A stretch of 62,392 bases of DNA from Brasilonema sp. CT11 (GTDB taxonomy: Bacteria; Cyanobacteriota; Cyanobacteriia; Cyanobacteriales; Nostocaceae), in assembly GCF_017982655.1 (NCBI RefSeq), contig NZ_JABXYX010000038.1, positions 1 to 62,392 of the forward strand. The letters run 5' to 3'. Both the position numbers and the translations under genes were made by a program. The notes under the pieces are model-generated. The model did no database searches. It was not told where the DNA came from and was given only the letters and a program-made list of their open reading frames with translations. Of this stretch, positions 1-62,392 are shown piece after piece (positions within the stretch are counted from its first letter, which is position 1; every line of letters begins with the position of its first letter).

Positions 1-540
1 GCATTCGCCAGGTTATTGTGAGCAGTTGCATTATTTGGGTCGATTTGCAAGGCTTTGCGGTAAGAGGCGATCGCATCTTCGAGTTTGCCTTGATCGGACA
101 GCGCATTCCCCAGGTTATTGTGAGCAATTGCATAATTTGGGTCGATTTGCAAGGCTTTACGGTAAGAGGCGATCGCTTCTTCGAGTTTGCCTTGATCGTA
201 CAGCGCATTCGCCAGGTTATTGTGAGCAGTTGCATAATTTGGGTCGATTTGCAAGGCTTTACGGTAAGAGGCGATCGCATCTTCGAGTTTGCCTTGATCG
301 GACAGCGCATTCCCCAGGTTATTGTGAGCAGCTGCATAATTTGGGTCGATTTGCAAGGCTTGGCGGTAAGAGGCGATCGCTTCATCGAGTTTGCCTTGAT
401 TTTTCAGCGCATACCCTAGGTTATTGTGAGCAGTTGCATAATTTGGGTCGATTTGTAAGGCTTTACGGTAAGAGGCGATCGCTTCATCGAGTTTGCCTTG
501 ATTGTACAGCGCTAACCCCTGGTTAAAGTGAACGGTTACA
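1..540 (-). repeat. 102-bp tandem repeat array encoding TPRs
   Basis: Units of 102 bp begin at 1, 103, 205, 307 and 409, with a degenerate copy from about 511. Each encodes one 34-residue TPR with the pattern [12 protein letters not shown] followed by [12 protein letters not shown]. Copies differ at only a few bases and each carries a gcgatcgc octamer, so the array is probably homogenised by recombination and variable in copy number. Confidence 0.95.
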
Positions 541-2354
541 ATTTTACTAATTGTATCAGTAGTGTTTTCCTTTATAGTCTGCTGTTCCAACTCGTCAGCC
601 AAACGCGCATACTCCCCTCCCAATTGTCTTAAAACTTGAGCCTTGAACTGTGCAAAGGGACGAATCTTTGTTTCCAGAGAATCTTCCCCCTGAGACGCGG
701 GTACAAGTAAACGCGCTTCAAATTCCCGTACTGATAAACCGAGTCGTTTAGCGACAAACTCAGATACGTTATCAATAACTGAAATTGTTTTACTCACTGG
801 GACAGACTCTAACAGTAATTCCCTTATCCCCTCAACAAATTCATACTCAATATAATCAGCGTCTGTATATTGGCGAATTGGTGTTAGAGGTTTAAGCAGT
901 CCACTCATAAACACCTCCGCCACATGAATTTGTAATGATTGTGGGAGGAGAGTTTGCTGAATCAGGTGCACGACTGGTAAACTCACAGGTGCAGCTGCCA
1001 TTAATCCAGCTAACCGACGAGCAAGGGGAGAAGCTGTGGCGCGAAATCGACTGACTAACGCTGCTGGAGTCAGGTTGAGTTGTTTGTGTTCTGTAGATTG
1101 TTGAGTGTCGCTGTGTTCATACCAAGTTGCGTTCTGTTGTACTAGCGCTTTAGGGGAGATTGCTTCGTTCCACTTCGTTTCACTCGCAATGACAGGTGAT
1201 ACCTTTGATTGCAACTTGGTATCAACTCCATTTACAGAGGAGAATTTAAATCCTGCTGTTTTTACATTCCCTAAACCTGCTATAACTCGTGACCATAATA
1301 GTAAAGGTTCAGGTTCTAGAGTCACAATAGGAACAGGGATAGAATTTTGGATTATATTTCCGTCTTCTTGGACTGTGTTTTCAATTTCATCAGTTATATC
1401 GTCATCCCAAGTTTCTACAATCAGCTGAGAATTGAAAACTCCAGGGTTAAGGGAATGCAGTTGAACAGGAATTTCTGAAGCTAAAGCTGTTCTTTCCCAA
1501 AGCCGTTCAGGGAGTAATTGCAGAATAGTCATTAAACCCTTACGTCCCCACAACTCTAGCAGTGGATGAATAAACTTGTTTCGCCAAGCAGGAGAAATAC
1601 AATCACTCACCAGTAAAATTAAACGCTGTCCTTTGGAGTCAATCAATACTTCAGGACTATAGGGAGTTGAACTATAAGCACCTGTACTATTTTGAGGGAA
1701 TAATTGTACTTTTGTTTCTGTAACCTTTAATTCCCAAGTTCGCACATCTCGAAATGCACCGTGATGTTTTAAGAGGCGTTGGAGTTCGGTGATAGTCTGT
1801 TTCCAGACAGCAGTTGAACTGCTTTGTTCAACTACCAACGCTAACTCTAACCATCTTTCTGGCGCAGGTTTGAGAACTGGTACCCAAATTTTTTCTTGTG
1901 CAATGCGGTAAACTGTAGCTTCCTCATCCAGTATATTTTCTGTAGGAGATGGAATTTTGCGCATTAAAGGGCGAAGGCCACGTCCTAAATCTAAAGAATT
2001 TCGTAGTGCTACAGCCGCAGGTACTTTGATCGCAATTGCTTGGCGAGTTTCTGGAGACTTTGCGGAACTTGGCACACAAGAGGGAAGAGAAATTTCAGCA
2101 CGAGGTTCTGTAACTTGAGGTGAAGATGCTATCTCTGGAATTTCTTGAGTTTGGGTTTGGAGTTGGTTAGTTGTGGGTGGCTCTGGTTTTGATACTGTTG
2201 ATTGTTGTGATTGTTGCTGTAATCGCTGTTGTAATTGCTGCTGTAATTGCTCAGACTCCTCTATATGAACAGCCAACCAGATAATTTCTGCTAACTCGCG
2301 GGCGGTTAGGTCAAAGCCTGCTTGTTGTAGAATGGCGATCGCCCGCGAAATCAT
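1..2354 (-). CDS. Degenerate vWA / SAV_2336-like protein with C-terminal TPR array (partial, runs off left edge)
   Basis: I read this frame directly: it starts with the ATG at 2354 and stays open to base 1, so the C-terminus lies outside the window. Residues about 165-300 look like a von Willebrand A fold in which the MIDAS is degraded (LVVEQSSS where DxSxS is expected; later LILLVSD), as in SAV_2336-type proteins. A Gln-rich linker (about residues 50-75) precedes it. A helical region follows, and from about residue 605 there are near-identical 34-residue TPRs. The start overlaps the stop of the MoxR gene (ATGA), so the two are probably translationally coupled. Residues about 378-412 come from a MITE-like insertion (1119-1222). 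Inferred role: the vWA-like partner of a vWA-MoxR-VMAP conflict system. Family assignment is by eye. Confidence 0.8.
1119..1222. mobile_element. MITE-like insertion inside the vWA-like CDS
   Basis: The ends are inverted repeats: ataccaagttgc at 1119-1130 and gcaacttggtat at 1211-1222. The interior carries the dispersed motif with cattgcgagtgaaacgaag (minus strand). The minus-strand end (GATACCAAGTTGCAATCAAA) matches the end of the insertion sequence at 62265-62284 except for two bases. The host reading frame stays open across it. No clear target duplication could be assigned. Confidence 0.65.
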
Positions 2355-3418
2355 ATCCCCTCTGTACTACTCAAGTATTGCAGCAACCGTTCGATGAACT
2401 TTTCTTTCTTCAGTTCTTTTTCTTCATCATCCCCAGAATCCAGCATCGGAGAATCAGGCAAATCAGCCGTACGGGTTAACATATAAATGGCATTGAGTAA
2501 TTGGTCTGTTGCCAAGTCTCCCTTATCCCGTCGGTTGACAAACTTCTCAATAACTTTGTCTGCTTGTCCAATAATATCGCCTAAATGCGCTTTGACAATC
2601 GCTTCTAACTCCTCACGAGTCGGTTCCCGTAAGTCTAATCTCAAGCAGCGCCGCAAGAAAGCGGGTGGAAATTCTCGTTCGCCGTTACTCGTGAGGATCA
2701 CAAACGGAAACGCCTGACACTGCACCTTTCCTTTAACGATGGGTGTCGTTTGGTTATCGTAAGTTTGTACAACAATTTCCGGAATTTTGTCAGCTATCCG
2801 TGCTAACTCGGGAATTTCAAATTCTCCTTCTTCAAAGATGTTTAATAAATCATTGGGTAAATCAATATCGCTTTTATCCATTTCGTCAATTAATAACACC
2901 TTAGGATTTTTTGAAGGAAGTAACGCTGTTCCCAAGGAACCCAATTGAATATACTTGCCAATTTCCGCTAAATTATCTTTATTATCCTTATCACTATTAT
3001 TCTTGTTACTCTCTTTGTTTTCCTTACCACTCATTTGAGGAATTTGTAACTTTATTTGAGGAGTAACTTGTAACCTCATTTGAGCATCTTGTAACCTACC
3101 AATGGCATCGTAACGATAAAGTCCTTGCTGTAAAGTCGAGCGAGTCGTAATATTCCAACGCAACACTTCTCCCAGTTGTAATTCTTTAGCCACTGCATAA
3201 GCTAAAGTAGTTTTCCCTGTCCCCGGTTTTCCAGTCACCAACAAAGGACGACGTAGATATAAAGCCGCATTGACTAGCTCTATTTCCTCACCCCTCGCCT
3301 GATAAGTCATACCTCGTTCTTCTTTGTCAAATCTGCGCCAGTTAGGAGGCTCAGGAAGACGTTCAATTTCATTGTGAGGTTTTTCAGGAGTTCCTCGAAA
3401 GATTTTCCAAGATGTCAT
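2351..3418 (-). CDS. MoxR-type AAA+ ATPase of a VMAP conflict system
   Basis: 355 aa. Walker A is GKPGTGKT (residues 63-70), Walker B is VLLIDEMD (about 173-180), a sensor-1 region reads [17 protein letters not shown], and Arg residues follow that could act as arginine fingers. A lysine/asparagine-rich low-complexity insert (about residues 130-149) separates the two Walker motifs. MoxR ATPases usually act as chaperone-like remodellers with a vWA partner. Here the gene overlaps both neighbours by 4 bp (ATGA at 3415-3418 and at 2351-2354), placing it in the middle of a three-gene operon with an EAD1-VMAP protein and a vWA-like TPR protein. Family assignment is firm; the conflict-system role is inferred from gene order. 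Confidence 0.9.
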
Positions 3419-4830
3419 GATGGCGTTGTATATTCAATCTGAGGTGGCAATATATAAGGATTTTCCCATAGCAAGGAGAGATGATGTCCAATGCGCTGCT
3501 CAGACTTTTCAGGAAAATCACATAAGCGCTTTTGTTTGACTTGCTCTGGTAGTTCTGTTATTGAACATGTCAGAAGTTCATCAAGTTCAACTCGATGATT
3601 CAAATTTTCTAATTCTTGTCTTAACCATAACGCAACTGGAATTGCGGTTTGATTCATGACTTTAAAAAATTCTTTAGATGGCGGCTTCATCAATTTTAAA
3701 GCAACAGCACAATCTAGATTTAATTTATAAAGTAGTTTTTCCCAAGAATAACGATCACCAGAGGTACAACACACAGAGCAGGTGTTTTCAGTGAGTTCCT
3801 TTAAAGTCTTCCACTTCTGCACCCAAAGATGTCTGTTAGGATATTTCTTCTCCAGGCGACGACTAGAACGAACAATAACTTTGTATAAACTACCGATAGG
3901 AATTGGTAGTTCTTCCTCTTGCTCAATTCTCCAAGTATCAATCGGCTCGTTTAAAAGTTCATAGGGTAAAAAAATCTCAATCGTTGGTTGGCTAGAGAAG
4001 TCAGTTAGGTATGAAGTGATTTGGCTAAGATAATCTTCTATTAAAGAAGGAATTTGTTCTAGAGTAAATGTTTCTTGTTCATACTCTCGATTTTCTAAAA
4101 ATCTATAACCTTCTCCTGTCTTCTGATTGAAATTCTCATTTTCTCCATTAGGGATAAACCAAGCCGAAACAAAATAACGCTCTTTATGTTGTTTACTTGG
4201 GTATAAGTGAACAATTAGGTGATTTGGTATATTCTGTGTTCGTTCGATTGTTGGTGTCTCATCTTTCGGAGTCAGCAACTTATCAAAATTCTTAAAGTAC
4301 CGCTTGCCTAATTCCTTTAATTTATCTAATTCTTCAGAAGATAGCCTGTTTATTACGTCTCTTAAGAAACGAGCCACAAACTGTTCAGTACGGGTGTCGG
4401 AATTATTCCCTTGAGGCATACCCTCAAGATTATCTAAAATTTGTTCAAGATCATCAACAGTCTCAGCATTTTGATTTATATGCCAATCTTCAGGACAACA
4501 ATCAACATAAGCCTGCTTCATCTGTTTAATATATTTTCCCTTTAAAGGAGCAAGTATTTGAAAAGCATTCATTATAGTAGATAATTTCTGCAAGCAGTAA
4601 TTACCAGGATTACCCCTACGCGCCCCATCAATTAATTTATTAATACTACCTTGACTCTCAAAATTTCTTATCAACTCGAAGAGAACATGCTCATAATCTG
4701 AATCTTGAGGAACTTCTGACTCATCTATATCAATTTCTTCACGCAGCATGACAATCAATTTGTCTCGCCTAGGGTAAGCAGATTTTAGTGCTTTTCTTAT
4801 TTTTTTTATCTCATACCCAGACAAATCCAT
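3415..4830 (-). CDS. EAD1 + VMAP-C domain protein (vWA-MoxR-associated protein)
   Basis: 471 aa. Residues 1-85 match the effector-associated domain EAD1: [18 protein letters not shown] near the start, then [15 protein letters not shown] and a closing ARRGNPGN. The middle is helical. From about residue 255 to the end the protein resembles the C-terminal domain of vWA-MoxR-associated proteins, with [17 protein letters not shown], a CSVCCTSGD segment and [11 protein letters not shown]. In characterised systems such proteins link a MoxR/vWA module to an effector carrying a matching EAD, probably through EAD-EAD contact. No EAD1 effector is visible in the window, so the partner would be encoded elsewhere. 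First gene of the operon; the ATG at 4830 is the best start, with only a weak Shine-Dalgarno. Confidence 0.82.
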
Positions 4831-5266
4831 GAGTGACTACCCCATCCCTACCAAAATGAACATTTATAGCTGTTAACTCCATTCAAGTATCTACACCCTG
4901 GTTTTATTTGTTTCCGGAGATCAACTTTCCTATATTAAGTATAAAATATTTTTCTATTGGTTGCTCGCTACATAAATCAGCCAATAAACCTTGCTTTTTC
5001 AGTCAGGACTTACGCATTTCAACGTAATTCCGTTCGCAGCGAGGGACAGCGTGCGCTTTGCGCTTACGTTCCACTCGCGGCGGACATACCTTGAAATTTT
5101 TACGCCGACTTACTAAATCTGTATGATCCCTAGATTTAAAATTTCTTATAATATAAAAACAAAGCCAATCAAGAAAGCTTCACCTTAAACTCAAACGTTT
5201 AAATCTTGGTTGTGTATTTGTAGGAAATTCGTGAGTCAACCTTTTGTTCAGGAATAACACTGGCAC
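4831..5266. other. Intergenic region with repeat fragments, upstream of Hsp20 and the VMAP operon
   Basis: Divergent promoter region. It holds one MITE-like end (caggacttacgca, 5004-5016) without a convincing partner end, then a GC-rich repeat patch at about 5027-5095 (cgttcgcagcgagggac and gtgcgctttgcgcttacg), unlike its AT-rich surroundings. A TATAAT at 5148-5153 could serve the Hsp20 gene, but no good -35 is seen. No gene recognised. Confidence 0.5.
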
Positions 5267-5267
5267 A

Positions 5268-5275
5268 AAGGAGGT
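5268..5275 (+). promoter_or_regulatory. Strong ribosome binding site for Hsp20
   Basis: aaggaggt lies 9 bases before the ATG at 5285. It is the clearest Shine-Dalgarno in the left part of the window and fixes the start. Confidence 0.85.
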
Positions 5276-5284
5276 AATTACAGT

Positions 5285-5785
5285 ATGGCACTAATACGTT
5301 GGCGACCATTCCAAGAAATTGAAATCCTGAATCGTCAAATGGATAAAATTTTTGACGACTTTTTCAGTCACAGTCGCGAAATGACAACAAGTTGGACTCC
5401 AGCAGTTGAACTGAAAGATACAGATGAAAACTTGACCTTACGTGCTGAACTTCCTGGTGTGGAAGGTAAAGATTTGGAAGTTCAAATCACACGACAAGTA
5501 ATTTACATTGCTGGTGAAACTCGTTATGAAAGCACCAATTCACAACGTGGCTACTTCAGATCTGAGTTACGGTATGGAAAGTTTCAACGAACTATTTCCC
5601 TACCTGTTCCAGTCAAGAATGAGGAGGTGAAAGCAGAGTTCAAAAATGGTATTTTGACTTTAACACTACCTAAAATACAAGAAGCCAGGTTCAAAGTTGT
5701 GAAACTCAACTTCACTGATGACAATAAGGTGCTAACTGATTCTGTATCTGGGACAGTTGTTGATCTCTCGGTTCAAAAAACTTAG
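5285..5785 (+). CDS. hspA: Small heat shock protein, Hsp20/alpha-crystallin family
   Basis: 166 aa, ATP-independent holdase chaperone expected in the cytoplasm or at thylakoid membranes. The N-terminus (RWRPFQEIEILNRQMDKIF) is the usual one for cyanobacterial HspA. The alpha-crystallin domain runs from about residue 40 to 140, including LRAELPGVEGKDLEV and the conserved C-terminal strand signature FKNGILTLTLPK. Cyanobacterial family members are about 145-150 aa; the extra length here is a C-terminal tail after the crystallin domain. It is monocistronic, facing away from the VMAP operon, and a hairpin lies 35 bp downstream. Heat induction is expected from the family; no operator was identified. 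Confidence 0.93.
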   Translation: MALIRWRPFQEIEILNRQMDKIFDDFFSHSREMTTSWTPAVELKDTDENLTLRAELPGVEGKDLEVQITRQVIYIAGETRYESTNSQRGYFRSELRYGKFQRTISLPVPVKNEEVKAEFKNGILTLTLPKIQEARFKVVKLNFTDDNKVLTDSVSGTVVDLSVQKT

Positions 5786-5819
5786 GTTAACTGACCATAA
5801 CAGATATTAAATAACAAAT

Positions 5820-5857
5820 CCCCATGAAAAGTGTCCGGATATACGCATTTCATGGGG
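5820..5857 (+). terminator. Stem-loop after Hsp20
   Basis: ccccatgaaa (5820-5829) pairs perfectly with tttcatgggg (5848-5857) around an 18-nt loop. No clean T-run follows, so it may be a terminator or an mRNA-stabilising hairpin. Confidence 0.55.
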
Positions 5858-6155
5858 AATATCTATAATATTGAAGCTTAGTTTTGAAACTCTTTCTTCT
5901 ATAGTTCGTTTTTGCAAGCATTCTTAACATAGCCTTAACTTTTCTCACTATCGCGTCAACGAATTTTGAGCTAAATACTCTACGCTTAGCTTTATGTATT
6001 AATTAAGTTATGGAAAGAAAACAATCTTAAAATAAATATTTATACTTCGTTTTTCTGGAATGATTCAAAAATCTATGTAATATACATATGATTAATGATA
6101 GCTACATTGCGATTAGTAGAAAAACAGTAATCTAAATCTGGCTCAACAAAAAACT
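5858..6155. other. AT-rich gap between Hsp20 and the STAND NTPase
   Basis: No ORF, repeat or RNA gene recognised. It must contain the promoter of the NTPase gene; only weak AT-rich -10-like hexamers are visible. Confidence 0.4.
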
Positions 6156-8624
6156 ATGACTGAAAATACTATAATAACAAACGTCTTGGAAGAAGTGAAT
6201 GGTCAACTGGTAGTTGGAAATTGGGTCATAAAGATGAATTCACCTCACGGTGCTAGTGTAAATATAGCAACTGAGGAAGAAAAACCGACTTTGCGCTCGC
6301 ATTCCACCCCATTGATACTTCAGCAACCTTTCGACTTCGCTACTTCGGCTTATCTCGACTCCGCTCGATACAAGTCGCTCAGTACAAGTCAGGGTAAACC
6401 CTCAGATAATTTTCTGGATCGACAAGAATTAGTCAAAGAAGCTATTGCTACCTTTCAAGCTGGGCAATCAGTAGAATTTTACAGTCCATCTGGTTTTGGG
6501 AAAACAGTTTTATTACGTCACTTAGAGCATAACCCTCAAGTCAAATCACTTTTCGCTGCTGGTGTCATTAGCTTATCTCCTCTCCATCCAAATGTAGGAG
6601 ATTTACTTCAGTTCATATGGGATGCTTTTTATGAAAGCAACATTCCTTATAAACCAACTCCTCAGCAAATTTGTCAACAACTTCACACAAAACAGGCTCT
6701 TGTCGTCTTAGATGATGATCCACTTATTCAAGACGAATTGCAAGAGCTGATAAATGTAGTGCCCAACTGCACCTTCCTGGTTGCTTCATCAACGAGTCGC
6801 ATCAAGAAAAAGGGGCATTCAATGAAGCTTTCTGGACTTCCCATGAATGATGCTCTGGTTTTGATGCAAAGGGAATTGCAACGTCCTTTGAATATAGAAG
6901 AACAAGAGAAAGCAAAATCGCTATATAAGATTTTAGATGGGCAGCCAATGCGCCTGCGGATAGTGATGGCGAGTATACACCAACAAAGGCGATCGCTTTC
7001 CGAAGTAGTTAGTCAATTGCCTACCTCTGCTTCAAGCAACTATCTACTTGAACAAATAATAACATCGTTATCAACATCAGAAAAAACAATTCTGGAGTTG
7101 TTAACTATTATGGGTGATGTTGGGCTTGATCATCAACAAATTACTGACATCACACAAATTTCAGATGCTTTTGACAGACTCGAAAAACTACGCAAGCATC
7201 ATCTTGTGCAGCTTGATGGCTCTCGATATAAAGTCACTAAAACTATAGTAGAGATTTTACCGCCAGAATCGAAGTTGACAGCATCTGTGGAAAAAGCGAT
7301 CGCCTACTTTGTAAATTGGACTGAACGCCACCAACAGCAACCCAATATCTTCTTAGCAGAAATTGATGCGATTGCGCAAATCTTGGAAGTCGCAGTCAGA
7401 AATAGGCGTTGGCAAGATATCTTACGCTTGGTAAAAGTAGTGGAAGGTACACTCGCTTTAAGTAAGCAATGGGGTTTGTGGGAACAAGTACTCCAAAGGG
7501 GACTACAAGCATCTCAAGCTGAAAAAGATAGATCTGTGCAAGCGTGGATATTGCATCAACTAGGAACTCGTGCTCTTTGTTTGGAAGAAAACACCACAGC
7601 TTACAATTACCTAACCAAAGCAATACAATTACGAGAATCTCTTGATGATGACATGGGAGTTGCAGCAACTGGCCACAATCTTAAATTGCTGAACCACTTT
7701 TCATCTTCACAAACTCATGCCAGTCAGCAAAAAAATATCGGTACAAATATTCCCGATTCACAAACTCATGCCAGTCAGCAAACAAATATCGGTACAAATA
7801 TTTCCGATCAAATAGTTGGAGAAGAAGATACCAGCTTGCAGCCACCCCCAGCTCCGCACCTGGTGACCAGAATGAATATAGTATCACCAGATAATAATTT
7901 TCACTCCAACAAAACTGGCTATAAAAATATTTTGGTTTCTTCAACAAAAATCATCACAACTGGAATTTTAGCAGCAGGAGGATTGTTCGCTTTCTTTCAT
8001 TGGTATCGTGTCACACCCTCACCACCCGCAAAATCCACTTCTAAACCCACAACAACTGTTAAACCCTCATCTGTTCCCAAACAGGAACCCACAGTAACCC
8101 CCACACCGTTACCAATTGTCGAATCTCCATCCACAATTATTACTCCGTCCTCACCTCTTCCTGCACCAATAATCAAAGTCAGTCCACCAATCACACCAGA
8201 TCTAGAAAACGAACAGCCAGTAGTTCCCAAACGCCAGAAATCAAAAATAAAGCCAACAACAACACCCGCGAAATCAAAACCACCCACATTCACAAAACCA
8301 ACAACAGCACCTGCAACATCAGATGCACCCACATTCACAAAACCAACTCCAGACGTAACTACAGTACCAACACCCACACCACAAGCCACCCCTACCCCAA
8401 CTTTCACGCCGTCGGTGACACCCAATGTTGAAAAAAATCAACCAACCGTAGAACCTACGCCTACTCCGACTTTTACACCAATTCCAACTCCAACACCCAC
8501 ATCACAAGTCCAAGCCATACCGACTCCAGCAGTGACAATAACACCAATTGAGCAAGTACCAAAATCAATGATTGAGAACAACACACAACTCAAGACGGAG
8601 AATACACCTAGCGCGAGTCAGTAG
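6156..8624 (+). CDS. STAND/NB-ARC-like NTPase with TPR-like helices, one membrane segment and Pro/Thr-rich tail
   Basis: 822 aa. A short beta-rich N-terminal segment (VVGNWVIKMNSPHGASVNIA, about residues 19-40) matches one seen at the front of many cyanobacterial NTPases. A P-loop follows (SPSGFGKT, Lys116), then a Walker-B-like run ALVVLDDDP, a GxP-type motif (LDGQPMRLRIV), winged-helix-like sequence and helical repeats to about residue 510. An 18-residue unit is duplicated (SQTHASQQ..NIGTNI). A single hydrophobic stretch lies near residues 590-613, followed by about 200 residues rich in Pro and Thr, probably outside the cytoplasm. Residues about 60-80 derive from a palindromic repeat. Such proteins are signal-sensing switches; the ligand is unknown, and no effector domain or EAD was recognised. 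Confidence 0.7.
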   Translation: MTENTIITNVLEEVNGQLVVGNWVIKMNSPHGASVNIATEEEKPTLRSHSTPLILQQPFDFATSAYLDSARYKSLSTSQGKPSDNFLDRQELVKEAIATFQAGQSVEFYSPSGFGKTVLLRHLEHNPQVKSLFAAGVISLSPLHPNVGDLLQFIWDAFYESNIPYKPTPQQICQQLHTKQALVVLDDDPLIQDELQELINVVPNCTFLVASSTSRIKKKGHSMKLSGLPMNDALVLMQRELQRPLNIEEQEKAKSLYKILDGQPMRLRIVMASIHQQRRSLSEVVSQLPTSASSNYLLEQIITSLSTSEKTILELLTIMGDVGLDHQQITDITQISDAFDRLEKLRKHHLVQLDGSRYKVTKTIVEILPPESKLTASVEKAIAYFVNWTERHQQQPNIFLAEIDAIAQILEVAVRNRRWQDILRLVKVVEGTLALSKQWGLWEQVLQRGLQASQAEKDRSVQAWILHQLGTRALCLEENTTAYNYLTKAIQLRESLDDDMGVAATGHNLKLLNHFSSSQTHASQQKNIGTNIPDSQTHASQQTNIGTNISDQIVGEEDTSLQPPPAPHLVTRMNIVSPDNNFHSNKTGYKNILVSSTKIITTGILAAGGLFAFFHWYRVTPSPPAKSTSKPTTTVKPSSVPKQEPTVTPTPLPIVESPSTIITPSSPLPAPIIKVSPPITPDLENEQPVVPKRQKSKIKPTTTPAKSKPPTFTKPTTAPATSDAPTFTKPTPDVTTVPTPTPQATPTPTFTPSVTPNVEKNQPTVEPTPTPTFTPIPTPTPTSQVQAIPTPAVTITPIEQVPKSMIENNTQLKTENTPSASQ
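6331..6402. repeat. Palindromic repeat element inside the NTPase CDS
   Basis: Short inverted segments of the type tcgacttcgct and ctcgactccgctcgatac, followed by gctcagtacaagtc (6377-6390), which recurs with one change in the first TonB gene (33910-33923). It is translated in frame as SAYLDSARYKSLSTSQG, a sequence unlike the rest of the protein. Confidence 0.6.
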
Positions 8625-8647
8625 GTCTTCAATTGGGTCGAATCAGG

Positions 8648-9556
8648 TTAATTGAATCCTAATTTTTCCAAAACTGGTCTGGTGGAAACAATATGCCGAT
8701 CTAAACCAAGTTCTTTAGGACTGACACCAACTGCTAAAGCAATCAGCTGGGGTAAATGCAGTATTGGTAAATCGAGTTCCCGTCCAATGACCTTTTCCAC
8801 CTCTTTTTGACGAGAATCCAAATTCAGGTGACAAAGAGGACAAGGTGTCACTATACAATCTGCACCAGCTTCTATGGCTTCTTGAATATGCATTCCAGCC
8901 ATTTTAAAAGATTGAGTCGTGGCATAACTAGAAAGAGGCCAACCGCAACATTGCGTACGACCTTTGTAATAAATAGGTTCTGCTCCTACCGTACGAAAGA
9001 CATTTTCCATCGCCTTTGGTTGGAAGGGGTCATCATAAGGCATGGATTTTTGCGCACGCAGGAGATAACAGCCATAAAAAGCTGCACATTTTAATCCAGT
9101 TAACTTACGATTGACACGTTTTTTAATTTCTTCTAAACCGTAGTCGGTTACTAAAGCATAAAGCAGATGTTTGACCTCTGTCGTTCCTCGATAGGGCGAA
9201 CACCCTTCTTTTTGCAGCAAGCCGTTCACTTGTTCAAGGTATGCTGGATTTGTTTTTTGGCATTGTTTAAGGTGTTCGTCAACGTGACCAATAACACCCT
9301 GACAAGTACTGCAATGAGTTAGCAGTGGTAGATTTAACTCTTCAGCTAAAGCAATGTTGCGTGCATTAACCGTATCTTCCAACATTTGGGAATCTTCTTT
9401 AAACGTGCCGGAACCACAGCAAGCAGCTTTTTTGAGTTCTATGAGTTCGATGTCTAAGGCTTGGGTTAGGGCAACAGTTGATTGATGAAGCTCCCGACAA
9501 GCTCCTTGGGCAACACAACCTGGAAAGTATGCGTATTTCAATGTATGGGTTAGCAT
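8648..9556 (-). CDS. HdrB-like CCG-domain protein (heterodisulfide reductase subunit B family)
   Basis: 302 aa. It has two cysteine-rich CCG domains: the first with C14..C20 and AACCGSG (Cys46-Cys47), the second with a Cys near residue 160 and QCCGWP at about residue 207. These Cx(n)CCGx(n)CxxC modules bind non-cubane or 4Fe-4S clusters in heterodisulfide reductase, succinate dehydrogenase SdhE and related electron-transfer proteins. No HdrA or HdrC gene is adjacent, so in this cyanobacterium it probably serves a different redox partner, perhaps a succinate dehydrogenase. It is divergent from acpP across 188 bp. The ATG at 9556 opens directly into the conserved YFPGC motif. Confidence 0.85.
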   Translation of the reverse strand: MLTHTLKYAYFPGCVAQGACRELHQSTVALTQALDIELIELKKAACCGSGTFKEDSQMLEDTVNARNIALAEELNLPLLTHCSTCQGVIGHVDEHLKQCQKTNPAYLEQVNGLLQKEGCSPYRGTTEVKHLLYALVTDYGLEEIKKRVNRKLTGLKCAAFYGCYLLRAQKSMPYDDPFQPKAMENVFRTVGAEPIYYKGRTQCCGWPLSSYATTQSFKMAGMHIQEAIEAGADCIVTPCPLCHLNLDSRQKEVEKVIGRELDLPILHLPQLIALAVGVSPKELGLDRHIVSTRPVLEKLGFN

Positions 9557-9744
9557 AGTATTTTAGTTAGTCAATAACTGTTTTATCATTACTTGTTTAT
9601 TTTGAGGAAGCGGCCGAGCGATTTTCACTAAAGAAAATCCCTTAACAGTGTACGGGTGCTCGCGCTTTCCGATAAGATGAATATGCCCAAAAATATATCC
9701 ACCATAAACAGCGGATTTTAGCAACTGGTTGAGGAATCGTATCT

Positions 9745-9996
9745 ATGAGCCAAGCGGAAACATTTGAAAAAGTCAAAAAAATTGTTGTTGAGCAACTGAG
9801 TGTTAAAGACGAACAAGTAACACCAGAAGCCAGTTTCGCCAACGATTTAGGAGCTGACTCCCTTGACACGGTTGAACTGGTTATGGCTTTGGAAGAAGAG
9901 TTTGACATCGAAATTCCTGATGAAGCCGCCGAAAAAATTACAACTGTACAACAGGCTGTGGACTACATTAACGAGCAACGTGTCCCATCAGCCTAA
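9745..9996 (+). CDS. acpP: Acyl carrier protein
   Basis: 83 aa, normal length. Carries growing acyl chains for type II fatty acid synthesis on a phosphopantetheine attached to the serine of [11 protein letters not shown] (Ser39). Acidic helix II ([15 protein letters not shown]) is typical and contacts the Fab enzymes. It is followed in the same direction by fabF, the classic acpP-fabF order, although about 660 bp of repeat-filled DNA separates the two genes here, so co-transcription is less certain than usual. Confidence 0.98.
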
Positions 9997-10662
9997 AAAT
10001 TGCTGAGTGCTGAGTGCTATTGAGGCTACGGGCACAATGACTGGAGTTGCTATCTCCTCCAAAGGACAGTCTCCAGCAGAGTGTGCCAAAGAGCGTAAAC
10101 TCCAGGAGGGTAACCGAAGGCAGGCGACTGGCATTGCTGAGTAAAAAGTCAGGAGTCAAGAGTCAAGAGCTTGAATAAGTAGCAAATAGAACTTGCTACA
10201 ATGATCGAGAGTTAGTCAAAATGGCGAAAAATAAACCAACTAACACCAAATCACTCGTTGAAAATGACGAAGTGATTTTACGTAGGTTAATTTTGCGAGA
10301 AGGTGATATATAGTACTTTTATATCTATCTGCTTTGGCAAAAGCACCGAAGTAGACCAAGTAGTTGTTTGGTACAACTATGGAGAAGTTCTATGTAGCAA
10401 TGACTAATCTCGTTGTCCCTTTGTCCCTCTTGAAAACTCATCACCTCACCCATAGGGTATGCGCAAAACGCACACCAAAGGTGTACGCCAGGTGCGACAA
10501 CGGGAGCCACTGCCGTGCGCGGGTTCCCCGCGTTGAGGCATGTGGCGGGAGCCAGCGCTGCCTCACCCCGGCACTGTCCTCCCCAAGGGCGCACTAGCTC
10601 ACCAACTCATTGCTCAGCACTGTTTTGTTCTGCCTGCATCAATAGCCATCATAACTATCGAC
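9997..10662. repeat. Repeat-rich spacer between acpP and fabF
   Basis: Contains STRR-like direct repeats (tgctgagtgctgagtgct near 9999-10018; gtcaggagtcaagagtcaagag near 10148-10169), a patch with caggagggtaaccgaaggcagg, and a GC-rich patch (10470-10600) with dispersed-repeat modules (gggttccccgcg, gtgtacgcc, ccagcgctgc). These modules recur near 12190-12310, 30845-30915 and 61020-61135. Apart from a 30-codon ORF at 10221 no gene is seen. Confidence 0.7.
10221..10313 (+). CDS. Possible 30-residue small protein or gene remnant
   Basis: ATG to TAG, 30 aa: begins MAKNKPTNTKSLVEN and ends LRRLILREGDI. Composition is protein-like and lysine/arginine-rich and the ORF lies outside the repeat patches, but there is no clear Shine-Dalgarno and I do not recognise a family. 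It could be the 5' remnant of a decayed gene. Confidence 0.25.
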   Translation: MAKNKPTNTKSLVENDEVILRRLILREGDI

Positions 10663-11913
10663 ATGACTGATTTTATACGTAAACGCGTTGTTGTTACTGG
10701 TGTTGGCGCGCTTACACCGATTGGTAATACACCAGCCGAATATTGGGAAGGATTGATCAGCGGACGCAATGGGATTGGTGAAATCACCTTGTTTGATGCG
10801 TCTCGTCACGATTGTCGCATTGCTGGTGAGGTCAAAAACTTCGATCCACATGAATACATGGAGCGCAAAGAAGCCAAGCGCATGGATCGCTTTGCCCAAT
10901 TTGGCGTCTCGGGAGCAATTCAGGCTGTAGCAGACGCCCAGTTAGTCATCAACGACTTAAACGCAGAACAAATTGGCGTTATTATTGGTTCTGGCGTTGG
11001 TGGCATTAAAGTTTTAGAAGACCAGCAAACAATTTACCTGAATCGTGGTCCGGATCGCTGTAGTCCTTTTATGATACCGATGATGATAGCCAATATGGCA
11101 GCGGGATTGACAGCAATTCACACTGGTGCTAAAGGACCAAATTCCTGCTCGGTAACTGCCTGTGCTGCCGGCTCAAACGCTATCGGGGAAGCTTTTCGCC
11201 TCATACAAGGGGGATATGCCCAAGCGATGATTTGTGGAGGATGTGAGGCGGCAATTACACCCTTATCTTTAGCTGGATTTGCTTCAGCTAGAACACTTTC
11301 AACTCGGAACAATGACCCCGCTCATGCAAGCCGCCCATTTGACAAAGACCGTGACGGATTTGTTATGGGTGAAGGTGCAGGCATCTTAATTTTAGAAGAA
11401 TTGCAGCATGCTTTGAGTCGCAAAGCCAGAATTTATGCAGAAATTATTGGCTATGGTATGACTTGTGACGCTTACCACATGACCTCTCCAGTACCGGGAG
11501 GCGAAGGTGCAGCAAGAGCAATCCAACTAGCACTAAAAGACGCTGGAATAGTACCAGAACAGGTGAGCTACATTAATGCACATGGTACCAGTACGCCAGT
11601 GAATGATCCGACGGAAACTGCTGCAATGAGAAAAGCTTTAGGTGAATATGCTTATAAGATAGCAGTTAGCTCCACCAAATCAATGACAGGTCATTTGTTG
11701 GGTGGTTCTGGTGGCATTGAAGCAGTAGCAACAGTACTGGCGATCGCCAATGACCGGATTCCACCGACAATTAATTTGGAAAACCCAGATCCTGAGTGTG
11801 ACTTGGATTACGTCCCTAACACCAGCCGGGAAGCAAAAGTCGAAGTGGCACTATCTAATTCTTTCGGTTTTGGCGGTCATAATGTGACACTAGCCTTTAA
11901 GAAGTATGTCTAG
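10663..11913 (+). CDS. fabF: 3-oxoacyl-[acyl-carrier-protein] synthase II
   Basis: 416 aa from the ATG at 10663, which gives the conserved start MTDFIRKRVVVTGVGALTPIG. The frame is open further upstream, to 10540, but that part is translated repeat DNA and is left out. The enzyme condenses malonyl-ACP with acyl-ACP. The catalytic triad is visible: Cys167 in VTACAAGSN, His307 in NAHGTST and His344 in SMTGHLLGG, with Lys339 just before. It ends with the family signature SNSFGFGGHN. It works with the acyl carrier protein encoded upstream. Confidence 0.97.
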   Translation: MTDFIRKRVVVTGVGALTPIGNTPAEYWEGLISGRNGIGEITLFDASRHDCRIAGEVKNFDPHEYMERKEAKRMDRFAQFGVSGAIQAVADAQLVINDLNAEQIGVIIGSGVGGIKVLEDQQTIYLNRGPDRCSPFMIPMMIANMAAGLTAIHTGAKGPNSCSVTACAAGSNAIGEAFRLIQGGYAQAMICGGCEAAITPLSLAGFASARTLSTRNNDPAHASRPFDKDRDGFVMGEGAGILILEELQHALSRKARIYAEIIGYGMTCDAYHMTSPVPGGEGAARAIQLALKDAGIVPEQVSYINAHGTSTPVNDPTETAAMRKALGEYAYKIAVSSTKSMTGHLLGGSGGIEAVATVLAIANDRIPPTINLENPDPECDLDYVPNTSREAKVEVALSNSFGFGGHNVTLAFKKYV

Positions 11914-12486
11914 GGTGGGAAATTTGAGATGCGTGGATTTGACCTAAAAGCATAAAACTCAAGCATTGTCTACATTGAGATGTTGGGCAGAAATCTTGGT
12001 AATTCAGTGGGTTCAGCAACCGATAATAGAAGATATCCCCCATAAAATGAATCCAAAATTTTCATCAAAAATCCCAAGATCTGCCGCTTGTCCGTCAACA
12101 AGCACCAATGGGATGATGAGGATACTGCCGGGGATCTTTAAAACAGTGAACAGTGAACAGTGAACAGTGAACAGTGAACAGTGAACAGTGAGTCCAGTGC
12201 TGCAGGAGGGTTTCCCGACCTAGGCATCTGGCGTTAGCGTTTGCGCAGCGCCCCCTAAGGGGCTAGCGGAACCGAAGGTTCTCCCCGATAGCCGTAAGGC
12301 GTGGCGTTAGCCATAGGGTGAACAGAGGAAGCGATTTATTCACCCCTCTGATAACTGGTAACTGATAACTGTTTAGACCCAACGGGACACGACAGTGGTA
12401 ACTGATAACTGGTAACTGGTAACTGATAAACAACCCCCCTGGTGATGCTCAAAGACTGCTAACCCGTCGTAGAGAAGAATCTGATT
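11914..12486. repeat. STRR arrays and dispersed hairpin repeats between fabF and transketolase
   Basis: Heptamer array acagtga, about seven copies, at 12142-12191. Then a GC-rich hairpin patch at about 12200-12310 (gcgcagcgccccctaaggggc, gccgtaaggcgtggc). Then taactg/ctgataa heptamers at 12348-12430, partly interrupted. The acagtga and ctgataa arrays recur at 48280-48340. The first 200 bp after fabF contain nothing recognisable. No gene called. Confidence 0.8.
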
Positions 12487-14499
12487 ATGGCTGTTGCAAC
12501 CCAAACTCTCGAAGAACTTTGTATTAACTCGATCCGCTTTCTGGCAATTGATGCTGTAGAGAAGGCAAAGTCTGGTCACCCAGGACTGCCAATGGGCGCA
12601 GCGCCAATGGCATTTGTGCTGTGGAATAGCTTTTTGCGGTTTAACCCCAAAAATCCCAAGTGGTTCAACCGCGATCGCTTTGTCCTGTCTGCCGGTCACG
12701 GCTCAATGTTGCAGTATGCCCTGCTGTATTTGACTGGTTACGACAGCGTGACCATTGAGGACATCAAGCAATTCCGTCAGTGGGAATCCAAAACCCCCGG
12801 ACACCCAGAAAACTTCATGACTGCTGGTGTAGAAGTGACTACCGGACCTCTGGGGCAAGGAATTGCCAATGGAGTCGGTTTGGCAATGGCTGAAGCACAT
12901 CTAGCCGCAAAGTTCAACAAACCCGATGCCAAGATTGTTGACCATTACACCTACGTAATTTTAGGTGATGGCTGCAACATGGAAGGCGTTTCTGGTGAAG
13001 CTTGTTCTTACGCGGGACACCTGGGATTAGGCAAACTCATCGCTCTGTACGACGACAACCACATCTCCATCGATGGTTCTACAGATATAGCATTCACCGA
13101 AGATGTTTCCAAGCGCTTTGAAGCTTATGGTTGGCACGTGCAGCACGTTGCAGAAGGTAACACTGATTTAGAAGGTCTTGCCAAAGCTATTGAAGCTGCC
13201 AAAGGTGTTACTGACAAACCTTCTTTCATTAAAGTCACTACCACCATCGGTTACGGTTCACCCAACAAAGCAAACACAGCTGGCGTTCACGGTGCAGCCC
13301 TTGGTGGAGACGAAATTAAACTCACCCGCGACAATTTGGGTTGGGAATACGAGCCTTTTGTAGTACCAGAAGATGCTCTTAAGCACTGGCGCAAAGCTGT
13401 TGAGCGCGGGGCAAACCTGGAAGAAGAATGGAACAAAGTTTTCAGCGACTACAAAGGCAAATATTCCGAGGAAGCTGCTGAACTTGAGCGGTACCTCAGC
13501 GGCAAATTGCCTGATGGTTGGGATAAGGTACTACCTACCTATACCCCGGAAGACAAAGGACTAGCCACCCGCAAACACTCGGAAACTTGCCTCAACAAAC
13601 TGGGGGCGGTTTTACCTGAGCTGATTGGTGGTTCGGCTGATCTGACTCACTCCAATCTTACCGAACTCAAGGACTCCGACGATTTTCAGAAAGGGCAATA
13701 CCAAAACCGTAACGTCCACTTTGGCGTGCGGGAACATGGTATGGGCGCAATCTGTAATGGTATCGCGCTGGATCAATCTGGATTAATTCCTTACGGTGCG
13801 ACCTTTTTGATCTTCACAGATTACATGCGTGCTGCCATCCGCTTATCCGCCCTATCCCAAGCAGGCGTGATTTGGGTGATGACTCACGATTCGATTGGAC
13901 AAGGTGAAGATGGTCCAACGCACCAACCAATTGAAACTGTGGCCTCCCTACGAGCCATTCCTAACCTAACGGTGATTCGTCCCGCAGACGGTAACGAAAC
14001 CTCTGGCGCTTACAAAGTGGCGATCGAGAAGGCAAAACAAAACGACCCCACCTTGTTAGCGTTGACCCGTCAAAATGTCCCCAACTTGGCAGGTACTTCG
14101 ATTGAGGGCGTGGCGAAGGGTGGATACACAGTGGTAGATTCTGAAGGTACACCAGATCTGATCTTGATTGGTACTGGTTCAGAATTGAGCCTCTGCGTAA
14201 CTGCAGCCGAGAAACTCACGGCTGAAGGTAAGAAAGTCCGTGTTGTCTCGTTACCCTCATGGGAACTGTTTGAAGCACAAGATGCAGGTTATAAAGAATC
14301 TGTTCTGCCTAAAGCTGTCACCAAGCGTGTGTCTGTAGAAGCTGCCGCCAGTTTCGGTTGGCACAAGTATATCGGCACCGAAGGCGATACTGTTAGTATT
14401 GATCGCTTTGGTGCTTCTGCTCCAGGTGCAGTTGCCTTAGAGAAATTCGGCTTCACAGTTGATAATGTGTTAGCTAAGGCTAAGGCATTGTTGGGTTAA
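12487..14499 (+). CDS. tkt: Transketolase
   Basis: 670 aa, full length. Transfers two-carbon ketol units in the Calvin-Benson cycle and pentose phosphate pathway using thiamine diphosphate and a divalent metal. The N-terminal domain has the GDG..N cofactor motif ([16 protein letters not shown], about residues 156-171), [14 protein letters not shown] near the front and the loop [14 protein letters not shown]. The Pyr domain has the glutamate of [12 protein letters not shown] and the segment [14 protein letters not shown]. It stands alone between repeat DNA and a strong terminator. Confidence 0.97.
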
Positions 14500-14531
14500 T
14501 TAGCAACAGAGTATCTATTCTCTTTCTTTTT

Positions 14532-14559
14532 GGGTGGGCTTTATTGCCCACCTTTTTTT
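14532..14559 (+). terminator. Rho-independent terminator of transketolase
   Basis: ggtgggc (14533-14539), 6-nt loop tttatt, gcccacc (14546-14552), then seven T. Perfect 7-bp GC-rich stem. Confidence 0.95.
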
Positions 14560-14829
14560 GTGTAATAAACCACGAATGACTCTGATATGCTGAGAGTTCG
14601 AGGGATGACTTCAGAGAATTGACTGTAAACAGAATTATGAGTACAGCAAGTTGAGCAGAAAGTGATTATATGCACAAAATTCCAGCAACTGAAAAAATTA
14701 TTGTATTTAACCTAACTTAATAGCAGAGCTAATAGGATTACAATCGCGTTATACTTTATTATGCGTCAACTCTAATTAGTACAAAAATACTATAAAATAA
14801 AAAAGATACCATTTTAACTGAGAGGCGAT
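14560..14829. other. AT-rich gap before the IetAS-like pair
   Basis: No gene or repeat recognised. Distinctly AT-rich towards the start of the ATPase gene; it should carry the promoter of the AAA-subtilase operon. Confidence 0.4.
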
Positions 14830-15888
14830 ATGAAAGGAGAGCTTCTCAAGAGACTGTTTAAGGCGATCGCAAGTTCAGATCAACAAGCGATTGATAAGCT
14901 TACACACCTAGTAATTGAGGAAGAGCGCAGTAAGGGACACACACTCCTAGCTGACCAGTTAGAGAATATTACCAAAAAAAGCCATAAAGAGAAGCCTACC
15001 TCTAAAGCTTCGGCTTCGCTCAGCTTTAGCCCCGAGCAGAGCCGAGGGGCTAACGGCAAACCTGCGTCCCCAGCAGTATCAGAAAACTTACAGGCTCTAA
15101 GTGAACTGCCTACCAATAAGCGGTTAAATCTTCCTCTAGTCACTGTTATACCAAGGGAAAAACTGCGGCATCATATGGTGCTGCAAGAATCTGTGGAGAA
15201 ACGTTTCCGCCGAATTGAACGTGAGTATGCGGCAAGAGATAGGCTTGCTCATCATGGACTGCGTTACAGGCAAAAAATTCTTCTGTATGGTCTCCCTGGC
15301 TGTGGAAAGACACTAGGAGCTGAGCGTTTAGCTTGGAATACGGGTTTACCATTGCTTAAGGTTCGATTTGATGCAATGGTATCGTCTTTTTTGGGCGAAA
15401 CTGCCAGCAATTTGAGACTTATCTTTGAGGATGCCTCAACAAATCCATGTTTGTTGTTTTTGGATGAATGTGACTCAATTGCAAAATCAAGAGAAGACTC
15501 TCAGGAAGTAGGAGAAATTAAGCGAGTAGTGAATACATTTCTTCAAATTTTGGATGAATATGAGCCGTCCTCTGGTCTTTTGGTTGCAGCTACCAACCTC
15601 AACAAATCTCTTGATACTGCCTTGTGGAGACGATTTGATGACTTGATTGAAGTACCACTACCAGGAGAAAAAGAGCTAGAATTTATACTAAAAGAAACAC
15701 TATCTGCAATTGAAGTCGGCTCTATTAATTGGTCTACGATAATTGAACAGATGAGTGGTTTTTCTGCTGCTCAAGCTGTAAGGGTTGCACAAGATGCCGC
15801 TAAACGAGCAATCCTTGAGCGAGAGGAGCTAGTCATTCAGGAACATTTAGAAGAAGCTATTAAAGAAATCAAAGTTTCTTGGAATTAA
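14830..15888 (+). CDS. AAA+ ATPase, IetA-like, of an AAA-subtilase defence pair
   Basis: 352 aa. Residues 1-55 are helical. Residues about 58-81 are a translated palindromic repeat (15001-15072). The AAA core has Walker A GLPGCGKT (residues 154-161), Walker B CLLFLDECDS, sensor AATNLNKSLD and LWRRFDDLIEVPLPG with the arginine-finger pair. It resembles FtsH/CDC48-type ATPases that precede an S8 peptidase in IetAS anti-phage systems, first described as plasmid exclusion genes. The subtilase gene begins 24 bp downstream on the same strand, supporting one operon. Start: ATG at 14830 after gagaggcgat, a weak Shine-Dalgarno. Family firm; defence role inferred. Confidence 0.85.
   Translation: MKGELLKRLFKAIASSDQQAIDKLTHLVIEEERSKGHTLLADQLENITKKSHKEKPTSKASASLSFSPEQSRGANGKPASPAVSENLQALSELPTNKRLNLPLVTVIPREKLRHHMVLQESVEKRFRRIEREYAARDRLAHHGLRYRQKILLYGLPGCGKTLGAERLAWNTGLPLLKVRFDAMVSSFLGETASNLRLIFEDASTNPCLLFLDECDSIAKSREDSQEVGEIKRVVNTFLQILDEYEPSSGLLVAATNLNKSLDTALWRRFDDLIEVPLPGEKELEFILKETLSAIEVGSINWSTIIEQMSGFSAAQAVRVAQDAAKRAILEREELVIQEHLEEAIKEIKVSWN
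15001..15072. repeat. Palindromic repeat element inside the IetA-like CDS
   Basis: gcttcggcttcgctcagc (15007-15024) is the exact reverse complement of 18 bases in the first TonB gene (33883-33900). It is followed by a hairpin with arms ttagcccc (15026-15033) and ggggctaa (15046-15053). It encodes a Ser/Ala/Gly-rich insert in a linker before the AAA core. Confidence 0.75.
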
Positions 15889-15912
15889 TTTTTGGTGTGT
15901 CTGGAGAACTAA

Positions 15913-18519
15913 ATGGTTGAACGTTCTGAGCGGTTACCGCATATTCCATTAAGGCTGATAATACAAGACCGCGCTGAGCCTGCTCCATCAGGAGGAAGAA
16001 AGCAACATCCTCAAACAGCTGCAAATTTGGGTAATCGCCAAGAACATGGAAAAAAGTTAAAGAGTTCGCTAGACTCCCTAATCTTTTATTGGCAAGATTC
16101 TCAAGAAAAACAAAAGGAAGAGGAAAAACCTGTACTTCCTGATGCTGTACCACTTATATTAAACATTGATCCTTCTTCTTTTGATCCAGATAGTCTGAAG
16201 GTCTATGGTATAGAGGTTATTGCTGAATTAGAAAATGGGTATATTATTGGTGCTTCTGCTGATATAGAACTGAGTGAACTACAAAAAAAGATAGAAAAAT
16301 TTATCAAGGAAGAGCGAGGTGGTAATAAAGTCGCAGAAATATGGAAAATTATTGACGGAAGCCAGCGACCCGAATATATCTTATCACCAGAACTACTTAA
16401 TGAGTGGGAGCAAATTAGAGATGAACAAAGATATACTGTAGATGTAGGGATTTCCTGTATAGGTACTAAGTCACAATTTCCTGATTATCCCGACCCAAAG
16501 CCCAATGAAAGTAATGAAAAATATACAAAAAGATTGAATCAATGGATCAATAAACGTGATTCAACATATCAGCAATGGGATGATATAAAGTCAGAAAGAG
16601 AAGATGAATTTACGGAGTTTGTTCAAGCGTATGAGGGAGAGATTTTAAACATAATTGATGGACATATTCCTAAGTCGGCTCAACTACCAGACAGTTTTTC
16701 CTGCCGCATTCAAATTTCAGGTAAAGGATTAAAAGATTTAGTTTTCAATTTTCCTTATATTTTTGATGTTAGTTTACCAGATGAATTTGCTGAATTGATT
16801 GAGCGGGAACCCTCATCTAATGGTGATGCTCCTACTTTTCAACTACAGCCACCAGATTCAAATGCTCCTAAAATATGTGTTATAGATAGTGGGATTCAAG
16901 AAAGTCATGCTCTTCTAAAAACAGCAATTGATTCACAAAATTCAAGGTCTTGGGTTCCAGGAGAAACTTATAAAACCGCTGATTATGTTACCAATGGTGG
17001 ACATGGGACTAGAGTAGCTGGTGCAGTGCTGTATCCAAGGACTATACCTCGTAGTGGAAATCAAAAAGCTGTTTGCTGGATTCAAAATGCGAGAGTTCTT
17101 GATGCTAATTGCAAACTACCTAAGCAGCTATTTCCGCCTGTTATCTTGGGTGAAATTGTAGAATTTTATCACGCGCAAATAGGAACGAAAATTTTTAACC
17201 ACTCTATCACTGGAGTTGTTCCCTGTCGAACCCAGTATATGAGTGCTTGGGCGTCGGCTATTGATAATCTGACATGGGAAAAAGATATTCTTTTTATTGT
17301 AGCTGCCGGTAACTTACCTTTAAATGGAAAAATTGGCTCTACAAGATTATCTGTGCAAGAGCATCTTGCTGCCCATCGAACATATCCAGATTATCTTTTA
17401 GAAGATTCCTGTAGAATTGCTAACCCTGCACAAAGCTTTCAAGCCTTAACTGTTGGCTCAATTTCTCCAGGTTCTTATCATGCACTGCCCTATTCTTCTA
17501 TTTCACAGAAGGATAAACCCTCAGCTTTTTCATGCTCTGGGCTAGGAATTTGGTATACAATTAAACCCGAAGTAGTTGAATATGGTGGCGATCTAGTAAA
17601 AGACGAAGGTACACCACCTAATATTATTTTCCCTAAAGATGTTTGTCCTGAATTAGTGCGCTCAACTTTGAGTGGTGGATCTGCCATAGCGTCTGACAAA
17701 GTTGGAACATCCTTTGCAGCGCCAAAAGTAAGCCATATTGCTGCGCGTCTTGCTGCTGAGTTACCTGATGAGAGTTGCCTTCTTTACCGTGCGCTAATAG
17801 TACAATCAGCCCGATGGACACAGTGGGCACAGGCAGAAGATAACAGTAAAAAAACTCAGATTATTCGCCAAATGGGTTATGGCATTCCCAATCTTGACCG
17901 AGCTTTGGGTAATTCTCCCAACCGTATCACTTTGATTACAAGAGGAGAGCGTCGTATCAAAGCTAGACAGGCTCATGTTTACCAAGTGAAACTGCCAGAC
18001 GAATTGCGTTCTCAGGGAGAGGCACTTGATATTTTAGTAGAAGTTACTCTTTCTTACAAAGCACAACCACGTCGAACCCGCAGGAATCGCAGAAAATATC
18101 TTTCAACTTGGCTCGACTGGGATTGTAGTGGGAAAGGAGAAGATCCAAAAAGGTTTTTGGCTAAGATTTTAAAGGAGTATGATGCTCCAGAGGATACGGA
18201 GAAGGGAGAGGGAACTTTTAAATGGACGCTTAGCAAACAAAATAATCACGGAATAATTAGAGATGTATCCAGAAGTGCAGGAACCCTTCAGAAAGATTGG
18301 ACTGTTGTCAAGTCATTTGAACTAACAGAAGCATTCTGCATTGCAGTAGTTGGACACGAAGGTTGGAACAATGATCCAGAAGCTAGCGTTCCATACTCTC
18401 TAGTTGTGAGTTTTGAAGCGACACAAGCTAATATTCCAATTTATGCGTCACTAGTTGAAGCTCAAGTTGAAATAGAGGTTCAAGCAGAGGTAGAAATTCA
18501 ATCTATTGCAGGTCACTAA
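15913..18519 (+). CDS. Subtilisin-like serine protease (S8), IetS-like
   Basis: 868 aa. All three catalytic residues are present in the right order: Asp325 (CVIDSG), His364 (NGGHGTRVAGAV) and Ser600 (VGTSFAAPKVSHIAA). The oxyanion-region Asn may lie in the IFNHSITG or VAAGNLPLN segment. A long N-terminal region of about 310 residues lacks a signal peptide, so the protein is predicted cytoplasmic, and about 200 beta-rich residues follow the protease domain. Cytoplasmic subtilases of this layout directly after an AAA ATPase are the hallmark of IetAS systems, in which protease activity is thought to be unleashed on infection. A 24-bp gap separates it from the ATPase gene. Substrate unknown. Confidence 0.87.
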   Translation: MVERSERLPHIPLRLIIQDRAEPAPSGGRKQHPQTAANLGNRQEHGKKLKSSLDSLIFYWQDSQEKQKEEEKPVLPDAVPLILNIDPSSFDPDSLKVYGIEVIAELENGYIIGASADIELSELQKKIEKFIKEERGGNKVAEIWKIIDGSQRPEYILSPELLNEWEQIRDEQRYTVDVGISCIGTKSQFPDYPDPKPNESNEKYTKRLNQWINKRDSTYQQWDDIKSEREDEFTEFVQAYEGEILNIIDGHIPKSAQLPDSFSCRIQISGKGLKDLVFNFPYIFDVSLPDEFAELIEREPSSNGDAPTFQLQPPDSNAPKICVIDSGIQESHALLKTAIDSQNSRSWVPGETYKTADYVTNGGHGTRVAGAVLYPRTIPRSGNQKAVCWIQNARVLDANCKLPKQLFPPVILGEIVEFYHAQIGTKIFNHSITGVVPCRTQYMSAWASAIDNLTWEKDILFIVAAGNLPLNGKIGSTRLSVQEHLAAHRTYPDYLLEDSCRIANPAQSFQALTVGSISPGSYHALPYSSISQKDKPSAFSCSGLGIWYTIKPEVVEYGGDLVKDEGTPPNIIFPKDVCPELVRSTLSGGSAIASDKVGTSFAAPKVSHIAARLAAELPDESCLLYRALIVQSARWTQWAQAEDNSKKTQIIRQMGYGIPNLDRALGNSPNRITLITRGERRIKARQAHVYQVKLPDELRSQGEALDILVEVTLSYKAQPRRTRRNRRKYLSTWLDWDCSGKGEDPKRFLAKILKEYDAPEDTEKGEGTFKWTLSKQNNHGIIRDVSRSAGTLQKDWTVVKSFELTEAFCIAVVGHEGWNNDPEASVPYSLVVSFEATQANIPIYASLVEAQVEIEVQAEVEIQSIAGH

Positions 18520-18648
18520 CAAGATAGCACTCCACACCTGAGTTTAAGTAAAACTCCATTGGTTACGCTGGTAGGATAATCAAGGCAATTTACCGCTGAC
18601 AGGATGGGAATGCTTCCAAGGATTGGGAGTGAATTCAGAAAAATCACC

Positions 18649-21339
18649 TCAACTACCTACACCAGTTTGAAACACACTAACTGATGTTTGTAATTGCTGC
18701 GCTACTTCTACAGTTTGTTGTAAAGAAGTTGACACAACACTAGATGAATCAGCAGTGTCAACTGATGCTTTGGCAATTTCCTTCATAAAAACAGCGACAG
18801 CTTGCGAAGTCTCAGCTTGAGACACTGTTGTTTGAGAAATTGACTCAACTAACTCGTCAATTTGACGAGATACTTTTACAATCGTCTCCATGCTTTGCTT
18901 GACGTCTTTGACTCGTTCAGCGCTTTCTACCACCTGAGTCGTTCCTTGTTCTATCGCCTGGATAACTGCTTCCGTTTCTAATTGGATATTTTCTGCAATT
19001 TGTTCAATTTCTTGAGTCGCTTCGGCTGACTGTATTGCTAAGCGACCAACTTCGTGAGCCACAACAATAAAACCCTGACATTGTTCACCTGCACGCGTTG
19101 CTTCCAGACCAGCATTGATAGCTAGTATATTGGTTTGTAATGCAATTTCGTTAATCAAGGTCACAACTTTAGAAATCTCTTGAGATGACTCGCCAAAACG
19201 TTTTATCTTTTTGGCTGTTTCAGTAATTGTTTTTTGCAAATTAAAGATGCTAGATGCGGTATAGTCCATTGCTTCACCTGCACTCAAAGCAGTACTGGCA
19301 GACGTGCGAGCCACGGACGCTGCTTTATAAGCATTATTGGCGACTTCTTGAATAGAGAAATTCATTTGATTTACTAACTCAAGGGTGCAGCTAATTTCTT
19401 CCGCCTGTTGAAGTGCTTGATCTGCTAAGTGACGAATCGCATCAGAGTTGTCCCCCACAGAAACATTAACCTGTATAGCCGCTTGTTTGACTTGAAGGAC
19501 TAATTGTTGCAAGCTTTCGATAATGGTATTAAAAAAGTTGGCTACTATTCCGATTTCACCGGTTGTCATTTGAGCTCGAACTCTCAGGTCACCTTTGGCT
19601 ACCTCTTTAACGTCATCAATAAGTTCCATAAGCTGATGTTGGAGGAATTCTTTGCTGCGTCTTAATTCTTCCTCCCCTTGCTTACGTGAGGTAATGTCAG
19701 ATTGCACCCCAATATAATTTATCACTTGTCCAGTTACGTCTCGTGCTGGAGAAATAGTTAATTCACACCAGAATGGGGTACCGTCCTTACGGTAATTCTT
19801 AATCACAACATGACATTCTTGCTCTTGTCGCAATGCGTTGCGTATTTGTTCAATAGTCTGTGGATTAGTGTCAGGCCCTTGCAAAAATCGGCAGTTGCGT
19901 CCTAAAACTTCTTGTGGTGAATAGCCGGTCAAGGCTTCAAATGCAGGATTGCAAAAGATGATAGGATTATCTTCCTGACGAAAGTCTGTGATCACAATCG
20001 CATTTCTAGCAGCGGCGATCGCACGGTCACGCACTCGCAGCACTTCCTGTGCAGTGTTAAGTTCATGCAAAAGATTTGCTTGTTCTAAAGCAAGGCTTAC
20101 TTGAATGGCTAATTGCCCAAATAAATCAATTTCTTGCTGCTGCCAATTCCGAAATTCAGAGCATTGGTGAGCACACAATAAACCCAAAAGCCGATGCTCA
20201 CTTAAGATAGGTGCAACCAAAATCGACTTAATTTGAAAGCCTTCAAGAATTTGTTGGTAAGAGTCTGTAAAATTCCCCTGATAAATGTTGTTTTTAGCTT
20301 GGACTTGACCATCTTTGTACATTTGAATGTCATCTTTGCCAAACAGAGTAAAGACAGTTCTTCCTAAAGTTTTTATCCAACCCTTTGCTACTGACTCGGC
20401 AATGATGGTACCGCCCCAGTCAGCATTGAAACGATAGATGATAACGCGGTCTGTGTTCAGTGCTTTTTGGATCTCACAAACCGCTGTGTTGAGAACATCC
20501 TCTAGCTTGAGAGACCGCCGAATCAGCAGGGTAATGTCCATGAATAGCTGCGATCGCTGAGCTTCTCCCTGTTTGAGTAATAGTGTTTGGGAAACCATTC
20601 GCCGCTCCACAAAGGAAGTTAGCAGTGTGAAACTTAGGATAATGATAGTACTAACGCCAATATTTACAGCTAACGCAGGGAGCGATACTTGCATGGTTGC
20701 GGCGTTAGTCACTTTAGTTGCTCTAAAAGAGGCAGCTGCCATCCCTGTGTAATGCATTCCGGAAATTGCAATTGCCATGACGAACGCACTATAAATCTTA
20801 CGTCGCCTAGCAATTTTCCCCGTTTGCAAACGCAGTTGGAAAGCAATCCACAGCGCCACAATTGATCCACCGATGGCGATCGCCACAGAAAGCATAAACA
20901 GTACTGCATCATACTGAATCGCTGCTTCCATCCGCATTGCTGCCATACCAATGTAGTGCATAGAGACAATACCAATGCCCATTAACACACCACCACTCAC
21001 CAATTGCTGCGTACTTAAGACTGGGCGACTAGCAAGCAAAAGCGCAGCACCAGAGGCAACAATAGCTGGTAGCACGGAAACCACTACAGTCAACGCGTCA
21101 TAGCCCATCGATATTGGTAAATTGAAGGCAAGCATGGCAACAAAGTGCATTGACCAGATACCAATTCCCATGACAACTGCACCGCAAATTAACCAAGCTA
21201 GTTTTGCCTTTGCTTTAGCTACCGTTATTTGCCCAGCCAAATCAACAGCGGTGTACGAAGCAAGCACAGCTATCACAATTGAAAGCACAACAAGAAATGG
21301 ATTGTAAGTACTACTTATCGCCACATCTGCCTGCAACAT
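18649..21339 (-). CDS. MHYT-GAF-LOV-HAMP methyl-accepting chemotaxis receptor
   Basis: 896 aa. Residues 1-245 form a seven-helix MHYT sensor with MHFVAM, MHYIGM and MHYTGM on alternating helices (possible copper or gas sensing). A GAF domain (about 270-425) lacks the Cys-His of bilin-binding GAFs. Residues about 440-555 form a PAS domain of LOV type with GRNCRFLQG, the adduct-forming cysteine being Cys483. Flavin-contacting Asn515 (NYRKDG) and Gln546 (GVQSD) are present, but the second asparagine is Cys525 (PFWCEL). HAMP (about 572-625) and an MCP signalling domain follow, with the tip [20 protein letters not shown]. It could signal blue light to motility or pili. No che genes are adjacent. 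A gagg Shine-Dalgarno lies before the ATG at 21339. Confidence 0.88.
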
Positions 21340-21708
21340 CTCGTTAACCTCACTCTGGATCTTGGTAAAATAGCGCTCCCTACATGAGTCTTTTTGTCAC
21401 TTTCCTCAAGTGAAGCACACTCATTAATTGAAAAAATCCTGATAACTAAGTTCGGTAGATGCAGTCACTGTTTTGAAAATGGCAGATGCAAAAAGTATTA
21501 GTCTCGCTTGTGAGACAGCACAATGAATTTTATACTATAAAAATAAAAATGTATTTTTACAGTTGTCTTAAATAAAACAACATTATTACACCCTATTTAG
21601 CTATAAAAGTAAAGTTCTTAATACAACAACATACAATTTCAAATCAGTCATGTCTATGATAGTGTTTTTAACCAGCTAATAGCTGTATTTTTGCTTTATA
21701 AAAGTCAG
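21340..21708. other. Intergenic region upstream of the MHYT-LOV receptor
   Basis: AT-rich, with no ORF or repeat recognised. It should contain the receptor promoter on the minus strand and the 3' end of the OmpA-like gene's upstream neighbour boundary. Confidence 0.4.
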
Positions 21709-22362
21709 TTATACCTGATGATTTGCCACCTTTTGAATCACAATTTCAATACGACGGTTCTTTTGCCGTCCTATGGGATTATCCGAACTATCAGATTTTT
21801 GATTTGGTGCTACAGGTTGGGCTTGCCCATAACCTTCTTTCGATATCAAAGATATGTCTATACCACCTTTTTCACTTAGCCACTTTTGTACTGCTGCTAC
21901 CCATTGCTCTGACAATTTTAAATTATTATCTTTAGAGCCTTTAGAGTCAGTATGTCCTAGAATTTGTAACCAAGTGTTAGGATAATGATTATTGATTACC
22001 TGACTAATCTGACGCAACATTTTCTCTGCATCTGGGCGAATCGTATCTTTATTAGAGTCAAATAAAAGATCTGCTGGCAGCGTAATAATAGTTAAGTATT
22101 GATTTTCCTGAACTTGAATTTGCCCAGATGTAATTTCAGGTAAGTTAACTTCCGGATATGTATCCTTAGAAAACTGAACAATGGGAGTTCGGACTTTTGA
22201 TAACTCTTGTGCTAGTAATTGTGCTTTAAAAAACTTTGTTTGAGGTTGTTGAACTGTTGAAAATTTTACTTCGGCTTTTGCCGTTGCAGAATATACCAAA
22301 TTGTTAGCCATGATTGTCAGGACAATAGGCACTAAATAAATGCTGAAACGGAGTGAATACAT
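21709..22362 (-). CDS. OmpA-family peptidoglycan-binding protein
   Basis: 217 aa. An N-terminal signal peptide (LVPIVLTIMANNLVYSATAKA) is followed by about 60 variable residues and a C-terminal OmpA domain (about residues 95-215). Peptidoglycan-contacting motifs are visible: LLFDSNKDTIRPDA, ILGHTDSKGS, LSEQWVAAVQKWL and NRRIEIVI. It probably tethers the outer membrane or a periplasmic assembly to the cell wall. There is no beta-barrel domain, so it is not a classic OmpA porin. It lies 129 bp from the potassium channel gene on the same strand. Confidence 0.85.
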   Translation of the reverse strand: MYSLRFSIYLVPIVLTIMANNLVYSATAKAEVKFSTVQQPQTKFFKAQLLAQELSKVRTPIVQFSKDTYPEVNLPEITSGQIQVQENQYLTIITLPADLLFDSNKDTIRPDAEKMLRQISQVINNHYPNTWLQILGHTDSKGSKDNNLKLSEQWVAAVQKWLSEKGGIDISLISKEGYGQAQPVAPNQKSDSSDNPIGRQKNRRIEIVIQKVANHQV

Positions 22363-22491
22363 TTCTTTTAGTCATAAATTTTAAATTTTAGTACAGCCTA
22401 GCTCAAAAAACAAACAAATGCTTCTTTCTTAAGTTATAGGCGTTTTTGTAACGGTGGATACTTTGTTTTGTCATCAAAAATCAATGATGAA

Positions 22492-23322
22492 TTACGAATG
22501 ATTTCTCAACTTAGTACCACAAATTTTGCAGAACATAGCATCTGTATCATGGAACGATAAACCACAGCCAGAACAAATTGTTTCCACTTGATTTGCAGTT
22601 TTGACTAGTCCCTTGATCAAATCACCTACTTGCCAAGGAATCAGAGCAATACCTGTTAAAATCATTAATACTGTCAAGAAACGACCTAACTCAGAAATTG
22701 GAGTCACATCGCCAAAACCAACAGTGGTCATCGTGACTATAGAAAAATAAAAAGCATCCAAAAAAGTAGCAAAATTTTGTGAATTAACAGGATGCTCTAC
22801 TTGATAAATTAAACCTGAGTAGACAAAAATAATAGCAAATAATGTAAATAATATTCGTGTATAGACTAAACTGTCTTCTGTGCTGACACCCAAGAGAAAT
22901 TTGTTATCTATAAATCGAATTAAACGCAAAATCCTGAACCATCGTAGCAGTCGAACAAAGCTGATATCAACACCGCCTAATAAATAGGGTAAAATCGCTA
23001 TTAAGTCAATAAAAGAATAAAAACTAAAAAAGTACTTAATTTTATTTTCCTCACTCCAGATACGGAGTAGATACTCAGCAATAAAAATTAGTAATACAAA
23101 TGTATCTATAAAATTTAAAATCAGCCGTAAATCATCAGATATGTTATAGGTCTGTGCTACAAAAATAGCAGAGGAGAATAAAACTAGACCAGCAATAGTT
23201 AAATTCACAAATTTACCTACTGGTGTCTCTAAGTCTTTCAAGTAAAATGCTGTTTTTTCTTTGCTAAGTAACATAAAATTCAGAAGTCGCTGCTCAGAAA
23301 TTAAGTAAGAGAAAAAATCCAC
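22492..23322 (-). CDS. Voltage-gated-type potassium channel with C-terminal zinc ribbon
   Basis: 276 aa. Six-helix architecture: helices at about 40-58, 70-90, 100-115, an S4-like segment RLLRWFRILRLIRF (about 124-137), 153-175 and 212-238. The pore loop carries the selectivity filter TMTTVGFGDVTP (TVGFGD at 200-205), with Phe in place of the usual Tyr. The cytoplasmic tail is short and ends in CSGCG..CKICG (Cys250, 253, 265, 268), a four-cysteine zinc ribbon that could gate by metal or protein binding. Only four Arg/Lys are in S4, so voltage dependence may be weak. Monocistronic. Confidence 0.88.
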   Translation of the reverse strand: MDFFSYLISEQRLLNFMLLSKEKTAFYLKDLETPVGKFVNLTIAGLVLFSSAIFVAQTYNISDDLRLILNFIDTFVLLIFIAEYLLRIWSEENKIKYFFSFYSFIDLIAILPYLLGGVDISFVRLLRWFRILRLIRFIDNKFLLGVSTEDSLVYTRILFTLFAIIFVYSGLIYQVEHPVNSQNFATFLDAFYFSIVTMTTVGFGDVTPISELGRFLTVLMILTGIALIPWQVGDLIKGLVKTANQVETICSGCGLSFHDTDAMFCKICGTKLRNHS

Positions 23323-23452
23323 AATTAATTGTGAATTTAAAGACTAGCTTAGCAATAGAAAAAGTTTTTTTCAAAATTCATGAGTTTGAAACGCGTTCTC
23401 GTAAGATATGCTATATTCTGGAAAAATATAATGTTGGAATCTCAAGGTAATT

Positions 23453-23878
23453 ATGAATCCAGAAGATTTTATGCGTTTGGCGTTGGAAGAAGCAAAAAAA
23501 GGAGACGCCCCATACGGTGCTGTGATTGTCAAAGATAACCAAGTGGTTGCCCAAGCTCATAATACGGTGAAGCGAGACAACGATCCTTCTGCTCACGCAG
23601 AAATTAATGTCATTCGCAGTTTAACCACTCAACTACAAAACCCTTCTTTAGAAGGTTATACCATATATACTACTGGTGAACCTTGTCCGATGTGTGCATC
23701 TGCTTGCGTTTGGACAGGTTTATCAGAAATTATATACGGTGCTTCTATTGAAGATTTAGTTTCAGTTAATCAATCTCAAATTAACATATCATGTCAAGAG
23801 GTTATCGTTAAGAGTTTTAGAAAAGTCAAGGTCATAAGAGGTGTTTTAAGAGAAGAGTGTATCAAAGTATTTCAGTAA
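23453..23878 (+). CDS. Nucleoside/guanine deaminase-like CDA-family enzyme
   Basis: 141 aa zinc-dependent cytidine-deaminase fold. Zinc-site motifs are HAEI (His and catalytic Glu, about residues 48-50) and PCPMC (about 77-81). The flanking sequence NTVKRDNDPSAHAEINVI is closer to guanine deaminases (DPTAHAE) than to tRNA adenosine deaminase TadA, so purine base deamination is the more likely activity. Start at 23453 with aagg ten bases upstream. It is convergent with the response regulator: only 6 bp separate the two stop codons. Confidence 0.82.
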   Translation: MNPEDFMRLALEEAKKGDAPYGAVIVKDNQVVAQAHNTVKRDNDPSAHAEINVIRSLTTQLQNPSLEGYTIYTTGEPCPMCASACVWTGLSEIIYGASIEDLVSVNQSQINISCQEVIVKSFRKVKVIRGVLREECIKVFQ

Positions 23879-23884
23879 AAAAAA

Positions 23885-24547
23885 TTAACTAGGATGATTC
23901 AAATAGGGTAAAAAAGAATTAGCGAAAATTGCAGCTTGGGTGCGATCGCGCAAATCTAAACGATTCAAGATATTTGTGACATGATTCTTCACTGTCCCTT
24001 CAGAAATATACAGCTGTTGTGCAATTTCTCTGTTACTAGCACCTGTAGCAATCAATCGCAAAACTTCTTTTTCTCTAGGAGTCAGTTCAGCTAAGCTATC
24101 TGGTGGAGATGGTGACTTGGTTGGTGGGACACTAGAAAATTGGGTGAAAAGTTTTTTTACTATTCCTGGCCCCAATTGAGTGTATCCTTTGTTAACAGCA
24201 CGAATAGCGACAGCCAACTCTTCTGAAGGTGTATCTTTTAGCAAATAACCCATCGCTCCATTCTGTAAAGCGGTTTTTACATACTCATCATCATCAAAGG
24301 TTGTTAGTACTAAAACTTTAGTTTTGGGAAAACGCTTTTGAATTTCCCGAGTTGCTGCAACACCATCCATAATAGGCATTCTAATATCCATGAGAACCAC
24401 ATCTGGATAGAATTCTTCAACGAAATGAATTGCAATTTCGCCATTTTCTGCCTCTGCGACAATTTCTAAATCTTCTTCTAATTCCAATAATGCTTTTAAT
24501 CCTTGACGAATTAAACTTTGATCATCTACGATTACAACTTTAATCAT
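23885..24547 (-). CDS. NarL/FixJ-family response regulator
   Basis: About 220 aa from the ATG at 24547 (longer starts at 24556 and GTG 24559 are possible). The receiver domain has the acidic pair in VVIVDDQ, the phospho-acceptor Asp in VVLMDIRMP (residue 54) and the switch Lys in [10 protein letters not shown]. The C-terminal LuxR-type helix-turn-helix reads [38 protein letters not shown]. It is the partner of the histidine kinase 33 bp upstream on the same strand. The targets may include the nearby Spy/CpxP-like gene, but this is only inferred from position. Confidence 0.93.
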
Positions 24548-24580
24548 ATTAGTCATCACTTGTTTATTTTTTTCTTAAAA

Positions 24581-25792
24581 TTAGTTTGTGGTAACTTTAG
24601 ATAAGGGAATATAAGCTGTCATTGTGCAACCAGAACCAGGAGCACTATTAATATGAAAATGACCATTGAGTGCCAAAGTGCGATCGCGCATACTTTGAAG
24701 TCCAAAACCAGTGGTATTTTGTGTTAAATTAAACCCAATGCCATTGTCCTCAACCTTTAAATGCAAACTAGTTTGAGTCGTGATTATTTCCAGTTTAACT
24801 TCTGTAGCTTGTGCATACTTACAGATATTTGTAAATGATTCTTGGACAATGCGGTAAACAGTAGTGGTAACTTCAACTGGAATAGGGTGATCTAAGTGAA
24901 TTTGACAAATTACTGTTATAGCAGTTGAACGTTGAACATTTTCTACAAGTCCGGCGATCGCCTGTGACAAAGATTGCTCATGCAAGGGATGAGAACGCAT
25001 TGTAGACACTGATTGACGGACATCTTGTAATGCTTTAGAACCTAACTCTTTTGCCCTTCCTAAAAAAGTTTGTGCTTTGGTTGGATTCGATTCCCAAAGT
25101 TTCAATGCAGTTTCTAGTTGTAAATTCAAAGCTGTCAGAGAATGTCCTAAGGAATCATGTATTTCGCGAGCAATGCGGTTGCGTTCTTCAAGAGTAGCTT
25201 GATTTTCAATTTGCAAAGCATATTGACGCAGTTTATCATTAGCGATGGCTAGTTTTTCTCGACTTTCTCGCTCAGATAAAACTGTATTCATTAATAGTAA
25301 AACAAATAATAACGCTAAGACGAATACTAAAACAAAATTGAGAGTGAAAAACCAAAAACGCTCCTGCATTCCTGGGAAAAATCGTATTTGTGCAAAACGA
25401 CGTGTCAATGTTAGCAAAAACAAAAATAATGATAAAGCTGTGATGATTAAACGACTTGGTAACTGAAAAATTAAACAACTACGAGTTACTAAAATGATGT
25501 CAAGAAAAGCAAAAATTCTATCACCCTTAACTCCCCAAAATCCAGTTACCAAAATTAGAGATATCTCCAGTGCGGTGTAAATGACTTTACTTATATGGTT
25601 ACGAGTTGGTAATCTCAAACCCATCAATCCAAAAAGCACCAGACTACAAATAGTCAGTTCAGGAAAGCTGGTTTGATGTCGATCTGGGTGAGATGGTAGA
25701 GCTGCTGTAAAAGCAGCAAACGCTAGTAATACCCACTCCAAATATAGTAGAAACCGGAAAGGATGATTGTAAAATTGAATCGAACGGCTCAC
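24581..25792 (-). CDS. NarL-type sensor histidine kinase
   Basis: 403 aa. Several hydrophobic helices (about residues 12-32, 45-58, 70-85, 95-130 and 146-170) form a membrane sensor with no large periplasmic domain. A coiled coil follows (about 172-203), then a HisKA_3 box EERNRIAREIHDSLGHSL with phospho-acceptor His212. The ATPase domain shows an N-box (TTVYRIVQESFTNICKYA) and glycine-rich boxes (VEDNGIGF, TGFGLQSMRDR). The architecture is like DesK/LiaS kinases that read membrane state. It is co-oriented with its regulator, 33 bp apart. The start MSRSIQFYNH at 25792 is plausible. Confidence 0.92.
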   Translation of the reverse strand: MSRSIQFYNHPFRFLLYLEWVLLAFAAFTAALPSHPDRHQTSFPELTICSLVLFGLMGLRLPTRNHISKVIYTALEISLILVTGFWGVKGDRIFAFLDIILVTRSCLIFQLPSRLIITALSLFLFLLTLTRRFAQIRFFPGMQERFWFFTLNFVLVFVLALLFVLLLMNTVLSERESREKLAIANDKLRQYALQIENQATLEERNRIAREIHDSLGHSLTALNLQLETALKLWESNPTKAQTFLGRAKELGSKALQDVRQSVSTMRSHPLHEQSLSQAIAGLVENVQRSTAITVICQIHLDHPIPVEVTTTVYRIVQESFTNICKYAQATEVKLEIITTQTSLHLKVEDNGIGFNLTQNTTGFGLQSMRDRTLALNGHFHINSAPGSGCTMTAYIPLSKVTTN

Positions 25793-26118
25793 AAAAATAT
25801 ACTCAAGCTCAACTAGTTTTTATAGTAAAACTATAAATCAACACTATTAATTTAAGGTTTGCTGGTGAAAATTTTAACAAAGAAAGTATTTTCTGTTACC
25901 CTTTGACCTTGACTCCGCAAAAGAAAGTTCTGAGTACTTTCTTGGTTACACAGATAATTTTATAACCCAAAAATTGATTATTTGTTGATGAATTTACTGA
26001 TTGTATAGATCTATGACTAAAGTCATGGATCGATTCATGACTTTTTCCTCATGTAACTTTGAAAATTGAACTCTTACCATAGTTGTATCAACTAAGAGAA
26101 AAGCACAGAAAGACTTGG
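25793..26118. other. Divergent promoter region between kinase and Spy-like gene
   Basis: No ORF. An imperfect inverted repeat atgactaaagtcatggatcg..gattcatgact lies near 26011-26042 and could be an operator for the divergent genes. Otherwise AT-rich. Confidence 0.35.
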
Positions 26119-26562
26119 ATGAAACTCAAAAAATTATCACTCATTTGTGGAGCGATCGCCCTCAGTTTAACTACAACCTCCTTCGCCGTCAAAGCAGAAG
26201 CAAACTCCTCTTTGCCCTTAGTTGTTGCACAATCTCAGCCAAAAGAAGGAGCTTTCCAACGTTTGGGACTAACGGATGAGCAAAAAACTAAAATCAAAGA
26301 AATCCGTAGCAATACCCGCGCTGAAGTTGACAAGATTCTCACCGAACAACAACGGGAACAGTTAAAAACCGCTATGCAAAACCGCCAGGGACGAGGTGGA
26401 TTTGCTGCTTTAAATCTTTCTGATGACCAGAAAAACCAACTAAAGCAAGTGATGCAGTCACAGAAAACTCAAATCGAAGCAGTCCTAACCCCACAACAAA
26501 AAGAACAACTGCAAAAATACCGCCAGGAAAACGGTGCTCGTCGTCAGCAACCCAATATGTAG
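26119..26562 (+). CDS. Spy/CpxP-family periplasmic protein (LTxxQ repeats)
   Basis: 147 aa from the ATG at 26119; the frame can be extended to a TTG at 26083, but the ATG gives a proper signal peptide (MKLKKLSLICGAIALSLTTT, cleavage near AVKA). Two Spy-type motifs occur, LGLTDEQKTKIKEI and LNLSDDQKNQLKQV, each followed by a LTEQQ/LTPQQ element. Family members are small helical periplasmic chaperones or metal- and envelope-stress sensors, often under two-component control. It is divergent from a NarL-type kinase/regulator pair and is followed by a very strong terminator. Confidence 0.82.
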   Translation: MKLKKLSLICGAIALSLTTTSFAVKAEANSSLPLVVAQSQPKEGAFQRLGLTDEQKTKIKEIRSNTRAEVDKILTEQQREQLKTAMQNRQGRGGFAALNLSDDQKNQLKQVMQSQKTQIEAVLTPQQKEQLQKYRQENGARRQQPNM

Positions 26563-26636
26563 TTTATCACTGGTGTTGTTGATCACAGCTATGTGAGTTT
26601 CCACTAGCTCGGTAGTCTAAAAATTAAGTCCTATTG

Positions 26637-26679
26637 AGATCCCCGACTCCTTTTAAAGGAGTCGGGGATCTGATTTTTT
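26637..26679. terminator. Strong intrinsic terminator after the Spy-like gene
   Basis: Seventeen-base perfect arms, agatccccgactccttt (from 26637) and its complement ending at 26671, one unpaired base between them, then a run of six T. Confidence 0.95.
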
Positions 26680-26869
26680 CAAGAGTTTTCTATCATAGAT
26701 ATAGAAGCTCCACTAAGTTTTTACTTAGCAAGCTTCCATAATGCAACACTCATAAAAAAAAGCTTTGAACACAAGAAAGATGAATAAGGTTTTTTCGATA
26801 AATAAGCTGTCCTCTAAGTTGTTCAGTAAAGTCTCAACTAGACTTCTTGCACAAGTCAGGCAAAAGGTT

Positions 26870-26961
26870 AACGGGAAACGGGGAAGGGAAAATAAAAACC
26901 CTTTACCTTTTACCCTTTACCCTTTACCCAACTCTTGCAAAAGGGACTTTTGCAAAAGTCC
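26870..26961. repeat. STRR heptamers and an 18-bp palindrome
   Basis: ccctttac-type heptamers (about 26905-26930) are followed by the perfect palindrome ggacttttgcaaaagtcc (26944-26961). The sequence is open in the frame of the downstream secreted protein and would add an Arg/Lys/Pro-rich stretch if translation began upstream. Confidence 0.75.
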
Positions 26962-27001
26962 TACTGTAGAGGTAGGTGAAATATCTAGGGCTAATTGTGT
27001 T

Positions 27002-27514
27002 GTGCCGCGTCCTGTAACCAGATATTCTACATATCATCGCCCAAAGGTCTTCAAGCTCTTGATATTAGCCCTGACAACATTAGGAGTCAGTTTTTTAACA
27101 CCATCTGCGGCTCAGGCACAAAGTAATTCCACTTCTAGTCCTGGTGTAGGCAACATTCTCAATTATCCTTATGGAACGCGCGTTCATCAAAATGGTGTCA
27201 TTAACACACCAGATGGCAGTACGATTACTCCTGCCACAACAATCAATAATGGCAATGGCTTTACCACCTACTATTATCAGAATGGGACGCGCGTTAACAT
27301 CAACACCGATAGAGTTAGCCCTAACGGGGCTGTAATCACACCCGGAAGCTTGAATGGAGGATTGAACCGTGTACCAGAAAACCCAAACAGAGGGCCTTTG
27401 CTCACGCCACCAAACCCGAATGGAGGATTGAACCGTGGACTAGAAAACCCGAACACAGGACCTTTGCTTACGCCAGCAAACCCAACAAGATTATGGCAGA
27501 AGCCTTCTTTTTGA
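27002..27514 (+). CDS. Secreted hypothetical protein with NPN-type repeats
   Basis: About 170 aa. The frame is open to 26765, but that part is repeat DNA, so I prefer the GTG at 27002 (aggg 11 bases upstream), which puts a signal peptide near the start (FKLLILALTTLGVSFL, cleavage after AQA); an ATG at 26780 is the alternative. The mature part has a tyrosine/asparagine-rich motif YPYGTRVHQNGVINTPDGS echoed by YYYQNGTRVNINTD. The tail has two near repeats of NGGLNR.PENPN.GPLLTPPNP type. I do not recognise a family; similar short Asn/Gly-rich secreted proteins are common in cyanobacteria. Confidence 0.6.
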   Translation: MPRPVTRYSTYHRPKVFKLLILALTTLGVSFLTPSAAQAQSNSTSSPGVGNILNYPYGTRVHQNGVINTPDGSTITPATTINNGNGFTTYYYQNGTRVNINTDRVSPNGAVITPGSLNGGLNRVPENPNRGPLLTPPNPNGGLNRGLENPNTGPLLTPANPTRLWQKPSF

Positions 27515-27541
27515 ACCAGGTAAATAACACAGGGGCAGTAA

Positions 27542-28345
27542 ATGGCATTAAACCAGGTGAGAGTTATCCTAGTAGAACCAGCAGGACCAATTAATGTCGG
27601 GTCGATCGCACGCGTGATGAAAAATTTTGGGTTAAATCATCTTGTGTTGGTTAATCCTCAATGTAAACCTTTGTCAGGTGAAGCACTTAAAATGGCGGTT
27701 CATGCTAAGGATATTTTAGAGTCAGCAGTCTCAGTGACGACGCTACCAGAAGCATTGCAAGGATGTACGCGGGCGATCGCCACCACCGCTCGTGTTCGTC
27801 ACTGGGATTCCCCTCTGGAAAATCCCTCCACAGCACTACCTTGGTTACTGGATCAACCACAACAACCAGCCGCGCTGATTTTTGGTAGGGAAGATCGAGG
27901 ACTGAGTAATGAAGAATTAAATTATGCTCAGCGGTTTATTCGTATTCCTACCAGTTCTAATTATCCATCGTTGAATTTGGCGACTGCTGTGGCTATTTGC
28001 TGTTATGAGTTAGCAAAAAGTGACACAGAGAATCAAGAGGACACGCTTACAGAAAACACGGAGATTCCTAGTGAAAAATTATCTGCACCTTTACCTGTGC
28101 CCATTCCCGCATCTGTTAACGAGTCTGCACCTTTAAACATCTTGGAAGAATACTACCAACAGTTAGAATCACTACTACTCAAGATTGGATATCTTTATCC
28201 TCATACAGCAGCTAGTCGTATGGAAACATTTCGGCAAATGTATAATCGTGCTCAATTACAAACTAGAGAAGTTGCGATGTTGCGAGGTATTTTACGACAG
28301 GTAGAATGGGCGCTAGAGAACCGGAACAATCATCAAGGCTTGTAA
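27542..28345 (+). CDS. trmJ: tRNA (cytidine/uridine-2'-O-)-methyltransferase, TrmJ family
   Basis: 267 aa. SPOUT-fold methyltransferase that modifies ribose of the tRNA anticodon loop (position 32 in characterised members) using S-adenosylmethionine. Visible signatures: PAGPINVGSIARVMKNFG (motif 1, with the conserved Asn and Arg), IFGREDRGLSNEEL (motif 2) and SNYPSLNLATAVAICCYEL (motif 3, forming the trefoil knot). The C-terminal helical tail includes PHTAASRMETFRQMYNRAQL, as in TrmJ. It lies 27 bp after the secreted protein gene. Confidence 0.93.
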   Translation: MALNQVRVILVEPAGPINVGSIARVMKNFGLNHLVLVNPQCKPLSGEALKMAVHAKDILESAVSVTTLPEALQGCTRAIATTARVRHWDSPLENPSTALPWLLDQPQQPAALIFGREDRGLSNEELNYAQRFIRIPTSSNYPSLNLATAVAICCYELAKSDTENQEDTLTENTEIPSEKLSAPLPVPIPASVNESAPLNILEEYYQQLESLLLKIGYLYPHTAASRMETFRQMYNRAQLQTREVAMLRGILRQVEWALENRNNHQGL

Positions 28346-28608
28346 CTCATTCTAACTTGTTTACTAACTCATCCTCCCAAAACTTGTCATAATAACTTAA
28401 GGTCAACTCAAAAAAACTAATTATTATAAGCAAAAATTAATGTAAATAATAAGGTGCCTTAGAGGTAAATTGAAAGAGTGGCTACAAAGTCCGCACACAA
28501 AAGACATTTCAATTCCCATCAGGGATTGCTCGAAAGCGACTTTAGCCAATAAAGTAAAACCTTTCTAGATGTGTTCTTTATTTTACACTTTTATTGCTAC
28601 CCTATCTT
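28346..28608. other. Intergenic region before the beta-lactamase-like gene
   Basis: Contains a single hairpin-like segment attcccatcagggattg near 28510-28527, reminiscent of a CRISPR repeat half but without any second copy. No gene. Confidence 0.4.
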
Positions 28609-30333
28609 ATGCCAACGAGAACCGTTATAAAAACAGTCTCACGGCGTCCAAAAACCAGCCGCCGTCCGGTTAAAAGCAAAGTTCCAAAGCAGGGGCAAAA
28701 TAAAGTCGAAGCGACAAAGCAGCAGCAAGCCCCCTACAGCCGAACAATGCCTACACGTATAAAATCGATTCCCCCCTTAATCCCTGTAACTTCGCCCATA
28801 AAGCGATCAGGAGTACCACCAACACCAGCCAAACCAACTACTGCTGCCAAAGGAAGGATTCCACCATACAATCCAAAGAAAGTACAGTCAAAAAATGTGC
28901 AAATGCGCAAGCAGCCGTTACCAAGAAAAATCGGTGCATCTCGACAAAAGAAGCGCTTAAAGCCGATGGCAAGAACATTTTTGTATGCCCTACGGCTGTT
29001 AATTGTAGGAGTTGGTATCGGTGCGATCGTAGGTACGGCGTTATCAGTGTTAGATCCTGCAAGTCGCATCAACACATCAAATGGCACATCATCTGATACA
29101 ACTATTGGGCAGGCACAGCCACAGCTGACCAAAAATCCCTCAGAAGTCGCTTCAGGGTTATTCCTGACTCAGGAAATTTCTTCTTTAAAAACTATAGTAC
29201 AAAATTTAGCTGCTGCTAACCCTAATCTCACACCAGGAGTTTTCTTAGTAGATTTAGACAGTGGCAATTATATAGATGTGAATGGCTCCTCGACTTTTTC
29301 TGCTGCAAGCACGATTAAGATTCCTATTTTGATAGCCTTTTTCCAAGATGTAGATGCTGGCAAAATTAGCTTGGATGAAACACTCACCATGACCAAGCAA
29401 ATGGTTGTCGGTGGTTCTGGGGATATGCAGTATAAACCAGCTGGAACTCAGTTCACAATCATGGAAGTGGCCACTAAGATGATAACAGTCAGCGACAACA
29501 CCGCAGCAAACATGCTGATTGCTCGCTTAGGTGGTATCGAGACACTGAATCAGCGTTTCCGCAATTGGGGTTTGACAACAACTACAATTCGCAATCCCCT
29601 CCCTGATTTGGAAGGGACAAATACCACAAGTCCCAAGGAGTTAGGGAAGCTAATAGGAATGGTGAACAAGGGTAATTTGGTAAGTGTCGCATCGCGCGAT
29701 CGCATACTAAATATTATGCGTCGCACTGTGAGAAATCAGCTTTTGCCTACTGGTTTAGGAGCAGGCGCAACTATTGCCCATAAAACGGGCGATATTGGCA
29801 CAACACTTGCAGACGCAGGTTTAGTTGATATGCCCAGTGGCAAGCGTTATGTAGTTGCGGTTATGGTACAACGTCCTAATAACGATCCCCGTGCCGAAAA
29901 ACTCATTAGCTCAATTTCTCGTGCGGCTTATCAACAATTTAGCCCAAATGCTCCCATACCTCCTAGTTCAGGAAGCACAATCCCTACAGCTGGTTCTCAA
30001 TCCCCAGTAATGACTCCGCCTGTACCCAACAGCACAGGAAGCACAATCCCTACAGCTGGTTCTCAATCCCCAGTAATGACTCCGCCTGTACCCAACAGCA
30101 CAGGAAGCACAATTCCTACAACTGGTTATCAATCCCCAGTGATCACTGCGCCTCTACCCAACGGTATGGGAAGCACTATACCCCCCAACGGTTATCAACC
30201 CCCAGTGATCACTGCGCCTCTACCCAACGGTATGGGAAGCACTATACCCCCCAACGGTTATCAGCCTCCCGTTGTGCCACTCGTTCCACCTCCGGTTATG
30301 AATCCGCAGTATTATTATCCTTACCAGCGATAA
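28609..30333 (+). CDS. Membrane-anchored class A beta-lactamase-fold serine hydrolase
   Basis: 574 aa from the ATG at 28609 (an upstream TTG adds five residues). A basic Pro/Lys-rich cytoplasmic region of about 120 residues is followed by one transmembrane helix (LYALRLLIVGVGIGAIVG) and a periplasmic beta-lactamase domain. Catalytic motifs: STIK (Ser234, Lys237), SDN (295-297) and HKTG (KTG 392-394). The omega-loop region (PLPDLEGTNTTSP) is shorter than in true class A enzymes, so it may be a PBP-related carboxypeptidase or esterase rather than a resistance enzyme. The tail holds five 22-residue repeats of the type GSTIPTAGSQSPVMTPP. It is followed 13 bp later by psb28-2. Confidence 0.83.
   Translation: MPTRTVIKTVSRRPKTSRRPVKSKVPKQGQNKVEATKQQQAPYSRTMPTRIKSIPPLIPVTSPIKRSGVPPTPAKPTTAAKGRIPPYNPKKVQSKNVQMRKQPLPRKIGASRQKKRLKPMARTFLYALRLLIVGVGIGAIVGTALSVLDPASRINTSNGTSSDTTIGQAQPQLTKNPSEVASGLFLTQEISSLKTIVQNLAAANPNLTPGVFLVDLDSGNYIDVNGSSTFSAASTIKIPILIAFFQDVDAGKISLDETLTMTKQMVVGGSGDMQYKPAGTQFTIMEVATKMITVSDNTAANMLIARLGGIETLNQRFRNWGLTTTTIRNPLPDLEGTNTTSPKELGKLIGMVNKGNLVSVASRDRILNIMRRTVRNQLLPTGLGAGATIAHKTGDIGTTLADAGLVDMPSGKRYVVAVMVQRPNNDPRAEKLISSISRAAYQQFSPNAPIPPSSGSTIPTAGSQSPVMTPPVPNSTGSTIPTAGSQSPVMTPPVPNSTGSTIPTTGYQSPVITAPLPNGMGSTIPPNGYQPPVITAPLPNGMGSTIPPNGYQPPVVPLVPPPVMNPQYYYPYQR
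29971..30285 (+). repeat. 66-bp tandem repeats in the 3' end of the beta-lactamase-like gene
   Basis: Five units of about 66 bp starting ggaagcacaatccctac or ggaagcactatacccccc. Copies 1-2 and copies 4-5 are almost identical pairwise, indicating recent duplication. They encode a Pro-rich 22-residue unit. Confidence 0.9.
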
Positions 30334-30346
30334 ATTTTTCTTTTTC

Positions 30347-30718
30347 ATGACATCTATCACACCCTCAATCCAATTTTTTTCTGGCATTACTGAAGAACTC
30401 AACAATGTTAGCTTGCGACGTAATCTCACCTCTGGTAAGCGTATTGTTGTGATGATTTTTAAGAAACTCAAAGCGTTGGAAGGATTTAATACCTTTACAA
30501 AACAACCTTTAAATTCCATGCTTTTAAAAGACGAAGAAGGTGAAATCAGCGTCACTCCATCTTCCACACAATTCATTTTTGGCGGTCCAGAAGGTGATGA
30601 GTTGCAACGCGTAGAATGTAAATTTGAAGTAGAGCAACAGGAGCATTGGGAACGATTCATGAGATTTATGAATCGTTATGCTGAGGTGAATGATATGGTA
30701 TACGGAGAATCCCAATAG
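30347..30718 (+). CDS. psb28-2: Photosystem II assembly factor Psb28-2
   Basis: 123 aa. The N-terminus (IQFFSGITEELNNVSLRR) and C-terminus (HWERFMRFMNRYAEVND) carry the Psb28 signature, while STQFIFGGPEGDELQRVECKF is the Psb28-2 version of the central strand. Psb28 proteins bind the cytoplasmic side of PSII assembly intermediates near CP47 and the D-E loops of D1/D2. This paralogue is distinct from the main Psb28. Its gene lies 13 bp after the beta-lactamase-like gene and may be co-transcribed with it. Confidence 0.88.
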   Translation: MTSITPSIQFFSGITEELNNVSLRRNLTSGKRIVVMIFKKLKALEGFNTFTKQPLNSMLLKDEEGEISVTPSSTQFIFGGPEGDELQRVECKFEVEQQEHWERFMRFMNRYAEVNDMVYGESQ

Positions 30719-30964
30719 TTGTTATGGGAGGGAGGGAATAGGGAACAGGGAATAGGGAACACAACGACCACGCTCAGTGCATCGCAGGGAACAGGCTTGA
30801 AAGTCTCCTGGTATCCGTGGTATAAAATTACCTATAGAAATTGACTCTTCTCTCTGTGTGTCACGCCAGGTGCTACAAGTCGGGAAACTCTAGCCGAGTA
30901 CTGGCTCCTGTGCGCCTCTGCGGTTAAAAAATAAATTTTACTTACCCTACCGAAAGGAGTAATT
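30719..30964. repeat. Repeat patch between psb28-2 and dprA
   Basis: STRR-like gggaa(c/t)ag heptamers at about 30732-30760, then a dispersed module (gtcacgccaggtgctacaag, 30862-30881, and gtactggctcctg) that recurs near 61050-61135. The genes are convergent, so no promoter is needed here. Confidence 0.65.
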
Positions 30965-32140
30965 TTATAAACATCGTTGATACCGCATTCCTGGTAATTG
31001 CGAAACTAAACCCATCAATTCCAATTGCAACAAAGCGCTCGAAACCTCAGGCGTAGCTATGCCCGTTTGTTGAACAATAAAATCAAACGCTAAAGCTTCT
31101 GAAGTAATTGCATCCATAACTCGTTGAAGTTCTGGTGGTAAACTTGGTAAAGTTAACTGCTGCACTGATGGGGATATTTCAACAGAATCCAGTTGTGGTA
31201 TTGCTCCCAGCATTTTTAATAGTTCGTCTAATTCCTTAACAATCGGAGTCGCGCCTTGGCTAAGTAATTTTAAACACCCTTGCGATGGGTGATCATCCAG
31301 TCTTCCAGGGAGTGCATAGACATCTCGCCCAAAATCATTTGCGTAACTTGCAGTAATCAAAGCACCTGATTTGATCGGTGCTTCCATCACCAGCACAGCA
31401 CGACTTAAACCTGCAATAATTCTGTTGCGACGAGGAAAATGGGTGCGATCAGGTGGCGTCTTTGCTGGATACTCACTCACAACCAAGCCTGCAGTCAAAA
31501 TTTGTTTGTACAGTTCCATATTTTTAGATGGATAGACAACATCAACACCTGTACCTAAAACTGCGATTGTGCGTCCTCCAGCTTTCACAGTAGCGGTGTG
31601 ACTTTCAGTATCAATTCCCTCTGCCAAACCAGAAACAACCGTGAACCCATTTTTTGCCAAAGCCGTACTAATTTGGCGAGTCCATCGCATACCATACTCT
31701 GAGGGTTGGCGTGTCCCTACAATCCCGACGAGTTGTTTTTGTGCCAGATTTTCTTGCAAATCTATTTGACCACGATAGTAGACAATAGGCGGTGGACTAG
31801 GTATTTCCAATAGTAAGCGAGGATAGTCTGCATCTGCTGGTGTCCAAAAATTCGGGTTTTGCTGTTGGTGTTGCTGCAAAAATTGTTCAGGATGTAAACG
31901 AGAACGTTGTTGCACTACTTTTTGCAGCGTTTGAAAACCAAAACCTTCTACTTGTCCCAACTGTGTAGGTTTTGCGTCCCAAGCTGCTGCCAGTGTACCA
32001 AAATGCTGCTGCAACCGTTGTAATAATATTGGACCAACTCCAGAAATTTGCGACCAAGCTAGCCAATATGCACGTTCTTGTCCCAATTGCCCATCCTCAA
32101 CAAGTCTACTGGGTTGATTATTCCCAGATTGGAGAAGCAA
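30965..32140 (-). CDS. dprA: DNA-processing protein DprA
   Basis: 391 aa. Loads RecA on incoming single-stranded DNA during natural transformation. A helix-hairpin-helix-like N-terminus (SQISGVGPILLQRLQQHFG) precedes a Rossmann-type DprA domain with VGTRQPSEYG, VVSGLAEGIDTESH, TIAVLGTGVDVVYP, FPRRNRIIAGLS and SGALITASYANDFGR. The C-terminal winged helix (residues about 325-390) is of DML1-like type. The start is uncertain: the open frame begins with TTG at 32140, only 10 bp from a MITE (32150-32337) that may have replaced the original upstream region. There is an ATG at 32148, but it is out of frame. Confidence 0.93.
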   Translation of the reverse strand: MLLQSGNNQPSRLVEDGQLGQERAYWLAWSQISGVGPILLQRLQQHFGTLAAAWDAKPTQLGQVEGFGFQTLQKVVQQRSRLHPEQFLQQHQQQNPNFWTPADADYPRLLLEIPSPPPIVYYRGQIDLQENLAQKQLVGIVGTRQPSEYGMRWTRQISTALAKNGFTVVSGLAEGIDTESHTATVKAGGRTIAVLGTGVDVVYPSKNMELYKQILTAGLVVSEYPAKTPPDRTHFPRRNRIIAGLSRAVLVMEAPIKSGALITASYANDFGRDVYALPGRLDDHPSQGCLKLLSQGATPIVKELDELLKMLGAIPQLDSVEISPSVQQLTLPSLPPELQRVMDAITSEALAFDFIVQQTGIATPEVSSALLQLELMGLVSQLPGMRYQRCL

Positions 32141-32149
32141 AGATACATT

Positions 32150-32337
32150 TAGGACTTACGCAAAAATAACGTATGGCAGGAAACGCTTACAAGAAACAGG
32201 CTTGAAAGTATAGTAACCTCCGTATTTTCTCTTTAGTTTATGTGCTAATGTATTCGGCAATTCCTATACTTGCGTCATTCGGACGTCAGGAAGCAATCTC
32301 GCAGTCTAGTTCTTTCCTAACTCGTGCGTAAGTCCTA
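32150..32337. mobile_element. 188-bp MITE with 13-bp terminal inverted repeats and 5-bp target duplication
   Basis: taggacttacgca (32150-32162) and tgcgtaagtccta (32325-32337) are perfect inverted repeats. acatt flanks both sides (32145-32149 and 32338-32342). There is no coding capacity, so an autonomous relative elsewhere is needed for movement. It sits directly upstream of dprA. Confidence 0.88.
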
Positions 32338-32359
32338 ACATTTACAGGCGATACGCAGA

Positions 32360-32382
32360 GCGATACGCCCTTGGCGTATCGC
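32360..32382. repeat. Perfect 10-bp hairpin
   Basis: gcgatacgcc, loop ctt, ggcgtatcgc. A dispersed cyanobacterial hairpin repeat; it sits upstream of the AraC regulator rather than after a gene. Confidence 0.8.
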
Positions 32383-32501
32383 CCCATAAAAGCCCAGTGC
32401 ATGAACATTGCAAAGCAGCAAGAGATGCCTACTGTGTCTACGTTTTGCGGCATGCCATACTGTCATATACTTATTGATATATATTCTTGTTATCACTCGC
32501 C

Positions 32502-33491
32502 ATGACGATTACCCTTACACTAAAGGAAGAAGCCCAATTGTGGGACGAAGCTGTCCAAAACAGTACGTGCAACACAGCCTCAGAGCCATTTGAAATTTTC
32601 TATCAAATACCCAAACAACTAGGCAAAGGCCATATGCGAGACATTGAGGTGCATCCCCAACTCTGGCTTTCAATTTGGGACTATCAATATCACGATGACG
32701 TGTTAGTGACAGTGCCTGCTTGGAATCACCCAGTACAATTTTCAGTCCTGCTTTCAGGCATAGTGGCAGATCAAACAAGTGAGTATGTTGGTGGGGGGCA
32801 TACGCTCATCTCTGGCGGTGGTGTGCAACGGGCAATTACTATTGAAACACGAAAATCTCGGCACGTTGGTGTTTCAATCCATATGCCGCCAGATTTGCTG
32901 GCAACTTTTTTCCCCACACAGGATGGGCAAATTCCCCCCGAGTTGAGTCTGCTGGCAAAGGGCAACGATTGGCAGACATTACTGTACCCAGAAACCACGA
33001 CGGCTATAAACTTTGTGGCACAACAAATGATCGACTGTCCCTACAAAGGAATGACAAAGCTGATGTATTTGCAAGCAAAGGTGTTGGAACTGATGGCGTT
33101 GCAGTTAGCCCCGATCTTGGCGGATCAGGGTGGACTGCATTCTTCAATGCGACTAAAGGGACAAACCATCGCCCGACTTCATTACGCTCGTGAAATTTTG
33201 CTCTCCAATTTAGAGAATCCACCATCAATACTGGAACTAGCGCTGCAGGTGGGGGTGAGCGATCGCACCCTCCGACGCGGATTTCAGAAACTCTTTGGCA
33301 CAACAGTATTTGGCTACCTGACTGATAAACGTATGGAGTGGGCAGAGCAGCTCTTGCGACAAGGTAACACTACCGTTGCTGCAGTTGCCAATCGGATTGG
33401 CTATACCCATCAAGGGCGCTTTGCTCTTGCCTTTAAGCGCAAGTATGGTATCACCCCAAGTGAATGTTTTTTCGGTAAAATGTCCGTTTGA
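32502..33491 (+). CDS. AraC-family regulator (PchR-like) of siderophore uptake
   Basis: 329 aa from the ATG at 32502 (a TTG five codons upstream is less likely). The N-terminal ligand-binding half includes PAWNHPVQFSVLLSG. The C-terminal double helix-turn-helix reads SILELALQVGVSDRTLRRGFQKLFG and VAAVANRIGYTHQGRFALAFKRKYGITPSE. PchR-type AraC regulators bind a ferric siderophore and activate receptor genes. Here the gene is followed 203 bp later by a TonB siderophore receptor, a PepSY protein and a Fur-family regulator on the same strand, which fits that role. The ligand is not identifiable from sequence. Confidence 0.88.
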   Translation: MTITLTLKEEAQLWDEAVQNSTCNTASEPFEIFYQIPKQLGKGHMRDIEVHPQLWLSIWDYQYHDDVLVTVPAWNHPVQFSVLLSGIVADQTSEYVGGGHTLISGGGVQRAITIETRKSRHVGVSIHMPPDLLATFFPTQDGQIPPELSLLAKGNDWQTLLYPETTTAINFVAQQMIDCPYKGMTKLMYLQAKVLELMALQLAPILADQGGLHSSMRLKGQTIARLHYAREILLSNLENPPSILELALQVGVSDRTLRRGFQKLFGTTVFGYLTDKRMEWAEQLLRQGNTTVAAVANRIGYTHQGRFALAFKRKYGITPSECFFGKMSV

Positions 33492-33694
33492 GAGCTCTAA
33501 GACCGTTTTTGTCATAGACTCAGCTACTAGCAATGCTCTACACTCAACGAATCAAGAATAAAAACTGTTTGCAATAAAGATTTGACTTTGCCCTAGCTCC
33601 GGATAAAAAAGGGAACACCGAATTTTAGTTCTCCTTTTTTAGGAGAGTTAGGCAAGCACGAAATTTTGCTAGCTGATGTTTGAGGAGTGTTGTG

Positions 33695-36550
33695 ATGAAG
33701 CGTTGGCAATTGAAATGTGGTGTGAATTTGTGGTTGGCACTAGGTTTATCAGGATGCTTAAGTGCTGTTGCTATTCAAAGAGCATCGGCACAGGTAAAAT
33801 TGGAGAGCAAAGAAAATTCAACCCTTGATGCAGTAGCTCCCTCGATTGTAGGCGACAAAGTTAACCCTTCGGCTGCTTTTAAGCTGAGCGAAGCCGAAGC
33901 TTCGGCTGCGCTCAGCACAAGTCCGCTCACGGTTAAACAGGGGATAAATCAGACAACACAGTCCGCCGTTTTAAGCACCAGAATTGATCCTGGTGCAAAC
34001 AGTGTTAATTCAAAACCAACGCTGACAAAAAAAATTCCGCGAGTTAGTGAGATAGAGCCTCCACTTAGTAGTGCCAGAATGCTGGTGCAGTCGCCAACAC
34101 CACAAACAATACCTGCCTCAAAAATCGTACAAGTCAGCTTCGTGAAGGCAAATCCTACAAACAAAGGTTTGGAACTAGTTTTGCAAACATCACGTGCTGC
34201 TACCTTGCAACTGCAGAATCGTACTCAAGTTAATAGTAATACCTTCATCGTTGACATTCCAAACGCTCAACTGCGCTTACCACCTAATAGGGTGTTCTCT
34301 TTCCGCTCACAAAAACCAATAGCGGGAATAACCGAGATAACCGTAGTAAACTTTGACGCCAATACTATCCGGGTGACGGTGATAGGTGAAGCAGCTCCAC
34401 CAATTATCGAGTTGTATGACAGTCCCAAAGAAGGTCTGATTTTCAGTGTAGCCAGTACTGCATCTTTGGCACAACAGCGGCAGCAACCTCAAACACAACC
34501 ATCACCTACACAGCAACCAGAAAACCAGACACAACAAACTCAACCAAGAGCCAATGGTGATGAACCAATTGAGTTGGTGGTGACAGGACAGCGGGATGGA
34601 TACAATTCATCCGATGCATCAACTGCAACCAAAACCGATACTCCTTTACGCGACATTCCCCAGTCAATTCAAGCCATCCCCGCAACTGTGATTCAAGATC
34701 AAGGTGCAGTTCGTCTGAACGAAATCGTCCGTAATGTTAGTGGTGTGGCAAATGCAGGAACTGCTGGGGAGCGTGGAGAAAATTACACAATTCGGGGATT
34801 CGATGCCAACGTTTACAAAAATGGTTTCCTTGATGATTACTTTACTACTCGCGGGTTTCGAGACAGCGCCAATATCGAGCGAGTTGAAGTTCTTAAAGGA
34901 CCAGCGTCGGTGTTGTTTGGACGCTTGGAACCTTCGGGTATCATCAACTTGATAACCAAGAAGCCATTAGCCGAACCTTATTACAATTTCAGTTTTACCG
35001 CAGGTAGCTATAGTTTTTATCGCCCCACCCTAGATTTTTCAGGTCCATTAACCCAGGACGGAAAATTGGGTTATCGTCTCAACATTGCCTACGAAAATTC
35101 TGGAAGTTTCCGCGACTTTGTTAACAAAGAAAGATTTTTTATCGCTCCTGTACTCAGTTGGAAAATTGGTGACAAGACAAACCTGACTTTGGAAGGTGAA
35201 TATCTCCACACCGAAAATTCTTATGATGATGGGCTATATCTAATTGGCGGTAAGATTATTCCAAATGTTCCGATTAGCCGCAATCTCAACGACCCCAGAA
35301 GTCAAATCGGTATAGATGCATCACAAACCTACTTGACTCTCAATCATGAGTTTAATCAAAATTTATCCCTGCGTACTGCTTTTCGGGTGACGACTGCATC
35401 AGAAACAGTTAATCGTTTTGCCCTTAGAGGATTTGGTGCCAGTGACGACGGAACTGTTGATCTTCTTAGTGTGCCCTATAATTATTATTTTGAAACTTAT
35501 TTTCTACAGAATGACTTAACTGCGAAATTCAACACTGGCTTCCTCAAGCATACACTTTTGTTTGGTCTGGAGCTTGGTCGATTGTATGACAGACGTCTGT
35601 CCAATTATCAAAGTGTTGGTAGTAGTAACGTTTTTAACCCTGTCTACAACTTTTCTTATGGTTCATATCAACCGCTTGACAATACAGCAACCAATACCAA
35701 CTCTTTCGGAATTTATCTTCAAGATCAGATAAGTGTTTTTGATAATCTCAAACTCCTTGTTGGTGGCAGGTTTGACACTTATCATTCGGAAAGACAAGAT
35801 TTCAACAATGACTCAACTACAGTCACAGATAGCGATGCGTTTTCACCTCGTGTGGGAGTCGTTTACCAACCGACGAAAGAAATCTCACTGTTTGCTAACT
35901 ATAGTCGCTCATTTGTTCCTGTGAGTGGTTCTAGTAAAAACGGTGATGCTTTTGAGCCTACAAGGGGAACTGGATACGAAGTTGGCATCAAAGGAAACTT
36001 TTTAAATAATCGTCTCTCTTCTACCCTCGCCTTCTACACAGTTACCAAAACTAATGTCTTAACTGCCGATCCCAGCGATCCCACAGGTACCTTTTCAATT
36101 CAAGTCGGCGAACAACGCGCTCGTGGGATTGAGTTGGATATTGCTGGAGAAATCTTACCTGGTTGGAAAGTCATTGCTTCCTACGCTTATACAGATGCAC
36201 AAATCACTGAAGACAATACATATCCAGTCGGAAATACTCTGGGTAGTATACCCCAGCATAGTGGCTCATTGTGGACGACCTATACCTTTCAAAAAGGAGC
36301 ATTAGAAGGGTTTGGTTTTGGTGGAGGTATCTTTGCTGCAAGCGAGGCTTATGGAGATGTAAGTAACTTTAACACCGTACCTGGTTTTGTACGGACTGAT
36401 GCAGCACTTTTCTACAAAAAGGATCGCTTGAGAGCATCTGTTAACTTCAAGAACTTATTTGATATCAGATATTTCGAGGGCGCAACTACGGGTGCAGTCA
36501 ATCCGGCTGAACCGTTTACCGTTCAAGGAACGATTTCTTGGGAGTTCTGA
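33695..36550 (+). CDS. TonB-dependent siderophore receptor with AMIN domain
   Basis: 951 aa from the ATG at 33695, preceded by gaggag. A signal peptide (LWLALGLSGCLSAVAIQ) is followed by a low-complexity part, then an AMIN-like domain (about residues 145-255: VQVSFVKANPTNKGLELVLQ), a Gln/Pro-rich linker, a plug domain (TDTPLRDIPQSIQAIP, VRNVSGVA) and a 22-strand barrel ending in the outer-membrane signature aromatic (TISWEF). It imports ferric siderophores across the outer membrane with TonB energy. The stretch KLSEAEASAALSTS near residue 65 is translated from a palindromic repeat missing from the paralogue at 51540-54245. It lies downstream of a PchR-like regulator. Confidence 0.93.
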   Translation: MKRWQLKCGVNLWLALGLSGCLSAVAIQRASAQVKLESKENSTLDAVAPSIVGDKVNPSAAFKLSEAEASAALSTSPLTVKQGINQTTQSAVLSTRIDPGANSVNSKPTLTKKIPRVSEIEPPLSSARMLVQSPTPQTIPASKIVQVSFVKANPTNKGLELVLQTSRAATLQLQNRTQVNSNTFIVDIPNAQLRLPPNRVFSFRSQKPIAGITEITVVNFDANTIRVTVIGEAAPPIIELYDSPKEGLIFSVASTASLAQQRQQPQTQPSPTQQPENQTQQTQPRANGDEPIELVVTGQRDGYNSSDASTATKTDTPLRDIPQSIQAIPATVIQDQGAVRLNEIVRNVSGVANAGTAGERGENYTIRGFDANVYKNGFLDDYFTTRGFRDSANIERVEVLKGPASVLFGRLEPSGIINLITKKPLAEPYYNFSFTAGSYSFYRPTLDFSGPLTQDGKLGYRLNIAYENSGSFRDFVNKERFFIAPVLSWKIGDKTNLTLEGEYLHTENSYDDGLYLIGGKIIPNVPISRNLNDPRSQIGIDASQTYLTLNHEFNQNLSLRTAFRVTTASETVNRFALRGFGASDDGTVDLLSVPYNYYFETYFLQNDLTAKFNTGFLKHTLLFGLELGRLYDRRLSNYQSVGSSNVFNPVYNFSYGSYQPLDNTATNTNSFGIYLQDQISVFDNLKLLVGGRFDTYHSERQDFNNDSTTVTDSDAFSPRVGVVYQPTKEISLFANYSRSFVPVSGSSKNGDAFEPTRGTGYEVGIKGNFLNNRLSSTLAFYTVTKTNVLTADPSDPTGTFSIQVGEQRARGIELDIAGEILPGWKVIASYAYTDAQITEDNTYPVGNTLGSIPQHSGSLWTTYTFQKGALEGFGFGGGIFAASEAYGDVSNFNTVPGFVRTDAALFYKKDRLRASVNFKNLFDIRYFEGATTGAVNPAEPFTVQGTISWEF
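33883..33923. repeat. Palindromic repeat inside the TonB receptor gene
   Basis: A near-perfect palindrome at 33883-33916 (gctgagcgaagccgaagc followed by ttcggctgcgctcagc), then acaagtc. It shares 18 exact bases with the element in the IetA-like gene and gctcag(c/t)acaagtc with the STAND NTPase gene. Confidence 0.8.
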
Positions 36551-36699
36551 AATCATCTCAGTAGCTGTCATGAAGAATTCGTCACCAGAACTAATGAAAA
36601 AACCATTATCCTTTTTTGTTGACTTAGAAATATTTGTCGTCAGGATAAGGCAGTTTTGATTGGGAAAATTTCAATCTCATTTATGCAGGAGTACCTACC

Positions 36700-37896
36700 A
36701 TGAAATCTAAAAAACTCCGTAACTTTGCATTCACCCTGCACCGCTACATCGGTTTAGCTGTGGGATTGATTCTGGTGATAGTCGGCTTGACAGGTAGTGT
36801 GTTGGTGTTTGCCGACGAAATTGGGCATATTCTGTTTGTCCAACAATTCGGCACTGTTGTTCCTCAAGGGCAGATGTTATCTCCGACATCTGTGGTGGAT
36901 ACTTTCAAAGCAGCCTCAGATTGGGAACCAAATACTAAATTTTCGCGTTTATACATACCCATAACACCAGACGCACCTTACGTGCTTGACGTTTTCCATC
37001 CACCGGATAATCCAGTGACGGAAATTTCACTTGCTCAAATCAGTAGCGTTTTTGTCAACCCGTACACAGGCACTATTATCGGTAAGCAGAGATGGAACGA
37101 GCAACTGATTTCTTCAGTCGTTGATTTGCATTGCAATCTGCTAGCTGGAAACACTGGGAAAACCATAGTTGGTATCGTATGTTTTCTAGTTCTAGTTCTC
37201 AATATTACAGGTTTGTTTCTGTGGTCTGGTTGGCGCAAGTTGATATCTGGCTTCAAAATTAAGTGGAATGCCCATCCGAAGCGACTCTATTATGACATTC
37301 ATAAACTGGCAGGTATCATTACTGTAGTGTTTCTTTGCTTTACTGCCTTTACAGGCGTGTGCTGGAGTTTCTATGAGTTTAGTGAGCCTGTGATTCGAGC
37401 AATCACGTTGAGTCCAGCCAAACTTGAACCAGTTTCTCAAATCATTCCTAATCAGCTTCCACTCAAGCTTGCCAATCAACTGAAAACCTCTCAAGCTGAG
37501 TTACCCGATGGAAAACTTAGAGCCATTGATTTTCCGCAAAAACCAGATAGTCCTTTGATAATTCGCTACAGTATGCCTCAAGAATATACATATAATACTG
37601 GACAGAGCAAAGTTTATCTTGACCAATACAGTGGTAAGGTTTTGCGAGTAGACAACTCCCAGAAAGAGTCTTTAGGCTCGCGTGTCCTCAATTCTTTTCC
37701 TTCCCTACATTATGGTACATTTGGCGGCTTGCCTACTCGCATTTTCTACGTATTTGTCGGATATACACCGTTCATTCTATTCGTGAGTGGTATTGTGATG
37801 TGGTGGTATCGCCATCGGGCAAAAGCTAGTGTAGGCGATAAACTACTGGACGCAAACGGTATCGCACATGAGTCCAATACACACGAACTGCTGTGA
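36700..37896 (+). CDS. PepSY-associated transmembrane protein (PiuB-like)
   Basis: 398 aa. Four transmembrane helices: about 13-33 (IGLAVGLILVIVGLTGSVLV), 155-178, 202-225 and 345-366 (FVGYTPFILFVSGIVMWWY), with PepSY segments in the loops (e.g. VYLDQYSGKVLRVD). PiuB/FpvG-type proteins sit in the inner membrane and help release or reduce iron from siderophores after uptake. It follows the TonB receptor by 149 bp with an aggag site before the ATG. A paralogue sits at 50246-51433 beside the second receptor; the N-terminal 30 residues and the WRKLISGFKIKWNAHPKRLY motif are almost the same. Confidence 0.9.
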   Translation: MKSKKLRNFAFTLHRYIGLAVGLILVIVGLTGSVLVFADEIGHILFVQQFGTVVPQGQMLSPTSVVDTFKAASDWEPNTKFSRLYIPITPDAPYVLDVFHPPDNPVTEISLAQISSVFVNPYTGTIIGKQRWNEQLISSVVDLHCNLLAGNTGKTIVGIVCFLVLVLNITGLFLWSGWRKLISGFKIKWNAHPKRLYYDIHKLAGIITVVFLCFTAFTGVCWSFYEFSEPVIRAITLSPAKLEPVSQIIPNQLPLKLANQLKTSQAELPDGKLRAIDFPQKPDSPLIIRYSMPQEYTYNTGQSKVYLDQYSGKVLRVDNSQKESLGSRVLNSFPSLHYGTFGGLPTRIFYVFVGYTPFILFVSGIVMWWYRHRAKASVGDKLLDANGIAHESNTHELL

Positions 37897-37943
37897 AAAT
37901 GCATGCACTTTCACATGATTCATGGAAATGTATGAAACTCAAA

Positions 37944-37958
37944 TGAAAATCATTATTA
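37944..37958 (+). promoter_or_regulatory. Putative Zur/Fur box overlapping the ribosome binding region
   Basis: tgaaaatcattatta matches 13 of 15 positions of the cyanobacterial Zur consensus TGATAATNATTATCA as I know it. It ends 3 bases before the ATG of the FurB/Zur-type gene, so bound repressor would block its expression. Confidence 0.6.
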
Positions 37959-37961
37959 TAT

Positions 37962-38477
37962 ATGTATACTTCTGACACGCTAAAAGCCGAACTTAAGGCA
38001 AAAGGCTATCGATTTACCCCGCAGCGCCAAGTAATTTTTCAAATTTTTCAACATCTGGTTAAAGGTGATCATCTCAACGCAGAGAAAGTACACCAGTTAC
38101 TGGTTGAGCGTGGAGAGGGGATGAGTTTGTCTACAGTGTATCGCACTCTCAAAATTATGGCGCGGATGGGAATTTTGCGAGAATTAGAATTAGCACAAGC
38201 ACAAAAGTACTACGAACTCAACACCACCTCTAATTTTCATCACCATCATATTGTTTGTGTCCAATGTCATCAGGCTCTTGAGTTTGGCAATCAGGCTATT
38301 ATCAAACAAGCAGCCAAACAAGTGAAAAAAGCTGGGCTGGAACTTATCGACTGTCAGCTCACGCTTCATGCCATTTGTCCAGAAGCTATACAAAAGGGAT
38401 GGCCTGCATCAGTACCGACTCATTGGATTTGTTCAAGAGTTACCAACACAAATAACGAGTTTGAAAACACGCCCTAG
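37962..38477 (+). CDS. Fur-family metalloregulator, FurB/Zur type
   Basis: 171 aa. A winged helix (GYRFTPQRQVIFQIF; MSLSTVYRTLKIMARMGILREL) is followed by the metal-binding dimerisation domain. The His cluster NFHHHHIVC and first structural-zinc pair (Cys99, Cys102) are intact, but the usual second CxxC is ICPEA (Cys139, Ala142), so one zinc ligand is missing. An extended C-terminus adds another cysteine (HWICSRV, Cys157) that might substitute. It resembles FurB/Zur more than FurA. A Zur-like box directly before the start suggests autoregulation. Position after the receptor-PepSY pair suggests it also controls uptake genes. Confidence 0.87.
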   Translation: MYTSDTLKAELKAKGYRFTPQRQVIFQIFQHLVKGDHLNAEKVHQLLVERGEGMSLSTVYRTLKIMARMGILRELELAQAQKYYELNTTSNFHHHHIVCVQCHQALEFGNQAIIKQAAKQVKKAGLELIDCQLTLHAICPEAIQKGWPASVPTHWICSRVTNTNNEFENTP

Positions 38478-38480
38478 AGG

Positions 38481-38603
38481 GGATCAATCCCAATACTTTT
38501 TGGTTAAAGGGCAAGGGGTAAAGGCAAAGGGGAAATAGCTTGGTTTTCATCCGTTTTCCCTTTCACCTTTTCCCCAAAACCCAAGAGGTATTGGGATCAA
38601 TCC
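38481..38603. repeat. Long imperfect fold-back element between convergent genes
   Basis: Ends cccaatac (38489-38496) and gtattggg (38588-38595) pair, and purine-rich tracts inside (ttaaagggcaaggggtaaag) match pyrimidine-rich tracts on the other side. The whole segment can form one long hairpin and would stop transcription from both the Fur-type and kinase genes. Confidence 0.7.
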
Positions 38604-38622
38604 TTAACAGCAAGCGTATTGC

Positions 38623-40845
38623 TTATGGTGTTGTTGGGGTCGGTGTCGGTGTTGGTGTGAGTGTGGGTGTGGATGTTGGTGTTGGCGTGGATATTGGTGT
38701 TGGTGTTGGTGTTGGTGTAGACGTTACTGTTGGTGTAGGCGTGGGTGTCGGTGTCTCTGTAGGCGTGGGTATCGGTGTTTCTGTAGGCGTGGGTGAGAAT
38801 GTCGGTGTCGGTGTTGGTGTAACGGTTTCTATAGGAGTTGGGGTAGGCGATGGAGGTGGAGCAGGATTTTCTGCTGTAATTGCAAGGCTATAATCTGATG
38901 TATTTGACCCCGTGGCAACAATCACATATTCATAAAATCCACTTTCTGGAAGTTTAACGGATAAACTACGTTGTGTTGAATCTTCCAAAAATCGCGATTT
39001 TCCACTGGGGGAATACACGGAAAGCAAAATTTTAGAATTCGCATTGAGCCTGACTCTCATCGATTGCTGTTCGTTAAGTTCGGCGATAAAAACTTTACCT
39101 TCCCCTGGTTTGAGAGTACCACTAACTCTGGTACTAATAGCTCCTTTGTCAAAGGCTATTTTCTTGAAAGCACTGCCAGAAAGGATAGCATTGAGTTTGT
39201 CGCTGACAAAACCTTGCCAAACTTGTCCAATGGGTTGATCGATAAAATTCTTGCCGCGCTGTTGTGGAAATTGCTGATAAAATGCTGCATCTGCTAAATC
39301 ATATAAAGAACGACTACCAACGTTGATTTGGTTGACTTCGACTTTTGCGCGATCGCGTTCTGCTTGTCCAAAACTACCCAATTTTTGACGTGCATTTGAA
39401 CTCAAAACAGTGAGTTTTTCTAGGAGTTCTTCGGCTAAACTGTCCCATTGTGCCCGCAATTGTTCATCTTCGGGCTGATCACTCAAAGTACGGTTGCGTA
39501 GACTTGGATTTTTCTCCCAAAAGACTTGATTAACTAAGTTAGTAAAAAATTTATTGTCGATATTGAGTTGTTGACGGCGTTGATCTAATTTTTCTTTACG
39601 CTGTTGTTCTTGTAAGGAAAGTTTTGGATCGTTAGGCGACAGGGACGAAGAATCAAATAACTGATTTGCTCCCCACATACCCACACTAACAGCAGTAGCC
39701 AAAACCACGACTATGGCAATGATTTTACCAGGTGTCCACCAGTTGACGGTGGGAGTAGGAGAGGACGGGTTTGTGTAAGGTGACGATTCTTGTCGAGTGG
39801 GAGGAGTGGGAGTCGGGGATACAGCTAGAGTTTGTTTTGTTTGTGGCGGTGGTGAAATTGGAACAGGTTGCTGTGGAGAAGGATAGCTGACAGGTGATAA
39901 GTTTAGTGCTTGCAGAACTTGATTAGCGCTTTGATAGCGTTGTTTTGGTTTTGGCGATAGCATTTTATCCAACACCATCCCGAAACTCGGGCTGAGGTTA
40001 ACTTCTCGTCGCCATTGCCAGGTGAGGGTATATTCATCTATTAATTCTTGGGGTTGTTTGCCTGTTAGCAAAACGAGTACTGTTGCAGCTAAAGCATACA
40101 AATCGCTATGAGGCTCTACTAACCCAGTTTGCATCTGTTCTGGGGGTGAGTATCCTATCTTACCCAATAGTGTTGGGAGTCCGGGAGAAACTGCACCAGG
40201 TTGATAATATTGCGAGACGACTGTTGCAGCGACTTGTTTAACCCCACCAAAATCGATTAATACTGGGAGTTGGTCAGTATTGCGTAAAATTAAGTTGTCA
40301 GGAGATATATCACGGTGAATCACTCCTATAGAATGGATGTATTGCAAAACAGGCAGAATTTGCTGCATGAGCAAACTCACTTCCGCTTCTGTAAATCGTA
40401 AACCTTGCTGCTTCTTTGCATCAAACAAAGAGCTGTAAGTTTGCCCTTCTACAAAGTCTTGCACCAGAAACAGGTATTCCTTACCACCTAAGTTAATGCG
40501 CAAAAGTTCCCGGAAGCGGGGAATTTGCGGGTGTTGCAGCTTGTAGAGAACGCTGGCTTCTCGCTGAAACAGTTCTTCAGCTTTTTGTAAAACGTATGGT
40601 GTTTGAACTTGAGGGGAGAATTCTTTTAAAACACAAGGTTCGCGAAAGCGGTTAACATCCTCAGCTAAATAAGTACGTCCAAAACCTCCCTGTCCCAATT
40701 GACGGACAATAAAGTAGCGATCGCCCAAAGTTTGCCCATTTTGAATACCTTGACTCACTGGGTTATCCAAACTTTCGCCGCAGTGTAAACAAAAGCGACT
40801 ACCAGTTGGATTTTCGTGTCCTTTAGAGCAATAAACAGAATTCAT
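38623..40845 (-). CDS. Ser/Thr protein kinase with N-terminal zinc ribbon and C-terminal sensor-like domain
   Basis: 740 aa. N-terminal zinc ribbon ([20 protein letters not shown]), then a kinase domain (about 43-315) with glycine loop [10 protein letters not shown], Lys in CVLKEF, catalytic loop [10 protein letters not shown] and LIDFGGVK. The loop has Ser where most kinases have Lys (HRDxKxxN), a known bacterial variant. A transmembrane helix (about 375-393) leads to a conserved region shared with the adjacent paralogue, then a pre-peptidase-C-like beta domain ([24 protein letters not shown]). The last 75 residues are Pro-Thr repeats from a hexamer microsatellite. Probably an envelope-sensing kinase; stimulus unknown. 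Confidence 0.9.
38630..38840. repeat. Hexamer microsatellite encoding Pro-Thr repeats
   Basis: Degenerate (ggtgt(t/c/g))n run of about 200 bp at the 3' end of the kinase gene. Prone to slippage in multiples of 6 bp, which would change tail length without breaking the frame. Confidence 0.85.
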
Positions 40846-40904
40846 AGTTATTAATCATGACTCATGAGTCATGACTCATAAGTCAGGTACTTTTGACTTT
40901 TACT

Positions 40905-42680
40905 TTAATTCGCAGATTCTACTTTACTCACTTGGTCAGCAGCAAGTGCATACCATATTTGACCAAGTGTCTGTTTATCAAGTTTCTCATTGTTGCGTCG
41001 CTCTCCCGGAAACAATCGGTCAAATTTTTTGTTTGTGTCTTTGTTGAGTTGGTCAATGGTATAGTTACCCAGTTGTCCGGCTTGTGCTTGTTGTCTCCAA
41101 TTATCGTAATCTCGCCCACTGTAGCTTCCCAGTTTCCGACGCGCTGATCTGCTGAGATTCGCTTGATCTAATTGATTTAACACATCTTGTGCGATCGCAA
41201 ACCATTCCTTTCGTAAAGCAGTATCTTCTGAGTTCCCCGTGAGAGTACGTCCTTTTGCATCCGGATTTTTAGTATAAAATTTTCGATCTACCATTTTTGT
41301 AAAAAAGACTTCTGGTATTTCTAGCTCCTGACGGCGACGGATAATTTGGTTACCGCGATTTTCTTGGTTGCTAGTAGTAGTTGGTTTTTCCGGAGGATTT
41401 GAACCTTTGGGAATTGTAGGTAATGATATTGTTGGTAGAGAAATAGATGTTACAGCGTGAAAAACTGCATTGACAACTGCCAAAGTCCCTGCTAGTGTCA
41501 AACCAATCACACTTGTGGTGATCAGACTGACAGCAAAAGGACGAAGCCAAACAGGCATAGGTAACGCCTGAGCAGCCATTTGAGTTTTGTTATGGAACTT
41601 ACCAACAAGAGTTTTGACACGTTTTTTGCCAGGAGCAGCGATCATCGTCTTCAGCTTAGTCATGGCAGTATTTATAGGTTTGGCAGGTTTGGCAGGTTTG
41701 GCAGTTTTGACAGGGTTGACCGTAGGTGTAACAGTAGGTGTAACAGTAGGTGTGACAGTAGATGTGTAAGACTGTAAATCTTTGAGAACATCGTCAGCTT
41801 TTTGGTAGCGTTCACTTGGTTTATATTCCACCATTCTTTTCAACACAGCTTGTATTTTGGGGCTGACTTTTATTTGTTCTCCCCAACGCCAATTTCCCTG
41901 ATAAGAATCATATAAATTTTGTGGTTCTTGAGCAGTTAATAACACAAGTGCCGTCACTGCTAAAGAGTACAAATCGCTACTGGGAAATGCTTTTCCCTGA
42001 CGTAATTGCTCCTCTGGTGCGTAGCCTTTCTTTCCCAAAATTGTCCGAATTCCACCGAGTTGGGTAAACCAAAAACCCTTAGAAGCTGGTAATTGCTTCA
42101 CTCCACCAAAGTCAATCAGCACGGGTAATTGATCACTACGTCGCAAAATGATATTATCAGGAGAAATATCGCGGTGAACAACATTCACTCTGTGAATGTA
42201 AGATAAAATAGGTAACATTTGTTGCAGCAGTTTGACAACTTCCTGCTCACTAAAAGTTTGTCCCTGATTGATCCGGCTTTCTAACAAATCCCAGTAGTTG
42301 TCACCCTCTACATAGTCTTGCACCAAAAAGAAAAAATCTTTGTTACTCAACTGCACTTGTAGCGAGGCGTGAAAACGTGGAATTTGTGGGTGCTGTAGAT
42401 TTTTGAGCACACTCGCTTCTCGTTCAAACAGTTCTTTAGCTTTTTCTAAATCCTGTTCTTCAACTTGAGGTGCAAACTCCTTCAGCACGCACTTTTGTTG
42501 AGATTGATTGAAATCCTCAGCCAAATAAGTGCGTCCAAAGCCACCCTGTCCCAAATGACGTATAATTCGATAGCGGTTATCGACAACTTGTCCTACCGCC
42601 AGAGGTAACGGCTCTCCACACTGAGTGCAAAAGCGGTTTTTCTCATTGTTTACGTGTTGTTTGCTGCAATAAACATCCAT
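40905..42680 (-). CDS. Ser/Thr protein kinase with N-terminal zinc ribbon (tandem paralogue)
   Basis: 591 aa. Same plan as the kinase encoded downstream: zinc ribbon (YCSKQHVNNEKNRFCTQCGE), kinase domain with [26 protein letters not shown] and LIDFGGVK, a low-complexity linker (TVTP repeats then KPAKPAKP), a membrane helix (about 385-405) and the shared extracytoplasmic region (FFTKMVDRKFYTKNPDAKGRTL). It lacks the beta domain and the Pro-Thr tail of its neighbour. The 59-bp gap and same strand suggest an operon created by tandem duplication. Confidence 0.9.
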   Translation of the reverse strand: MDVYCSKQHVNNEKNRFCTQCGEPLPLAVGQVVDNRYRIIRHLGQGGFGRTYLAEDFNQSQQKCVLKEFAPQVEEQDLEKAKELFEREASVLKNLQHPQIPRFHASLQVQLSNKDFFFLVQDYVEGDNYWDLLESRINQGQTFSEQEVVKLLQQMLPILSYIHRVNVVHRDISPDNIILRRSDQLPVLIDFGGVKQLPASKGFWFTQLGGIRTILGKKGYAPEEQLRQGKAFPSSDLYSLAVTALVLLTAQEPQNLYDSYQGNWRWGEQIKVSPKIQAVLKRMVEYKPSERYQKADDVLKDLQSYTSTVTPTVTPTVTPTVNPVKTAKPAKPAKPINTAMTKLKTMIAAPGKKRVKTLVGKFHNKTQMAAQALPMPVWLRPFAVSLITTSVIGLTLAGTLAVVNAVFHAVTSISLPTISLPTIPKGSNPPEKPTTTSNQENRGNQIIRRRQELEIPEVFFTKMVDRKFYTKNPDAKGRTLTGNSEDTALRKEWFAIAQDVLNQLDQANLSRSARRKLGSYSGRDYDNWRQQAQAGQLGNYTIDQLNKDTNKKFDRLFPGERRNNEKLDKQTLGQIWYALAADQVSKVESAN

Positions 42681-42888
42681 GATGCTGAAGGATCAATAGA
42701 AGGTTTTTATAAGTTGCTACAAAACAGAAAGCCACAATTACGCATACTCTCTCTATATATTTTGCACTCCTTTGCTCAGGAGAATGAGAAAGAATGCAAC
42801 AAAGGTTAAAATACTGACAGTAGGTAGCAGTGGTCTGAGTTTTACTTGGTGGGATGAACAATCGAAATTTTTTATACAAATTAACACC

Positions 42889-44397
42889 ATGAATTCGCAA
42901 GCACAACGCCAGCGGGCAATTAAAGCCTTTACAGATTTTTTAGATACTCCCTTAGACACACTCCTACAACAGCATATCAATACTGATACAACAGAGGCCG
43001 CTTTGGCGTTATTTCATGATATGGCTGCTAGTGTACCTGCTTACAAACATTTTTTAGCAAATCATGCAGTTAATCCTGATCAATACCAAACCTTAGAAGA
43101 TTTCCAAAGATTACCGCAACTCGTAAAAGAAAATTACCTGCAACGTTATCCTCTATCTGAATTATGCCGCAACGGACAGCTAGAAACATGCGACATGATA
43201 GCTGTTTCTTCTGGTTCCACAGGAAAACCAACATTTTGGCCTCGTTTTTTTGCAGATGAAATGCAAATTGCTACTCGTTTTGAGCAGGTATTTCATGATA
43301 GTTTTCATGCAGATACTAGACGAACTCTAGCTGTGATTTGTTTCACTTTAGGAAGCTGGGTTGGCGGAATGTACACAACCAATTGCTGCCGCTATCTTGC
43401 CAGCAAAGGTTATCCGATTACTTTGGTAACTCCTGGTAATAATAAAGAAGAAATCTTTCGAGTTCTTCAAGAACTCGGTTCGGCTTTTGAGCAGGTTGTC
43501 TTATTAGGATATCCACCATTTCTTAAAGATATTATTGATACTGGAATTGCCCGTGGAATTCAATGGCAGCGATATCAGGTAAAGTTGGTGATGGCGGGAG
43601 AAGTATTCAGCGAAGAATGGCGGAGTTTAGTGAGTGAAAGAGTTGGTTCCCAACATTGCTGCTACGACTCAGTCTCGCTTTATGGAACAGCAGATGCAGG
43701 TGTATTGGGTAACGAAACACCTTTGAGTATCTGCATTCGTCGTTTCTTAGCACAAAATCCAGAAGCAGCGCGTGCCTTGTTTGGAGAATCTCGTTTACCC
43801 ACACTGGTACAATATGATCCAATAAGCCGCTTTTTTGAAGTTATAGACGGCACGTTGATATTTTCTGGAAATAATGGCATTCCTCTGGTGCGTTACAACA
43901 TCTTGGATACTGGAGGGATAATCAGTTATGATGCCATGCTCCAGTTTTTAGCAAAATGGGGCTTTAATCCAGTGGCGGAAATACAACAGATGGGTGGAAG
44001 AGGCGTTCGTGCGCTACCATTTGTGTATATTTTTGGACGCTCTAATTTTACAGTTTCTTACTTTGGAGCGAATATCTACCCAGAAAATGTGACGGTGGGA
44101 TTAGAGCAACCTGTTATTAGAGAATGGGTGACAGGTAAATTCGTGTTGCAAGTGCAAGAAGATGCAGACAAGAACCGATTTTTATCTGTGGTTGTAGAGT
44201 TAGCACCGAGAGTGGAAGAGAGTGAAGAGAAAAAAGAGGCGATCGCATCTTCCATTCTCACCCAACTCCAGCGCCTCAATAGCGAATTTGCTAACTACGT
44301 TCCTCCAGAATACCAAATGCCGCGAGTTGCACTAGCGCCAACAGGCGATCCAGAATATTTCCCCGTTGGGGTGAAGCATCGCTATACCCGTAAGTAG
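42889..44397 (+). CDS. PaaK-like AMP-forming CoA ligase family protein
   Basis: 502 aa from the ATG at 42889 (an upstream in-frame start at 42772 adds 39 residues unlike the family). Adenylate-forming fold: P-loop-like motif AVSSGSTGKPTFWPR, YGTADAG (the tyrosine/glycine A5-type motif) and a late GRSNFTVSYFG segment where phenylacetate-CoA ligases have GR.D. It most likely activates an aryl or fatty carboxylic acid as an adenylate; CoA or another acceptor cannot be told. It is divergent from the kinase pair and has no biosynthetic neighbours. Related orphan PaaK-like proteins occur near polyketide or carotenoid genes, but none is present here. Confidence 0.75.
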   Translation: MNSQAQRQRAIKAFTDFLDTPLDTLLQQHINTDTTEAALALFHDMAASVPAYKHFLANHAVNPDQYQTLEDFQRLPQLVKENYLQRYPLSELCRNGQLETCDMIAVSSGSTGKPTFWPRFFADEMQIATRFEQVFHDSFHADTRRTLAVICFTLGSWVGGMYTTNCCRYLASKGYPITLVTPGNNKEEIFRVLQELGSAFEQVVLLGYPPFLKDIIDTGIARGIQWQRYQVKLVMAGEVFSEEWRSLVSERVGSQHCCYDSVSLYGTADAGVLGNETPLSICIRRFLAQNPEAARALFGESRLPTLVQYDPISRFFEVIDGTLIFSGNNGIPLVRYNILDTGGIISYDAMLQFLAKWGFNPVAEIQQMGGRGVRALPFVYIFGRSNFTVSYFGANIYPENVTVGLEQPVIREWVTGKFVLQVQEDADKNRFLSVVVELAPRVEESEEKKEAIASSILTQLQRLNSEFANYVPPEYQMPRVALAPTGDPEYFPVGVKHRYTRK

Positions 44398-44404
44398 GAG
44401 AGAG

Positions 44405-44673
44405 TGTTCTATTCGCCGCTTTGTTCTTGGTTTGGTTTAGCTTTAGCAGCAACCAACCCAACTAACTCAACATCCAACCCTAACGCCTCTGCTATTTGTT
44501 CTACAGTTGCACCTAAATTCAACATAAAAGGAATAGCTTCTAATTTACCTTCTAGTTTTCCTTCTGCCTTACCTTCCTGCTTAGCTTCTTGATAAACTTT
44601 AGTTTGCTTTAACTCGCTTAATCCCAACATTTGCTCTATCTCCTCCCGACTTTTCAAAGGGAATTTATAGACA
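44405..44673 (-). pseudogene. Duplicated 3' fragment of the Rpn-type nuclease gene
   Basis: Bases 44405-44673 repeat 44697-44965 with only scattered differences (offset 292 bp). The fragment keeps an open frame of 82 codons (44409-44657, minus) that starts inside the former coding sequence (MKSREEIEQMLGLSELKQTK) and ends NQEQSGE, exactly like the full gene. It lacks the nuclease domain, so it is probably non-functional. Confidence 0.85.
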
Positions 44674-44700
44674 TAAAAGTCCCTATCGATTCAACCTGTT

Positions 44701-45519
44701 CTATTCGCCGCTTTGTTCCTGATTTGGTTTAGCTTTAGCAGCAACCAACCCAACTAACTCAACATCCAACCCCAACGCATCAGCTATTTGTTCTACAGTT
44801 GCACCTAAACTCAACATAAAAGGAATTGCTTCTAATTTACCTTCTAGTTTTCCTTCTGTTTTACCTTCCTGCTTAGCTTCTTGATAAACTTTAGTTTGTT
44901 TCAACTCGCTTAATCCCAACATTTGCTCTATCTCCTCCCGACTTTTCAAAGGGAATTTATAGACAATAATCGTTTCTATCAATTCGAGAAATTCCCGTTG
45001 GGTAATTTCATCAGCTATTTGTTGTTTAGCAAGGTTAATTAACTCCCTGGCTTTGGTAGCTGCGCCTGACTGTGGCTCTATAACCAGTTTAACTGTACCA
45101 ATACCAATCGACTGTTCTGCTGCGGAGTCTAATTCATCAAGATAGATGCAGCTGACTCGCCCAGATGTGAGTAATTCAATATACCGTTCTGTTTCTCCCA
45201 CATCAAGACTGCGGCTTGGATAAACCACCGCCCCGCGCCAGTTGTTGGTAAGTTCGCTTCTATCCAGGTAAAGAAAGATTTCCGTAAACAAGCGAGAGTA
45301 GAATTTTTTATCGGGTTGAAATTGGACTTCGACGAAGTAGATCGGGGATGATGGATTACTTTTGGGGAGAAATACGCCGTCGATGCGGAAAGCGAGTTGT
45401 TTGACTTCGACGGATGAGAATTGGTAGGTGTCGGCGGTTTCGGGGGGTTGGTTGATGAGTTCAAAGAAGATGCTGGGGAAGCTTTGGAATAGGCGATAAA
45501 ATATCGTGTCTGTTTTCAC
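44701..45519 (-). CDS. Rpn-family PD-(D/E)XK nuclease / putative transposase (DUF2887 type)
   Basis: 272 aa from the GTG at 45519, which gives VKTDTIFYRLFQSFPSIFFEL, the usual family start; longer frames run into hairpin repeats. The PD-(D/E)XK core is visible: RIDGVFLPK (Asp) and IYFVEVQFQPDKKFYSRLF (Glu-x-Gln). The charged C-terminus carries repeats GKTEGKLEGKLE. Rpn proteins are recombination-promoting nucleases that amplify in cyanobacterial genomes. The 3' third is duplicated directly downstream. Confidence 0.82.
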   Translation of the reverse strand: MKTDTIFYRLFQSFPSIFFELINQPPETADTYQFSSVEVKQLAFRIDGVFLPKSNPSSPIYFVEVQFQPDKKFYSRLFTEIFLYLDRSELTNNWRGAVVYPSRSLDVGETERYIELLTSGRVSCIYLDELDSAAEQSIGIGTVKLVIEPQSGAATKARELINLAKQQIADEITQREFLELIETIIVYKFPLKSREEIEQMLGLSELKQTKVYQEAKQEGKTEGKLEGKLEAIPFMLSLGATVEQIADALGLDVELVGLVAAKAKPNQEQSGE

Positions 45520-45571
45520 GCTGATTGATGGTGGGTTGGTGGCGTAAGTTTTGATTTTACTTAATTTCTTG

Positions 45572-45673
45572 TTCCCAGACTCCGGCTGGGAATGAATACT
45601 GTTAGGCTTTGCCTCACTATTCTTCTGGAGGCAGAGCCTCTTGATGGGCGTTCCCATGCCGAGCATGGGAACG
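45572..45673. repeat. Cluster of three dispersed hairpin repeats
   Basis: ttcccagactccggctgggaa (45572-45592, one base longer than a compact hairpin), ggaggcagagcctc (45627-45640) and the arms cgttcccatgc (from 45649) and gcatgggaacg (to 45673). These are typical dispersed repeats of filamentous cyanobacteria and lie upstream of the Rpn-type gene. Confidence 0.8.
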
Positions 45674-45693
45674 AGAGAATGGAGTTTGCCCAA

Positions 45694-45946
45694 ATTTCGT
45701 AGAGTAAATCAGGCATCAAATAACCTCAACTGTATTACAATATATCGATTCCGTTAGGTATAGCCGTAGCCAGGTAAATTAGGACATGAACTCATGAAAG
45801 AATATGGACATTACGAGACTTTCAAACTTCTTGACGAGTTAAGCATTTCCTATTCCCTGTTAAGCGTTAAGCGTTAAGCGTTCCCTACGTCCTAATAGAG
45901 TTGGCTATAGCTATACATCGCTTGATATAACAGGTTTACCAATACG
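45694..45946. other. Intergenic region between the Rpn-type and fasciclin genes
   Basis: Holds a taagcgt heptamer repeated three times (45861-45881) and a vestige of repeat DNA. No gene recognised. Confidence 0.5.
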
Positions 45947-45984
45947 AAAAAACCCGTCCAAATCATTCTTGAAACGGGTTTTTT
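45947..45984. terminator. Bidirectional terminator after the fasciclin gene
   Basis: aaaaaacccgt (45947-45957) pairs with acgggtttttt (45974-45984). On the minus strand it ends in a T-run, as expected for termination of the fasciclin gene. Confidence 0.9.
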
Positions 45985-46037
45985 TCAAATATTTATTTCA
46001 ACCTAGTTTTGTTACACAATACACCAGTGTCAAAAAC

Positions 46038-46910
46038 TTACAAGTCAGGAGGTAAAATCACGTTGTCAATAACATGAATAACGCCATTACTAGCTTTGAT
46101 GTCAGGCTGAACCACCTTGGCGTCATTGACTGTTACACCAGTTTTTGGATCAACCTTGACATTAATCGGACCACCCTCAATGCTTTTGACTTCACCAGAC
46201 TTCAAATCTTTGGATGTTACCGAACCTTGCACCACATGATATCGCAAAATCTTCACCAGGACTTCTTTATTTTCTGGCTTTAATAAATCTTGTACAGCGT
46301 CTTGTGGCAATTTGGCAAATGCTGCATCTGTAGGTGCGAAGACGGTGAAAGGGCCTTTGCCTTGCAAGGTTTCTGCTAATCCAGCTGCTTTCAAAGCCTT
46401 GGTTAGCATTGTAAAGGAGCCATTGGACTCTGCAACTGCTACGATATTCTTACTCTGTGTACCCGCTCCTGGTTGCTTAGGAGGCGTGGGTGTGGCAGGT
46501 GGTGGTGTTGTGGGTGTCTCACCTCCAGGTGTTGTGGGTACCCCTCCAGGGGGAGACGCAGGAGGTGTAGAAGTGTCACTTCCACCAGGACAAGCAGCAC
46601 GGTTGTAAGGACACTCCTGCAAAATACTCGGGCGAGGGTTTAATCCTCTCGGTTTCTGTGCTACCGTTGTATCTTTAGCTGGTGAGGTTTTTTTAGACTT
46701 TGTTGCTGCTGTTCCAGCCTCACTAAATTGAGTATACTCAGCGTTTACTAAAAGACGTTGCTCGCCGTGATACGACGCTTGCTTGAAAATACCAGGATTA
46801 AAATTTAATACTTCGTTTGCTCCAGTAGGTAGACCAGTAAGAAGACTGATGCCCGTCACTCCTATTATACCAGCCAACTTGGTCAGCAAATTGCTGTTTT
46901 CAACCTTCAT
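46038..46910 (-). CDS. Secreted fasciclin (FAS1) domain protein
   Basis: 290 aa from the ATG at 46910, which begins a signal peptide ([20 protein letters not shown]); an open extension reaches 46940. A Pro/Gly/Thr-rich linker (about residues 95-160) carries a cysteine pair ([14 protein letters not shown]). The FAS1 domain occupies the last 130 residues: [26 protein letters not shown] and [18 protein letters not shown]1 proteins mediate adhesion at the cell surface or in the matrix. Single-gene unit with its own terminator. Confidence 0.92.
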
Positions 46911-46940
46911 AAATTTTGTTTGGCTTTCATTTCCACACAT

Positions 46941-47379
46941 TACAATAATGATTTATATCATCTTGCCACACAGAAAATCTAACTAAAGAAACAAGATTTG
47001 TAAGCAGAAATTAATTATATATCAATCTTAAAATGTTGAACAATTTGCCTCAGAATGAGTATAATCGCCTGTCTGTATAAAGAACGAAGGAAGCCAAGGA
47101 CGATAGAATTACCTCCGCATGTTTCTGCAAAAGGAAAAATATTGCATAGTTGCATTATGCCAGCTTGTAGAAGGCGTAACAGATGGAGTTTGATAGAGAA
47201 AAATTCAGTTGAGCAGAATTTAACCGCAGAGTTCTGTCAAAAAAACTGAGAATGCAAAAGAACCTCACAAATAAATCCATTTTTATTCAATTTTTCAGAC
47301 GAAAATCGTGAATCTAAATTATCCGAACCAAAATAAACTTGTAAAATTTATTAAGTGAACCACGTACTGGAAACAAAAA
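46941..47379. other. Intergenic region between fasciclin and GST genes
   Basis: Divergent promoter region. A near-palindromic run aataatgatttatatcat near 46943-46960 precedes the fasciclin start. A 64-codon frame at 47055-47249 has basic, non-domain composition and is not called. Nothing else recognised. Confidence 0.4.
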
Positions 47380-48177
47380 ATGCTGGAATTATATCAGTTT
47401 GAATTATCTCAATACTCAGAGAAAGTGCGTCTTATCCTTGATTATAAAGGGCTGGACTACCGTAAAATCGAGGTGACTCCAGGAGTAGGACAGGTAGAAC
47501 TATATCGGCTGACTGGTCAGCGACAAGTACCCGTATTGAAAGATGGTAGCAGATATATATCAGATTCAACGGAAATAGCTAAGTATTTAGACTTACAATA
47601 TCCAGCACGCCCATTGATACCAACCGATCCAAAAAAGCGGGGCTTATGTTTAATGATGGAAGAATGGGCGGATGAATCAATTGGCATCAAAGGTCGCAAA
47701 GCACTGTTTTCTGCCATTAGTCAAAACCAGAATTTCCGCAAGTCCTTACTACCTAGGGCAACACCAGATGTCCTGAAAACTCTGGTAGAAGGAGTTCCTA
47801 ACGATCTATTGAAAGTTTTGGGTTTTGGCGTCGGTTATAGTCCAGATGCAATACGCAGTGCGATCGCCGACTTAAAGCAAGATTTGGAAGCCCTGACATT
47901 ATTATTAGCAGATAGTCCCTATTTAGTAGGAGATGAACCAACTTTAGCCGACTTTGCTGTCGCTGGTTTATCGATTTTGCTGAAGTTTCCTAATGCTGTT
48001 TATTTGAATTTGCCAGAAACCATCATAGGCAAGGGAGTCCCCGAATTGGCTGATAACCTACTTTATCAACCGTTCTTTACTTGGCGCGATCGCCTTTATG
48101 CCCAATATCGTAGACCGCTTCTAAGTTATGCCACAACAGGAGGTGGAAGTGCGCCTACTTCAATTAACATTGACTGA
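47380..48177 (+). CDS. Glutathione S-transferase family protein
   Basis: 265 aa. N-terminal thioredoxin-fold domain (LELYQFELSQYSEKVRLIL, then RQVPVLKDGSRYISDSTEIAKYL with the cis-Pro VPVL and glutathione-contacting DST) and an all-helical C-terminal domain with LVGDEPTLADFAVAGL. The helix-1 position that carries Cys or Tyr in several classes is Ser in this protein. Expected cytosolic; it conjugates glutathione or reduces peroxides, substrate unknown. Monocistronic. Confidence 0.88.
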   Translation: MLELYQFELSQYSEKVRLILDYKGLDYRKIEVTPGVGQVELYRLTGQRQVPVLKDGSRYISDSTEIAKYLDLQYPARPLIPTDPKKRGLCLMMEEWADESIGIKGRKALFSAISQNQNFRKSLLPRATPDVLKTLVEGVPNDLLKVLGFGVGYSPDAIRSAIADLKQDLEALTLLLADSPYLVGDEPTLADFAVAGLSILLKFPNAVYLNLPETIIGKGVPELADNLLYQPFFTWRDRLYAQYRRPLLSYATTGGGSAPTSINID

Positions 48178-48279
48178 TTAGTTATTAATCATGAGTCATT
48201 AATCATTCGTTCTCAATAAATGACAAAAGACAAAAGTTATATCACTAATTTTGTCTTTTACAATTACAATGCAACTTAA

Positions 48280-48340
48280 AACAGTGAACAGTGAACAGTG
48301 AACAGTGAACAACTGATAACTGATAACTGATAACTGATAC
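48280..48340. repeat. STRR arrays (acagtga and ctgataa heptamers)
   Basis: Four to five acagtga units followed by four ctgataa units, the same two families in the same order as at 12142-12430. They lie in the leader of the HerA-like gene. Confidence 0.9.
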
Positions 48341-48386
48341 TGCGGGTACTTGATAAGAGCAAGCTCATCACTGTGTGATTAATGAA

Positions 48387-50117
48387 ATGAATTTGGGACA
48401 GCCATTAGGTTCAGTTATACAAGGCTCTCTCACTGGAGGATTAGAAGTTAGATTGCACCCCGACGTTTCGGTAGAAGATATGCGCGTTGGTAAGTTTTTA
48501 GTTGTCCAAGGGGTGCGATCGCGTTTTTTTTGTATGCTCACAGACGTAGCATTGGGAATTGCCAACCAAAGAATTATTGCGAATCCTCCGAGTTGGGAAG
48601 ACACTTTTTTGCGAGATATTTTAGCAGGAGGCGGGACATACGGTACCATCAACCTCGCACCGATGTTGATGTTTACCCCCGAATCTGAAGAATCTTATTC
48701 TGCAACAAACGGCAAATCTGCAAATCCTTTTGTTCCATCAGCGACTGGTTTGGCATCATTCCAGCCTCAAACCAGTACAACAATGGAACTGCTGCCAGTG
48801 AAAACGATTCCCAGCCACTTTAGCCAAGTTTATGAAGCTTCGGAAGAAGATTTTCGCCGGGTATTTGGTTGGGAAGATGATCCTCAAAGGAAAAACTTTT
48901 CTATTGGAAAACCACTAGACATGGAGGTACCTGTTTGTCTGGATTTAAATCGGTTTGTGGAAAGAAGCAACGGTGTTTTTGGGAAATCAGGAACTGGTAA
49001 ATCCTTTTTGACACGTTTACTTTTAGCTGGGACAATCCGCAAAAATGCGGCAGTGAACTTGATTTTTGATATGCACTCAGAGTATGGCTGGGAAGCGGTT
49101 TCTGAAGGCAAACAAATGAGTACAGTCAAAGGCTTAAAGCAGCTATTTCCCAGTTCAGTTGAAGTATACACTCTTGATCCAGAATCCACCAAGCGTCGAG
49201 GCGTTCCTCACGCACAAGAACTTTATTTAAGTTACGACCAAATTGAAGTCGAAGATATAAAATTATGCAGTCGTGATTTAGGACTTTCAGAAGCCAGTTT
49301 AGATAACGCTAATATTTTATTTGCTGAATTTGGCAAGTCTTGGATTCTTCAATTGATAAATATGACCAATGAGGAAATTAAGACTTTCTGCGAAGAGAAG
49401 CGAGGACACCAAGGTTCAATCACAGCATTGCAGCGCAAACTCCTGCGATTAGAAAATTTAAAGTATATGCGTGCAGCTTGTCCGCAAAATTATGTCAATC
49501 AAATGTTGCGTTCCCTAGAAGCTGGGAAGAATATTGTTGTGGAGTTTGGCTCCCAGTCAAATATGCTCTCTTATATGTTGGTGACAAATATGATTACCCG
49601 ACGAATTCACCAACACTATGTCACCAAAGCAGAAAAGTTTTTACAAACCAAAAATCCCAACGATAAACCAACGCAACTGATGATTACAATTGAGGAAGCA
49701 CACCGTTTCCTCGACCCTGCAACGGTACAAAGTACTATCTTTGGAACAATTGCCCGCGAAATGCGAAAATACTTCGTAACGCTTCTTGTGGTTGATCAAC
49801 GTCCATCGGGCATAGATAATGAAGTGATGTCCCAGATTGGTACTCGGATCACCGCCTTGCTGAATGATGAGAAAGATATTGAGGCGATTTTTACTGGGGT
49901 ATCTGGTGGAGGTGCCTTGCGGTCTGTGTTGGCAAAGTTAGACTCTAAACAACAAGCTTTAATTTTAGGACACGCTGTTCCGATGCCTGTGGTTGTGCGT
50001 ACTCGTCCTTACGATACCATATTTTATGAAGAAATTGGCGAGACTGCTTGGGAGGAAAAGCCAGATGAAGAAGTGTTTGCTGCTGCTGAATTAGCTAAAG
50101 CAGATCTTGGCTTTTAG
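48387..50117 (+). CDS. HerA-like DNA-translocating ATPase (DUF87)
   Basis: 576 aa from the ATG at 48387 (GTG at 48375 is also open). An N-terminal beta-barrel (HAS-barrel-like, GLEVRLHPDVSVEDMRVGKF) is followed by a RecA/FtsK-type ATPase: Walker A GKSGTGKSF, then LIFDMHSEYGWEA, an acidic Walker B TIEEAHRF, and a sensor/arginine region VVDQRPSGID..IGTRITALL. Stand-alone HerA proteins form hexameric pumps and often work with NurA nuclease or Sir2-like effectors. No NurA or Sir2 gene is adjacent, so a housekeeping or unlinked partner is likely. Close versions occur across cyanobacteria. Confidence 0.85.
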   Translation: MNLGQPLGSVIQGSLTGGLEVRLHPDVSVEDMRVGKFLVVQGVRSRFFCMLTDVALGIANQRIIANPPSWEDTFLRDILAGGGTYGTINLAPMLMFTPESEESYSATNGKSANPFVPSATGLASFQPQTSTTMELLPVKTIPSHFSQVYEASEEDFRRVFGWEDDPQRKNFSIGKPLDMEVPVCLDLNRFVERSNGVFGKSGTGKSFLTRLLLAGTIRKNAAVNLIFDMHSEYGWEAVSEGKQMSTVKGLKQLFPSSVEVYTLDPESTKRRGVPHAQELYLSYDQIEVEDIKLCSRDLGLSEASLDNANILFAEFGKSWILQLINMTNEEIKTFCEEKRGHQGSITALQRKLLRLENLKYMRAACPQNYVNQMLRSLEAGKNIVVEFGSQSNMLSYMLVTNMITRRIHQHYVTKAEKFLQTKNPNDKPTQLMITIEEAHRFLDPATVQSTIFGTIAREMRKYFVTLLVVDQRPSGIDNEVMSQIGTRITALLNDEKDIEAIFTGVSGGGALRSVLAKLDSKQQALILGHAVPMPVVVRTRPYDTIFYEEIGETAWEEKPDEEVFAAAELAKADLGF

Positions 50118-50195
50118 CTGGAATTGATAGAAGCCTCCCGCTCAATCTGTACTCAGATGAGCGGTGAGAACGCTAGATCCTTAACGAGGAAAACC

Positions 50196-50290
50196 GTTCA
50201 GACGTTCGGACGTTCGGCGAAGCTTCGACGCCGCTCCGCTTCCGCTCAGTCGAGCCGCGAAGCCTCAGTTGAGCCGCTGAGCTCACCACG
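50196..50290. repeat. GC-rich palindromic repeat that supplies the C-terminus of a PepSY protein
   Basis: Contains agcttcgacgccgctccgct, tccgctcagtcgagccgcg and cagttgagccgctgagctc, a run of short inverted repeats related to the gctcag family. The minus-strand stop of the PepSY gene (50246) falls inside it. Confidence 0.75.
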
Positions 50291-51433
50291 TTTCTGTGAT
50301 AGTTTTATGACACTATCGCCTACACTAACTTTTGCCCGATAGCGATACCACCACATGACAATACCACTCACGAATAGAACAAACGGTATATATCCAACAA
50401 AGACGTAGAAAATGCGAGATGGCAATCCCCAGAATGTACCATAGTGTAGGGGAGTAAAAGAGTTGATGATGCGATCGCCCAATGACACCTTCAAAGAACT
50501 ATCAACTCGCAATACCTTACCACTATATTGGTCAAGATAAACACTGCTTTGACCATAATCCTCAGTTTCTTGGGGAAGTTTAAAAGCAACTGTTAAAGCT
50601 TCTTCTGGTTTAGTTGGAAAATAAATTCTCTTGAGTTCTCCTTGAGGTAAAGCAGCTTGAGCCGTTTGTAATTGTTCTTTTAGTCCTAGTGGAGACTTAC
50701 CAGGAATGAGAACAGAAACTGGAGTCGGTTGCTGCTTGGAGAAACTGAGTGTGTAAATCATCGGGTTGACGAATTCAGAGAAGCTCCAGCAAAATCCTGT
50801 GAAAAATGCGAAGATTAAAAATACTGCTGCAATAATGCCACCAACTTTGTGAATATCAAAGTAAAGTCGCTTGGGATGGGCATTCCACTTGATTTTGAAT
50901 CCAGATATCAACTTGCGCCAACCAGGCCAAAGGATAATACCTGAAATACTCATAAACGACATCAGTAAACCAATAGTCCCCACAAACTTATAGCCAATGT
51001 CACCGCCTAAGAGAGCATAGTGGAGTGGGTAGAGGATTTCAAAAGACTGTTGGATGAAGCTTGGCTGTAGGTTATTACCCAGAATTGCTCCAGTGTAAGG
51101 GTTAACGTAGTTTTCTGTCCATTCTTTTTGTTTGGTTTTGAGAACAACATTCATCGGCTCATTTGGCTTGTTTGGCAGGTAAATCCTCTGCACTGGTGCG
51201 TCTGGTTGCGAAGCATAGGTTTTTTTGACAATGTTGAGAACAACCTCAACTGGCAGAGGTTCACCTTGAGGGGTGATTGTGCCAATTCGACGCTGCTGAT
51301 CAAAGCTGCTAATTTCGGAATGGAAGACTAATAAACTACCAGTTAAGCCGACAATAATTGCAATCAGTCCCACCGCTAAACCGATGTAGCGGTGTAGGGT
51401 AAATATCAAGTCGCGTAGTTTTTTAGAGTTCAT
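50246..51433 (-). CDS. PepSY-associated transmembrane protein (paralogue)
   Basis: 395 aa. Same four-helix plan as the protein at 36700-37896, including the near-identical opening KLRDLIFTLHRYIGLAVGL, the WRKLISGFKIKWNAHPKRLY loop and FVGYIPFVLFVSGIVMWWYR. It lies 106 bp downstream of the second TonB receptor on the same strand, so the receptor-PepSY pairing is conserved in both modules. The last residues (GELSGSTEASRLD) are translated repeat DNA that replaces the original C-terminus. Role inferred: inner-membrane step of siderophore-iron use. Confidence 0.9.
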   Translation of the reverse strand: MNSKKLRDLIFTLHRYIGLAVGLIAIIVGLTGSLLVFHSEISSFDQQRRIGTITPQGEPLPVEVVLNIVKKTYASQPDAPVQRIYLPNKPNEPMNVVLKTKQKEWTENYVNPYTGAILGNNLQPSFIQQSFEILYPLHYALLGGDIGYKFVGTIGLLMSFMSISGIILWPGWRKLISGFKIKWNAHPKRLYFDIHKVGGIIAAVFLIFAFFTGFCWSFSEFVNPMIYTLSFSKQQPTPVSVLIPGKSPLGLKEQLQTAQAALPQGELKRIYFPTKPEEALTVAFKLPQETEDYGQSSVYLDQYSGKVLRVDSSLKVSLGDRIINSFTPLHYGTFWGLPSRIFYVFVGYIPFVLFVSGIVMWWYRYRAKVSVGDSVIKLSQKRGELSGSTEASRLD

Positions 51434-51539
51434 AGCAGTTACCTTAAAATATTTTTGCCTTGCCAGAAGGCTTGTACCCCCTCCGGATAAAAGGACTGTG
51501 CATTTCCCCTACACCCTAGGCCCTTACACCCCTTGTTGG

Positions 51540-54245
51540 TCAAAACTCCCAAGAAATTGTTCCTTGAACTGTAAAAGGTGCAGCAGGATAGGCTGAGCCA
51601 AAAGAAGCGCTCTCGAAATATCTGGTACTAAATAGGTTCTTGAAATTAACAGATGCTCTCAAGCGATCCTTTTTGTAGAAAAGTGCCGCATCAGTCCGTA
51701 TAAAACCAGGTAAGGAGTAAGAGTTATCCAGATCTCCATAAGTTTTGCTTGCTGCAAAAATACCTCCACCAAAACCAAAACCTTGTAATGATCCTGTTTG
51801 AAATGTATAAGTTGTCCACAATGAACCACTATGTTGTGGTGTCGTACCCAGAGCATTTCCGACTGGATAGCTATTGTCTTTAGTGATTTCTGCATCCGTA
51901 TAAGCGTATGAACCAATCACTTTCCAACCAGGTAAGATTTCTCCAGCAATATCGAACTCAATTCCACGGGCGCGTTGTTCGCCAGTCTGAATTTCAAAGT
52001 TAGCGGGATCGCTGGGATCGGCGGTTACGACATTGGTTTTGGTAACTGTGTAGAGAGCTAAAGTAGAGGACAGACGATTATTTAAAAAGTCTCCTTTGAT
52101 GCCGACTTCGTAGCCAGTTGCCCGTTCAGGCACAAAAGCATTATCGTTCTTATCGCTACCACTAACAGGAACAAACGAGCGACTATAGTTGGCAAACAGT
52201 GAAATTTCTTTCGTCGGTTGGTAAACAATTCCCACACGGGGTGAAAACGCATCGCTATCTGTCTTTGTGGTTGTGGAATTGAGAAAATTTTCATTTTCTG
52301 AATGATACGTATCAAATCTGCCACCTATCAAGAGTTTAAGATTATCAAACACATCAATTTGATCTTGCAGGTAAATGCCAAAAGAGTTGATGTCTTCTGC
52401 TCTATCAACGGATCGTCGAGATGCACCATAAGAAAACTCGTAGACCGGATTAAAAATATTGATCGACTGATTAGGTCTGGAATCGTTCTTTTGCCTCCGA
52501 GACTCCCAACCAAACTCTACTCCAAACAAAACCGTATGCTTGATAGAACCAGTATTGAATTTAGCTGTTAAATCGTTCTGTAAATAATAAGTTTGATCAA
52601 AAAGGCTTTGGGAAACACTCAGAAGATTAAGAGTTCCGTCCTCACTGGCTCTAAATCCTTGAAGCGCAAAAGGGTTGTTTGTGCTTGCAAAAGTCGTTGC
52701 CCGAAAAGCAGTACGCAGGGATAAGTTCTGATTAAAGTCATGATTTAAAGTCAGGTAGGTTCTGGTTTGATCTTTTACGCTTAGATTTCTGGGATCACTC
52801 AGATAGCGGCTAATCGGAACATCGGGAATCCGATTGCCAATTGACGCCAGCCCACGATCATAAGGAATTTCAGAGTGGAGATATTCACCTTCAAAAGTCA
52901 GGTTTGTCTTATCACCAATTTTCCAAGCGAGTACAGGAGCGATAAAAAACCTTTCTTGATCAACAAAGTCGCGGAAACTTCCAGAATTTTCGTAGGCAAT
53001 GTTGAGACGATAACCCAATTTTCCGTCAGCCGTGACCGGACCAGAAAAATCCAGGGTGGGGCGATAAAAACTGTAGCTACCTGCGGTAAAACTTAAGTTG
53101 TAGTAGGGTTCGGCTAATGGCTTCTTGGTTACCAAGTTGATGATACCCGAAGGTTCTAAGCGTCCAAACAACACGGAAGCTGGTCCTTTGAGGACTTCAA
53201 CCCGCTCAATATTGGCGCTGTCTCGAAAGCTAAAACCAGCGTAACCCCCGTCAGAGAAACCATTTTTGTAAACATTAGCATCGAATCCTCGAATTGTGTA
53301 ACCTTCTGTCTGATTACCACTATTGTTTGAAGTTGCCACACCACTGACATTACGGACGATTTCGTTCAGACGATTTGCACCTTGATCTTGAATCACGGTT
53401 GCTGGGATGACTTGAATCGACTGGGGAATGTCGCGTAAAGGAGTATCGGTTTTGGTTGCAGTTGATGCATCGGATGAATTGTATCCATCCTGCTGTCCTG
53501 TCACCACCAATTCAATCGGTTCATCACCATTCGCTCTTGGTTGAGTTTGTTGTGTCTGACTTTCTGGTTGCTGTGCACCTGGCTGTTGTGTTTGAGGTTG
53601 CTGTCCCTGTTGTGCCAAAGATGCAGTACTGGCTACACTGAAGACCAGACCTTCTTTTGGACTGTCAAACAACTCAACAATTGGTGGAGTGGCTTCACCT
53701 ATCACCGTCACCCGGATAGTATTGGCGTCAAAGTTCGTTACGGTTATCTCGGTAATACCCGCTATTGGTTTTTGTGAGCGGAATACGAACGGTCTGTTAC
53801 CAGGTGCACGCAGTTGAGCATTGGGAATGTCAACGATGAAGGTATTACTATTTACCTGAGTACGATTCTGCAGTTGCAAGGTAGCAGCTTTGGAAGTTTG
53901 CAAAACCAGTTCCAAACCTCTGTTTGTAGGATTTGCCTTCACGAAGCTGACTTGTACAACTCGTGAAGCAGGTGTCGTTTGTGGTGTTGGCGACTGCACC
54001 AACATTCTGGCACTACGAAGTGGACGCTCTATCTCATTGACTCGCGGAATTTCTGTTATCGGTTTAACCAACCCGGAATTAGTGACCACAGATGCTTGTT
54101 GAGTTGAGTTTGCAGCAGTTTGAGTAGATACTGTACTCTTGTCAAGTGCAATTGCTGATTTCTTCTGAGCTAATGCAGGAGTTGTAAACAGAGTTAATAT
54201 TGCGCCTGTAACGAAGAAACTCAGATAACGGTGCTTATATTTCAT
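51540..54245 (-). CDS. TonB-dependent siderophore receptor with AMIN domain (paralogue)
   Basis: 901 aa. Signal peptide (LSFFVTGAILTLFTTPALAQ), AMIN-like domain, Gln/Pro-rich linker, plug (TDTPLRDIPQSIQVIP) and barrel ending TISWEF. By eye it is largely identical to the receptor at 33695-36550 from the AMIN domain onwards. It differs at the N-terminus, where the other copy has a palindromic repeat insertion, and in extracellular loops (e.g. around residues 440 and 590), which may change siderophore specificity. It has no AraC or Fur gene of its own. An inverted repeat (ggaatatt..aatattttcc, about 54300-54320) in its upstream region may be a binding site. Confidence 0.93.
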   Translation of the reverse strand: MKYKHRYLSFFVTGAILTLFTTPALAQKKSAIALDKSTVSTQTAANSTQQASVVTNSGLVKPITEIPRVNEIERPLRSARMLVQSPTPQTTPASRVVQVSFVKANPTNRGLELVLQTSKAATLQLQNRTQVNSNTFIVDIPNAQLRAPGNRPFVFRSQKPIAGITEITVTNFDANTIRVTVIGEATPPIVELFDSPKEGLVFSVASTASLAQQGQQPQTQQPGAQQPESQTQQTQPRANGDEPIELVVTGQQDGYNSSDASTATKTDTPLRDIPQSIQVIPATVIQDQGANRLNEIVRNVSGVATSNNSGNQTEGYTIRGFDANVYKNGFSDGGYAGFSFRDSANIERVEVLKGPASVLFGRLEPSGIINLVTKKPLAEPYYNLSFTAGSYSFYRPTLDFSGPVTADGKLGYRLNIAYENSGSFRDFVDQERFFIAPVLAWKIGDKTNLTFEGEYLHSEIPYDRGLASIGNRIPDVPISRYLSDPRNLSVKDQTRTYLTLNHDFNQNLSLRTAFRATTFASTNNPFALQGFRASEDGTLNLLSVSQSLFDQTYYLQNDLTAKFNTGSIKHTVLFGVEFGWESRRQKNDSRPNQSINIFNPVYEFSYGASRRSVDRAEDINSFGIYLQDQIDVFDNLKLLIGGRFDTYHSENENFLNSTTTKTDSDAFSPRVGIVYQPTKEISLFANYSRSFVPVSGSDKNDNAFVPERATGYEVGIKGDFLNNRLSSTLALYTVTKTNVVTADPSDPANFEIQTGEQRARGIEFDIAGEILPGWKVIGSYAYTDAEITKDNSYPVGNALGTTPQHSGSLWTTYTFQTGSLQGFGFGGGIFAASKTYGDLDNSYSLPGFIRTDAALFYKKDRLRASVNFKNLFSTRYFESASFGSAYPAAPFTVQGTISWEF

Positions 54246-54373
54246 TTGTTTTTGATTTTGTCACGTCATGCTCATTTTTTGTTGTTGACCGCTGTATAGG
54301 GAATATTGAAATATTTTCCTATTAAAAAAGCAATCAGATTCAAACGACAAGAAATAAAATTTTACATACATAT
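54246..54373. other. Promoter region of the second TonB receptor
   Basis: AT-rich. Contains the imperfect palindrome ggaatattgaaatattttcc, a candidate regulator site of unknown identity. Confidence 0.35.
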
Positions 54374-54865
54374 GCCATTCGACTCGTTGCCCTCAGACAA
54401 ACTGGCGAGAGTCTACGCAGTGCTCGCGTCTGGAACAATAATTATTTGGATATTTTCATCTATAACAAGAAAGATGTTACTATAGTAGATAGTTCCTTCC
54501 TGCGGATTCTCGGAGGCGTAGTATTGCGAGAGTGGGAAGGTTTTGGGCAAGGTCTGCTCAAGCAAGTGGATGACTTGTTTGCCACTGGTTATGTGATACT
54601 ATCAACGCTCAGTAAAATGTAGAACCGTATCTTCCAAGGAGATATTGAGGCTGAGTATCATCGCGTGTGGCTGTCGTATGCCCTGATTGAAGACTACTTT
54701 GCCTTACCAAAGAAGTGGTATCTCGGCTCAAAACACAGTTGGAACTAGCTTAAAAGCCATGAACCACAAAGTTACGTCCCTTTTGAAGTTGCTCTCAAAC
54801 CAGGGGCTTGTTTTTCAACGATTGAGTCCTTAGTGGAGAAAGTGCTAGCTGTAAATCTGGCTTAA
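54374..54865 (+). pseudogene. Decayed gene with two in-frame TAG stops
   Basis: One frame encodes protein-like sequence (RLVALRQTGESLRSARVWNN, NYLDIFIYNKKDVTIVDSSF, WEGFGQGLLKQVDDLFATGY, GDIEAEYHRVWLSYALIEDY, SYVPFEVALKPGACFSTIES) to a TAA at 54863-54865. It is interrupted by TAG at 54620-54622 and at 54746-54748 and has no start codon at the 5' end. The part around YLDIFIY resembles nucleotidyltransferase-fold proteins, but the family is uncertain. A broken gene left downstream of the receptor's promoter region. Confidence 0.7.
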
Positions 54866-55403
54866 CGGAAAAACATATCAACTACCAATTCCCAATATCC
54901 CATTCCTGATTTCTAGATTTCGTGACATCCCTCCATCAGGAGAATTGATTCTGTTCGGTTATCCGGCTATAGATGGAGGACTGATCATGGGATCTTAGAG
55001 TCACTATATATGTAGTAAGTTAGGAAAAAAAAATTAGCTTTTTTGTGTAACAAGATAAATTTGCACTACAATAGAAAGATTTAACAGAACTACTTTACTC
55101 TTGGGATGATTTGTCGTATCATAGATAAAGTAGAAGTCATACCGAGTTCGTATAATTAGGGTCGTCATAGCGACATAAGGATTAAAAGAATTATTGAAAA
55201 CAAGCCAGCATGCTCATAAGTGATTTAAAAATTTAGGGAAGGTAGGGAAACCAATCCAAGACAGTGATCGTCTAAGTAGATTCTGTAGAAATCAATTTTC
55301 ACCTGATCGTTTCCCTGGTTGCGTAATACGTGTACTAACTTTCCCAATCCGCCTTAGTCATTGAGTATTAATTTTTGTTTACGGAGTAGAGGAAAACGCA
55401 CCA
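54866..55403. other. Long leader region of the sigma factor gene
   Basis: No ORF or repeat recognised. A consensus -10 hexamer tataat occurs at 55151-55156 without a matching -35 at 17 bp, leaving a leader of about 240 bases to the ATG at 55404. Confidence 0.4.
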
Positions 55404-56387
55404 ATGCCCACTGTAGAAACCCAAACCGAAAACCTTAACGCCAAATTCACGGCTGATATGGTGCGAACCTATCTGCGCGAGATTGGTCGTGTACCACTGC
55501 TAACCCGTGAGCAAGAGATTGTCTTTGGGAAGCAGGTTCAACAAATGATGACACTCGTGGATGCTAAGGAGGCTTTGGCGAAGAAATTAAGCCACGAACC
55601 TAGCTTACAAGAGTGGGCTGATCATGTTCGTAAATCTGAGACTGATGTCAAACAGATTGTACACCAAGGCAAGCGAGCAAAGCAGAAGATGATAGAAGCA
55701 AACTTGCGCTTGGTTGTAGCGATCGCCAAAAAATACCAGAAGCGAAACATGGAGTTTCTGGATCTTATCCAAGAAGGAACACTAGGATTAGAGCGGGGTG
55801 TAGAGAAATTTGACCCAACTCGGGGCTATAAATTCTCAACATACGCTTACTGGTGGATTCGCCAAGCCATTACTCGTGCGATCGCCCAACAAGGTCGTAC
55901 AATTCGCTTACCTATCCACATCACCGAGAAGCTAAACAAAATTAAGAAAGTTCAGCGCGAACTAGCTCAGAAGTTGGGAAGATCACCAACTCCTGCTGAA
56001 ATTGGCAAAGAGTTAGAATTAGAACCAGCTCAGATCCGTGAGTATCTGAACATGGCGCGTCAACCAGTTTCTTTGGATGTCAAGGTTGGTGATAACCAAG
56101 ATACCGAACTGCAAGAAATGCTCGAAGATGAAGGACCTTCCCCAGAGTATTACATGACGCAGGATTTCTTACGCCAAGACTTAAATAACATGCTGTCAGA
56201 ACTCACCCCCCAACAGCGAGAAGTTTTAGCCTTGCGCTTTGGTCTATTAGATGGTAACGAAATGTCTTTGGCGAAAGTTGGCGAACGCTTGAACCTTAGC
56301 CGCGAACGTGTTCGTCAGTTAGAACATCAAGCGCTTGCTCATCTGCGTCGTCGTCGTGCCAACGTTAAAGAGTACATTGCTAGTTAA
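55404..56387 (+). CDS. Group 2 RNA polymerase sigma factor (SigA/RpoD-related)
   Basis: 327 aa. Region 1.2 ([17 protein letters not shown]), 2.1-2.4 ([42 protein letters not shown]), 3 and 4.2 ([31 protein letters not shown]) are all present. The N-terminal region 1.1 of the primary sigma factor is missing, which places it among group 2 (SigB/SigD/SigC-like) factors for stress or nutrient responses. Which one cannot be told without a tree. It is monocistronic with a long leader and is followed by a MITE. Confidence 0.95.
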
Positions 56388-56431
56388 ACTCAAAGTGAAA
56401 CTTAAGACGTAGCAGCGCTATGTCACAAAAT

Positions 56432-56543
56432 CAGGACTTACGCAACGAGATCCTGAGTAATGGGAGGGTGTAAGGGTTTGAACACCTAACCCCTATACCC
56501 CTTGCCTAAACCCTTGATTTCTCGTTTTCATGCGTAAATCCTA
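56432..56543. mobile_element. 112-bp MITE, second copy of the aggacttacgca family
   Basis: caggacttacgca (56432-56444) and tgcgtaaatccta (56531-56543) form the terminal inverted repeat with two mismatches. aaaat flanks both sides (56427-56431 and 56544-56548). The interior differs from the copy at 32150-32337 and includes gggtgtaagggtttg-type repeats. Confidence 0.85.
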
Positions 56544-56611
56544 AAAATGATCACACGCCTCCTGAACGCAGGGGGCGATTTTTTGTCATATATAGCCGTC
56601 GCCAACTTTAT

Positions 56612-56696
56612 TAGGACTTATGCACTAGACCTCTCCAAAAATCGATTTTTAGTGCAAGCGTGGTAAAGGTTTCATAGCCACTTTTGGAGAAGTCTA
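56612..56696. repeat. Single MITE end and a separate 15-bp inverted repeat
   Basis: taggacttatgca (56612-56624) is a third end of the MITE family. It abuts tagacctctccaaaa (56626-56640), which pairs with ttttggagaagtcta (56682-56696) with one mismatch and could be another small element. Confidence 0.6.
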
Positions 56697-57362
56697 CTGT
56701 ACAAAGAGAAGATAATGTGCGCTAGCGAAACTGCAACCTTAATGACGTTTTTCTTTAAAAAAGTTTACAAAAAACTCACAAAATCCTCATCTTTCATATA
56801 TATCATGCAAATAATAATTCTCACTGAGCCGAAATAATGCGTCTTAAAAAAAGTTCAAACCGAAGATCAGACTCAACTCACACAATTAATTTTTTGACAA
56901 TGGGTAAGTCCTGTTCTTTTCCCGTACACTTGTATACTCCTACTCTCATCGTCATTTCGCCAAAATCTTTGAATCACATCCGGAATCAAGAGAATTGCTT
57001 GTGTAGTTTTCCTTGTTCAAAGAGTTTAGACATTAGAGAGAGGACTACACCAAGAAGCTGTCAATCGTTTTTGAAATTAAACTACAAAAAAATAAAAATT
57101 CGAAAAATTAGCTTTTGATTTTGAGTTTTCATTTCAAAAAATCATCCAATAGAGTAAATCTTATGAATGAGGTAATAATAGCCCGAACAATGGTAAGTTA
57201 AGATTATCACTCAAAATGACTCCCTAAAAATACAATAAAAAATTATTTTGTAGCCGAGATATTTTCTAAACAAGATAAATCAAACCATTGAGGGAGCCTA
57301 TACAGACGAATACTTCGGTACGTTTGTAGATAAGTTCCAGAAAACCAAGAGATTTTTTTCAC
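56697..57362. other. AT-rich intergenic region before the secreted protein
   Basis: No confident gene. A 93-codon frame at 56837-57118 has no recognisable domain, no Shine-Dalgarno and atypical composition. The 250 bp before 57375 should contain the promoter of the next gene. Confidence 0.4.
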
Positions 57363-57369
57363 AGGAGGA
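57363..57369 (+). promoter_or_regulatory. Strong ribosome binding site
   Basis: aggagga, 5 bases before the ATG at 57375, which fixes that start. Confidence 0.85.
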
Positions 57370-57374
57370 ATCAG

Positions 57375-58133
57375 ATGCAAAACAACATAAGAAAATTTGT
57401 TTCCCCAGGTTTATTAGGAGTTCCCATTATTGGCGCACTTGTGTTGGTTGGCTTGGTTGTCAATAGCCCTAAACCAGTAATCAGTAATCAGCTTGCATAT
57501 ATTGACCAATCAGCTGAGTCGGCTTACGATTCTGGATTACCAACTTACACTTGGTTGCACCAAAATTCTTCTGATGCCTCTTCTATGCCCTCTGAATTAA
57601 CTGCACAGAAAGAAACCCGACTGCGTAAAGCACTTGCCAAATCGGTTACTATTCCAACTCATGTCACCAAATCAAATGGTTTGGAAGCAGCCACAACTAC
57701 AGTCGCAATTGCACAACCCCAAACACCCATCAAAACTGCCAGTATTTCGCCAACGACAGCCAGCTTTCCTCAACAAGATGGCGTTTACCTCTACGGTCAA
57801 TCACCCAAGTCTGGTCAACTGGGGCAAGGATATATCATATTTGAAAAGCACCAGAACAAGGTGATAGGTGCGTTATACATGCCCAGTTCTGACTTTAGTT
57901 GTTTTAATGGCACACTCCGTCCCTCTGGAGAGTTGGCAATGACAGTAAATGGTTACCCAGGTGATGAAAGCCCAACTCAAGTGGCAGCAAACAATACATT
58001 ACCTAAGGTCAAAGATGATGAGTCAAGCACCTATGCTCACTCTGTGACGTTGCAAGATTATAATCAGATAAATAATATTAGTAGTAGCGATCGCCAAGTT
58101 TTACAAGCCTGTCAGGCAAATGTTCAACAGTGA
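57375..58133 (+). CDS. Conserved-looking secreted or membrane-anchored protein of unknown function
   Basis: 252 aa. A hydrophobic segment near the start (LLGVPIIGALVLVGLVV, about residues 13-30) is an uncleaved anchor or signal peptide. Residues 40-135 are low complexity (Ser, Thr, Ala, Gln). The C-terminal half has a compact domain: DGVYLYGQSPKSGQLGQGYI, FEKHQNKVIGALYMPSSDFS and CFNGTLRPSGELAMTV, probably beta-rich, with a Cys near residue 180 and another (LQACQANVQQ) at the very end. I recognise the domain as recurrent in cyanobacteria but know no function. Well expressed by its ribosome binding site; single-gene unit. Confidence 0.8.
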   Translation: MQNNIRKFVSPGLLGVPIIGALVLVGLVVNSPKPVISNQLAYIDQSAESAYDSGLPTYTWLHQNSSDASSMPSELTAQKETRLRKALAKSVTIPTHVTKSNGLEAATTTVAIAQPQTPIKTASISPTTASFPQQDGVYLYGQSPKSGQLGQGYIIFEKHQNKVIGALYMPSSDFSCFNGTLRPSGELAMTVNGYPGDESPTQVAANNTLPKVKDDESSTYAHSVTLQDYNQINNISSSDRQVLQACQANVQQ

Positions 58134-58181
58134 GGAGTCAGGAGGTGAGAATACAACTCCTAACTCCTCACTTAGCACTTG

Positions 58182-58844
58182 TTAATACTCAATTCCTGGT
58201 TGCGCCTTAATACCCTGATCTCGGAAGGGATGTTTGACTAAAGTCATTTCCGTTACTAAGTCAGCCCGTGAAATCAATGCCGCAGGTGCACCTCTGCCTG
58301 TGAGAATAACATGATTGTTAAGTGGCTTTTGAGCTAGCCCAGCTAAAACTTCATCAACTTGTAAGTAACCAAGTTTAAGAGCAATATTAATTTCATCCAA
58401 CAGCACCAGTTTAAACTGTGGATTGCGGATATATTCTAATGCTTTTTGCCAAGCGGCTATGGCTTTTTCAATATCGCGATCGCGATCCTGAGTATCCCAA
58501 GTGAAGCCTTCCCCCATAGCATGAAATTCTAATAAATCATTTTGCCAAATACTGAAAACTCTTTTTTCTGCGGGTTCCCAGGCTCCTTTGATAAATTGGA
58601 TAATAGCAACTTTATACCCGTGACCAAGCGCCCGCAACACCATACCTAGTGCCGCTGTGGTTTTTCCCTTACCATTACCAGTATGAACAACAATTAACCC
58701 TTTTTCGTTAGATGCATTTTTGATTCGCATCTCCTGGACTTCTTGGCGTCGCTGCATCTTTTTACGGTACTGTTCTGAGTTGAGGGAGGAATTTTCCCCA
58801 ACCGCACTTACATTAGTAGTTGTCCAAGTTTCATCGGTTTGCAT
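58182..58844 (-). CDS. cobO: Cob(I)yrinic acid a,c-diamide adenosyltransferase
   Basis: 220 aa from the ATG at 58844 (a TTG at 58889 is also open). Transfers the 5'-deoxyadenosyl group of ATP to cobalt in the corrinoid pathway. P-loop VHTGNGKGKTTAALGMVLRA, IIQFIKGAW, LVLLDEINIALKLGYL, VILTGRGAPAALI and the C-terminal DLVTEM..GIKAQPGIEY are all diagnostic of the CobO/BtuR type. No cobalamin riboswitch was recognised upstream and no other corrinoid genes are adjacent. Confidence 0.96.
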   Translation of the reverse strand: MQTDETWTTTNVSAVGENSSLNSEQYRKKMQRRQEVQEMRIKNASNEKGLIVVHTGNGKGKTTAALGMVLRALGHGYKVAIIQFIKGAWEPAEKRVFSIWQNDLLEFHAMGEGFTWDTQDRDRDIEKAIAAWQKALEYIRNPQFKLVLLDEINIALKLGYLQVDEVLAGLAQKPLNNHVILTGRGAPAALISRADLVTEMTLVKHPFRDQGIKAQPGIEY

Positions 58845-59061
58845 AGCGCTGGCGTTCAGTTTAGTGTAATTATTACAAGGCTTTATCAAAAATCCGTTGA
58901 TTAAAATGTTAAATCAATCATAAAAATATAAGAAATAGGTAAAAAATACAGGATATTCCTCTATCAGGCTACAAGTAGGAGAGTGAGAACCTTTACCACC
59001 TCTGCTAAGCGAGGAATATGATCAACCAGAACACTTCGTTTACAGCAACTGCGGCTCAATT

Positions 59062-59583
59062 ATGGAAAATAGAGTTTCCGTTATCCAAGGGGACATTACC
59101 CACCTACAGGTAGATGCTATTGTGAATGCTGCCAATAATTCCTTACTAGGAGGCGGTGGTGTTGATGGCGCAATACATCGTGTAGCCGGACCAGAACTTT
59201 TGGAGGAGTGTCGCAAGTTACACGGATGTTATACTGGTCAAGCAAAGATAACTAAAGGTTATCATCTTCCAGCCAAGTGGGTGATTCACACTGTAGGTCC
59301 AGTGTGGGAAGGTGGAAATTCTGGAGAAGATGAGTTGTTGGCACAATGTTATCGCAATAGTCTAGCCTTAGCAGTACAAAACGGAATAAAAACTATTGCT
59401 TTTCCAGCCATTAGCATAGGCGCATATCGTTTTCCACTAGAACGTGCTACTAAAATAGCCGTCAATGAAGTTAACAAATTTTTACACAGCAATAACTCTC
59501 TCGAACAAATCATATTCGTGTGTTTTGGGCAAAATGCCTACAATTACTACTTGCAGGTGGTGCAAGAAATAATTCAAAGCTAG
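59062..59583 (+). CDS. Macrodomain protein, O-acetyl-ADP-ribose deacetylase (YmdB-like)
   Basis: 173 aa, a single macrodomain. ADP-ribose-binding motifs: [22 protein letters not shown] (here read as [11 protein letters not shown] followed by [11 protein letters not shown]), [17 protein letters not shown] and [13 protein letters not shown]. The catalytic Asn of NAANN and the Asp of GGVDGAI, which deacetylating MacroD-type enzymes use, are present. It removes ADP-ribose-linked groups from metabolites or proteins in the cytoplasm. It stands 57 bp before the deoxyhypusine-synthase-like gene on the same strand. Confidence 0.94.
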
Positions 59584-59640
59584 GTAGGATTGTATGCTGT
59601 CTGTTGATTCAGATTTTGAGCGTGAATAGGACTACCACAA

Positions 59641-60831
59641 ATGTCAAAACAGCGGGGTAAAAAAATCGCACCTGTACCGATGTCAACTGATATCGGGGTT
59701 GTCGATTTGATTGATAATTACTTCACAGCATACAATTCAGCACGATTGCGGGAAATATGTCATCTCCTGAGTCGAGATGTATTCAAAGAAGACGTGACGG
59801 TAGGAGTTAGCCTTTCTGGTGCGATGACACCAGCAGGATTCGGAGTTTCTCTGCTAGCACCGCTTATCCGCAACGGATTTATTGATTGGATTATTAGTAC
59901 TGGTGCTAATCTTTATCATGATATGCACTATGGGCTAGGTTTTGAACTGTTTGCTGGTAATCCATTTTTGAATGATGTTAAGCTGCGCCAGGAAGGTACT
60001 ATCCGCATTTATGACATTATCTTTGGCTACGATGTCCTGCTGGAAACAGATGCTTTCATCCGTAAAATTTTGCAAGCAGAACCATTCCAAAAACGGATGG
60101 GAACTGCTGAATTTCATAATTTACTAGGCAAGTACGTCCGAGAGGTAGAAAAGCAATTGGGGGTTAAGCATTCCTGTCTACTAGCGACCGCTTATGAGTG
60201 TGGAGTACCGATTTACACATCTTCCCCTGGTGATAGTTCTATTGGTATGAACGTTGCCGCATTGTCACTGGAAGGATCTCCGCTGATCTTAGATACTTCT
60301 ATTGATGTAAACGAGACAGCAGCCATTGCCTACAGTGCAAGAGAAACAGGAGGCAAAAGTGCAGCTGTGATTATTGGTGGCGGCAGTCCTAAAAACTTTT
60401 TGCTACAAACACAACCGCAGATTCACGAAGTCTTAGGGCTAGAAGAACGAGGACACGATTACTTTGTCCAATTTACCGATGCCCGTCCAGATACTGGTGG
60501 GTTATCCGGAGCCACACCCTCGGAAGCTGTCAGTTGGGGTAAAATTGATCCAAATGAATTACCTAGCACAATAGTTTGTTATACCGACAGCACAATTGCA
60601 TTACCGTTAGTCACAGCTTACGCCCTAAACCAATGTCAGCCTTGTTCTCTCAAGCGGTTGTATGACAAACGAGAACAAATGCTAGACAAGCTGCGAACAG
60701 ATTATTTAGCAGCGAAAACTCAATCAGTTGATGAAATACCTGTTGCTGTGGCTCAAAGCACATCTTCTCAAGAAGTCGCAACGTCTCCTATAGGCAGGCT
60801 TATTCCTAATACAGGAGGCACAGAGTCGTAG
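59641..60831 (+). CDS. Deoxyhypusine-synthase-family protein (probable homospermidine synthase-like enzyme)
   Basis: 396 aa NAD-dependent Rossmann-like enzyme. The segment SEAVSWGKI aligns with the active-site lysine region of deoxyhypusine synthase, giving Lys301. Also visible are [24 protein letters not shown] and [10 protein letters not shown] (nucleotide binding). Bacteria lack eIF5A, so bacterial members usually make homospermidine or related polyamines from spermidine or putrescine rather than deoxyhypusine. Homospermidine is abundant in filamentous cyanobacteria, which supports that role. Variable polar C-terminus of about 45 residues. Confidence 0.9.
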
Positions 60832-61303
60832 GAGAAGATGGGAAGATGAGGGAGTGAGCAAGTCAGAGAGAGTAAAATTCCCCTTACTCCTAAGAAACAC
60901 AGGGGTGTAGGGGTGTAGGGGAAAAAGGTGTTTCTTTGATATTTTGCTAGCTGCGAAGCCGCTAGTTGGAGGCTAAGATCTTGCACCTCACCGATAGTAT
61001 GCCTTGAACTCAAATTCAAGGCTAATAACCCAAGTCCGTTAAAACGGAACGGCACATGCTTCAAGTCGGGAAACCCGAACGCCAGATACCTACGGAGGGA
61101 AACCCTCCTGCAGTACTGGCTCCCCAACGCAGTGCCTCCTCAAAAACTTACCCAGTCCGTTTTAACGGACTTGAACTTTGAGCCAAGAAATTTATTTCTT
61201 GGCGGACGAAAGTTATGGTGCAAGATCTGAGCTTCTCCTCCTTGTCCCTTACTTCTCTCAACTCAGCTCGCTCCATAATAAAACTCTCAACCTACCAAGA
61301 CCA
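60832..61303. repeat. Cluster of palindromic repeats before the VOC gene
   Basis: aggggtgtaggggtgtagggg (60901-60921, STRR-like), gtccgttaaaacggaac (about 61036-61052), a dispersed module with ggagggaaaccctcc (61094-61108), the palindrome gtccgttttaacggac (61155-61170) and ccaagaaatttatttcttgg (61183-61202). An upstream TTG extension of the VOC frame into this area is not a real start. Confidence 0.75.
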
Positions 61304-61663
61304 ATGCAGATTACTCAGTGTCTTCACACAGCCATTCTTGTCACGGATCTAGAACGAGCCGAACATTTCTATACAAAGGTGCTAGGATTACCCAAAATAG
61401 AGCGCTCTCTGAAATATGCTGGCGCTTGGTATCAAGTTGGGAATCATCAAATTCACCTGATAGCTGCTCAGGGAGTCCCCACTGAGGAGCAAAACGAAAA
61501 ATGGGGGCGCAATCCCCACGTTGCATTCTCAGTTGCTGACTTAGACGCAGCCAAACAACAACTCCAAGATAACAACTGCTTCATTCAACCCAGCGCCTCC
61601 GGACGCCCAGCCCTCTTCACCAAAGATCCTGATGGGAATATTGTTGAACTCAGTCAGCAGTGA
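61304..61663 (+). CDS. VOC (glyoxalase/bleomycin-resistance) superfamily protein
   Basis: 119 aa from the ATG at 61304, giving the usual start MQITQCLHTAILVTDLERAE. It has the two beta-alpha-beta-beta-beta modules of the family: FYTKVLGLP..AWYQVGNHQIHLI and HVAFSVADLDAAKQQL..ALFTKDPDGNIVEL. Metal ligands are likely His (LHTAI), His (NHQIHLI), His (PHVAF) and Glu (IVELSQ). Function within the superfamily (lyase, dioxygenase or binding protein) cannot be assigned. Confidence 0.9.
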   Translation: MQITQCLHTAILVTDLERAEHFYTKVLGLPKIERSLKYAGAWYQVGNHQIHLIAAQGVPTEEQNEKWGRNPHVAFSVADLDAAKQQLQDNNCFIQPSASGRPALFTKDPDGNIVELSQQ

Positions 61664-61891
61664 GGTGGAAAAGTGGAGAAGTACGAGGGGGGCTATTTTA
61701 TCTATTTACCCCCTTTTTAAGGCGATCGCCGCAGGCGTTGTGATCTTTATCCGAACCGTATTGAATGGCGATCGCCTACGGCAGAGTTATGTTTTGGTGC
61801 GAGATGTGTGTACACGGTAGCTTGCTAAGGAGAGGGGTGCGGTATCAGGGCGGGGAGAGGTCATACCCATGAATCCAACGCGCGTGTGACC
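61664..61891. other. Short repeat-bearing intergenic region
   Basis: Contains two gcgatcgcc-centred segments (ggcgatcgccgcaggcg, ggcgatcgcctacggc) and no gene. Confidence 0.5.
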
Positions 61892-62264
61892 TCACCCCGG
61901 CTTTGGCTTACGCCAAAACCTCCCACCTGTACCAATGATTTGCACATCTTGGGCATCAACAGTCAAACTACCCGCCTTGCCCGCACCGAAAGTGGCAGCT
62001 TGTACCTGTGCCCCATCTCGCACTAACAAGGTATTAGTTTTGATCGTAAGATTTCCCGCATCCCCTGTTAAGTTATCCGCTGCAGAAGCAAACAAGCCAC
62101 TAGCAAACTGACGATTAGGGCTTCTACCAATCACTTGCACATCTTGGGCATCAACGCTCAAATTTCCCCCGTTGCCCGCAGCTTTAGTGAGAGTAGTTAC
62201 CTGTGCCCCATCTCGCACTAGCAAGGTATTAGTTTTGATTGTCAAATCACCCGCATCTCCTGTT
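61892..62264 (-). pseudogene. Remnant of a two-partner-secretion exoprotein (filamentous haemagglutinin-like)
   Basis: About 124 codons of tandem beta-helix repeats: GDAGNLTIKTNTLLVRDGAQV recurs with SVDAQDVQVIG and LTVDAQDVQIIG. Members of this family are very large surface proteins; this piece has neither an N-terminal secretion domain nor a normal end. The minus-strand stop falls in unrelated repeat DNA (RFWRKPKPG), and the 5' side is cut by the insertion sequence starting at 62265. The normal repeat continues aagttatcc after cctgtt, as at 62069-62083; here the IS end follows. Confidence 0.8.
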
Positions 62265-62392
62265 GATACTAAGTTGCAGTCAAATGTGGTAGGGTATAAA
62301 AAGGGATTACGAAAACAGACGTGAAATCCAACGGGTGGATATGGGTCAAGTCACGCAAGCCTTTCCTCATGTAGACTTAGAGACGGTTAAGC
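62265..62392 (+). mobile_element. 5' end of an insertion sequence (partial, runs off right edge)
   Basis: Begins with gatactaagttgcagtcaaa (62265-62284), the same terminal repeat as the MITE at 1119-1222. It is followed by a promoter-like AT-rich stretch and the start of a transposase gene. It interrupts the exoprotein gene exactly between cctgtt and the expected aagttatcc. Confidence 0.75.
62335..62392 (+). CDS. N-terminus of a transposase (partial)
   Basis: GTG at 62335 or ATG at 62341 opens MGQVTQAFPHVDLETVK, which runs to the window edge. The sequence fits the start of IS630-like cyanobacterial transposases with an N-terminal helix-turn-helix, but only 17-19 codons are visible, so the family is provisional. 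Confidence 0.5.
   Translation, partial: MDMGQVTQAFPHVDLETVK

Follow-up and report, generated by a model that had tools for sequence, protein, structure and literature searches.

In 2008, Elhai et al., in a study cited in PMC3116915, PMC2884548 and PMC4390886, reportedly described small dispersed repeats (SDRs) of 21-27 nt in Nostoc, a cyanobacterial host; these are said to form hairpins with compensatory changes, to insert into copies of themselves and to have been mobile recently. The Rickettsia palindromic elements (RPEs) are longer, 105-146 bp, and have given rise to intragenic insertions in 19 reading frames, according to the accessible part of PMC2229807. In addition, REPs have been reported inside genes in several species as well as in cyanobacteria (accessible part of PMC3733652), and REPINs are treated in PMC3116915, also accessible in part.

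The window, a stretch of 62,392 nt, is the entire contig C289 of the 8.79-Mb genome of Brasilonema sp. CT11. A sequence-only reading of it had pointed to palindromic repeat sequences in an ATPase gene, a STAND NTPase gene, a TonB receptor gene and the end of a PepSY gene, and had proposed a mobile repeat able to create new protein segments. We found the described sequence at all four places, and the copies in the ATPase, STAND and TonB genes are translated in frame. Our comparative analysis indicates that these three copies very probably belong to a family of mobile, non-autonomous hairpins, each exactly 24 nt long, which supply new protein segments of 8, 16 or 24 residues. Since 24 is a multiple of three, an insertion within a gene adds eight amino acids and leaves the frame unshifted.

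Structure and genomic distribution of the 24-nt unit

The unit has the layout x2-core16-x2'-z4, in which a conserved 16-nt core, CTTCGRCTNCGCTCAG, lies between two mutually pairing arms of 2 nt that vary in sequence, followed by a 4-nt tail. We identified 79 exact copies of the core (34+45) in the 8.8-Mb genome and 95 copies when up to one mismatch was allowed, while the reversed-pattern control gave 0 in both searches. The pattern GCTTCGGCTTCGCTCAGC occurs four times in the genome and CTTCGRCTNCGCTCAGNACAAGTC, with up to three mismatches, 29 times, again with 0 matches to the reversed controls. Because the "ACAAGTC" form represents one tail class, a search restricted to it misses part of the family. 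The exact core was present in 35 of the 59 genomes searched (the CT11 genome and 58 relatives) at 0 to 200 copies each, and its distribution is thus patchy even inside the genus. A plasmid search returned similar short matches in 13 records, from Sphingomonas (8), Microcystis (2), Gloeothece (2) and Pseudanabaena (1), and we base no conclusion on these.

Arms and tails were analysed at 78 sites, leaving out the intergenic core site C4:11288. The arms flanking the core were complementary at 66 of these, compared with a mean of 24.5 and a maximum of 35 in 1000 shuffles, and when CC arms were excluded pairing was still seen at 30 of 37 sites (shuffled mean 7.3, maximum 15). Eight arm types are represented among the arm-paired sites. 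The commonest tails at these 66 sites are TAAA (17) and CAAG (14), followed by TTGA and ACCA (6 each) and TTAA and TGAA (5 each), with others, including TCAA and TTAG, being fewer. When five stretches were folded as DNA, two folded clearly better than their shuffles, namely the nested TonB hairpin (z -4.2) and the L134 site (z -2.6); folding gave no such support for the ATPase insert (z -0.65), the single unit at L221:2347 (z -0.74) or the STAND stack (z -0.51).

Several individual sites have features of their own. L196 (C306:53809-53848) is a double hairpin that departs from the usual doublet in that its middle, between the cores, appears inverted, and at C22:40956 the arms form a perfect 16-bp palindrome. 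Short tandem words such as AGTCAAA and TTTTGAA flank some cores (loci L111, L115, L188, L203 and L205).

The genome-wide count of copies inside and outside genes placed 37 of the 79 exact cores in called genes and the remaining 42 in intergenic DNA. The gene calls came from a script based on hexamer scores, with a coding fraction of 0.80 in a sample of 885,533 bases; at that fraction 62.7 of 78 cores would be expected in genes against the 37 observed (binomial P about 1e-10), so that in-gene cores are depleted yet common. Only one of the 16 one-mismatch cores lies in a gene, and ten of the 16, all intergenic, belong to another repeat, which is longer and has CTTCGACGCCGCTC as its core variant. 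The in-gene sites (n = 38) occupy five of the six frame and strand settings (15, 11, 6, 5 and 1 sites). The sixth setting places TGA within the core, and the rarest of the five runs into TAA or TGA in the usual tails. Copies that harm a protein would be removed and tolerated ones would persist.

This excess of intergenic copies, in sequence that is about 80% coding where sampled, also fits ordinary REP-like hairpins selected as RNA or DNA structures, such as terminators or gyrase sites, with the in-gene copies being accidental. Intergenic-only classes point the same way, an example being TG-core-CA-ACCA, for which six of six copies are intergenic. Nevertheless, selection of this kind leaves unexplained the 24-nt step, the stacking of units and the way in which copies inside conserved genes are cleanly present in some same-genus genomes and absent from others, and we regard it as improbable.

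Pfam matches among the 30 carrier proteins scanned include a class-II glutamine amidotransferase (glutamate-synthase-like), CpeT, a class II aldolase, CHASE2, DUF2887, PriA, a phytochrome, a 7TM-HD protein, TPR/CHAT proteins and two TnpB-like transposases. A Mur ligase that carries the core is probably MurC. Six in-gene sites fall in low-scoring calls (below 50) and are less secure (C22:93366, two at C52, C61:19933, C72:40739 and C330:939), although the calls at C52, C61 and C330 nonetheless have Pfam matches. In the two TnpB-like (OrfB_IS605) genes, L103 and L202, the core directly follows the TNB domain, close to the position at which such elements usually encode their guide RNA.

Repeat-derived segments in genes of the window and in NRPS genes

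The AAA ATPase gene (14830-15888) carries a 48-bp insert of two 24-nt units in its linker (15006-15053, plus strand), which adds 16 residues ahead of the AAA domain (residues 150-277). On the plus strand the insert consists of a hairpin (15006-15025), TTAG (15026-15029), a second hairpin (15030-15049) and CTAA (15050-15053), and in the alignment it is directly preceded by CTAA (15002-15005). The two tails are successive reverse complements of the CTAA upstream, and the same CTAA/TTAG pattern recurs at L134 and in an insert of the same-genus genome G002 at L057:5009. The protein matches cyanobacterial homologues, for example from Westiellopsis and Nostoc, at 84-86%. The segment was seen in none of 45 orthologues and the exact core in none of 46 fetched ATPase loci. 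In a DNA alignment of these 46 loci, five were unaligned at this place (L169, L173 and L179-L181) and the others had no insert; L150, whose flank matches best, has the uninterrupted sequence TCTAACGGC.

In ATPase orthologues of other strains (L143, L145, L149 and L177), this linker holds a different cyanobacterial repeat, CGAGACGCTACGCGAAC, in frame, which is a second coding repeat at this position. As a different repeat is present there in some relatives from Nostoc and Anabaena, the linker tolerates repeats.

Coding segments of about 72 nt had been proposed from the sequence alone, and this is the total length in the STAND and TonB genes, where each segment is a stack of 24-nt units. In the STAND/NB-ARC gene (6156-8624), the stack occupies 6327-6398 on the plus strand and consists of an outer CC-core-GG-TAAA unit split by 48 bp at 6341-6388. 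In the TonB receptor gene, a stack close to the N-terminus (33865-33936, plus strand) has an outer CC-core-GG-TTAA unit split by 48 bp at 33874-33921. Parsed by eye with the unit structure, the innermost TonB unit is AG-core-CT-TAAA (33878-33901, minus strand), enclosed by a TG-core-CA-CAAG unit made up of 33874-33877 and 33902-33921, which gives a putative order of nesting. At both places the same-genus genome G004 has the outer 24-nt unit only and the window has 48 bp more inside it; stacks grow by 24 or 48 nt within an earlier unit, and a fully empty STAND or TonB site was found in none of the compared relatives. The sites had been located correctly in the first reading and their limits are corrected here, to 48 bp in the ATPase and 72 bp in each of the other two genes. 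Likewise, the exact match shared on opposite strands by the ATPase and the receptor is real, and it extends over 22 bases rather than the 18 first reported.

The PepSY gene (50246-51433) does end in repeat DNA, as had been proposed, and this DNA is a related but distinct repeat (50200-50290, minus strand) that covers its last residues and stop codon, is longer than the 24-nt unit and has the core variant CTTCGACGCCGCTC. The G004 orthologue and a paralogue in the window end in ...DANGIAHESNTHELL, whereas the window copy ends in ...GELSGSTEASRLD. We rejected this site as a member of the 24-nt family and consider it a C-terminal replacement that ends in the distinct repeat. The TonB receptor genes with PepSY partners at 34024-36550 and 51540-54060 of the window form an inverted pair whose arms are 76-89% alike.

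Additions of similar length were found in the NRPS genes of the CT11 genome. Compared with their closest sister modules, three condensation domains have 8 additional residues and one has 16, while two adenylation domains have 24 additional residues (25 against two of the sisters), one of them having a further 16. The three 8-residue copies are probably a single insertion spread by module duplication.

Filled and empty sites and possible routes of movement

We compared the CT11 genome (G000) with five alignable genomes of the same genus (G001-G005) and identified seven sites with both filled and empty versions, at which the inserts are exactly 24 bp and the length is otherwise unchanged. The 24 bp are absent from all five relatives at L221:2347 and L221:17306, and from three of four at L221:8337, where G001 is filled. 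PriA and a TPR gene, both in the L220 stretch, each lack them in four of five relatives, with G001 again filled. In a Met-zincin gene (L114) they are absent from four of five relatives, and G002 has its own, different 48-bp insert there, beside the same TCAA and in the opposite orientation. In the TPR/CHAT gene at L134 they are absent from G002 and G001 and present in G004; a 66%-identical match in G005 is likewise gapped, and the match in G003 is unaligned at the site. A third site in the PriA stretch, the intergenic L220:11749, has no clean 24-bp difference, G003 having the same core and the others differing over longer stretches.

Three insertions are common to CT11 and G001 even though genomes closer to CT11, as judged from flank identities, are empty. 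This sharing requires precise loss, repeated insertion or recombination, and it suggests precise loss, as a single-strand HUH route would give. At L057:6636, the G004 copy of the 24-nt family seems to have another kind of repeat nested in the loop of its core, giving a 47-nt indel.

An indel scan blind to the core, run between CT11 and G001-G005 in alignments spanning 1,500 columns or more at 82% identity or higher, gave 117 indels of at least 4 nt in stretches partly picked for holding cores (contig C2, in which no core was detected even when one mismatch was allowed, was not so picked). Among lengths of 16-99 nt, the commonest were 24 (nine rows, one insertion being counted twice) and 48 (five), followed by 18 and 21 with three each. 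The 24-nt family accounts for four of the eight indels of 24 nt, with the double count merged, and four of the five of 48 nt; the remainder are tandem repeats, such as those at window positions 38736 and 44544, or other sequences. These tandem repeats lend something to the idea that the segments are conserved protein or local tandem duplications whose shared words reflect convergence in codon usage. However, orthologues without the segment were found, and the core occurs in unrelated genes, in five frame and strand settings, as well as between genes, which makes that explanation extremely improbable. Given that the repeat is spread throughout the genome and that its segments are missing from the ATPase orthologues and, in several other genes, from same-genus copies, its mobile, coding and segment-making character is well supported, as the sequence-only reading had proposed.

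The tails bear on how the units move. At 16 of the 66 arm-paired sites the 4 nt upstream of the unit are the reverse complement of the tail (shuffled mean 1.9, maximum 7), the number of events being fewer than 16 since some pairs of sites make up a single doublet. Complementarity between the inserted tail and pre-existing bases was seen at five places: L134, L114, the G002 insert at L114, the ATPase and L057:5009. The other 50 of the 66 sites, including five with empty versions (the three L221 sites, PriA and the TPR gene), have no such complementarity, and the tail rule therefore holds for part of the 24-nt family only.

A tail copied from its target might be produced by replication template switching (quasi-palindrome synthesis) rather than by transposition, with a hairpin priming on the upstream flank and copying 4 nt. 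This would account for the reverse-complement tails at L134, L114, the ATPase and the G002 insert at L057:5009, and also for the tail of the G002 insert at L114, which is a reverse complement on the other strand. By itself, though, template switching would not carry the core elsewhere, and the tail rule is broken at the L221 sites, in PriA and in the TPR gene, where the tails are TAAA or TGAA; as a full account it seems unlikely to us. Mobile hairpins remain our preferred reading, and for the origin of the tail its main rival is snap-back copying of the target.

Such units would move as single-stranded hairpins, most likely with the help of an IS200/IS605- or RAYT-type HUH transposase acting in trans, and in part of the family the tail would pair with the 4 nt of the target or be copied from them by snap-back synthesis. 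The CT11 genome has five Y1_Tnp genes, one of which (L078) is RAYT-like by eye. No core was found within about 1.5 kb on each side of any of the five, so the enzyme is one that we infer; the only repeat word at these loci is CTGAGC, once in each of two, and neither is a core. More tentatively, the family may be one of the smallest transposable units known, 24 nt long, with an exchangeable tail of 4 nt that reads the target by pairing or snap-back copying, with an eight-codon length kept for colonising coding sequence, including that of essential enzymes, and with stacking there in 8-residue steps.

Significance and comparison with described systems

The 24-nt family would represent mobile DNA that adds protein segments in fixed steps of eight residues, a clear case with filled and empty sister genes. 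It makes testable the mobility of a 24-nt unit, selection on length modulo three, and the tolerance of PriA and the Mur ligase to inserts. It is also a warning for annotation, as peptides such as LSGAEG, PSTSLRVNP, FGSAQGKP or TCTERLV, when met in proteins of cyanobacteria, may represent repeat DNA rather than domains. The core sequence, in six spellings, had no match in a search of paper texts, which is weak evidence given that these were mostly papers free of subscription and that repeats are rarely written out.

The SDRs, as reportedly described by Elhai et al. in 2008, share with this family a size close to 24 bp, a cyanobacterial host and recent mobility. Their hairpins with compensatory changes have a counterpart in the arms, which pair at 66 of 78 sites in eight types, and their self-insertion in the STAND and TonB stacks, which measure 72 nt in the window against 24 nt in G004. 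The present analysis contributes the step of eight codons, the x2-core-x2'-z4 anatomy and the match between tail and target, the comparison with the SDRs being one of general features.

The RPEs, as far as the accessible part of PMC2229807 describes them, are like the 24-nt family in being palindromic and in occurring in intergenic DNA as well as in frame within conserved protein genes that are unrelated to one another. The likeness to Rickettsia elements seen in the sequence thus extends to the way the repeat works, whereas membership was rejected on length, since RPEs measure 105-146 bp and the unit described here is 24 nt, grows by stacking and has a cyanobacterial host. The GTAG/CGTC-tagged REPs and the REPIN-RAYT systems, in the accessible parts of PMC3733652 and PMC3116915, are similar in their short hairpins and inverted doublets and in lying in some cases within genes. 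Neither tag, GTAG or CGTC, occurs among the 3' tails of the 66 arm-paired sites (the 3' side being the one compared), and copies beside the transposase, a feature of REPIN-RAYT, were seen at none of the five Y1_Tnp loci. Overall, coding palindromes and tiny cyanobacterial repeats are already known, and what is apparently new in this family is the coding quantum of 24 nt, the modular tail, which at some sites complements its target, and the direct observation of empty sites.
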